Positions 1-32,921 of a DNA stretch of 32,921 nt are shown piece by piece. This DNA is from a virus, in IMG/VR virus record IMGVR_UViG_3300045120_000218, positions 1 through 32,921 of that record, one strand, 5' to 3'. Position numbers and translations under genes: made by a program. The notes below the pieces were generated by a model, which saw only the letters and a program-made list of their open reading frames with translations, was not told the origin of the DNA and searched no databases. Position 1 is the first letter of the stretch; each line of letters opens with the position of its first letter.

Positions 1-1507
1 CCTCGATCAGCGCGGTGAACTGCGAGGCGACCACGATCTTCTCGCCGTCGGCCTCATCGAGCCAGTCGAGGAGCCACTGGTACTTCGGGCTCTCCAGCGT
101 CGGGGTGAACACCCCGTTCTTCAGCGTGTGCACGGTGTTCGCCAGTTGCTTGCCGCGGGTGTACTCGGCCAACGAGCCCTGCACCTCGACCTCGCCGCCG
201 TCGGCGAACTCCAGGTAGCCGTCTCGCTCCACGTCGGCGATCTGCTTGCGCTGGGCCGGGAGCAGGTCGAGCCACACGCCGTGAGGGGTGCTCTCATCGG
301 TGGGGTCCAGGTGGCTCCCGGCGTACGTCTTCGGCGGGAGTTCGGAGAGCACCTCGGCCTTGGTGCGCCGAAGCATGATCTCGGAGAGGTCGTTGGCGAG
401 CCGCGCCTCCCCGTCGGGCTGGAACCCGTCGAGGATGTAGTTGCTGAAGCCGTTCGAGGTGCGCTTGAAGTAGCGGTCGATCCAGTTCCAGTACGACGTG
501 TAAACGTCAGGTCGAAGCCAGTTCAGCGTGCCCCAGAGTTGTTCTGGCTTGCCACGCATCGGCGTGCCGGAGAGCGCGATTCGGCGCTCGGAGTTCTTCG
601 AGAGCAGCGTAAAGCCCGCCCGGGTCTGGGTCATCTTGCCGGTGGTGCGGATCAACGCCCGCTGGCACTCGTCGACCACGACGGTGTCCCAGACGCGCTC
701 GTGCATCTGCCGCAGCGAGGCGTTCTCGGCCAGGTACTTCGGCTTCTTGTGCTCGGGGTCCTTGGCGTCGTCGTAGACGGGCTTGATCCGCGCCGACTCC
801 AGGTTGGTCACCACGAACACGTGACGGGTCTCGTAGGGCACGTCGAGGTTGTCGAGCACCTTCGCCCGCTCAGCCAGGGAGCCGGTCAGCGGCACGACCA
901 TCACGCCCGTGTCGTGGAGCCACTTCTTGACCTCGGCGCTCCACACGGACTCGACGGCGACGAGCGGCGCGAGGATCAGGTGCCAGCCGGGCTTGTCCTG
1001 GTACTCCAGGATCGTCGCCAGCGTCTCGATCGACTTCCCGAGCCCCTGCTGGTCAGCGAGCAAGAACGAGCCCGCGCGGCGACCCCACAGCGCCGCGACG
1101 CGCTGGTACTTGCGCTGGTGCATCGCAGCATCGAGCGCCGGGGCCTCACCGGGCACCCGGATCAGCGTGGCGTCGTTCTCCAGCGCCAGCGTCGCGAGGT
1201 CTCCACGCTCCTTGATCGCCGTGCGGGCCCACGCGTTCAACTCCGGGCCGATCACGAGCGCCTCGCCGAACTGGGCACGCATCGCTCGGCACGTCGCCAG
1301 CGTGAGCGGGAAGTCCCACAGCGGCTTGCGGGTCGGCGACTTCTCCTTGGGCCGGAACCGGCCACCACCGACGGCCTTGCACTTCGCCGGGGTCGACGGG
1401 CCCGCCCACCCGGTGAGGTGGATACGGTCAGCGCCGTAGCGCTCGACGTGCACAATGTTGCCGGTGTGCCGCTCTCTTGGCACGGCTACCTGTCCTTCAT
1501 CGTTCAT
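1..1507 (-). CDS. SNF2-family DEAD/DEAH-box helicase, C-terminus beyond the window
   Basis: Superfamily 2 ATPase of the SNF2/Rad54 type, probably acting on phage DNA during replication or recombination. The 502 visible residues run from ATG at 1507 to the window edge. The Walker A-like DQQGLGKS lies near residues 152-159, the DECQ Walker B box near 279-282, the SGTP motif III near 313-316, an LRRTK segment near 379, and VVASQFT, the start of the second RecA lobe, near 492. The start is preceded by AAGGGG and GAGGAA tracts. About 80-100 N-terminal residues before the helicase core have no identified domain. It is the last visible gene of the operon beginning at 2774 and starts 25 bases after its neighbour. 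The second lobe is cut off, so accessory domains cannot be judged. The family call is firm; the biological role is inferred. Confidence 0.93.
   Translation of the reverse strand, partial: MNDEGQVAVPRERHTGNIVHVERYGADRIHLTGWAGPSTPAKCKAVGGGRFRPKEKSPTRKPLWDFPLTLATCRAMRAQFGEALVIGPELNAWARTAIKERGDLATLALENDATLIRVPGEAPALDAAMHQRKYQRVAALWGRRAGSFLLADQQGLGKSIETLATILEYQDKPGWHLILAPLVAVESVWSAEVKKWLHDTGVMVVPLTGSLAERAKVLDNLDVPYETRHVFVVTNLESARIKPVYDDAKDPEHKKPKYLAENASLRQMHERVWDTVVVDECQRALIRTTGKMTQTRAGFTLLSKNSERRIALSGTPMRGKPEQLWGTLNWLRPDVYTSYWNWIDRYFKRTSNGFSNYILDGFQPDGEARLANDLSEIMLRRTKAEVLSELPPKTYAGSHLDPTDESTPHGVWLDLLPAQRKQIADVERDGYLEFADGGEVEVQGSLAEYTRGKQLANTVHTLKNGVFTPTLESPKYQWLLDWLDEADGEKIVVASQFTALIE
497..506 (+). 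repeat. Dispersed CGTGTAAACG word, copy 1
   Basis: Exact decamer inside the helicase gene, with flanking GACG...CGTC making 4-bp palindromic arms (495-508). Coding strand reads DVYTS. One of eight exact copies in the window. Confidence 0.5.
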
Positions 1508-1532
1508 TACCGGGTTTCCCCTTTTCCTCGGA

Positions 1533-1937
1533 TCACTCCGACTCAGTTTCCGGGCTTTCGACCAGATCAGCGATCATGCCAGCAACGCCTTCTTCGTGCA
1601 AGACGTCGTTGTAGATCTCCAGGATGCGAAGAATGACGTTCTGTGTCGGCGCCATCAGCATGGCTTGGGTCGCCGCGTAGGTACTGATTCGGAGAACCTG
1701 CTCGCCCTTCAGTGGGTTCCGACCGTCGGCGGCGTAGTTGCGCCACTCGATCTTGACAGAGACCTCCTCCTTGTCGGGAGGGCGGATCACAGAAACCCGG
1801 ATGTCCTTGGGACGCTCGCCGATGTGGAAGAACGCGATGCGCCCGGCCTCGTTCTCGGTCTCGCCGAGCAGTTCGGCGAACGGCATCTGGTAGATCGCCG
1901 AGCAGAGCGCTTCCTGTACCTCGATCTGGAGGCTCAT
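1533..1937 (-). CDS. Hypothetical protein, 134 residues, in the helicase operon
   Basis: Not recognised. The chosen start, MSLQIEVQEAL, overlaps the stop of the upstream membrane-protein gene by four bases (ATGA). The longer in-frame ORF, opening twelve codons earlier, would run into that gene. The product is soluble, with no signal peptide or membrane segment. It reads as mixed alpha/beta with a charged middle (ERPKDIRVSVIRPPDKEEVS) and an acidic tail. Coupling to the SNF2 helicase 25 bases downstream suggests a role in phage DNA metabolism, but no catalytic motif supports a specific function. Confidence 0.8.
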   Translation of the reverse strand: MSLQIEVQEALCSAIYQMPFAELLGETENEAGRIAFFHIGERPKDIRVSVIRPPDKEEVSVKIEWRNYAADGRNPLKGEQVLRISTYAATQAMLMAPTQNVILRILEIYNDVLHEEGVAGMIADLVESPETESE

Positions 1938-2092
1938 GGTGCGGTCACCAGCAGAACGCCCGCGCAAGCACAAAAGGTGGCGAGAGCGGCCAGAGCGCGA
2001 TCCCAGTCACGCAGGTAGAGGAAGTGACCGAAGGCGAACGCAGCAGCGATCTCACCGGCCCAGAGGGCAACGAACAGCAGAAGTTGGAGCAT
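1934..2092 (-). CDS. Small membrane protein, 52 residues
   Basis: The protein starts MLQLLLFVALWAGEI and has two hydrophobic segments (about residues 2-22 and 32-50) separated by a short charged turn, YLRDWDR. This is consistent with a two-pass helical-hairpin membrane protein. The start at 2092 is chosen because GAGGAAA lies seven bases upstream and because the ATG overlaps the TGA of the 47-residue gene (TGATG). A longer reading frame from 2149 would overlap that gene in another frame. It sits in an early-type operon, not beside the lysis genes. Function is unknown; superinfection control or a second holin-like role is possible but unsupported. Confidence 0.75.
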   Translation of the reverse strand: MLQLLLFVALWAGEIAAAFAFGHFLYLRDWDRALAALATFCACAGVLLVTAP

Positions 2093-2235
2093 CAGATTTC
2101 CTCGTTTCGACTCGGGAGCAACTCTAGGGGTCGGGTGTGGCAGGTGCAAGGGCAGGTGTGCGTGTCGTTCCGGGCTCGGCAGTCCAGGTGGTGCCCGTCA
2201 AGGCACCACCCCCACGGCAGCGCGGTCTCGACCAT
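2092..2235 (-). CDS. Small Cys/His-rich protein, 47 residues
   Basis: This short gene starts with ATG at 2235 inside the stop of the DUF6011-like gene (TGATG) and ends with a TGA overlapping the next ATG in the same way, so it exactly fills the gap between two genes. The product begins MVETALPWGW and has a dense Cys/His cluster at residues 11-33: CLDGHHLDC, then CPCTCH. The spacing suggests zinc binding. The perfect coupling at both ends is the main evidence that it is real. No strong ribosome site of its own is seen, so translation is probably coupled. Function is unknown. Confidence 0.7.
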   Translation of the reverse strand: MVETALPWGWCLDGHHLDCRARNDTHTCPCTCHTRPLELLPSRNEEI

Positions 2236-2774
2236 CAGTAGTGAGTGTGGGCCTCAGGGCGGAACCACGCCTCAGAGTCCGGCAGCGTTGGGACCTCGGT
2301 GAGCACGTAACGGGTCTCGCCCCACGGCAGGTTCTCGCGCTCGGCGCAGACCGGACCGTAGCCGACCTCGATCGAGCGCTCGTCGGTCAATTTCCGGGAG
2401 CAGAACACGCAGCGGCCCGTGACGGCGCCGAACTGAGAAGCCTGGTCGGCGCTAACTCGATTGGCCGCGGTCAGGTGATGAAGCGGGCGCTGGCCCTCGT
2501 AGGCCCACTCCTCACCGTCCCACATCTTCGCGTACCAGCGGCCCGTGTTCGTGCCACTCACGACCTTGTAGTAGACCATCCCGGAGGACGTTTCAACGGC
2601 GTAGATACCCTCGATGTCCACACCGCTCTCAGCGGCCTTGAACAGCGTCGGCAGCAGGGGCATGGGCGTTGCTGAGACGACGGGGCGCACCGGGGTGTTG
2701 CGGGCCTCGTAGCAGGCGCGCACGTGCGCGACGTCGACTCCGGTACCGGTGGCCTTGCAGTTTCCGCAGATCAT
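2235..2774 (-). CDS. DUF6011-like zinc-binding protein, 179 residues
   Basis: First gene of the operon after the late-gene terminator. Start at MICGNCKATG (2774), preceded by AAAGGAACCGCC; an upstream in-frame ATG at 2828 lacks a good site. An N-terminal CxxC plus H..C cluster (CGNC, then HVRAC) suggests a small zinc knuckle. A second cluster near residues 122-145, CVFCSRKL followed by S..VGYGPVC, matches the DUF6011 pattern (CxxC, then a GxGPxC half) common in actinobacteriophages. The middle region (about 50-100) reads like a beta-rich domain with Trp-Tyr pairs. The biochemical role of DUF6011 is unknown; nucleic-acid binding is a guess. Confidence 0.88.
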   Translation of the reverse strand: MICGNCKATGTGVDVAHVRACYEARNTPVRPVVSATPMPLLPTLFKAAESGVDIEGIYAVETSSGMVYYKVVSGTNTGRWYAKMWDGEEWAYEGQRPLHHLTAANRVSADQASQFGAVTGRCVFCSRKLTDERSIEVGYGPVCAERENLPWGETRYVLTEVPTLPDSEAWFRPEAHTHY

Positions 2775-2855
2775 GGCGGTTCCTTTCATTTCCGGGCTCT
2801 GTGTGAGCCGCTTCGACGAGTACAGCACACGCCGCCGACAGACGCAAGCACATCG

Positions 2856-2865
2856 CGTGTAAACG
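2856..2865 (+). repeat. Dispersed CGTGTAAACG word, copy 2 (intergenic)
   Basis: Exact copy of the recurring decamer. It lies between the post-holin hairpin and the DUF6011-like start, about 80 bases upstream of that ATG. On the minus strand it reads CGTTTACACG and contains TTTACA, a -35-like hexamer, but no good -10 box follows at 16-18 bases. A regulatory role for the 2774-1 operon is inferred from position only. Confidence 0.55.
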
Positions 2866-2873
2866 AAGCAGAA

Positions 2874-2902
2874 GGCCCCGCGGGAGTCGAATCCGCGGGG
2901 CC
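2874..2902 (-). terminator. Hairpin terminator after the lysis genes
   Basis: A perfect 10-bp stem, GGCCCCGCGG / CCGCGGGGCC, with a 9-base loop lies about 50 bases past the holin stop and before the DUF6011-like operon. No clear U-run follows on the minus strand, which is common in actinobacterial terminators. It is well placed to end the late transcript. The loop and inner stem also resemble a tRNA T-arm (see findings). Confidence 0.75.
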
Positions 2903-2952
2903 CTCGCTCACCTCGCCAGAGCCGGGGGCGCGTCCGGGTGGCGGGGGTCTAG

Positions 2953-3201
2953 TTACTCGCCGTGTACGTCTTCAGCACCAGTGAGGCTCGGGCCGTCACC
3001 GGGCCCCAAGCCGGAGCCTGCGAGCGAGAGGAGAAGCGAGCCGACGGCGCCGGAGATGTAGAGCACGACCACGTCCTTGAAGTCGCTCACGTGCGCGATG
3101 TTGAGGATGCCGTCTCCGGCGATCCACGTCGTCGTCACAGCGATGGCACCGCCGCGCACCATGCGCTCAGCGGCGGCCTGCCAGAAGTTCTTAGTCCACA
3201 T
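2953..3201 (-). CDS. Holin, r1t-like, 82 residues
   Basis: Small membrane protein that should permeabilise the cytoplasmic membrane so the endolysin reaches the wall. It starts MWTKNFWQAAAERMVRGGAI, resembling the W...AAERxxxxxAQ opening of the r1t/phage-holin-1 family. Two hydrophobic stretches follow (about residues 17-35 and 43-64), with a short soluble Gly/Pro/acidic tail. Its ATG overlaps the endolysin stop by one base (TGATG), the classic lysis-pair arrangement. The hairpin about 50 bases past its stop closes the late operon. Position and topology support the call well; the subfamily is less certain. Confidence 0.85.
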   Translation of the reverse strand: MWTKNFWQAAAERMVRGGAIAVTTTWIAGDGILNIAHVSDFKDVVVLYISGAVGSLLLSLAGSGLGPGDGPSLTGAEDVHGE

Positions 3202-3758
3202 CAGAGCATCACCTTCTTGTAGTCGAGGTTCTTCGGGTTGGCCTTGATGATCCGACGTCCTCGCGGAGTCTGGGCGAGCACGGCGGCCACACGTCGGTAG
3301 GCCGCGTTCGCGAAACCGACGTTGATCTGGTGGTGCATCGAATCGGTCTTCGCCGTGCTGCCAGGGTGGCTCGGCCAGTCACCGCCCCACTCGGCCATCT
3401 TGCCCCCGGCGATCCGGTTCACGATCGCCAGCGTGGCGTGCACCATCTTGATCTGGGCCCGGGTGAACGAGTGTGCCGTCGGCGTGTTCGAGGGGTGCTT
3501 GTTCCAGTTCAGGTCGTCGGCCTGCCCATAGGCGTGCAGGCTCCACGTCGAGGTGCCCGCGATGTGGCGGTCGTTGTAGCCGCCTTCGTCCACCGGGTCG
3601 TTGCCGGGCCCGTCGAGGCGCTCGACCAGATCGTTGTAGCGCAGGATCATCCACATCAGGATGAAGCCGAGTGCGTCTCGGCGCAGCGTGAACCGGCGGG
3701 CGACGCCGGGCAGGCTCCACGTGTAGAGCAACTTGCTGCCAGGTTCGAGGTGCGGCAT
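3201..3758 (-). CDS. Endolysin, M15-family peptidase, 185 residues
   Basis: Peptidoglycan peptidase of the M15 (VanY / L-Ala-D-Glu or D-Ala-D-Ala peptidase) type. The zinc motif SxHxxGxAxD appears as SLHAYGQADD at residues 73-82, giving ligands H75 and D82. The second half, DSMHHQ at 139-144, supplies the acidic residue and third ligand (D139, H142). No separate wall-binding domain or signal peptide is seen, so it depends on the downstream holin. The start at 3758 has GAAGGAG about nine bases upstream. It lacks the amidase/glycosidase multidomain layout of many mycobacteriophage LysA proteins, and no LysB-type mycolyl esterase is visible next to it. Confidence 0.92.
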   Translation of the reverse strand: MPHLEPGSKLLYTWSLPGVARRFTLRRDALGFILMWMILRYNDLVERLDGPGNDPVDEGGYNDRHIAGTSTWSLHAYGQADDLNWNKHPSNTPTAHSFTRAQIKMVHATLAIVNRIAGGKMAEWGGDWPSHPGSTAKTDSMHHQINVGFANAAYRRVAAVLAQTPRGRRIIKANPKNLDYKKVML

Positions 3759-3804
3759 GGAACGACTCCTTCGACTCGATCGACTAGGGGGCCAGTCTAC
3801 CGGG

Positions 3805-6756
3805 CTAGGAGCCGGTCACGGTCCCCGTGGACTGGTCGAGGTACCCGCCCGCATTGTCGTAGGCCCTGATGACGTACGTGGCCGCCACAGCGTGCCCCGG
3901 GGTGTCGTCGTAAGTCGCGATCCGGGTCGTCGCGTCCGGGCGCAGCCCGGTGACGATCCGCACACCGTTGCGGAAGATGTCGAAGTAGACCGTCTTGTTC
4001 GAGGCGGCGCCGTCAGCAGCGTTCGCCGAGATGTGCATGAGCCCGTTGGCCGAGTCGATGTTCAGCGTCACCGTCGGCGTCACCGGGATCGAGGGGTTCA
4101 CCGAGACGGCCTGGTTCGCCGTAACGCCGGGCGCAGCGACGATGAGCGTCGCCGTGGTCAGCGTGGTGATCCCGATCGAGCCACCGGCCACGGGCGGCCC
4201 GGTGTAGACCACCTGCTTGGTGCCGCCGGTCGTGAGGATGTCGGTGCCGGTACCGATCGAGGCCGAGGCGTTCGCCGTGCCGTTCCACGAGACGGTCAGC
4301 CCGGTGCCGTTGGCATTCGCACCGGAGAACCACGCCCCGTACCCGAGGGTGGCGTCCTCCTCGTAGACGAGTTCGATCAGGAAGTCCTTCAGGTACGTGA
4401 TCTGGCCCGTGTCGGCGTCCCCGAAGTTACCGGTGACTGAGGACGACGGGATCAGCATCACGTAGACGCCCTGGGCCTTCGGCGTGAAGACGAGGTCGAC
4501 CACGGTGTAGGTGCCCGCGGCGTTCGCCGAGAGGTCCACGAAGGTGCTCTCCAGCGGGCCGGTCGAGTCCCAGACCATGAGTTGAAACTGCCGGGTGTCG
4601 TTCGCCAGCGCCGAGGCGATTCCGAGGTGAGCCCGGTACGCCGTGCCGACGATCAGGTTGTTGAACACGGTCGTGTGCTGGTCGGCGTCGAGTCCGGTGG
4701 TCAACGTCCACGAGATCTTGCCGTTCTTGCCCGACACCCCACCGAAGGACGCGTCGTTCCCGACGAGGTTCGCGTTCGAGGTCGAGGACCAGACGACGTT
4801 GGTCGTCGCGGCGAATCCGGGGTCGGTGGCGAGGTTGACCCGGGAGCCTCCACGGCGCCAGCCTGAGCCGAAGTAGTTGCGCGCCGAGCCCGTGTTCGGG
4901 TCGGTGCCCGAGAGCGTCGCCTTGTACGCAGCGAGCGGGGTCTGGGTGCCGATCGTCCACGTGACGGTCGCGGCGTTGATGAACGTGGCGCCCGCGGTCG
5001 GGGCCGTGATCGTGACCGGCGTCGTGGCACCCGCACTGATGCCCGTCACGATCTGGCGCACCCACCCCGAGGAGTCGCCGTCGGTGTCGACGACCTGCAC
5101 GAAGATCGCGACGGACGAGCCGACCGCCGGAGCGGTGAAAGCCCGTGTAAACGACACGAGGGTGGGATCAGCGACAGTGATCGTGGTGATGCCAGCGTTC
5201 GGGCTCGTGGCCGTGAGCGTGGTGTTCGTGCCGACGAGGTAGTGGTCGATCCCGACGCCGCCAGCCTTGGCCGGGCTGTAGCGGAACGACATGTTGAACG
5301 AGGAGGCACCGAGGACGGAGGTGACCGGGTTCGTCCACGCCACGCTCGGCGGGAGTTCGTAGGTGATCCGGGCGAAGCCGCCGAGCCCGTCGGTGGCCGA
5401 GTAACTCGGTGCCGGGTACGGCGGGCGAGCCCCACCGAGCAGGACCGGGTTCGTGACCACCTGGTCGGCGAAGTTCGAGCCACCACCACCACCACCGCCG
5501 TGCGAGGTCGCACCCGTGGCCGAAGAGGTGCCGTAGTTCAGGAAGCCGTGCCCACCACCGCCACCGCCGAAGTAGCCGCCTCCACCACCGCCACCGCCCG
5601 AGCAGAAGTCGTCAGTGCCGCCAGCAGCGTTCGCGCCCGTGCCGCCCTGCGCGCTGCTCCCCGCGGTGCCGCCAGTGCCGCCGACACCCTTCACACCGCC
5701 CGAGAGCGGGCCTCCACCGCCACCACCGGTCGCAGCAGCGGCCACAGCGGCTCCAGAGGCCGCGTGACGGCCTGTGGCGGTCGTTCCAGCGCCTCCCGAG
5801 GTGGCGAGGCCACCGGAGGCCGTCGGCGCGCCCCCGTTGGCCGTAGAGGTGCTCCCGCCGAGCCCTCCGCGGCCCCAGCCGCCGGTCAGGTAGTTGATCG
5901 AGGAGAGCCAGACGTGGTTGATCGTGTCGGTGGGCCCGGTGGCCGTCGTGTCGGCGCCGAACGGCGGCGAGGGGGCCGTCGGACAGGCTACGAGAGCCCA
6001 CGCGCTCGGCGCGCCCTGCGTCTTGTTCCACGTGCCGCTCGCGCCACCGGAGCCGCCAGCCACGAGCACACGCTGAGTGGTCGCGTCACCGCCCCGTCGG
6101 ATGTCGGTAGCGCCGCCTCCACCGCCACCGGAGGACCCGACGACGCGCCCGTGGGCGTCCGTCTTGACGGTCCACTTGGTCGCGTTGAAGCCGCCGCTGT
6201 AGGTCGCGTTGCATCGCTTCACGAGGTTGTTCGTCGTGTCGAGCCAAAGATCGTTCAGGGTGGCCGCGGCGGGGCCGGGGGACGTCGAGGTGAACTGCAC
6301 CTTGGTGGTCAGCGCGTTGTAGAGGTTCTGGTAGCAGAGCGCAGCGTTGCCACCCGGGCCGCCACCGTTGAAGCCTGCGGCACCGCCCTTGGCGTACCCG
6401 GAGACGGCACCGTTGCTCAGCCGTCGAACCGAGGAGATGCCGGGCCCACCGTTGCCGCCGACGACGACGTAGAACGCCTCGCCCGGGGTCGTCGCGATGT
6501 CCCCGGCGGCGTACCCGCCGTTGTTGGCGTAGGAGTAGCCGAGTTGCGGCTCCTGGCTCGGGTTGTTCGAGTAGTACTGGTTCTTCGGCGCGCTCCCGCC
6601 GACGAGCACGTTCGTCTTCGCTGGCGCCCACGCGACCGACGAGCCCATGCCTCCCGCAGCGCCCCAGCACTCGAAGCGGCAGGTCGTGACCCCTTCGGGC
6701 ACGACGAACCGCTGAGCACCTGTGGCGGTGTAGCGGAAGTTCTGGATGACTCGCAC
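3805..6756 (-). CDS. Glycine-rich minor tail protein / tail fibre, 983 residues
   Basis: Large protein at the distal end of the tail operon, likely a fibre or receptor-binding component. Residues 1-465 form a glycine-rich domain that starts RVIQNFRYTATGAQ and contains many GGGGGG tracts, as in Gly_rich_2-type phage adhesins; the DNA there is GGT/GGC low-complexity repeat (about 5480-5720). Two Ig/FnIII-like segments follow at about 467-570 (SVAWTNPVTSVLG) and 577-635. A jelly-roll-like carbohydrate-binding region covers about 640-815 (NLATDPGF onward), then a further beta-rich tail. No catalytic motif was seen. A homologous-looking glycine-rich domain occurs in the 936-residue protein at 28985-31795. 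Confidence 0.85.
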   Translation of the reverse strand: MRVIQNFRYTATGAQRFVVPEGVTTCRFECWGAAGGMGSSVAWAPAKTNVLVGGSAPKNQYYSNNPSQEPQLGYSYANNGGYAAGDIATTPGEAFYVVVGGNGGPGISSVRRLSNGAVSGYAKGGAAGFNGGGPGGNAALCYQNLYNALTTKVQFTSTSPGPAAATLNDLWLDTTNNLVKRCNATYSGGFNATKWTVKTDAHGRVVGSSGGGGGGATDIRRGGDATTQRVLVAGGSGGASGTWNKTQGAPSAWALVACPTAPSPPFGADTTATGPTDTINHVWLSSINYLTGGWGRGGLGGSTSTANGGAPTASGGLATSGGAGTTATGRHAASGAAVAAAATGGGGGGPLSGGVKGVGGTGGTAGSSAQGGTGANAAGGTDDFCSGGGGGGGGYFGGGGGGHGFLNYGTSSATGATSHGGGGGGGSNFADQVVTNPVLLGGARPPYPAPSYSATDGLGGFARITYELPPSVAWTNPVTSVLGASSFNMSFRYSPAKAGGVGIDHYLVGTNTTLTATSPNAGITTITVADPTLVSFTRAFTAPAVGSSVAIFVQVVDTDGDSSGWVRQIVTGISAGATTPVTITAPTAGATFINAATVTWTIGTQTPLAAYKATLSGTDPNTGSARNYFGSGWRRGGSRVNLATDPGFAATTNVVWSSTSNANLVGNDASFGGVSGKNGKISWTLTTGLDADQHTTVFNNLIVGTAYRAHLGIASALANDTRQFQLMVWDSTGPLESTFVDLSANAAGTYTVVDLVFTPKAQGVYVMLIPSSSVTGNFGDADTGQITYLKDFLIELVYEEDATLGYGAWFSGANANGTGLTVSWNGTANASASIGTGTDILTTGGTKQVVYTGPPVAGGSIGITTLTTATLIVAAPGVTANQAVSVNPSIPVTPTVTLNIDSANGLMHISANAADGAASNKTVYFDIFRNGVRIVTGLRPDATTRIATYDDTPGHAVAATYVIRAYDNAGGYLDQSTGTVTGS
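5144..5153 (+). repeat. Dispersed CGTGTAAACG word, copy 3
   Basis: Exact decamer inside the 983-residue fibre gene. The coding strand reads it as SFTR codons (TCG TTT ACA CGG), using TTT and ACA, codons disfavoured in this GC-rich genome. Confidence 0.5.
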
Positions 6757-6776
6757 TGTTCGATCCTATCGTTTCG

Positions 6777-7991
6777 TCACGTCAGGACTGTGAGACCGAT
6801 GGTGGCCGTCTGGTCGGAGATCGTCTGCCAGGTCCACGACATGTCGCTCTGGCCGTCGAGCGGGAGGGTCCACGCCGTTGCGAGCACGCGCCGGGTCGTG
6901 CCCTGCTGCACGGGCAAGGACTGGTCGAGGGTCTCCTCGATGTACTCGATCACGTCGAGGTGCCACGCGATTGGGAAGGGCTGGGTGCTTACCGAGAACG
7001 TCTCGGCGGGCGCGAGGTCGTTCACGATCGTCTTCTGCGCGAAGTTGACCAGGTCGTCGTAGGAAACCGCCGAGACCGAGACGATCTTCTTCTGGGTCCG
7101 GCCACGGTTCTGGGTCGAGCCCGGGTTGATCGCTGAGGAGTCCTCCCACGTGAACTGGGTGATGCCCTCGACGGGGCTCGCGGTGAGGTCGGCCATGACG
7201 AACCGCCACCAGTTCGGGACGTTGTAGATGTCCACGTCCTGCGTGCCGCCGTCGGCCACGATGTTGTCCGGTGCCAGGGTGTCGAACTTCCACTCCGGGG
7301 TGACGTCCTGCACGTCGAGGAACGGCTCCACCCGGAAGACGCCCTCCCAGTCGACCCACACCTGCCGGTAGCCGATGGTGTCGAGCAGCGTGGTCACCAC
7401 GTCGTACCAGGTGACCGGGTTCGCTGCGTCGAAGGGCCAGGAGAGTTGCCCTGGCAGCGAGGCACCGGAGGGTGCGTAGTTAACCTGCGCCGAAGGCACG
7501 GCAGCAGAGATCGCGTCCGCGGCGGCTTGGGCGGGATCGCTCCCGGCGGCCACCTCGTAGGAGTCGCCGATCGGGAGACGGAGCAGGTAGACCAGGTCGA
7601 ACCCGGCGAAGTCGAGCACTGCCGGACTCGTGCCGAGGACACGTTGCGGGGTGGTGAGCGTGTAAACGCCGAGGTGGAACCGGGCGGACTTCTGGGTGCT
7701 CACGTCGATGAAGTCCATGTAGGGCCGGATGAACCCCGAGAGGTAGGACCACCCGATGTCTACAGCGTCGGCGTCGATCTTCAGCGAGCAGGTCCGGTGC
7801 ACCGTGTTCGTCACGTCGGAGGAGATCGAGGAGCCCGATTGCATGTAGCCCGAGAGGTCCCCGACTTCGGCGAGGTTCTCGTCGAGCCCGAAGGCACCGA
7901 ACTTGATCTGGATGGTGTTCTGGGACTGGAGCAGCGACCGGACGAAGGGGGCCGTGAGGGTCTGGCGCGGCCCGTCGAGGATCGGCTGCAC
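6777..7991 (-). CDS. Minor tail protein, tail hub-like, 404 residues
   Basis: Third gene after the tape measure in the order tape measure, Dit-like, hub-like, fibre, which is standard for siphovirus tail tips. The GTG start at 7991 directly follows the upstream TAG, with GAGGTGG upstream. The product begins MQPILDGPRQTLTAPFVRSL and is mostly beta-structured, with a W-rich centre (YRQVWVDWEGVFRVEP) typical of gp27/Tal-like hub proteins, where such strands build the baseplate ring. No peptidase domain is present, so it is likely the structural hub without a cell-wall enzyme. Assigned by position and fold impression; no family-specific signature was recognised. Confidence 0.72.
   Translation of the reverse strand: MQPILDGPRQTLTAPFVRSLLQSQNTIQIKFGAFGLDENLAEVGDLSGYMQSGSSISSDVTNTVHRTCSLKIDADAVDIGWSYLSGFIRPYMDFIDVSTQKSARFHLGVYTLTTPQRVLGTSPAVLDFAGFDLVYLLRLPIGDSYEVAAGSDPAQAAADAISAAVPSAQVNYAPSGASLPGQLSWPFDAANPVTWYDVVTTLLDTIGYRQVWVDWEGVFRVEPFLDVQDVTPEWKFDTLAPDNIVADGGTQDVDIYNVPNWWRFVMADLTASPVEGITQFTWEDSSAINPGSTQNRGRTQKKIVSVSAVSYDDLVNFAQKTIVNDLAPAETFSVSTQPFPIAWHLDVIEYIEETLDQSLPVQQGTTRRVLATAWTLPLDGQSDMSWTWQTISDQTATIGLTVLT
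7659..7668 (+). repeat. Dispersed CGTGTAAACG word, copy 4
   Basis: Exact decamer inside the hub-like gene, read on the coding strand as GVYTL in a different frame from copy 3. Confidence 0.5.
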
Positions 7992-8432
7992 CTAGACCAC
8001 CTCGGTGTACGTCACGCTCTGGATCGTCAGGCCCACGTCGGTCAGCAGCGTCCCGGCCTGCGGGGTGCCGGAGAAGGGGATGTCCGTGATCGCCACCGAG
8101 AGGTACGCGCCGAAGACGCGACGCCCGTAGGTGTCGCGGTAGCAGACCGTCTGCCCGACCAACGACTCGACGGCGTCCACCTGGCTCGGCGTGAGGGCGC
8201 GCAGCGCGAAAGTCTGGGTACGCGTGACCGCCGAGCCAAGAATGAGCCTGACGTTGCCGTTCCCGTACTGCCGGAAGGCGCCGTCCTGGGTGATCGAGTC
8301 GACCTTGGAGCCTCCACCGCCGACGCCGCCAGCGGTGCCCGCTACGACGTTCGTCTTGGCGTCGTTGGGGTTCTCGGTGACCTCGGTAAGGATCGCTCGG
8401 GTCAGGAACAGCGTGCCTGTCAGAACTGCCAT
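7992..8432 (-). CDS. Minor tail protein, possible distal tail (Dit-like), 146 residues
   Basis: Lies directly after the tape measure (one base between its ATG and the tape-measure TGA) and directly before the hub-like gene. The product is beta-rich with a flexible AGGVGGGGS linker near residues 34-42 and a second half RLILGSAVTRTQTFALRAL that reads like the strand-rich domain of tail-ring proteins. At 146 residues it is shorter than the usual Dit (about 200-300). Position strongly supports a tail-tip protein; the Dit label is an inference. Confidence 0.65.
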   Translation of the reverse strand: MAVLTGTLFLTRAILTEVTENPNDAKTNVVAGTAGGVGGGGSKVDSITQDGAFRQYGNGNVRLILGSAVTRTQTFALRALTPSQVDAVESLVGQTVCYRDTYGRRVFGAYLSVAITDIPFSGTPQAGTLLTDVGLTIQSVTYTEVV

Positions 8433-8433
8433 G

Positions 8434-11079
8434 TCACGCCGCCCTAGTCGCTTGGATCAGTGCCCGGGTCTGGGTCCCGGTGTGCGTCTTCAGGATATCC
8501 GCAAGGGCTTCAGCGAGCGCCTCCGGCGAGTTCTGGGTGGTCGCGTGCACCAGCGCGGCGAGGAGGTCGATCATCCGGCTGTTGGCCTCCGCAGCCATCC
8601 GCGCCATCGAGGCGTTCTCGCCCTTCTTGGGCAGGTCGTACTTGTCGAGCGGGATGACCGCTTCGTGCCCGCCGAGGTTGTCGCCGAGCACTGCGGAGCC
8701 GGGCCCGTTGGTCACGCCACCCTTGGCGAGATGGCCGAGGTGCGGCAGACCGATGTCCACGCCCCCGATGTGCTTGCCGAGCGCGTCGAAGCCGGGGATG
8801 TGGAGGTGCGGGAAGTTGTTCCAGAGGTCGATGACCGCGTTCAGCGCGGCCTTGAATCCGTCCTTGATCCCGTCCCACATACCACTGACCGCGTTCCCGA
8901 TTTTGCCGGGCAACCCCCTGAAGAAATCGACGAGTTTGCCGAACTTGTCCTTGATCCAGTTGACCGTAGTGGTAGCGCCCTTCTTGATCGTGCTCCAGTG
9001 CTTCACGATCATGATCACGGCGACGCCGAAGGGCCCGGTGAGGATGCCGACCAACAGCGGCCAGTACTTCTTGATGAAGCCGAAGAGTGCGTCCACCGCC
9101 TTGTGGAACCAACCGACCTTCTTGTAGGCCAGAACGAGAGCAGCGGCCAGAGCCACGACGCCGACGACGATGAGACCGATCGGGTTGGCTGTGAGCGCAG
9201 CGTTGAGGGCCCACTGGGCCGCGGACCAGATACCGGTCACGGTGGCGGCAGCGAGCGCGTACACCCTCCACGCGATCATCGCGGCCTTGTTGGCGAACAA
9301 AGCCGCAGTGCTCGCGTCCGTTGCCACGGCGACTCCGGCCCACCCCAAAGCCATAGCCTCCAGTACCCCGGTGACGACGGCGATACCTGCCACAGTCACG
9401 GTGTACGCCTTGGTCGCTGCGATGATGCCGAGGATGGAGAGCAGCACGCCCGCTGCCGCCTTCTGCTTCAGCACGGCGGCCATCCCGGACGCGACCTTGC
9501 CGAGCCCGGTAGCGAAGACGCCGAGAGGTCCGTTCGCGTCCTTCAGACCCGGGGTCAGGATCGAGAGCGCGTTGTCCACTAGACCTTCGAGCGCCACGGC
9601 GAGTTCGCCGACCGGCCCGGCGAGCGGCTCGATGACGGCCTTCATGTCGTCGAGCAGCGTCGTGATGAAAGCGACCCCCGTCGGGTTCGCGAGGTTCGCG
9701 ATCGAGGCGACGAAAGCGGCCAGAGGGGGTTCGAGCGCGTCGAGGATGCTGGAGATCGAGGCGAGGGCCGGAGCAAGAGCCGACTGGAGGCTGGTGGCGA
9801 AGGGGGTGATCGCGGAGTCGGCGATGTCTTTCAGCAGTTCGCCGAGCGGCACGAGCATCGTGTTGATGAGGTCGGAGAGAGGGCCGAGCAGCGGGCCGAC
9901 CGCCGTCAGCACGGCGCCGAGCCCGGCGGCCAGAGGCGTGAGGTTGAGGTGCCCGATCGCCAGCAACATGTCGGTGAGGAACTGGAGCGCCGGACCCGCG
10001 AGCGGGGCGAGCGACTTGGTCAGCCCGTTGAACGCGGTGAAGAGGGCCGAGACCAGGTGGCCGAGCAGCGGGAGGTTCGCCTTCATCATCAGCACGAAGT
10101 CGGAGATCCCGCCGTGCTGAAGCGACTTGCCGAACTTGTTCGCGGCGTCGAGGCCCATCATCAGCCCGTGGCCGAGCATCGAGATCAACGGTTGGAGCCC
10201 GATGAAGAGGTTCATGAACGCGCTCAGCAGCGAAACGAGCGCCGGGCCGAGGCCCTGGAGGAAGCCCTGCATGAAGCCCTGGAGCGACTTCAGGAAGCGC
10301 TCGAAGAGAGGGCCCTGGGTGAACTTCCCGAGCACCTTCAGCACCCCGTCCATGCCCCGGGCCACCGACTTCATCAGGGGCTCGAACTTGGGGAGCACCT
10401 TGGCCGCCAGATCGAAGGCGTCGGCGAGGAAGCCGAACACCGGGCCGGAGGTCTGCTTCTTGAAGTCGGCCCACGCCTTGCCGAGCGACTTCAGCGCCTT
10501 CTGCGCCTTACCCGCCGGGCCTTCCAACGTGATCCCGGCCTTCGTCGCGTCCTGGATCGTCTTCATGTCCGAGGCGACCAACTTGGCGAAGAGGCCGAGG
10601 GCGATCCCGGCCCCGCCGAAGGCCACAACCGCGGCCCCGCCGAAGGCCACCACAGCAGCGGTCGCGGGCCCCAGCGCCGCGATGATGGAGAGGATCGCGG
10701 CGGGCATGAGCGTCATCTTCGCGAGGCTTCCAGCCAGCCCTTCGGCGGGCGCCAGCGCACCGGCACCGAAGTTGCCGACCTTGCTCTTGCCGAGCCCGTT
10801 CATCGCTCGCTTGACAAGTTCGATCTGGGCGAGTGCACCGAGGATGCCCTTGGGGTCGACCTCGGGCCGAGCCTTCTTCGCGCCGAGTTCGCGCATCTCC
10901 TCCGCGGCCTTGATGCGCTCGGCGTCGAAGGCCGCGGAGTCGAGCCCCAGAGTCGGCTCGATCTTGGCGTCCTCGAACGCCTTGGCATCCGTCTTCGCCT
11001 TGTTCAGTCCGGCGCGGAACGGGGTCGAGTCGAGGTCGAGGGTTCCCTCGATCGACCCCGCATTGAAGTCCGCTGCCAT
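8434..11079 (-). CDS. Tape measure protein, 881 residues
   Basis: Sets tail length and is threaded through the tail tube. The N-terminus (residues 1-85) is a charged helical region; hydrophobic membrane-like stretches occur near 125-170 (LGPATAAVVAFGGAAVVAFG) and about 575-700. A long amphipathic region rich in Leu, Ala and Phe lies between, and a helical C-terminus ends LADILKTHTGTQTRALIQ. At about 0.15 nm per residue this predicts a tail near 130 nm. No lysozyme or peptidase motif was seen. The start at 11079 has GAGGTAGG upstream and follows the chaperone stop by 14 bases. Size, composition and position make this call firm. Confidence 0.95.
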   Translation of the reverse strand: MAADFNAGSIEGTLDLDSTPFRAGLNKAKTDAKAFEDAKIEPTLGLDSAAFDAERIKAAEEMRELGAKKARPEVDPKGILGALAQIELVKRAMNGLGKSKVGNFGAGALAPAEGLAGSLAKMTLMPAAILSIIAALGPATAAVVAFGGAAVVAFGGAGIALGLFAKLVASDMKTIQDATKAGITLEGPAGKAQKALKSLGKAWADFKKQTSGPVFGFLADAFDLAAKVLPKFEPLMKSVARGMDGVLKVLGKFTQGPLFERFLKSLQGFMQGFLQGLGPALVSLLSAFMNLFIGLQPLISMLGHGLMMGLDAANKFGKSLQHGGISDFVLMMKANLPLLGHLVSALFTAFNGLTKSLAPLAGPALQFLTDMLLAIGHLNLTPLAAGLGAVLTAVGPLLGPLSDLINTMLVPLGELLKDIADSAITPFATSLQSALAPALASISSILDALEPPLAAFVASIANLANPTGVAFITTLLDDMKAVIEPLAGPVGELAVALEGLVDNALSILTPGLKDANGPLGVFATGLGKVASGMAAVLKQKAAAGVLLSILGIIAATKAYTVTVAGIAVVTGVLEAMALGWAGVAVATDASTAALFANKAAMIAWRVYALAAATVTGIWSAAQWALNAALTANPIGLIVVGVVALAAALVLAYKKVGWFHKAVDALFGFIKKYWPLLVGILTGPFGVAVIMIVKHWSTIKKGATTTVNWIKDKFGKLVDFFRGLPGKIGNAVSGMWDGIKDGFKAALNAVIDLWNNFPHLHIPGFDALGKHIGGVDIGLPHLGHLAKGGVTNGPGSAVLGDNLGGHEAVIPLDKYDLPKKGENASMARMAAEANSRMIDLLAALVHATTQNSPEALAEALADILKTHTGTQTRALIQATRAA

Positions 11080-11093
11080 CCCGCTTGCCTACC

Positions 11094-11776
11094 TCACAAA
11101 GTCTGCTCGTTGATCCCGAAGGCTGCTAGTTCGCCCGGTACCCCGGAGAACGTTGCGGAGTGCTCCCTCTCGGTGATCGTCGTGCCGCCTGATTGGTGCA
11201 CCTTCTCGGACTTCACGGTGGGATCTGAGGCACCCTCGCGGGTGGTCAGGAGCCCCTCGTCCACGAAGCCTTCGAGGTAGACCTTTTGCTGCCACCAGGG
11301 TAGTGCATCCCACTCTGGCGGACCCATGCTCAGGTGGCGTCGAGCGAGGTAGTAGACCATGCGCTTTACGCGCCCGCCACTGATCTCTTCGTAGCGGGCG
11401 CTCAGTCTTCCGGGTTGAAGAACAGCCCCATCACCCAGCCGGAGAACGCGCGCTGCACCCGGAACGGGAGTTGCCGCACAACTTCAGCGGGGATCTTCGT
11501 GAGAGACGCCGAGGCATCGAGCATCGTGAGTTCGAGACCCTGTGCCTTGTCGACGAGCCCGAACATCTTGTCGAAGTCGATACCAGAAACCCCGCCCTGA
11601 ATGTCAGACGGGCTGAGACCGAGTTCCTGGATCGCGCCGAAGATCGTGGTCCGGTACGTCTCGATCTCGTCGCCGGAGGGCTCCGGGATCGAGCCCTGTG
11701 CGCCCTCGACGTACTTCGTGAAGTCGTAGGTGAGGTCCTCGACGGCTTCCGCCGCGTTGAATGATGCTCCTGCCAT
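11094..11776 (-). CDS. Tail assembly chaperone, long form by probable -1 frameshift
   Basis: Predicted fusion of the 11402-11776 frame with the following frame ending at 11094, about 227 residues. The second frame is in the -1 register relative to the first and is open from a TGA just upstream of 11485 down to 11094, so slippage must occur in that stretch. Its overlap part reads RLSARYEEISGGRVKR and continues into the segment after the ATG at 11360. Candidate slip sites on the coding strand are ATG GGG CTG (CCCC on plus at 11426-11429) and C CCG GAA (11408-11414); neither is a canonical X XXY YYZ heptamer. Such G/G-T pairs upstream of the tape measure are near-universal in long-tailed phages. 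Confidence 0.72.
11402..11776 (-). CDS. Tail assembly chaperone, short form, 124 residues
   Basis: Lambda gpG-like position: after the major tail protein and before the tape measure. Acidic helical protein beginning MAGASFNAAEAVEDLTYDFT and ending in VMGLFFNPED. Start ATG 11776 has AAAGGGC upstream. The unshifted product would be made in excess over the frameshifted form and should coat the tape measure during tail polymerisation. No sequence motif beyond position, size and the frame arrangement supports it, but that context is strong. Confidence 0.85.
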   Translation of the reverse strand: MAGASFNAAEAVEDLTYDFTKYVEGAQGSIPEPSGDEIETYRTTIFGAIQELGLSPSDIQGGVSGIDFDKMFGLVDKAQGLELTMLDASASLTKIPAEVVRQLPFRVQRAFSGWVMGLFFNPED

Positions 11777-11821
11777 GATCGCGCCCTTTCAGAGTGGTTG
11801 ATGCGCCGAGGTCAAGATACA

Positions 11822-11860
11822 CCGAACCCCGTCGCCCTCGGTAGGGACGACGGGGTTCGG
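11822..11860 (-). terminator. Hairpin after the major tail protein gene
   Basis: A perfect 13-bp stem (CCGAACCCCGTCG with its complement) encloses a second 4-bp stem-loop, CCCT-CGGT-AGGG. It starts 36 bases past the major tail protein stop and ends about 46 bases before the chaperone start. No strong U-run is present. Probably a partial terminator that lowers expression of genes after the abundant tail protein, since downstream tail genes must still be transcribed. Confidence 0.72.
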
Positions 11861-11895
11861 AGCCTGAGGTAGCAGACCGGGGAGGGTGGTCAGGC

Positions 11896-12762
11896 TCAGG
11901 TGTGCGGGTTGGTGAAGTTGAAGATCTGGATGCGGTTGGTCGCGCAGACCGTGTTGAACTGCACGCCGTACATGCGCTTCTCCGAGGCCCGCCGGAACGC
12001 CACAGCGACGTTGCTCAGCGAGGTCCACGACGGCGCGTAGACGATCCGCCCGTAGCCCTCCACGTTCTGCATGACGCAGGCCACCGCGTAGAGCGTCGGC
12101 AGGTCGGAGAGCGTGATGGTGTCGTACCCGGCCACCGTCGAACCGACCGCCGCCGTAGCGGCCACGGTGGCGTTGAGCGTCATCGCCAGGGTGCGCGTGA
12201 TGTCCTCGGAGAGTGCCGCCTGGAGGGAGACGCTCTGGGAGGTGATCGTGGTCGCGACCGGGGTGCTCTGCTCCTCGATGTTGATCGTCTGCGTCGACTT
12301 GTCGGCGCTGAACTGCCAGCCCTGGTCGGTGGCGCCGCACGGAGCCCACAGCGGGGCCGTGATAGTCGCCGTGCCACCGGTCGGGGTGACCGTCAGGACA
12401 CCACCGGGGTCAGAAGCCCCAGCGACGAAGGCGATCGACCACGGCGACGCCGAGCCCGCCACCTTGACGTTGCCGACACCGACCGAGGACAGGGCCTCCA
12501 GTGCGGTGCGGATCTGGGCTGCCGTCAGACCGGACACCGTCAACGAGGACGTCGTCTGGGCCACACCGTTGGCGGTGTAAGTCAGCGTGATCGAGGTGGC
12601 ACCCGTGATCGTGAGGGTGTTGTTGAGGAAGTACCCCGCGTCGAACGGGTCCGCCTGGTTCCACAGGGCGAACCCCGGGAGGGCGGTGTTGTTCGGCGCG
12701 AAGAACGTCGCGGCCTGTCCGACCACGACCCCCGCTGCATCGTAGAGATCGCCGATCGCCAT
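11896..12762 (-). CDS. Major tail protein, 288 residues
   Basis: Tube subunit of the siphovirus tail. Start ATG 12762 is one base after the upstream stop and has GAGGAGG upstream. The protein starts MAIGDLYDAAGVVVGQAATF, is strongly beta-structured (many Thr/Val/Ile strands) and ends RIQIFNFTNPHT. An inserted Ig-like stretch (about residues 45-135, NNTLTITGATSITLTYTANG) carries a GLTAAQIRTALEAL helix and TVTPTGGTATI, which may be a surface-exposed decoration of the tube. It lies between the connector genes and the chaperones, followed by a strong hairpin as expected for a highly expressed gene. Confidence 0.88.
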   Translation of the reverse strand: MAIGDLYDAAGVVVGQAATFFAPNNTALPGFALWNQADPFDAGYFLNNTLTITGATSITLTYTANGVAQTTSSLTVSGLTAAQIRTALEALSSVGVGNVKVAGSASPWSIAFVAGASDPGGVLTVTPTGGTATITAPLWAPCGATDQGWQFSADKSTQTINIEEQSTPVATTITSQSVSLQAALSEDITRTLAMTLNATVAATAAVGSTVAGYDTITLSDLPTLYAVACVMQNVEGYGRIVYAPSWTSLSNVAVAFRRASEKRMYGVQFNTVCATNRIQIFNFTNPHT

Positions 12763-12763
12763 G

Positions 12764-13153
12764 TCAGTCCTCCTCGACGACGGTCACGCCGGAAGCCAGG
12801 GCCCGGGTGATGATCTGCTCGGCGACGTCGGCGGGCACCTCGGTGCCCGCGCGGGTCACGACGTACTGACCGTTGCCGGAGTCGGCAGGGTCCTTCTGCA
12901 TCGAGAAGGAATCGGTCCAGAACGGCAGGGTCACCTTCAGGGTGACCGTGTCCTCGGGGTCCGGCTCGGGCGAGGTCCAGTCGGCGATCGTGGAGCGGTC
13001 CTTGCCCGCTGCCTCGTCGGCCTGGACTCGCGCGACCTCGTCCGCGTCGGCGCTCGCGAGGTAGTCGATGACCTCAGCGGCGGTGTGAGCCGACGGGTCG
13101 TACGCCGGGGTCGGCGGGTCCGTCTGCTCGATGTTGGTCGTTTCGTCGGTCAT
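12764..13153 (-). CDS. Small acidic protein of the connector/tail region, 129 residues
   Basis: Not firmly identified. It lies between tail terminator and major tail protein with four-base (ATGA) and one-base junctions, so it belongs to the structural operon. The N-terminal third is acidic; residues 25-55 contain AEVIDYLASADADEVARVQ followed by DEAAGKDRSTI, resembling a short helical LEM/HeH-like element (YL...EV.RV...E..GK.R) frequent in actinophage structural proteins. The rest is beta-like and may bind the tail tube. Could be a tail assembly factor or minor virion component. Confidence 0.72.
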   Translation of the reverse strand: MTDETTNIEQTDPPTPAYDPSAHTAAEVIDYLASADADEVARVQADEAAGKDRSTIADWTSPEPDPEDTVTLKVTLPFWTDSFSMQKDPADSGNGQYVVTRAGTEVPADVAEQIITRALASGVTVVEED

Positions 13154-13602
13154 CGCTGAGCCTCCGTGATGTATGTGGCTTGAAAGTGGTACCTGTTCGC
13201 CGAGTCGAAGTCTACCAACTGCGGCGCTCCACCGGTTCTTGTGACGTACAGTACCCGCGCCCCGCCCATCAGGAAGGGCCCGGGAACATCGGCGAGGAAC
13301 AACTTGTCCACGTCGAAGGCCAGTTTCTCCGCGGAGTCGTAGTTGCTCTGCATCCCGATCGCGCGCACCGTGATGAACGGCTTGTCGTAGAGCCCCTCGG
13401 TGGTGAGCCCCACCCCGTTGCCCACCTGGAGGAACAACACGGACTGGGGGGTCATCTTCTGCAACTGCTCGGAGGTGATCGGGCCGGGCTGGAGGAACGG
13501 CATCGTCCGGGCGGGCTCGGCCACGTCCGGGTTCTCCGCGCCGTAGCCGAGTCCGGTCAGCCCTTCACGTGTAAACGTCTCGACGTCGTGGTAGCCGATC
13601 AT
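13150..13602 (-). CDS. Tail terminator protein, 150 residues
   Basis: Caps the tail tube and joins it to the head connector. Start ATG 13602 lies in a TGATG overlap with the upstream stop; a longer ORF reaching 13881 is a frame artefact over the previous gene. The product begins MIGYHDVETFTREGL. Residues 85-115 read DKPFITVRAIG followed by DSAEKLAFDVDKLFLA, the beta-strand plus helix pattern of siphovirus tail terminators (lambda gpU / HK97 gp10-like folds). Gene order (adaptor, stopper/gp10-like, terminator, tail tube) agrees. Confidence 0.75.
   Translation of the reverse strand: MIGYHDVETFTREGLTGLGYGAENPDVAEPARTMPFLQPGPITSEQLQKMTPQSVLFLQVGNGVGLTTEGLYDKPFITVRAIGMQSNYDSAEKLAFDVDKLFLADVPGPFLMGGARVLYVTRTGGAPQLVDFDSANRYHFQATYITEAQR
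13568..13577 (+). repeat. Dispersed CGTGTAAACG word, copy 5
   Basis: Exact decamer near the 5' end of the tail terminator gene; coding strand reads it as TFTR (ACG TTT ACA CGT). Confidence 0.5.
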
Positions 13603-14054
13603 CACTTGTACCGGTTCGGGTCGTAGAGGTAACGGAGTTGCGCCTTGGCCTTCAGGTCGAACTCCTGGAGCCGCTGCACGTTCGGCGGGCGGTCGCGCAC
13701 AATGGTGCCGTCGGCGACCACGTAGGGGTGCCCGGAGCCCTTCAGGTCGCCGAACTCCAGCGGGGCCCGCTCGTAGACTTCCTGGGAGAGGTCCTCCATC
13801 CGGTCGTTCATCTCGTCGATGATCTGAACGCCCTCCTTGGTGATCGCGCCGCGAGCGATCTCGTTCAGGTAGGTCCGGCACTTCGCGAACAACGGAGTCT
13901 TCAGGTAGAGCGCCTCACCGCCGTCAGGGTGGTGGAAGGAGAGCCCCTCGTGCTGGTAGTGCGCGTAGATCTGGTCGACCTCGACGACGCCCTTGGTGTG
14001 CTTCGGGGTCTGCTCCAACAGGCGGTCGATCCCGGCGCCGAAGGTGCCCTTCAC
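13602..14054 (-). CDS. Head-tail connector (HK97 gp10-like or stopper), about 150 residues
   Basis: The start is a GTG: either 14054, giving a GTGA overlap with the adaptor stop, or the GTG one codon earlier at 14057. A GGGGG tract lies just upstream. A longer frame to 14138 would overlap the adaptor gene and is not favoured. The product begins KGTFGAGIDRLLEQTPKHTK and has a long helix near residues 55-95 (CRTYLNEIARG, IIDEMNDRMEDLS), then a basic end. Position between the DUF1320-like adaptor and the tail terminator fits a neck protein; the exact neck role is inferred. Confidence 0.7.
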   Translation of the reverse strand: MKGTFGAGIDRLLEQTPKHTKGVVEVDQIYAHYQHEGLSFHHPDGGEALYLKTPLFAKCRTYLNEIARGAITKEGVQIIDEMNDRMEDLSQEVYERAPLEFGDLKGSGHPYVVADGTIVRDRPPNVQRLQEFDLKAKAQLRYLYDPNRYK

Positions 14055-14581
14055 CACGGCCCCCAGTACGGGCCCCAGCCGGGGCCACCGAGCGCGGGTG
14101 AGTACGCGGGGTAGAGCGAGAAGTCCGAGGGGTCCCACAGATCGCCGATGTAGGGGTTGATCGGGGAGTCCGCGGCGCCGTTGCCTGCCGCGTCACTACC
14201 TGCGGTGTTGCGCGGGAGGGGCAGGGACGCCTTGCCGGTCGACACGTCCTTCAGGAAGGCCATGACGGCGTTGTAGCGCAGCGAGATCGGGTCGGTGGAC
14301 TGGATGTCCATCTGACCGCGGTAGGTGCACGTGGCGAGGTACGCCGCGATGTCACGAGACCAGTAGTCCACCGGGTGCGGGATGAGCGTCTCGACCGCGA
14401 GAACGGGGGTGACGTAGATCCCGGAGAGGTACCCGTCGATCACCGCGTCGGCTTCAGCGATGGCGTCGGTGATCTGGGTGCTGCTCAGGTCCGCGGCGGT
14501 GTTGGTCACCGTACCCGGGAGAGCGCCGTCGAGGGACGGCACGAGCGCCAGTCGAACCATTGCTGGTGTGCTGTACGCCAT
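14051..14581 (-). CDS. Head-tail adaptor, DUF1320-like, 176 residues
   Basis: Connector that docks under the portal. Residues 1-90 follow the DUF1320/gp6-like pattern: YSTPAMVRLAL, then TQITDAIAEADAVIDGYLSG, then PHPVDYWSRDIAAYLATC, i.e. helical turns around I..AI.EAD..IDGYL. The last 50 residues are Pro/Gly/Trp-rich (GGPGWGPYWGPW) and may be a flexible tail. Start ATG 14581 has AGAGGGGGA upstream. First connector after the capsid group; four-base GTGA overlap with the next gene. Confidence 0.82.
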   Translation of the reverse strand: MAYSTPAMVRLALVPSLDGALPGTVTNTAADLSSTQITDAIAEADAVIDGYLSGIYVTPVLAVETLIPHPVDYWSRDIAAYLATCTYRGQMDIQSTDPISLRYNAVMAFLKDVSTGKASLPLPRNTAGSDAAGNGAADSPINPYIGDLWDPSDFSLYPAYSPALGGPGWGPYWGPW

Positions 14582-14613
14582 GCCGTCCCCCTCTGGATGT
14601 CTGTGCCCGGAGT

Positions 14614-14979
14614 CTACTCCGTGGGCGCTCCAGCGGACACGAGCGGGATCTCGGGAGCCGGGGCCACTGCCGGGGCACCCGTGGACTCCTGGGGCGCCGA
14701 GAGCGGCTCGATGCCGTTCATCAGGTCGAGTTCCTCACCGTCAGGGAGCATCGCCTTCGCGACCATCTTCACAGTCACGTGCGCGCCGCGGGCGACTGCC
14801 GGGGAGGACGACTTCACCACGGCCTTGGTCGCCAGCAGTTCGATGATCCGCTCGTCGGTGGGCTCGGCCTTGATCTCGGTGCCGTACATCACTCGCGTGA
14901 CCTCGGGCTTCCCGTTCGAGTCCTTGCCGGTGGTCAGCATGACCGCGTCGGCCATCACGGTGTAACTCTGCAACGTCAT
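14614..14979 (-). CDS. Hypothetical head-region protein, 121 residues
   Basis: Lies between the major capsid hairpin and the adaptor. Start ATG 14979 with GAGGAG upstream. Residues 1-85 are a small alpha/beta domain (MTLQSYTVMADAVMLTTGKD; KPEVTRVMYGTEIK); the C-terminal 35 residues are Pro/Ala-rich and probably disordered. Not recognised. Genes here often encode head-tail joining or capsid-associated proteins, which is only an inference from order. Confidence 0.72.
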   Translation of the reverse strand: MTLQSYTVMADAVMLTTGKDSNGKPEVTRVMYGTEIKAEPTDERIIELLATKAVVKSSSPAVARGAHVTVKMVAKAMLPDGEELDLMNGIEPLSAPQESTGAPAVAPAPEIPLVSAGAPTE

Positions 14980-15010
14980 GTGCGCTCCTCAGGTTGTGGC
15001 CGGGGAATGA

Positions 15011-15049
15011 CAGAACCCCAGCGCTACGAAGCGTAGCACTGGGGTTCTG
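15011..15049 (-). terminator. Hairpin after the major capsid gene
   Basis: An 11-bp stem (CAGAACCCCAG with complement CTGGGGTTCTG), one C.A mismatch, then a 6-bp inner stem GCTACG/CGTAGC with an AAG triloop. It begins about 11 bases past the capsid stop and lies 32 bases before the next start. Positioned to cut transcription after the most abundant gene while letting some through. Confidence 0.78.
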
Positions 15050-15059
15050 GCTAGGTCGA

Positions 15060-16088
15060 TCAGCGAACGATGACCCCACCGGTCGGGTAGGTCGTCGCGG
15101 TACCGGCAGCCAGGGTGATCGAGCGACCACCGACGCTGTAGGTCTGCGTGCCACCGTTGACGCCAGCGATCAGCACGACGGCCTTCGGCTGGTCGATGAA
15201 GATCGCCGAGGCCCGCGTGGTGTCGGTGCGCCACGACTCGCGCGGTCCGCCGTTCGGGCCACCGCCCTCACCGTAGAGCGGGGTCGCCTGGAGCGGGCGC
15301 TCGTTGGAAATCCCACCGAAGATCTTCCGCTGGCACACGATCGCGCCGGAGACGAAGTACGCCGAGAGGCGCCAGGACACGAGCACGTCGAGGCCGAGGA
15401 ACTTGTTCGGCAACTTGCCCGTGTACTTCAGGTTCTCGTCCGCGATGTTGCCGACGTACGGCGTGGACACCTCGTTGGAGTTCAGGAAGTCGCTCTCGGT
15501 GTCAACCGAGATGATGAGCGTGTCGGCGACGTACCCGAACTTCTGCTTGCCCGCAGCGTCCGCCGCGGCCATCTTGATGAGGTACTTGGCCGCGTTGACG
15601 TCGGCGCGGATGTGGGAGCCGGAGGCACCCCACGCGACGTCGGTCTGGACGACCTGGACCGAGGCGTTCGCGATGATCGCCGAGAACAGCGCGTCCTCCC
15701 AAGCCCGGACCATCGTGTTGCGGATCTGGACGACCTGGATGTTGACCGCGTCCACGTCGTTGCGGTCGATCATCGTCTTGGAGACGCGCAGACCGAGCGC
15801 ACGACGCACGACACGGGCCACCAGGGGCACCCCGAGCGAGCCGCTGGTGATCGGGATCTCGCCGAACTCGTCGAGGATCGCCGGGTCATCCGCGGTGTAG
15901 AGCGGGGTGGACTCGTGGTAGAGCACCGACCCGCCGGGCGCGTCGGACGCCGGGCGCAGCACGTCGTCCACGAGGAACTGGTTGTCCATCATGGACAGGA
16001 TGCGCCGCGGGATGACCGTGGGCGCCTTGGTGAGTTCGTTCACCGTCAGACGGGGACCGTCCTGCACGCTGACAATCTGGGTAGGCAT
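15060..16088 (-). CDS. Major capsid protein, 342 residues
   Basis: HK97-fold shell subunit. Start ATG 16088 with AGGAGAAAACGAT upstream. Begins MPTQIVSVQDGPRLTVNELT; central region has long helix (NIQVVQIRNTMVRAWEDALF, about 115-135) compatible with the spine helix, and a beta-rich C-terminal half with KAVVLIAGVNGG. No long N-terminal delta domain is seen, which fits a separate or nested scaffold in the protease gene upstream. Flanked by a decoration-like gene and a strong hairpin. Confidence 0.9.
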   Translation of the reverse strand: MPTQIVSVQDGPRLTVNELTKAPTVIPRRILSMMDNQFLVDDVLRPASDAPGGSVLYHESTPLYTADDPAILDEFGEIPITSGSLGVPLVARVVRRALGLRVSKTMIDRNDVDAVNIQVVQIRNTMVRAWEDALFSAIIANASVQVVQTDVAWGASGSHIRADVNAAKYLIKMAAADAAGKQKFGYVADTLIISVDTESDFLNSNEVSTPYVGNIADENLKYTGKLPNKFLGLDVLVSWRLSAYFVSGAIVCQRKIFGGISNERPLQATPLYGEGGGPNGGPRESWRTDTTRASAIFIDQPKAVVLIAGVNGGTQTYSVGGRSITLAAGTATTYPTGGVIVR

Positions 16089-16120
16089 ATCGTTTTCTCC
16101 TGTGTCTTGTCAGTCGTGCA

Positions 16121-16582
16121 TCAGTAGATGAGAGCGAGGCCGACGCCGCCGCCCGAGCCCATGCCGCCGACCACTCGGCACTCGCCGACGATCAGGTTGG
16201 CAGCGTCCGTGCCGGAGACCCATGCGGCAACCTGCCCGTTGGCCGCGCACTTCAGTTTCACGCCGAAGGCCACGGCGACCGCGGTGTAGACGACCGGGAC
16301 CTTGGTGGCCTTGACCACCGTGGTCAGTTCGTTGATCGCGTTCGGCGCCGCGAACGGGTAGCCGTCCGAGGTGGTACCCGTGGTCGTCTGCGAGCCGACG
16401 GGGACCGCCCGACGCAGCGCGACACCGAGGCAGTTGGTCGCTCCGGCGCCAGCCGGTGCGATGCCCTGGAGGCCGGGGTTGGTGGCCGAACCGCCGGGGA
16501 CGACGAGCATCCCGCCGTCGACCGTGGTCGTTGCCTCGTAGACGTCCGCGTCACCGGACGAAACCTGCACGATGCCTGCCAT
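16121..16582 (-). CDS. Capsid decoration protein, DUF2190-like, 153 residues
   Basis: Lies directly before the major capsid gene, the usual position for head-stabilising proteins. Start ATG 16582 has AAGGAG upstream. The protein is Gly/Ala/Val/Thr-rich and beta-structured: GGMLVVPGGSATNPGLQGI, VVYTAVAVAFGVKLKCAANG, then a GGMGSGGGVGLALIY end, resembling DUF2190 shell-binding proteins. No catalytic motif. It may trimerise on the capsid surface; that is family knowledge, not visible here. Confidence 0.78.
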   Translation of the reverse strand: MAGIVQVSSGDADVYEATTTVDGGMLVVPGGSATNPGLQGIAPAGAGATNCLGVALRRAVPVGSQTTTGTTSDGYPFAAPNAINELTTVVKATKVPVVYTAVAVAFGVKLKCAANGQVAAWVSGTDAANLIVGECRVVGGMGSGGGVGLALIY

Positions 16583-16634
16583 GTCTGTACTCCTTCTTCG
16601 TCAGTTCTTTGGGTGATCCGAGCCGGGGCTCAGA

Positions 16635-17240
16635 TCACATCTGCCAGCGGTCGAGGATGGCCTGGTCGGGGTCCTCGCCGTTGCCGTCGAACTGACCCAC
16701 GTGCCCGGCTTCGTTCGAGAGGTCGACCATGCCCTCCATCTGGGAGAGGAGGTCACGGACGATCTTCGAGGCGTTGATGTCCTCGGAGTCGGAGAACGAC
16801 AGGTCGATGACCATGTCGTCGGCCCGGTTCAGGATCGGCGCGGCCAGGTCGATCGCGGCTGCCGGGACACCCTTGGAGAGGTACCCGTCACGGGCCGTCT
16901 TCCACTCGGCTTCGGCGACCCGTCGCAGGGCCTCCTCCGCACGAGCAGTCGCGGAGTCCGCACGCTGGTTCGCGAGGTCGATCGCTTCGAGGGCCTGCTT
17001 GCTCATGTCTGCTCCTGCTCCGACCAGTTCGCCCTTGGCGTCCTCGTCCTCGGTGTTGTCGTCCTCGGTGTTGTCGTCGTCGGCGTCCGGGTCGTCGTCC
17101 TCAGGGTCACCATCGTAGTTGAGCGCGTCGGGCGCGTGCTCGGCAAGGAACGCGTCGAGTTCCTCGTCGGTCATCGCCTCGATGTCCGCGTCGCTGTACT
17201 CGCTGAGCGGCTTGTCCTTGGTCTCGGTCTGCTTCGCCAT
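16635..17240 (-). CDS. Possible nested scaffold protein from an internal start
   Basis: Within the protease gene an in-frame ATG at 17240 (residue 185, MAKQTETKDKPL) is preceded by AACGAGGAGTACGAGGAC, a strong ribosome site with GAGGAG nine bases upstream. Translation here would give about 201 residues consisting of the acidic and coiled-coil scaffold without the protease, as in lambda C/Nu3. The start sits exactly at the domain boundary, which argues against chance. Not proven; the purine-rich stretch also encodes acidic residues. Confidence 0.5.
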   Translation of the reverse strand: MAKQTETKDKPLSEYSDADIEAMTDEELDAFLAEHAPDALNYDGDPEDDDPDADDDNTEDDNTEDEDAKGELVGAGADMSKQALEAIDLANQRADSATARAEEALRRVAEAEWKTARDGYLSKGVPAAAIDLAAPILNRADDMVIDLSFSDSEDINASKIVRDLLSQMEGMVDLSNEAGHVGQFDGNGEDPDQAILDRWQM

Positions 17241-17792
17241 GTCCTCGTACTCCTCGTTGGATAGGTCCAGCACCTCGCCCTGCTCGGCGCTGAGATCAGT
17301 TGCTTGCCAACCCGACATGCCGCTGACCTGCGGGTCAAGTGTACCGAGAACGTGAATGATTCCTCGGGCCACGGTACTTCCGTCCGACCTCTGCACGCCC
17401 TCGCGGATACGAGCGCTCACACCGAGGTTCGGGTTCTCGATGACGGCCTTAGCCGCCTCCTTGCTCGCGAACACGATCTTGCCCCAGAGACCACGTTCGT
17501 TCTCCGGGCCGTCCTTGCGGACCTCCATCTTCTCGACCTTGCCGCGCCACCGCTCGGGGTCCATCGTGTGAGCGTTGTCCTTGTCGGCGAGCAGGAAGCC
17601 CACCTCGTCGACCGCCGTCGAGGTGGCGAGGTCGGTGAGGTACTTCTCGTCGAAGACGATCGAGGACCGCTCGCCGGACTTGGCGGTGTAGTCGATCTTC
17701 TTCATCGGGAGGATCTGCTTCCAGAACGCGAGCCCGTCCTTGGAGAGATCGACCGGGGCCGAGGCCACCGCCGGAGTGAGAATCGAGTTCAT
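16635..17792 (-). CDS. Prohead protease with C-terminal scaffold, Mu I-like, 385 residues
   Basis: Start ATG 17792, preceded by AAAGGGCTGAAG inside the previous gene's end; a frame to 17867 is an artefact. Residues 20-165 are the protease: candidate histidine near H75, serine nucleophile S126 in NPNLGVSARI, then H147 in IIHVLGTLDPQVSGMSGW, the typical actinophage capsid-maturation pattern. Residues 185-260 are very acidic (DDDPDADDDNTEDDNTEDED, coded by a short tandem DNA repeat at about 17045-17075). Residues 262-385 are helical, likely coiled-coil scaffold, including RADSATARAEEALRRVAEAE. It should scaffold the capsid and cleave itself out. Confidence 0.88.
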   Translation of the reverse strand: MNSILTPAVASAPVDLSKDGLAFWKQILPMKKIDYTAKSGERSSIVFDEKYLTDLATSTAVDEVGFLLADKDNAHTMDPERWRGKVEKMEVRKDGPENERGLWGKIVFASKEAAKAVIENPNLGVSARIREGVQRSDGSTVARGIIHVLGTLDPQVSGMSGWQATDLSAEQGEVLDLSNEEYEDMAKQTETKDKPLSEYSDADIEAMTDEELDAFLAEHAPDALNYDGDPEDDDPDADDDNTEDDNTEDEDAKGELVGAGADMSKQALEAIDLANQRADSATARAEEALRRVAEAEWKTARDGYLSKGVPAAAIDLAAPILNRADDMVIDLSFSDSEDINASKIVRDLLSQMEGMVDLSNEAGHVGQFDGNGEDPDQAILDRWQM

Positions 17793-17794
17793 CT

Positions 17795-19300
17795 TCAGCC
17801 CTTTCGGATCTTCTTCTTGACCCCGGCCAGGCCCATCAGGTTCGCCGGGGTGACCTCGGTGTTCCAACGGCCCGGCCCGTAGCCGACGGAGATCGCGCTG
17901 TGATCGTTGGAGCCGAACCCACCGCCGTCACGACGGTGAAGCGCCTTGGTCACCTTGACCTTGTGCTCCTTGGTGCCATCGAAGAAGGTGACCTCGTCGC
18001 CGACCTTCAGACTTCCGAGGAACGAGTGCGCCGCGGCGATGTCCTTGTGCTCGGGATACGACGTCGAGCCACCGCCGAACCGCGCCTTGGCCGCGAGGTG
18101 CTGCTTCGAGCCGGTGCCGTACATCTTCTCGGCGTTGTCGACGAGGTGCTGCTTGAACTCAGGTGAGTCCTTGCCGTGCATCTTGGCGATCATCGCCGTG
18201 TCGCCGATCGACTTCGCCCCCTCGGTCAATGGGGAGCGCCCGGTGCCGGTGGTGTAGCCGGGGTCAGTCTTCTTGATCTCGGCCTCGATCGCCATCCGCT
18301 TTGCGCGGGCGGCTTCGTGCTGTGCCGAGCCGTGACCGTGGATGTCGCGGGCCATGCCCTCGTCACTGAAAGCCTTCCTCAGAGCCGGGGACGTGGCCCG
18401 GTTGAACGCCGAGTCGAAGTCGGCCTTCCGCTCGGGGCTCGCCACCATCGGCTCCGAGGCCGGGGTGCCCGAGCGCCACGCCGTCTTCTCGGAGTTGTCC
18501 TTCGGAGCACCGTAGAGGTGCCGGTGCAGAGCGACCGCGGCCTTCTCGGCGCTGGTGTGCTGGGTCTCGCCGGACTTGGTCATCACGGTGTACTTCGAGC
18601 CGCTCGATGAGTGCGTTACCCGCACGTGCCCGCTGCCCAACGGGCCTTCGTGCACGGGGGTGTCGCGGGTGTAGTCACCGTGGCTGGAGGCGGCTGCCTC
18701 CTTGCGCGCTGAAACGACGTGCTCGCGGATCTTGCCCATGTGCTCGGCGGGGCTGGAGACCCCGCTGCCGCCCTTGGAGTGGTGGGCCTTCAGCGCGACC
18801 GCCGCAGCGTTCAGCGGAATCCAGCCGTGCTTCCACTTCGAGCCGTCTCGACCGAGGTCGATCTCGTTCGAGAGGCGAAGGTCCCGCATGTTCGCGCGGT
18901 TGGCCGTAGCGTGTGCCTGGACGGTCTCACGGGCGAGCCGAGTCTTGGCCTTGCGGCTCAGCCGACGGGCCTTCTTCGGCGCCGGGGCGACCGAAGGTGC
19001 CGAACGACGGGCCGGGTGCTGAGTGCTGCCGCTCCGGGCCCGCTTGGCGGCGCGCTGCTTGGCCGTCTTCGTCATGTGCGCGACCGCCGAGGCGCGGGAG
19101 GGCCACGAGTTGCCGTCGGGGGTGCGGAACGATCCGCCCTTCTCCGGCACGATCAGGTGCACGTGCACCTTGACGCCATCGACGATCAGCGGGTGCGGGC
19201 CGTTCTTCTTCCGCGGGTTGCGGGCGTTGCGGTTCGCGCCCTTGTGGTTCGCGTTCCACTCGTCCCACGAAAGATCGGTCTGTGCACTCATGGCCGACAT
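17795..19300 (-). CDS. Large basic head-operon protein with WKHG motif, 501 residues
   Basis: Not assigned to a known family. The start could be ATG 19300 or ATG 19291; ribosome sites are weak at both, so coupling to the preceding 59-residue gene is likely. It is rich in Lys, Arg, His and Ser. Residues 25-75 form a small domain (VDGVKVHVHLIVPEKGGSF), 80-125 a basic linker, and 145-175 contains WKHGWIPLNA, matching the N-terminus of the 600-residue neighbour. A C-terminal beta module (about 430-485, LKVGDEVTFFDGTKEHKVKV) looks SH3-like. Placement between MuF and protease and the basic charge suggest a DNA-associated internal head protein. Catalysis not evident. Confidence 0.78.
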   Translation of the reverse strand: MSAMSAQTDLSWDEWNANHKGANRNARNPRKKNGPHPLIVDGVKVHVHLIVPEKGGSFRTPDGNSWPSRASAVAHMTKTAKQRAAKRARSGSTQHPARRSAPSVAPAPKKARRLSRKAKTRLARETVQAHATANRANMRDLRLSNEIDLGRDGSKWKHGWIPLNAAAVALKAHHSKGGSGVSSPAEHMGKIREHVVSARKEAAASSHGDYTRDTPVHEGPLGSGHVRVTHSSSGSKYTVMTKSGETQHTSAEKAAVALHRHLYGAPKDNSEKTAWRSGTPASEPMVASPERKADFDSAFNRATSPALRKAFSDEGMARDIHGHGSAQHEAARAKRMAIEAEIKKTDPGYTTGTGRSPLTEGAKSIGDTAMIAKMHGKDSPEFKQHLVDNAEKMYGTGSKQHLAAKARFGGGSTSYPEHKDIAAAHSFLGSLKVGDEVTFFDGTKEHKVKVTKALHRRDGGGFGSNDHSAISVGYGPGRWNTEVTPANLMGLAGVKKKIRKG

Positions 19301-19301
19301 C

Positions 19302-19481
19302 CTAGCCGTTCCGCTTGACCTGGAACTTGGGTCCGGTGCTCGGCTTGCTCAGCGCCGACCAGTCGTACTGCCCGGGGTGGCGCCGGTCGAGTTCATCGCG
19401 GGCCTCCTTGCGACCCGCCACCGCGTCGGTGAGCAGGTCTGCGTCGTGCATGTCCGCGATCTTCACGTGGATCATCGTCAT
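19302..19481 (-). CDS. Small hypothetical protein, 59 residues
   Basis: ATG 19481 overlaps the 600-residue gene's stop by four bases (ATGA) and its TAG ends one base before the next ATG, so it is fitted between two genes. Begins MTMIHVKIADMHDADLLTDA and ends in a basic KFQVKRNG tail. The middle (RKEARDELDRRHPGQYDWSA) is helical and charged. A GAGAGGGCGG tract precedes the start. Function unknown; it may be a partner of the flanking basic proteins. Confidence 0.72.
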   Translation of the reverse strand: MTMIHVKIADMHDADLLTDAVAGRKEARDELDRRHPGQYDWSALSKPSTGPKFQVKRNG

Positions 19482-21280
19482 GGTGTGCCGCCCTCTCTGA
19501 AGAATCCGTACTTGGCGTCGTACTTGGCCGTCATCGCGTCGTGTGCCGCCCGCCGCTTCTTCGTCTCTTCGTCCTCGACCCGGCGCTTGTTCCTGGCAAG
19601 TTCGGTGGCGTGCCGGGTTGCCACTGCGTGTGTAAACGCTTCAGCGAACCCCTCGTGCGGGTTGCTCCGGGCGTAGCGCGCGCCGGGCACCAGACCGAGC
19701 CCACCGGAGGGCAGAACCTCGTGGTGGAAGTCCAGCGCGTCGTGATTGCGTCCGCCGATCCCGGTGTGGGCCTGCCGGTTGTCAATGACGTGGCCGATCT
19801 CGTGGATCAGTGTGCCGTGCGCCTGCGTCGGGAAGTCGACGTGACCGGCGGTGAAGTGCTCCTTGGTCGCTGCGCGCTGAGCCTCGGTCAACGGGTTGGT
19901 GTCGCGCATCGCGGAGTTCGGGCTCATGTGCACGTTCTGGGTGTCACCGTGCCGGACGTAGGCCAGTGTCTCGCTGCGCTTGGTGGCCCAGTTCCTGCCA
20001 CTGCTGTACTTCGCATCGACGTGGAAGGTGAGCGGGTTGTGGGCACCCATCCCCTTCGCATCGTGGACGTAGTTCTCCACGACGTCGGTCGTCACCCCGG
20101 CGAGTCGGTGGGCGATCTCGGTGTTCATCTTCTTCGCCGTGACGCCGTCGATCCGAACCTGGGTGCCGTTGTCGTGGATCAGATGCACCATGCCGGGCTC
20201 GGGCACGTAGTCCCGTAGCAGGCCCTTCCCAGCGGACAGGTCACCGTTCATTCCGTATGTGGCCTGGATCGCGGCAGTGCGTCCGTCGATCGCGGTGAAG
20301 CCGTGCACCTTCTCCTTGCCGAACAACTTGTGCGCAGCAGCGAGTGACTCGGCGGCGAGGGCCTCGTGGCGCTTGTCGAGTTCGGCCTGGATCTGGCTCG
20401 ACTCGATGCCGCCGATCTCACCGTCACGGTGTCGCGCGGTCGCCCGGAGGTCGGCGGGCGACTTGGTGCTGAGTCGTCGGAACGCAGGCTCAGGGCCGCC
20501 GGGGATCAGCGGGGTCTCGCGGCGGTACTCCTTGATCCACTGCGAGCCGCTGAAGCGGTAGCGGTACTCGTACCCCGGGGTGGAGGCGGCGTTGAGGACG
20601 TCGCCGGACTTCGGCGAGAGCAGCATGTCGTAGGGGTCGCGCTCGACCTTGGCCTTCGGCGGTTTCAGCGACCGCTTCTCCTTCAGGGCCTCCGCCTTGG
20701 CAAGCGACGCCTGACCCTTCGGGGTGAGCACGTACGTGGGGCGCGTCCACGTGCCGTTGTCCTGCGCCTCCCTCGACCACTTGACGTCGTGCGACAGAGC
20801 GATGTGCCCCCGGACGTGCAACGACTGGATCGTGCTGCCCGTGTCCGGGAGGGCGTAACGCTGGTTCTGGAACGTGGCGTTCGGGTTGGCAGCGTTGAAC
20901 TCCTTCAACGCCTTCAGGTACTCGTGCTGCCGAACCGTGATCGGCTCGGCCAGCGAGATGTCCACTTTCGGCGCCTGGGGAGCCGCTGGAGCGGCGGACT
21001 CGGGCTTGCGCTTCTCGACCGGGACGATGCTCAGCGGACGGGTCGCCGAGAGGCCACGGGAGTTGATCGTCTTGACGCCCTCGGGCTCGTGGATCGAGAC
21101 CTTGCCCGCCTCGATCAGCCGTTTCGCCGCGGCCTTCTTGCCGAACAGCGTCGCGGTGCGCGCGTCCAGCGGGATATAACCGTGCTTCCAGTGATACGAG
21201 GTGCCCGGGATGTGCCGGTGGCGCGCGTCGGCGGCGAGGTCAACGTCGGGCTGCTTCAGCCGGTATTTCTTCTCAGCCAT
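19478..21280 (-). CDS. Virion-associated protein with C-terminal zinc metallopeptidase, 600 residues
   Basis: ATG 21280 follows the upstream TAG directly. Residues 1-60 carry DVDLAADARHRHIPG and WKHGYIPLDA (31-40), the motif shared with the 501-residue protein. Residues 60-300 are basic, with Pro/Ala linkers and a winged-helix-like stretch (SLHVRGHIALSHDVKW; YVLTPKGQASLAKAEALK). Residues 300-600 hold a zincin: HEIGH at 493-497 (HExxH) and NPHEGFAEAF at 541-549 offering a downstream Glu ligand, a pattern of toxin-type and MuF-associated metallopeptidases. It may process head proteins or be ejected into the host to cut a target. The peptidase signature is seen; the role is inferred. Confidence 0.82.
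   Translation of the reverse strand: MAEKKYRLKQPDVDLAADARHRHIPGTSYHWKHGYIPLDARTATLFGKKAAAKRLIEAGKVSIHEPEGVKTINSRGLSATRPLSIVPVEKRKPESAAPAAPQAPKVDISLAEPITVRQHEYLKALKEFNAANPNATFQNQRYALPDTGSTIQSLHVRGHIALSHDVKWSREAQDNGTWTRPTYVLTPKGQASLAKAEALKEKRSLKPPKAKVERDPYDMLLSPKSGDVLNAASTPGYEYRYRFSGSQWIKEYRRETPLIPGGPEPAFRRLSTKSPADLRATARHRDGEIGGIESSQIQAELDKRHEALAAESLAAAHKLFGKEKVHGFTAIDGRTAAIQATYGMNGDLSAGKGLLRDYVPEPGMVHLIHDNGTQVRIDGVTAKKMNTEIAHRLAGVTTDVVENYVHDAKGMGAHNPLTFHVDAKYSSGRNWATKRSETLAYVRHGDTQNVHMSPNSAMRDTNPLTEAQRAATKEHFTAGHVDFPTQAHGTLIHEIGHVIDNRQAHTGIGGRNHDALDFHHEVLPSGGLGLVPGARYARSNPHEGFAEAFTHAVATRHATELARNKRRVEDEETKKRRAAHDAMTAKYDAKYGFFREGGTP
19629..19638 (+). repeat. Dispersed CGTGTAAACG word, copy 6 (9 of 10)
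   Basis: TGTGTAAACG, matching the nonamer core exactly. It falls inside the metallopeptidase domain (coding strand AFTH) immediately after the Glu ligand region. Confidence 0.45.
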
Positions 21281-21556
21281 CTAGAACATCTTCCTCTGCG
21301 CGATGCTCGCTGCCGCCCCGGCACGAGTCCTAGCACCTGCCTTGCCGTGGTCTCCCCAGCGTCCGGTCGCCGCGGCCTTCTTCAGCAGGCCACGGGCGAT
21401 CCTGATTGCGTCGCGCTTCGAGTGCCCCTTGCGGATCAGCGCGTGCGCGATCTCGCGCTCGTAGTCCGAGAGCCGCCGGGGGCCCTTGCCGAGCGGGGAC
21501 GCGTCACCGTGTCGCCCGTTGGGCGTGGTGGCGAGGTCGACCAGTCGGTAGAGCAT
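21281..21556 (-). CDS. Small basic protein, 91 residues
   Basis: Located between the small membrane protein and the 600-residue gene; its TAG is directly followed by that gene's ATG. Starts MLYRLVDLATTPNGRHGD. Residues 28-62 are helical and may form a helix-turn-helix (LSDYEREIAHALIRKGHSKR, then DAIRIARGLLKKAA); the tail (GRWGDHGKAGARTRAGAAAS) is Gly/Arg-rich. Small basic proteins of this kind often accompany capsid genes in actinophages; DNA binding is plausible but unproven. Confidence 0.75.
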   Translation of the reverse strand: MLYRLVDLATTPNGRHGDASPLGKGPRRLSDYEREIAHALIRKGHSKRDAIRIARGLLKKAAATGRWGDHGKAGARTRAGAAASIAQRKMF

Positions 21557-21568
21557 GGAGCAAGGGTA

Positions 21569-21754
21569 CTACCGAGGGCCCGGCGACCCCTTCGCGAGCG
21601 TGCGCCCGATCTCGCGGAGCACGAGCACGCTCACCTTCGCGGTGAAGACGAAGGTGATGATGACGACCTGCACGACGGCGCTGCACATCCAGATCAGCGC
21701 GACGAACGGCAGGGCCCACCAGGGGACGTTGACAACAGGCTTCATTCGACTCAT
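21569..21754 (-). CDS. Single-pass membrane protein in the head operon, 61 residues
   Basis: Starts MSRMKPVVNVPWWALPFVAL with a hydrophobic stretch from about residue 11 to 36, followed by FTAKVSVLVLREIGRTLAKG, an amphipathic basic end. The ATG at 21754 has GGGGG upstream and lies just after an intergenic copy of the dispersed word. An internal membrane protein between MuF and cargo-like genes is unusual; it may be an immunity, holin-like or DNA-ejection helper protein. Only the topology is visible. Confidence 0.72.
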   Translation of the reverse strand: MSRMKPVVNVPWWALPFVALIWMCSAVVQVVIITFVFTAKVSVLVLREIGRTLAKGSPGPR

Positions 21755-21764
21755 GCCCCCAGAC

Positions 21765-21782
21765 TGAGCGTTTACACGCTCA
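21765..21782. promoter_or_regulatory. Palindrome holding CGTTTACACG, copy 7, upstream of the membrane gene
   Basis: TGAGCG-TTTACA-CGCTCA: 6-bp perfect arms around a 6-base centre, including the dispersed decamer on the minus strand (21769-21778). It lies in the short gap between the MuF stop (21786) and the ATG at 21754. A TTGACA hexamer on the minus strand (21784-21789) abuts it, but no good -10 box follows. It looks like an operator or small hairpin; promoter activity is unproven. Confidence 0.5.
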
Positions 21783-21785
21783 ATG

Positions 21786-22556
21786 TCAAGCGCCGCGGAG
21801 TTTGAACTTCGGCCTCTGCCGCTGCTTCAGGATGACGACCTTGCGGACGGCGTCGTTGACCATCGCGGCTCCGCTGTGCGGCGGCCCGGTGTAGCACCCA
21901 CAGCGTGCGTGCACGGCGCCGGGGAGGCCGATGATCGTGCCGTCCTCGACCAGGAAATTGTTGCCGTTCGCGGCCTTGCACTCGACCTCGTTGTTGAGCA
22001 GCGGGTTCAGGTACCAGCCGACCAGCCGCTTGCCGTCGTCCTGAACCCACCCGAACGCCGCCGCGGCGTACTCGGCCTGCGCGGCGGCGTCGAGGCGCCC
22101 CTTGCGAGCCTCCTCGTGGGCGACGAAGAACCGGCGCTCGACGTCGACCGCCTGCTTCGGCGTGGAGCCCCGGTCGAGTTCGTGCTGCACGCGCTTGGCG
22201 GCGTTAGCAACGTAGGCGGCCCGGTAGAAGACTTCCCGGCGCTTCACCGCGGTGATCTGCCCGGTGTTCGGGACGCCGTACTTCACGAGCCGGGCGTTGG
22301 GGGTGTGGTTCGTGCCCCCGCCGAGCATCGAGAAGACGGCCTCGATCGCGGCTCGGTGGATACCGTAGACCGCCAGCAGCGAGACCAGCCCGGTGACGGC
22401 GGCGCCCACCGTGGTGGCAGCGATCAGCAGATCGGCGATCTGCCGCACCGTCTGGTCAGATTCGACCGGCGGCGGCTGGACGTGCTTCTCCTGCGGGCGC
22501 GGGGAAGTGCCGCCGGGGCCACCCCCGCGGACCCCGGCGACGGACTGGGTGGTCAC
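21786..22556 (-). CDS. MuF-like minor head protein, 256 residues
   Basis: GTG start at 22556 overlaps the portal stop by four bases (GTGA). The signature is at residues 175-225: GWYLNPLLNNEVECKAANGN followed by GLPGAVHARCGCYTGPP, the Cys/His-bearing end of the SPP1 gp7 / Mu gpF domain. N-terminal residues 35-80 are hydrophobic-helical (IADLLIAATTVGAAVTGLVS). Directly after the portal, the standard position; members bind DNA at the portal and may aid packaging or ejection. Unlike many MuF proteins it carries no fused toxin; the next large genes may supply that. Confidence 0.85.
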   Translation of the reverse strand: MTTQSVAGVRGGGPGGTSPRPQEKHVQPPPVESDQTVRQIADLLIAATTVGAAVTGLVSLLAVYGIHRAAIEAVFSMLGGGTNHTPNARLVKYGVPNTGQITAVKRREVFYRAAYVANAAKRVQHELDRGSTPKQAVDVERRFFVAHEEARKGRLDAAAQAEYAAAAFGWVQDDGKRLVGWYLNPLLNNEVECKAANGNNFLVEDGTIIGLPGAVHARCGCYTGPPHSGAAMVNDAVRKVVILKQRQRPKFKLRGA

Positions 22557-24154
22557 AGCGCCGCTGCGCCGTCTGTCTTGGCGTGCACGACGCGCTCGGC
22601 GTGCTTGGCGAGGGTGGCTTGCATGTCGTTTACACGCTTATTGTGGCCCTCGTGCAGTGCGCCGTCCTTGGCCGCGGCCTTCTTGGCGTCCTTGAGCACC
22701 TTCTTCGGCTGGAGCCCGGCGTCTACGGCTGCCTTCGCTGCTGCGACCGCTCCCGAGACGCCCGCCACAGCCTGACCGACAGGGCTGCCTCCTCCCGGAG
22801 ACTCAGCCAGAGCCTTCGCCTGGGCCTGCGCTGCGGCAGCATCGAACGACTTCTTGAACGCGTCACGAGTCTCCTCCGAATCCATGCCGAGGTACTTCGC
22901 CACCTGGCTTGCCAGCCCGGCGATGAACGAGGTCGGGACGGGCCCACCTGGGGGTGCGGCCATCGATGTCTTCAGCAGGTCGATCGCCGTCGACTTGTCA
23001 ATGTCGTTGAGCGGCTCGAAGTGCAGGTAGGGGACCGCGGCGTCGCGCCCGAAGTTCGCGTAGATCAGCGGCGCGAACAACTGCTGACGGGTCTGGTCCG
23101 CGATCTCCTTCGTCTTGGTTTCGAGGCTCTGGAGGAAGAAGTCTGAGGCGTTCTCCGACAGGGCGTAGGAGCCGGTGCCGTTGGCCGCCTGGGACGTCAG
23201 GTCGAGGAACCCGGCGAGGACGCTCTGCGTCGCGCACTGGTCGAGCCAGTCGACCACGGCCTTGAACTGCTCGCTGCCCTTGCCGGAGATGTCCATCGGC
23301 GTGATGTCCACCGAGTCCGGGCCTCCCGGCGCCGAGACAGGGAGCACGCCGGAATTCTTCAGCCGGGCGATCTCGCGCGCTACGCCCTTGGAGGTGTCGA
23401 GGTCGTTCGACTTCACCACGACGCGCGGCAGGGCAACGCTCTGGAGGAACTGGAACCAGAGGAGGAGGACCTTCTGCTTCGTCTTCCACGCCCAGTACGC
23501 GACCTCCATGTCCGAGGTGCCGTTCAGGGGGTCTCGGCGAGTGCCGTGCGTGTAAACGAACGCTCGGTTCACCGGGATCTGGATCGGCCACTTGCTGCCG
23601 TTCACCAGCCCGGCGCCGACGTAGTAGGGCTCCTGCTCGAACCCCATGAAGCGACCGTTCCGGGGGTCGCGCATCAGGCGGCAGGTGGTCTGGGGACGCC
23701 AGCAGACATCGGAGTAGATGTACTTGCCCTCGAACTGACCCGTGCCCTTGGCGAACACCTTCTCGAAGTACGCGCGCCGGTAGTAGAACGCCGAGGTCAT
23801 CAGGCCGAGGATCTGGTCGAGCGAGGTCGCGCACCCACCGGAGAGGTTGTCGGCCTCCCAGAACGCCTTGAGCCACTCGGCCTCCCCGGTGTCGCCCTTG
23901 GCGGGCTCAATGGAGTACTCAGCCGAGGAGATCGGGAGCGTGAGCACGTTCTCGATCTGCTTGGCTTTGTAGTCCTTCTTCAGCATCTCGTGCATGTCCC
24001 GGGCTTCCCAGTCCGAGTAGTCAGTGAGGTACTTGCCGTCCGGGGTCGTGCCGACGTTCCAGCGGTCGAACCAGCCGTAGGAGGTGCCATCCTCCTGGTT
24101 CAGAGCGGGCAGGTTGAAACCGTCTTCCTGCCGGATCGCCACTACCTTGCCCAC
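22553..24154 (-). CDS. Portal protein, about 533 residues
   Basis: Twelve-fold ring for DNA entry and exit. GTG 24154 is favoured because GCGAGGG lies just upstream; ATG 24187 (544 residues) would overlap the terminase by 23 bases and lacks a ribosome site. From the longer form, residues 60-440 give the portal core: LTLPISSAEYSIEPAKGD, AWKTKQKVLLLWFQFLQSVA, DISGKGSEQF and FAPLIYANFGRDAAVPYLHF, matching DUF935/Mu gp29-like portals. The C-terminal 100 residues are Ala/Lys-rich and helical and may reach the capsid interior. Gene order (terminase, portal, MuF) supports it strongly. Confidence 0.9.
   Translation of the reverse strand: MGKVVAIRQEDGFNLPALNQEDGTSYGWFDRWNVGTTPDGKYLTDYSDWEARDMHEMLKKDYKAKQIENVLTLPISSAEYSIEPAKGDTGEAEWLKAFWEADNLSGGCATSLDQILGLMTSAFYYRRAYFEKVFAKGTGQFEGKYIYSDVCWRPQTTCRLMRDPRNGRFMGFEQEPYYVGAGLVNGSKWPIQIPVNRAFVYTHGTRRDPLNGTSDMEVAYWAWKTKQKVLLLWFQFLQSVALPRVVVKSNDLDTSKGVAREIARLKNSGVLPVSAPGGPDSVDITPMDISGKGSEQFKAVVDWLDQCATQSVLAGFLDLTSQAANGTGSYALSENASDFFLQSLETKTKEIADQTRQQLFAPLIYANFGRDAAVPYLHFEPLNDIDKSTAIDLLKTSMAAPPGGPVPTSFIAGLASQVAKYLGMDSEETRDAFKKSFDAAAAQAQAKALAESPGGGSPVGQAVAGVSGAVAAAKAAVDAGLQPKKVLKDAKKAAAKDGALHEGHNKRVNDMQATLAKHAERVVHAKTDGAAAL
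22627..22636 (-). repeat. Dispersed CGTGTAAACG word, copy 8
   Basis: CGTTTACACG on plus, exact decamer on minus, inside the portal gene's C-terminal part; read as KRVND, so in coding sense it is in the opposite orientation to most copies. Confidence 0.5.
23549..23558 (+). repeat. Dispersed CGTGTAAACG word, copy 9
   Basis: Exact decamer in the portal core; coding strand reads VYTH, a different frame and orientation from copy 8 in the same gene. Confidence 0.5.
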
Positions 24155-24164
24155 AGAGCCCTCG

Positions 24165-25910
24165 CTAGATGTCGCTGAAGTCCACATCGTTCACGGACAG
24201 GGTATCGAACGTGAAGTTCTCGAACCCCTCGTAGCCGTAGGCGGCGATCTGGTCGCGGTCCCGGGCCATCGTGTGTCCGTACTCGTAGCCATCGCTCACG
24301 CCGGGCTCCCCGGTGATCCAGAAGGCCGCGATCACGGCGTCCGCGGAGTCCGTGGAGCGCCCGATCCGGCGCTTGATGTCCTCCTTGGCCTCGACCTTGA
24401 TCTTGCCGCCGACGTGGTGGAGCCACTTCGGCGAGACCAGTTCCGCGATCATGTCCTCGTCATCGGGGAGCGCGATCTGAGAGCCGAAAGCGGGGTCGAG
24501 CAACTCCCGGAGGTTCCACCACGCAGCGGCCCGGTCGTTGAGGAACCGGAACTGCCCGAGTTTGTCGCGCCGGTTGCTCTGCGCCGAGGCGTTGAACGGC
24601 ACCGTCTGGCCGACGATCAGATCATCAGCGCGGTAGCGCCGCAGCAGGTCGTAGACACCCGAGCCGATCCCGATCACGTCGACCACAGCGGTGCTGCGCG
24701 GCTCGTGCAGGAAGGCCGCGGCACGGTCGACGATCTCGGTCGTGTCACCGACGCGCATCTTCTCCAACTTCGTGACGTGGGAGCCGTATCGGTGCGCGAA
24801 CACGGTTTCGTCGTCGCCGGAGCGGGCGACGTCGATCCCGAGGATGAAGTTGCCGGGCCGGTGGCGCTGCACCCGGCCTGCTCGGATGTCGTGCCAGCGC
24901 TCCACGGCACGCTGCACCCACCCCAGCGGGATGACGCCCTCGGTCGCCGAGGTCGGGAAGACGCCACGGACCTTCGCGGTGAACAGAGAGGAGCCCTCAC
25001 AGGCGCTACGGAGGCGCTCGTGGAGGGCCTCGCGGCCCTGCATGGTGAGGATGTGCTCGGCAGTGCCCGCGGAGACGCCTGCCCACCGTGCGATGCGCTC
25101 CTCGATCCACTGCTCGTTGATGAGCAGCGGACGGAGTTCGTCGGGCACCTCCTCCTCGCTGTAGGGGATACCTTCGGCGGCCATCAGGTGCGCCAGCAGC
25201 GGCCACTTCGGGTTCTCCGGGTCCGGGCCCACCACGCGGTCGTAGGTGATGTTCGGGGAGCGCAGACCGTCGAGGTGGATCGTGTTCCAGCCCTGGTCGG
25301 TCGAGCAGACCTTGGCGAAGTGGCTCGCCGGATCGTCGGGGTTGCCGATCGCCAGCACCCGGGCGTTCTCGTTGGTCGCCAGCGAATCCACGGCGTCGTA
25401 CAACTGCTGGGAGACGCCGCACGCCTCGTCGATGACGATCAGCACGAACTCGGCGTGGATACCTTGAAACGCGCTCTGCTCGTAGTCGGCGGGCTTGCGA
25501 CCGTAGCCGACTAGTTCGCCGTCGATGTACCACTGCGGGTACCCGGCGCGGTTGATCTGGCCGACGAGCCCGGCCTTCTTGTGGATCTTGGTGACCTCGC
25601 GCCACATGATCGCTGCGACCTGCGCCGCCGAGGGGGCCGTGGAGACGACGAACGCCGAGCCCGGAGGGTGGGAGGAGATCCACCACGCAATCGCCCGGGA
25701 GGCGATGAACGACTTGCCCATGTCGTGCGCGCTGTGCACGGCGGTGTACCGGTTGTCGCGCACCGATTCGAGGATCTCGGCCTGCTTGGACCAGACCTCT
25801 TCGCCGTTGCCGCGCACCCACAGCACCGGGTCGTCAGCCATCATGTCGGCGTCGGCAGTGCCGAACATCCGAGCCATCATCTCGGAGTAGGTCTCGATCT
25901 CGGCGCCCAT
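24165..25910 (-). CDS. Terminase large subunit, 581-582 residues
   Basis: DNA-packaging motor and nuclease. Two adjacent ATGs occur at 25913 and 25910; the second is better spaced from GGAG. Counting from 25913, Walker A is SAHDMGKS (61-68), Walker B VLIVIDEACG (157-165), with a GNPDDPASHF coupling region near 190. The RNase H-like nuclease has LGIDVARSGDDE (358-369, D361), VVDVIGIGSG (D412) and RSTDSADAVIAAFW (about 525). No small terminase subunit was recognised in the window. A long hairpin lies right upstream. Call is firm. Confidence 0.96.
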   Translation of the reverse strand: MGAEIETYSEMMARMFGTADADMMADDPVLWVRGNGEEVWSKQAEILESVRDNRYTAVHSAHDMGKSFIASRAIAWWISSHPPGSAFVVSTAPSAAQVAAIMWREVTKIHKKAGLVGQINRAGYPQWYIDGELVGYGRKPADYEQSAFQGIHAEFVLIVIDEACGVSQQLYDAVDSLATNENARVLAIGNPDDPASHFAKVCSTDQGWNTIHLDGLRSPNITYDRVVGPDPENPKWPLLAHLMAAEGIPYSEEEVPDELRPLLINEQWIEERIARWAGVSAGTAEHILTMQGREALHERLRSACEGSSLFTAKVRGVFPTSATEGVIPLGWVQRAVERWHDIRAGRVQRHRPGNFILGIDVARSGDDETVFAHRYGSHVTKLEKMRVGDTTEIVDRAAAFLHEPRSTAVVDVIGIGSGVYDLLRRYRADDLIVGQTVPFNASAQSNRRDKLGQFRFLNDRAAAWWNLRELLDPAFGSQIALPDDEDMIAELVSPKWLHHVGGKIKVEAKEDIKRRIGRSTDSADAVIAAFWITGEPGVSDGYEYGHTMARDRDQIAAYGYEGFENFTFDTLSVNDVDFSDI

Positions 25911-25927
25911 CATGTCTCCGAGAATAG

Positions 25928-25978
25928 ACGAACCCCCTGCGTAGACCTGCCGGGAGGCCGTCTAGCGAGGGGGTTCGT
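25928..25978 (-). terminator. Branched hairpin immediately upstream of the terminase
   Basis: An 11-bp perfect stem (ACGAACCCCCT with complement), an internal loop, a 5-bp stem TAGAC/GTCTA and an apical GCC-GGGA-GGC. Its base is about 15 bases before the terminase ATG, so it may be a terminator for the upstream adhesion module, an attenuator, or a leader structure affecting terminase translation. Arms resemble the other two late hairpins. Confidence 0.7.
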
Positions 25979-26122
25979 GTTGACCGTTTCCTAGTTTGCT
26001 CCCCTTGACACGTGTGCGGTGGTCAACCGTTCAAGGGGCCGTACGTACCCGGCGGACATAGGTAGCGCCTCTGGCTTATTTCCGTGGAGAGGTCCGCAGT
26101 CATCTGGCACACAGCCTAGGGG
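25979..26122. other. Non-coding region with nested inverted repeats before the terminase
   Basis: No credible gene. Contains CCCCTTGA (26001-26008) and TCAAGGGG (26031-26038), inverted, and GTTGACC (25979-25985) with GGTCAAC (26021-26027); TTGAC also occurs at 26005. The repeats can pair in alternative ways. Position beside the terminase fits a packaging site, promoter/operator or both; no -10 box is convincing. Confidence 0.45.
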
Positions 26123-26704
26123 CTAGACGCCGATCTGCCAAGCCTTGAAGCCGGGACGGTCGTGGAACGCGGCCCGAGCGGGCATCAGCGCCGAGGAGGC
26201 GTCGGGGAGCGCGCGAACCTGCACCACGGTGCCGTACTTGTCGGCCATCTTGCGGATCTCGCGCCAGATCGCCACGTTGTTGAAGCGGTTGTCGCCCTTC
26301 GGCTCCAGCAGCGCGATCACCCGGCGCTCAGCGCACCGCTTCAGCAGCGATTCGAGCCGGATGATGTGGTAGCGGACTGCTACCCCGGCGACGAGCCGGT
26401 CGATCTGCTCGTCGGTGAGGAACCGGAACTGCTTGCTGTGCGGGATCTTGCGCAGCGGGTCGCGGAACCCGTCGTGCACGCACGGCAGCGGCCAGTGATT
26501 GCCGTAGACGGTGCCGTTGTAGGAGATCGAGAGGTCGATGTCGATCTTCTTGAAGTGGTGTTTAAACGCATACTCGACCCCACGGAGCGAGTTCTCCACG
26601 TGCTTGGGCGTCGGCGCCTCGACGTGGTAGATCCCGTGTTGGTGAGGGAGCGGCCAGCGCAGCGAGCCGTCGAGCGCGTCGGGCTTCACGAAGTACGAGA
26701 TCAT
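26123..26704 (-). CDS. Glycerophosphodiester phosphodiesterase-like enzyme, 193 residues
   Basis: ATG 26704 overlaps the preceding stop by four bases; the frame to 26755 is artefactual. The pattern follows the GDPD family: HQHG at 21-24 (for HRG), VENSLRGVEYAFKHHFKK at 36-53 (for ENT...A...GA), DIDLSISYNGTVYGNHW at 55-71 (for E-x-D...HD), and LLEPKG at 132-137 (for E.K). At 193 residues it is shorter than bacterial GDPD (about 240-300), and the HxH and second acidic positions are partly changed, so catalysis is uncertain. In an adhesion module it may trim glycerol-phosphate or similar wall polymers. Family call is moderate. Confidence 0.68.
   Translation of the reverse strand: MISYFVKPDALDGSLRWPLPHQHGIYHVEAPTPKHVENSLRGVEYAFKHHFKKIDIDLSISYNGTVYGNHWPLPCVHDGFRDPLRKIPHSKQFRFLTDEQIDRLVAGVAVRYHIIRLESLLKRCAERRVIALLEPKGDNRFNNVAIWREIRKMADKYGTVVQVRALPDASSALMPARAAFHDRPGFKAWQIGV
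26559..26568 (+). repeat. Degenerate copy of the dispersed word (8 of 10)
   Basis: TGTTTAAACG, containing the perfect palindrome GTTTAAAC, lies in the GDPD-like gene. Possibly the symmetric variant of the same site; weaker evidence than the exact copies. Confidence 0.3.
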
Positions 26705-28161
26705 GACGTACCTGTCCCGTTCGGGAAGGCACGTGCGTAGAGCCCGAGGCCCCACTTCTCAGCACCCGAGCCCGGCCCAGTCGTCGGGTGGAGTTGGTCG
26801 ATCGTGTTCGCCGCAGTCAGCAGCGGCCATGCATCGAAGGACCAGACCCCGGCCTGGCTTGCGGCCCACTGCTGGAGGATCGCCGAGCGCGCCGCGCGCA
26901 GTTCGATGCCCTGCTGGGTGATGGAGAACGAGCCTCCGAGGCCGACTGGGTTCTGACCGACGGCGATGATCGGAACGTAGGGGATCAGGGCCTTGATGTT
27001 GGTGACCAGGGCGGCGTAGGCGGCGAGCCAGATGGCGCGGGACTGGGTCAAGTCGTTGTGGGCCGTGTTGATGAGCAGCACGGCTTGGCCGTGCGGCTGG
27101 TGCACGATCGCTCGCCGTGTGGCGTTGTCGAAGTAGGCGACGTTCTGCCCTGACTGGGAGCCGTTGAGCAGCATCAGCACCGGGGCGCCGCCGAACGCCA
27201 CCGTGGTCTCGGCGCTCTGGTAGTCCCAGTCATCGGGCAGGTACGGGACCACCGAGTTGCCGAACGAGCCCGCAACGACGATGCCAGGGTGCACCTCGAT
27301 CTTGTGGATCTTCCCGGCGAACGGGCTGGAGAAGCCAGCGGTGAACGAGCCGATCTGGTAGGCCCCGGTGCCGCCGTTGATACTCGTCACGCCTGCCGTG
27401 GTGATCGTGGTCCCGAGTTGCGTCCACGCGGTGCCGTCAGTGCTGTAGTAGAACTTCACGTCGTTGCCCGACGCACCGTTGTCGACATCGAAGACGACAC
27501 GGACCCACAGCGGGTTGCCGTCGCCGGGGTTCGCCGTCGCGGGAATCGTGACGGTGGAGTCCTTCTCGCCCACACCGGAGGAGCCGGTGGTGGACCAGTT
27601 GAACCCGAGCGCACCGGTCGTCTTCAGGATGAACAGCCAGGAGCGGTTGCTGCCGGTGGTGTCCCACTTCGCCGCGATGGTCTGGTCCCCGGCAGGAGTC
27701 CAGGTGGTCGGGTTGATACGCACCCGGATGTCGATGTCCCCGGTGATCGCCGCGCCGGAGAACTGGAGGGCGCCGGGCGAGGCGGTCGTGAATGCGGCGT
27801 GGCGCTCAGCCCCGGCGGCCAGGGTGCCGGTCTGCGTGGTGGTCGGCTGGTCGTAGGACTGGTTCGTGTCGTTCCAGCGCCGCTCCTGAACCGTGTACCC
27901 CGGGAAGTCTTGGGCGAGTCGCTTGACGAAGACCTGGGGCCATTCGTCGACGAGAGTGCCGGTGCCGACCTCCTTGCCGTCTCCGGTCGAGTCACCGATC
28001 AGAGCGATACAGGTTGAGCGCTGCCCGCGGCGCAAGGTCGCGAGGACACCGGCGAACGCGTTGCCGAGACCTGAGCCGAGACGGCCCCCTGCTGTGATCG
28101 TGCCGTTCGCTGCGATTGCATCGGCGATGGAGGCTCCGTCTGCGTGCACCGGGTCCGTCAT
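26701..28161 (-). CDS. SGNH hydrolase with inserted lectin-like domain, 486 residues
   Basis: Esterase-type protein of the surface module. Residues 50-110 start the SGNH fold: IALIGDSTGDG, with GDS at 56-58. Residues about 115-310 insert a LamG/concanavalin-like jelly-roll (FTTASPGALQFSGAAITGDI; IAAKWDTTGSNRSWLFILK). The fold resumes at about 330 with LLINTAHND (the Asn/His block) and ends with DQLHPT (D455, H458), completing the Ser-Asp-His set. It overlaps its neighbours by four bases on both sides. Likely removes acetyl or other ester groups from host wall glycans while the inserted domain binds sugar. The substrate is not visible. Confidence 0.8.
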   Translation of the reverse strand: MTDPVHADGASIADAIAANGTITAGGRLGSGLGNAFAGVLATLRRGQRSTCIALIGDSTGDGKEVGTGTLVDEWPQVFVKRLAQDFPGYTVQERRWNDTNQSYDQPTTTQTGTLAAGAERHAAFTTASPGALQFSGAAITGDIDIRVRINPTTWTPAGDQTIAAKWDTTGSNRSWLFILKTTGALGFNWSTTGSSGVGEKDSTVTIPATANPGDGNPLWVRVVFDVDNGASGNDVKFYYSTDGTAWTQLGTTITTAGVTSINGGTGAYQIGSFTAGFSSPFAGKIHKIEVHPGIVVAGSFGNSVVPYLPDDWDYQSAETTVAFGGAPVLMLLNGSQSGQNVAYFDNATRRAIVHQPHGQAVLLINTAHNDLTQSRAIWLAAYAALVTNIKALIPYVPIIAVGQNPVGLGGSFSITQQGIELRAARSAILQQWAASQAGVWSFDAWPLLTAANTIDQLHPTTGPGSGAEKWGLGLYARAFPNGTGTS

Positions 28162-28643
28162 GACGAGGTCTCCTCTGGTTCGATCGGCTCAAGAGAGGCC
28201 GGGGCGGCTGCAATCTTACCGATGGCGTTCCACATCGCGATCTGTTCGGCGCTGGCGGCCTTCCGAGCCTCCTCGGAGGTCTCCAGGTGGTCCCTCAGTT
28301 CGGTGCCCACCCTGTCTTGGGTGTGCCGGATGACGGTGACCTCGTCCTTGACCGCCGAGAGGTCGAAGCGCACGTCTGCGACCGCGGCCAGCATCCGGCT
28401 GCGGGAGTGCTCACCGTCGGCGCGGACGTCGTCGATCATGTCCTTCAGCGTCGGGGTATCGCTGCTGTGGTGGTTCACCGTGACCTGGTGGTGTGTTTCC
28501 TTGACCGGAGCGAAGAGGTTCTTCTCCAGGTTCGGCAGCAGCACGAACCGATACCCGAGCCCGAGCAGTGCCAGGACCGAGATGGTGACGCCGAGAGCCG
28601 CCGACATGAGGCCGAGCAGTGAGGTGGTATCCATCGCAACCAT
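28158..28643 (-). CDS. DUF2746-like membrane protein with coiled coil, 161 residues
   Basis: Residues 8-35 form one transmembrane segment (LLGLMSAALGVTISVLALLG). Residues 45-62 read VKETHHQVTVNHHSSDTP, then TLKDMIDDVRAD and a long charged helix (to about 145) likely forming a coiled coil. This matches actinophage DUF2746 proteins of unknown function, often next to lysis or tail genes. Start may be ATG 28643 or ATG 28634; neither has a clear ribosome site. It could be a membrane-anchored spanin-like or exclusion protein; not shown. Confidence 0.75.
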   Translation of the reverse strand: MVAMDTTSLLGLMSAALGVTISVLALLGLGYRFVLLPNLEKNLFAPVKETHHQVTVNHHSSDTPTLKDMIDDVRADGEHSRSRMLAAVADVRFDLSAVKDEVTVIRHTQDRVGTELRDHLETSEEARKAASAEQIAMWNAIGKIAAAPASLEPIEPEETSS

Positions 28644-28661
28644 TACGCGCGCCCGCCCTTC

Positions 28662-28988
28662 TCAGTCGTTGCCGGAGATCACGAGTGATCCCGCCGGGAT
28701 GATAGGAATTTCCGGTGTGTCGGTGATCTTGATCCAGACTGGGTGCTCACCGAGCGCCGGGAGCGGGACCGTGTCCCCGAGTAGCACCTTGGCCTTGCGG
28801 CTGTAGTACGTCGTGTCCACGCCGTTGACCTTCTCGGTGCTCACCACCGAGGGCGCGGCGTCCCACGTCGCGGGGTAGTACGTGGTGCCGCGATCGAAGG
28901 AGAACGCGATGGTTTGTGCGGACAGATCAGCCGTAGCGACGATGGTCCGCACCAGGTACTCGCGGGTTCCGACCAGCATCGTCGTCAT
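28662..28988 (-). CDS. Small beta-rich protein after the 936-residue fibre, 108 residues
   Basis: ATG 28988 overlaps the fibre stop by four bases (ATGA). A much longer open frame reaching 30869 on the same strand is out of frame with the fibre gene and not real. Begins MTTMLVGTREYLVRTIVATA; middle has YYPATWDAAPSVVSTEK; the end is HPVWIKITDTPEIPIIPAGS. The beta-strand, immunoglobulin-like look suggests a small structural or fibre-associated protein. Not identified. Confidence 0.75.
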   Translation of the reverse strand: MTTMLVGTREYLVRTIVATADLSAQTIAFSFDRGTTYYPATWDAAPSVVSTEKVNGVDTTYYSRKAKVLLGDTVPLPALGEHPVWIKITDTPEIPIIPAGSLVISGND

Positions 28989-31795
28989 CGGGCTTCCCAT
29001 CGTGAGTCGAGCGGAGTGTGCGCCTGGTACTTCTTCGCGTTGACCATCTCGGCGACCCACCGATCGGGGAGGGTCAAGGCGATCACCGTGATGTCCCGAA
29101 GTGTAACGACAATCGCCGTTGCCGAACCATTGAGGACGATCAGCGCGCCACCCGTGGAGACGATCAGCAGGTTGCCGGACAGGGTCAGGCTCGCGGTCGC
29201 CGAGGCTGGAGCGCCAGCGTTGCCGGACGCGGCGAGGTCGATCGAGGCGGTCGCGGACGTCGCTCCCTTCGCCACTGCGGAGGCCAGCAGGGTCAGCAGC
29301 GCCGAGGCTACGGCGGCCCCCTTCGGCGCTGCTGTGGCTCCCAGGGTGATCGAGCCGTTGGCGACTGCGCTCGCCAGCGCCGCGGTCGCTGCCGAGAGGG
29401 AGAGGGCCGCTGTAGCGCCCGCTGCGGCCTTCGCGTTGACGGCTGCGGAGAGGGTGATCGAGGCGGTGCCGGTCACTGCACTCGGGCTCGGCGTAGCGCT
29501 CGCCATCAGGACGATGTTGGCCTGCGCGGTGATCCCCTGCGTTGCGGCCAGCGTGATGAGCGCCGTTGCCGTGGCGGGTGCCTGCCCGGTGCCGCTGGCG
29601 CTCAGGGTGACCGAGCCGTTCGCCACGAACGAAGGTGTGGCCGAGCCGCTCAGCGTGATGAGTGCGGTCGCCGTGAACGAGGCCACCGCGGCTGCACCCA
29701 GCGTGATCGAGCCACTCGCTGTGACGGGCGCCTTCCCTGTTGCGCTGCCACTCAGCGTGATAAGCCCGGTCGCCGTGAACGAGGGGGTGGCGGCACCACC
29801 GAAGGTGATCGTGCCGGTAGCGGTCGCTGCGCCTGCTGCGTTTACACCACCGGACAGATCCAGGTTCCCGGTAGCGTTCGCGGCGCCTGCTGCGGCTGCG
29901 TTCCCGGTCAGGGTGATCGAGGCACTCGCCGAGGTCGGAAGCGCTGCCGCTGCACCAAGGGTGATCGTGCCGCTGGCGGTGAACGAGGCCACCGCGGCTG
30001 CACCGAGGGAGAGCGCTGCGGTCGCGCTCGCGGGTGCCTTCGCTGCCGAGGTGCCACCGAGGGTGAGGTTGCCGCCCCCGATGGTCGAGGCCGAGTAGGT
30101 GAACACCACGCGCCCGATCGAGCCTGCACCACCGTTGAACGTGCCAGCGATGGCACCACCACCACCACCACCAGGTGCGACACCGGGGTTGCCAGGAGCG
30201 CTCGCACTGCCGGTCGCTCCACCGGCACCACCGAGCGGCGCTGCACCCGCTCCACCGGCACCACCGTTGCCGAAAGCCACCCCCGCGACACCGTTCCCAC
30301 CGGACGTCTTGATCGTGCCGGTGCACGAGGCTGCTTGGCCGCCCTGTGCGACGCCGGGAGCGTTCGCGCTCGGACCACCAGAGCCGCCCTTCGCGACGAC
30401 GGTCGAGGTGTTGAACGTCGAGTCCCCGCCTGCGGTGCCGTTGATCGTGGCGCTGGTTCCACCCACACCTGCGGCGCCGACGACGTAAGAGTAGACCGTG
30501 CCGGGCACCACCGGGACGACGCTGCTGGCGTACGCACCACCACCAGCACCAGAGCCGGAGTTGCCGAGCCCGGCGCCGAACCCGCCGCCACCACCGGCAC
30601 CTTCGCACTCCACGGTGACGTTGAAGACGTTCGCCGGGCACGTCCAGGAGCCCGAGGACGTCTTGGTCTCGGTGAACGTCCCGGAGGCCACGATGTTGTT
30701 GTAGAGGACAGTCGCCATCGCGTTGTAGAGCGATCCGTCGGTGGCGCCGTGGATGTTGTCGGTGTAGTACAGCGAGCCCGGCGGCCCCGGGACGTTGTCG
30801 CCCATGTTGGCGAAGGCGAGGCCCTTCCAGTCGGCCACTTCGCGGATCGCGGCGACGTAGTTGGCCCACGGCTCAGCGAAGGCAATCGAGTTGCTCTCGT
30901 CCTGCGCGGCGCAGAGCATGATCGGCTTGGTGAAGCCGCGCGCTCGGATGTACTCGATGAACGAGGCGAGTTGCGCCTTGAACTGCGCGGCGGTCAGGTT
31001 GCCGCCCCCGGTGAACGCATCGTTTACACCGAGGTCCTGCATGATGAGCAGGTCCAGGTCCATCCCGATGATGTCGTCCATCCAGTTCGGGGTGCCACCC
31101 CAGCCCGCCATCCACTGCGCCACGGTGTAGGCGGCGTGACCGAAGTTGTGGACCTGAATGCCCTTGTTCTCGTCCCCGCTGTAGGCCGTGACGCCGTTCA
31201 CGATGAGGTTGTCGGTGCCACCGTTCGGCACGATCAGCACGTAGGAGGTCACCGCGGTCGCGACGTGCAGTTTGTTCAGCACCGTGGTGCCCGAGAGGTT
31301 CGAGAAGTTGACGTAGGCGGCGCCGTCGACCGAGTACTTGCCACCGGTCGCGCTGCCGCCTGCGGTGCCGAAGAAGTTGATGTCGAACGAGGTCCACGCC
31401 GAGGTGCCAGCGGGCACCAGGGCGTACATGTAGCCACCCGCGGCCACCGTGCTGTACCAGGTGGTGTGCGTGCCACCGAACCCGATCGTGTCGTCCAGGG
31501 TGCCGCCGACGTAGGAGAACGTCCCCGGCGAGTAGGAGAGGTGGTGGCCGAGGTACCCGAGACCGGTCGGCGTGCCGCTGGTGGGGAAGGAGGCGCGCAA
31601 CTTCGCGGCCAGGTAGTCCTCGGTCGTCTTCCCGGTGGCGCACGGGTAGCCCTCGGTCAGGGACGCACCGAGCATCCCGATGTTGACGCGCTTGGTCTCT
31701 CGCGCCGAGATCGCCGCACGGGTCGAGGCCAGCGGGTCAGGGGTGAGCGTGCGTCCGCTGGTGAACAGCGGGGACGGGACGGGCTGGGCGCCCAT
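28985..31795 (-). CDS. SGNH hydrolase / glycine-rich / repeat tail fibre protein, 936 residues
   Basis: Three parts. Residues 36-370 are an SGNH hydrolase: IGMLGASLTEG (Ser 45), LGVND (255-259) and TDNIHGATDG (D346, H349). Residues 375-560 are glycine-rich (GTFTETKTSSGSWTCP, then AGGGGGFGAG), similar to the 983-residue fibre. Residues 570-850 hold about 17 degenerate repeats of 16-19 residues with the core A(T/S)xxITLxxxA, a predicted beta-stack; the last 80 residues form a separate end. It likely projects from the virion, binds the host wall, and cuts ester groups. Predicted from motifs; virion location is inferred. Confidence 0.82.
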   Translation of the reverse strand: MGAQPVPSPLFTSGRTLTPDPLASTRAAISARETKRVNIGMLGASLTEGYPCATGKTTEDYLAAKLRASFPTSGTPTGLGYLGHHLSYSPGTFSYVGGTLDDTIGFGGTHTTWYSTVAAGGYMYALVPAGTSAWTSFDINFFGTAGGSATGGKYSVDGAAYVNFSNLSGTTVLNKLHVATAVTSYVLIVPNGGTDNLIVNGVTAYSGDENKGIQVHNFGHAAYTVAQWMAGWGGTPNWMDDIIGMDLDLLIMQDLGVNDAFTGGGNLTAAQFKAQLASFIEYIRARGFTKPIMLCAAQDESNSIAFAEPWANYVAAIREVADWKGLAFANMGDNVPGPPGSLYYTDNIHGATDGSLYNAMATVLYNNIVASGTFTETKTSSGSWTCPANVFNVTVECEGAGGGGGFGAGLGNSGSGAGGGAYASSVVPVVPGTVYSYVVGAAGVGGTSATINGTAGGDSTFNTSTVVAKGGSGGPSANAPGVAQGGQAASCTGTIKTSGGNGVAGVAFGNGGAGGAGAAPLGGAGGATGSASAPGNPGVAPGGGGGGAIAGTFNGGAGSIGRVVFTYSASTIGGGNLTLGGTSAAKAPASATAALSLGAAAVASFTASGTITLGAAAALPTSASASITLTGNAAAAGAANATGNLDLSGGVNAAGAATATGTITFGGAATPSFTATGLITLSGSATGKAPVTASGSITLGAAAVASFTATALITLSGSATPSFVANGSVTLSASGTGQAPATATALITLAATQGITAQANIVLMASATPSPSAVTGTASITLSAAVNAKAAAGATAALSLSAATAALASAVANGSITLGATAAPKGAAVASALLTLLASAVAKGATSATASIDLAASGNAGAPASATASLTLSGNLLIVSTGGALIVLNGSATAIVVTLRDITVIALTLPDRWVAEMVNAKKYQAHTPLDSRWEAR
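29839..29848 (-). repeat. Dispersed word, copy 10 (GGTGTAAACG)
   Basis: CGTTTACACC on plus; nonamer core exact. In the repeat region of the fibre gene, coding GVNA. Confidence 0.45.
31021..31030 (-). repeat. Dispersed word, copy 11 (GGTGTAAACG)
   Basis: CGTTTACACC on plus; coding GVND, so this copy overlaps the codons of the SGNH catalytic Asn block and could be constrained by protein. Confidence 0.4.
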
Positions 31796-32244
31796 CAGAC
31801 ATCCCAGACCTCAAACACGAAGCCCCCGAAGGCGTCGTTGGCGGTGGTGTTGTCCGGTCCGCCGTACTTCAGACCCGTCGAGGCCACGGCGGTCTCGACA
31901 CCGTAGGCGGCGTCCCAGTTCAGGGCCGCCGCCGGGGTGAGGCCGGTGACGATGAACGAGCCCTCCACGGTGAGGAAGGTGGTCGCTGCTGCGACGCCGT
32001 TGAGGAGCCCACCGGGAGCCACTCGGCCCCTCACGGTGGCACCCTGCATGACCCCGAGGAGGATCTGCGGGTACGTCGAGGCGCCGTGCAACGTGCTGGC
32101 AAGCCGCACCAGGACCCTCCCCGAGGAGGGCACGGTGAAACCCAGCCGCAGGTTCGTCGTGTCGATCGCCGTCATCGCGAGGTTGGCGGTCGTCGACTTG
32201 CTGACGGCGGTCGTCGGGTCGTAGCAGGTTCCAGCGAGCAGCAC
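31795..32244 (-). CDS. Putative minor tail protein, 149 residues
   Basis: GTG start at 32244 with GAGGAGG upstream; ends in a TGATG overlap with the 936-residue fibre start. A beta-sandwich-like product: LRLGFTVPSSGRVLVRLAST, then FIVTGLTPAAALNWDAAYGV, resembling small jelly-roll tail or receptor-binding proteins (C1q/TNF-like impression). Not assigned to a family; role inferred from neighbours. Confidence 0.72.
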   Translation of the reverse strand: MLLAGTCYDPTTAVSKSTTANLAMTAIDTTNLRLGFTVPSSGRVLVRLASTLHGASTYPQILLGVMQGATVRGRVAPGGLLNGVAAATTFLTVEGSFIVTGLTPAAALNWDAAYGVETAVASTGLKYGGPDNTTANDAFGGFVFEVWDV

Positions 32245-32262
32245 GGCGCGCCTCCTCGTACG

Positions 32263-32637
32263 TCAGGTGGCGGACAAGGTGATCGCTGCGGCAGCGATGG
32301 TGATCGAGGCCGCGGTGACGCTGGAGCCGAGCGCTCCGCCGATGGAGTAGGTACCGGCGCCGTAGGTGCCCGAGGACCAGGTCCCGAAGTGGCTCACGGC
32401 CACCGAGCCGAGCGTCGAGAAGGTCAACGCGGTCGAGTTCGTCTTGGTGCCACCGGACGCTGCGTTCCACGAGCACGCCTGCCGGGCGTAGGACCCGGAG
32501 TTGGCGTTCTCGTTGGCGCCCGTGGTGCTCGGGCTCGCCGTGTGCAGGGAGACGAAGGGGATCGTGTTGACCGAACCGGCGGTGCCGTTCAGACCGTCGA
32601 GTGCCGCGTTCTCAGCGGCGGCGGATGCGAGTGCCAT
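32263..32637 (-). CDS. Gp80-like putative minor tail protein, 124 residues
   Basis: Starts MALASAAAENAALDGLNGTA, followed by FVSLHTASPSTTGANE, then SYARQACSWNAASGGTK, LTFSTLG, VSHFGTWSSGTYGAG. This order (NAALD, SLHTA.P..TG..E, YARQ..W..AS, THFG.W) matches a small actinophage structural family often labelled gp80-like tail protein. No enzyme motif. Its position before the fibre block supports a tail or baseplate role. Confidence 0.78.
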   Translation of the reverse strand: MALASAAAENAALDGLNGTAGSVNTIPFVSLHTASPSTTGANENANSGSYARQACSWNAASGGTKTNSTALTFSTLGSVAVSHFGTWSSGTYGAGTYSIGGALGSSVTAASITIAAAAITLSAT

Positions 32638-32640
32638 GTC

Positions 32641-32904
32641 CTAGACCTCTGCCATCGGAGTAGTGAAGACGTCGGCCTTCGAGTCGAGGCCCTGGTGCTG
32701 CTCGCCGATGGCCTGCACGACCGCGGCGGCCTCTTCCTCGGACGCGACCACGACGCAGCGCGGACTCACGTCCACGATCTCGCCGCCGGGAAGCGTCACG
32801 GAGCCGTTGATCTCGTGAGGGGTGATGACCACGTGCTCACCAGGAGCGTGGTAGAGGAGGTGCGGCGTGCCGTCCTCGTTCGTGCCTACGTTGATGATCT
32901 CCAT
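32641..32904 (-). CDS. Hypothetical protein, 87 residues
   Basis: First complete gene at the right edge; ATG 32904 with GAGGAG about six bases upstream. Begins MEIINVGTNEDGTPHLLYHA. A small beta-rich protein (VVITPHEINGSVTLPGGEIV) with a helical end (EEEAAAVVQAIGEQH). Not recognised. It precedes the gp80-like gene by three bases and belongs to the same operon. Confidence 0.7.
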   Translation of the reverse strand: MEIINVGTNEDGTPHLLYHAPGEHVVITPHEINGSVTLPGGEIVDVSPRCVVVASEEEAAAVVQAIGEQHQGLDSKADVFTTPMAEV

Positions 32905-32921
32905 CAGGTTCTCCTCGGTCT

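Follow-up and report, generated by a model that had tools for sequence, protein, structure and literature searches.

SGNH hydrolase domains have been described in fibre-type proteins of phages and prophages, including G7C gp63.1, Possum gp66 and Klebsiella prophage RBPs (PMC9569702, PMC13123978), and the SGNH tail fibres that were tested are, in the sections of PMC13123978 drawn on here, esterases without depolymerase activity. Enterococcal phages encode GDPD (PF03009) proteins that consist of a stand-alone domain of ~240 aa and lie in tail modules, near tail genes (PMC10194240, in the excerpt used), and in Arthrobacter phages of cluster AQ tail genes are located upstream of terL (PMC5513430, likewise in excerpt). 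The window analysed here, by which we mean the whole stretch of 32,921 nucleotides from a soil phage, carries two SGNH proteins and a GDPD-like protein ahead of terL, which the original prediction had interpreted as a separately acquired adhesion/depolymerase module; the depolymerase label is unsupported, since the SGNH tail fibres tested in the sections cited are esterases without that activity. We propose, from sequence comparison and with a probability of about 0.6, that the block represents the downstream portion of an operon for adsorption fibres, located immediately upstream of the packaging genes and carrying surface-modifying esterases.

The gene block and its SGNH proteins

The predicted cluster of two SGNH hydrolases, a membrane protein and a GDPD-like protein consists of genuine genes with strong scores in a codon-usage test: SGNH936 (28985..31795, 936 aa), TM161 (28158..28643), SGNH486 (26701..28161, 486 aa) and the gene for the GDPD-like protein (26123..26704), all on the minus strand within 26123-31795. 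The block also holds a 112-aa gene, g112 (28662..29000, minus strand), which had been overlooked. The stop of an operon neighbour, g149 (31795..32244, minus strand; an ORF of 149 aa with a coding score and no family match in Pfam or PHROGs), overlaps the start of SGNH936 by one base. A further neighbour, g124 (32263..32637, minus strand) encodes a 124-aa fibre-type protein of the Pfam Gp80 family (PF23140, E 5.6e-13; PHROG 240 'head protein', 5.6e-14). From g87 to the GDPD-like gene, short gaps or overlaps are found throughout, the contig ends 17 bases past g87, and the start of the operon would lie beyond that end. The tightly packed block ends 209 bases from terL, the terminase large subunit gene that served as our reference point (24165..25913, minus strand; Pfam Terminase_6N, 1.3e-5; PHROG 2, 1.6e-33). 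An inverted repeat directly before the terL start (25928..25978; 19-nt arms, 84% complementary) folds as a hairpin, with a folding z of only -1.39 for the whole gap, and Rfam gave no match anywhere in the window. The 983-aa fibre-like protein (3805..6756, minus strand; ALK_LTK_GRD, 1.2e-4, below cut-off) is located behind the tail genes, in the ordinary position that had been claimed for it.

Residues 1-375 of SGNH936 match Pfam Lipase_GDSL_2 (37.7 bits against a curated cut-off of 32.9, E 4e-9). Both SGNH proteins show, in the same order, what we take to be Ser block I, the GxND-type block III and the DxxH block V, starting at residues 43, 256 and 346 in SGNH936 (GASL with S45, GVND 256-259, DNIH with D346/H349) and at 56, 368 and 455 in SGNH486 (GDS with S58, HND 368-370, DxxH with D455/H458), and the motifs of SGNH486 are invariant in a 3-sequence alignment. 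The glycine-rich region and the repeats predicted for one of the hydrolases were both recovered in SGNH936, the former at 380-567 (Gly_rich_2, 6.1e-11) and the latter at 569-890 with a period of 18 residues (identity 0.303, against 0.229 for the best of 200 shuffles). The protein matches PHROG 863 (tail) at 6.3e-17 and PHROG 6202 (tail fiber) at 1.4e-9. When its last 60 residues were compared with a 45-residue profile of 13 g112-linked fibre ends, the match was marginal, 2/1000 shuffles scoring as high; a shorter 32-residue profile was reached by 11/1000 shuffles, with another window protein scoring equally high, and a profile from only the 3 prophage fibres missed SGNH936. On these features of its sequence, SGNH936 looks like a fibre of an 18-residue-repeat type that bears an SGNH N-terminus. 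A glycine-rich domain common to SGNH936 and the 983-aa fibre was also considered and is unsupported (BLAST E 0.53).

SGNH486 scores 26.8 bits with Lipase_GDSL_2, below the cut-off of 32.9 (E 8.5e-6), and its relative Casserole gp17 scores 45.1. Its N-terminal part matches PHROG 15641 'tail fiber protein' (1.9e-20), and residues ~134-294 form an inserted beta-rich domain common to PHROG 5313; the insert had been predicted correctly, whereas its description as LamG-like finds no Pfam match. AlphaFold2 with two relatives returned a poor model (mean pLDDT 37.7), and PDB sequence searches gave no match. Relatives of SGNH486 were found in 19 phage records, the full-length ones annotated as tail fiber, minor tail protein or hydrolase, and the genomic regions were read for 3 of these records. 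As predicted, surface-acting esterases are indicated by the SGNH assignment together with the fibre features of both proteins (PHROGs 15641, 863 and 6202), and because both carry such features, they are best read as esterases of the virion that alter the host surface at adsorption. Alternatively, SGNH486, and perhaps SGNH936, might be attached to the head and decorate the capsid as fibres that bind and modify surface polymers, as the two closest relatives of SGNH486 lie behind the major capsid gene (L043, Phage_capsid_4, 2.9e-9; L044, Phage_capsid, 1e-62), Arthrobacter phage Casserole has two tandem SGNH genes right after its capsid gene, and g124 matches a head-protein PHROG. However, Teagster gp16 and Shoya gp25 occupy tail or post-lysis positions and the PHROG matches are mostly 'tail', and we regard attachment to the head as improbable.

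The GDPD-like protein and TM161

Its most likely start codon puts the beginning of the GDPD-like gene at 26704, an ATG that overlaps the SGNH486 stop, and not at 26755 as predicted, which shortens the product from 210 to 193 aa; the predicted similarity to GDPDs held, as a distant one. The protein has no match in Pfam, PHROG or PDB, and none to PF03009 at E <= 10 with HMMER filters. A profile of 9 host GDPDs, taken from 9 of 20 fetched loci chosen by the presence of the motif expression, detects it at E 4.9e-4 (hmmsearch, 17-sequence set; next best 0.25), and hhalign against host GDPDs gave E 1.1e-4 with a probability of only 28% (best control 0.068). The motifs are EN 37-38, DxD 55/57, HD 77-78 and LExK 133-136; D55 (replacing E), D57, H77 and E134 align, and for the first His of HRG both H21 and H27 are candidates. 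AlphaFold2 of the protein alone gave a mean pLDDT of 42.6, no close relatives were found in the viral and genome contigs searched, and no hydrophobic segment is fit for a signal peptide. These matches point weakly to a reduced, divergent, putative phosphodiesterase without a fibre domain. The gene could also be a decaying, inactive remnant, as suggested by a length of 193 aa against ~245 for a complete barrel domain, the missing last third of the fold and the degenerate HRG motif, but the codon-usage score is strong (94.6), the frame is intact and most metal and acid-base positions are kept, and decay appears decidedly unlikely to us.

TM161, the membrane protein of the original prediction, does have one hydrophobic segment, which hydropathy assigns as transmembrane, followed by a long charged region that by eye is probably coiled-coil; it has no Pfam match and only weak PHROG matches (best 0.014). 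Like the GDPD-like protein, it is without fibre features. Homology of TM161 to the one-helix proteins that L006, L007 and L009 encode was also considered, and no recognisable relation was found.

A one-helix membrane protein directly upstream and a GDPD-like protein that is a bare domain would suit a second lysis or cell-exit cassette, in which TM161, the GDPD-like protein and an SGNH enzyme open the wall or envelope late in infection. The slot before terL in relatives likewise holds 3-4-helix and one-helix proteins beside hydrolases, and endolysins lie upstream of terL in Arthrobacter clusters AM and AU (PMC5513430, in excerpt). A canonical holin (2953..3201, minus strand; Phage_r1t_holin, 4.7e-6, just above cut-off) and an M15 peptidase endolysin (3201..3758, minus strand; Peptidase_M15_4, 1.5e-6, above cut-off) are nevertheless encoded elsewhere, as separate lysis genes at 2953-3758, the SGNH proteins bear fibre domains, and TM161 shows no recognisable relation to the one-helix proteins of L006, L007 and L009; a second lysis cassette has only a small chance of being the right explanation.

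Position and exchange in related phages

Fibre, g112 and packaging genes follow one another in this order in Streptomyces prophages and in environmental contigs as well. In three Streptomyces prophages (L054, L055 and L056), a fibre of 860-1088 aa with period 18 is followed by g112, a protein of 116-160 aa, a TerS-like gene and TerL; the g112 homologues were matched by BLAST (E 3e-7 to 2e-5), and an HMM made from them recovers the window g112 at 1.2e-7. A viral scan with g112 yielded 16 loci, 14 of which have an ORF directly upstream, and in 8/14 of these ORFs the best period is 18 and above all shuffles, although several of the 8 loci are near relatives of one another and L165 is apparently the L056 prophage again. 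A terminase or portal gene lies downstream of g112 in 5/5 loci tested with Pfam, where L165 is below the cut-off and rests on TerL BLAST. In the window, terL is likewise downstream of SGNH936 and g112, with TM161, SGNH486 and the GDPD-like gene in between. In related phages, this fibre type is usually encoded before the packaging genes, and the enzyme or binding domain carried there differs between phages. The split layout is therefore not abnormal, and the position by itself does not show separate acquisition, tail genes upstream of terL being also on record (the excerpt on cluster AQ cited above).

The comparison with relatives bears out the predicted modular exchange. Among the loci of 108 terL relatives, none matches the GDPD-like protein, SGNH486, TM161, g149, g124 or g87, and SGNH936 was matched in 1 and g112 in 3; this set is counted apart from the window's own loci (L001, L002), from loci that further queries had contributed (L035-L037, L043-L049) and from L003 and L004 of the Intolerant record, for which a separate comparison was made. 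SGNH486 recurs, at 66-69% identity and after the capsid gene, in phages that are otherwise dissimilar. These distributions indicate that the block is exchanged between phages.

Other enzymes occur before terL in neighbouring phages, namely Exo_endo_phos in L007 (1.9e-6), PLDc_2 in L101 (1.6e-19) and a matrixin protease in L009. Swapping of phosphodiesterases at this site is supported for L007 and L101, which are too few to claim a rule. The Exo_endo_phos profile came from 3 of 20 fetched loci, chosen by the presence of the motif expression, and a protein of L008 gave E 0.042 with the 3-sequence profile (controls from 0.22). Scans of whole records found GDPD in 0/22 and 0/26, Exo_endo_phos in 1/22 and PLDc_2 in 2/35. 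A 204-aa protein of L009 was tried as a GDPD and rejected, 30/500 shuffles reaching its score with the window protein. The varied enzymes of the neighbours, and the lack of a signal-peptide-like segment and of a fibre part in the GDPD-like protein, would also agree with the GDPD-like protein and TM161 being unrelated intracellular cargo (lipid or signalling metabolism, superinfection exclusion), with only the SGNH genes encoding virion proteins. Yet an ATGA overlap probably couples translation of the GDPD-like gene to that of SGNH486, and the enterococcal GDPDs cited above (in excerpt) stand alone in tail modules; we consider such cargo unlikely, if worth keeping in mind.

Proposed function and comparison with known systems

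If the block belongs to an adsorption-fibre operon, the C-terminal part of SGNH936, i.e. the 18-residue-repeat stalk and the end, would be kept while the N-terminal head is exchanged, the head here being an SGNH esterase with a glycine-rich domain and g112 a fixed partner. SGNH486 would be another SGNH esterase, one that moves horizontally and carries an inserted domain of binding type. Both SGNH proteins would most likely strip ester groups (e.g. O-acetyl) from host wall or surface glycopolymers during attachment, and the GDPD-like protein may add glycerophosphodiester cleavage in teichoic-acid-type polymers, the weakest step of the scheme. The sequences themselves show the gene order, the families, the motifs, the exchange between phages and the recurrent arrangement of fibre, g112 and packaging genes; presence in the virion, substrates and order of action of the block proteins are what we infer.

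More tentatively, and with the odds leaning somewhat against it, SGNH936 and g112 may represent an unrecorded actinophage adhesin family, with a fixed C-terminal stalk and g112, a swapped N-terminal head, and a gap between g112 and terL that serves as a second exchange site taking up SGNH486 and the GDPD-like gene. Its polarity, with a fixed C-terminus and an exchanged N-terminus, would be opposite to that of ordinary tail fibres. The searches made of Pfam, PHROGs and 50,697 phage records did not turn up the 18-residue-repeat fibre family. Should the family be real, g112, the repeats and the C-end would offer a handle for finding host-recognition proteins of soil actinophages, proteins unnamed in current libraries; g112 has no PHROG match, no Pfam match above cut-off and none in the 50,697 records. 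The pre-terminase region would in that case also be a standing adsorption locus of this group at which esterases are swapped, with consequences for host switching by these phages.

Among the known systems, the three Streptomyces prophages share with the window a g112 homologue, the 18-residue-repeat fibre and the position before the terminase, but their TerS-like gene adjoins TerL with no TM161, SGNH486 or GDPD-like gene between, and their fibres have no SGNH Pfam match. Arthrobacter Shoya gp25, Curtobacterium Teagster gp16 and Arthrobacter Casserole gp17 show 31-39% identity over 73-92% of SGNH486; unlike SGNH486, which precedes terL, their genes follow those for the holin, the tape measure or the capsid. 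In the Gordonia Eddiemania/Chikenjars group, the gp3 'hydrolase' is an SGNH protein at the left genome end, upstream of the terminase in Eddiemania and with an Mtd_N domain in Chikenjars, but its similarity to SGNH936 reaches only E 5e-3 to 6e-2 and lysis genes lie between gp3 and the terminase. The enterococcal GDPDs differ from the window protein, which is undetected by PF03009 and without the last third of the domain. Compared with the SGNH tail fibres, finally, the window phage is of actinobacterial type, and SGNH936 places an N-terminal SGNH domain before a glycine-rich domain and 18-residue repeats.

Late genes and the block before terL

The window covers an entire IMG/VR virus record, which is linear, 32,921 bases long, lacks end repeats and is probably a fragment. 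Its minus-strand late genes run in the order g87, g124, g149 (operon neighbours named by length in residues), SGNH936 (28985-31795), g112 (28662-29000), TM161 (28158-28643), SGNH486 (26701-28161), the gene for the GDPD-like protein (26123-26704), terL, portal, capsid, tape measure, tail genes, a 983-residue fibre, an M15 endolysin, an r1t-type holin and an SNF2-type helicase gene. Pfam matches identify the portal (Portal_Mu, 1.6e-33) and the capsid protein (Phage_capsid_4, 4.7e-8), while the tape measure is named solely from its length and position. By TerL, the terminase large subunit, the closest named phages are Streptomyces phages, such as Intolerant (47%), and environmental relatives reach 73% identity. 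The four genes of the original prediction (two SGNH hydrolases, the one-helix membrane protein TM161 and the GDPD-like protein) are real: they have good codon-usage scores and are tightly packed, with an overlap of one base between g149 and SGNH936 and of four bases between TM161 and SGNH486, and with the start codon of the GDPD-like gene overlapping the stop codon of SGNH486. The prediction had not included g112, a 112-residue gene between SGNH936 and TM161.

Several other features of the window were recorded. A strong inverted repeat with 19-nt arms lies at 25928-25978, its end 15 bases ahead of the start codon of terL. It could act as a terminator, belong to a packaging site or have a regulatory role; an exact 13-base search did not find it in the other fetched loci. 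In the head region, a 600-residue protein (19478-21280, minus) carries an HExxH motif and matches Pfam ATLF below the threshold (16.4 vs 27.4 bits). It is possibly an injected or capsid-linked enzyme; Intolerant has a similarly placed gene annotated as an ADP-ribosyltransferase. A Cys-rich protein of 197 residues (2235-2828, minus) follows the lysis genes of the window, and in seven relatives (L017, L018, L023, L024, L030, L032 and L033) it is found on the opposite side of the map, 4-6 kb ahead of TerL.

The hydrolases and their proposed action

The first 375 residues of SGNH936 match Pfam Lipase_GDSL_2 above the cut-off, and the protein also has a glycine-rich Pfam domain and repeats with a period of 18. 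SGNH486 matches the same family below threshold, with three motif blocks in the correct order; the label "LamG" once given to its insert finds no support in Pfam, and what can be said is that the insert is common to PHROG 5313. Its named-phage relatives, in Shoya, Teagster and Casserole, are 31-39% identical.

The GDPD-like protein had no match in Pfam, PHROGs or PDB searches. A profile of nine GDPDs, taken from 9 of 20 fetched loci in the genomes of actinobacterial and other hosts, matched it at E 4.9e-4. The 16 comparison sequences comprised shuffles and further proteins of the window or its relatives; 12 of them were also listed, the best at 0.25. In an HH comparison with this profile it scored E 1.1e-4 with a probability of 28%, against 0.068 for the best control. 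The alignment retains EN (37-38), HD (77-78) and LExK (133-136), with an acidic DxD at residues 55 and 57 in place of the ExD of GDPDs. With these motifs kept, but with an ambiguous first histidine and the final third of the fold absent, the protein is a distant, shortened GDPD relative.

By analogy with SGNH fibres of other phages, SGNH936 and SGNH486 may remove ester groups from polymers in the wall or capsule of an actinobacterial host. The SGNH fibres of G7C and Possum are reported to strip O-acetyl groups off surface polysaccharide in adsorption (PMC9569702), and those of Klebsiella prophages to be esterases without depolymerase activity (PMC13123978). Tail GDPDs of enterococcal phages are proposed to cut wall teichoic acid (PMC10194240); a similar action of the GDPD-like protein would require its shortened fold to be active. 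The block could instead serve lysis, a role that is less likely because the lysis genes of the window sit elsewhere.

Exchange at the place before terL

The comparison covered 108 loci around TerL relatives, each reaching at most 10 kb per side. At E 1e-3, the GDPD-like, SGNH486, TM161, g149, g124 and g87 proteins had no match among them; g112 had three and SGNH936 one. The latter (L010:5480-6511; 25% to the SGNH936 N-terminus; GDSL_2 1.8e-19) lies downstream of a MuF gene and not before TerL. At the corresponding place, L007 (73% TerL) has fibre proteins, four-helix and one-helix proteins, an Exo_endo_phos protein and a head-decoration-type fibre; L087 and L088 have a collagen-like fibre; L089 and L091 an Rv2525c-type glycoside hydrolase with a peptidoglycan-binding domain; and L009 a matrixin-type protease. 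In L043 and L044, relatives of SGNH486 (69% and 66% identity, respectively) are encoded downstream of the capsid gene, and BLAST found no other window protein in either locus. The predicted modular exchange of the block is thus borne out by the six unmatched proteins, the other contents in close relatives and the SGNH486 homologs in L043 and L044.

A protein of about 200-250 residues with a KHGG-type motif, absent from the window, is encoded upstream of TerL, on the same strand, in 35 of the 108 loci; the distance is at most 1 kb in 21 of them and 1.9-8.7 kb in the other 14. Actinoplanes phage phiAsp2 is the only phage in which it carries the label small terminase subunit. Hence, a variable stretch ahead of TerL is common in this phage group. 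Other phosphodiester-cutting folds occur beside small membrane proteins before TerL (L007:3751-4560, Exo_endo_phos; L101:5378-5881, PLDc_2), and a small N-terminal domain (GTI..ITP..V..DGS..) is common to fibre-type proteins upstream of TerL (L087:362-1111, L089:5691-5897, L009:5623-6324, L007:1759-2772).

The fibre and g112 pair in other genomes

The three g112 matches belong to Streptomyces prophages (L054, L055 and L056; TerL 36-38% to the window) with the order fibre-type gene (212-301 residues), fibre (860-1088), g112 homolog, a gene of 116-160 residues, TerS-like gene and TerL. In all three, the best period of the large fibre is 18, exceeding 200 shuffles. A viral scan with the g112 alignment gave 16 loci, of which 14 have an upstream ORF and two have none in reach. 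Period 18 was the best and above all 50 shuffles in eight of these ORFs, several being near relatives of one another and one (L165) apparently the L056 prophage; it was the best but not above shuffles in one, other periods were above shuffles in three, and two had none. In five of the loci, Pfam searches of the genes downstream of g112 gave a portal-NUDIX-MuF fusion in two (L174:10693-13785 and L166:2720-6100; triple fusions of 1030 and 1126 residues), terminase and portal in L169, terminase in L170, and in L165 a sub-threshold terminase match together with a TerL BLAST match.

Among 200 genomes sampled at family level around the L055 host, g112 matched in 10 genomes at 11 places, and a fibre C-end profile matched beside it (at 8.2e-6 or better) at four of these places, one being the L055 prophage itself. 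No match to g112, or to one of the fibres, was found in 50,697 phage records. The resemblance of the SGNH936 C-terminal end to these fibres is marginal, its score being reached by 2 of 1000 shuffles with a 45-residue profile and 11 of 1000 with a 32-residue one; a first profile of three sequences did not detect SGNH936.

The position before the terminase had been taken as the mark of a split layout and an extra module; since a fibre with g112 before terminase or portal genes recurs in prophages and viral loci, this view does not hold. The block is no displaced addition: its core, fibre and g112, occupies the usual place of that fibre type. What appears new here is the SGNH head on a fibre of the g112-partnered type, and also the proposed fibre and g112 family itself, which has no name in the libraries searched here. 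Tail or lysis genes are reported upstream of terL in Arthrobacter clusters AQ, AM and AU (PMC5513430), and mycobacteriophages of cluster S are reported to have minor tail genes at unusual sites (PMC9872701). In the Gordonia phages Eddiemania and Chikenjars, a "hydrolase" (gp3) lies upstream of the lysis genes, with the terminase further downstream of both in Eddiemania and past the stretch read in Chikenjars, whose gp3 is an SGNH protein with an Mtd_N domain.
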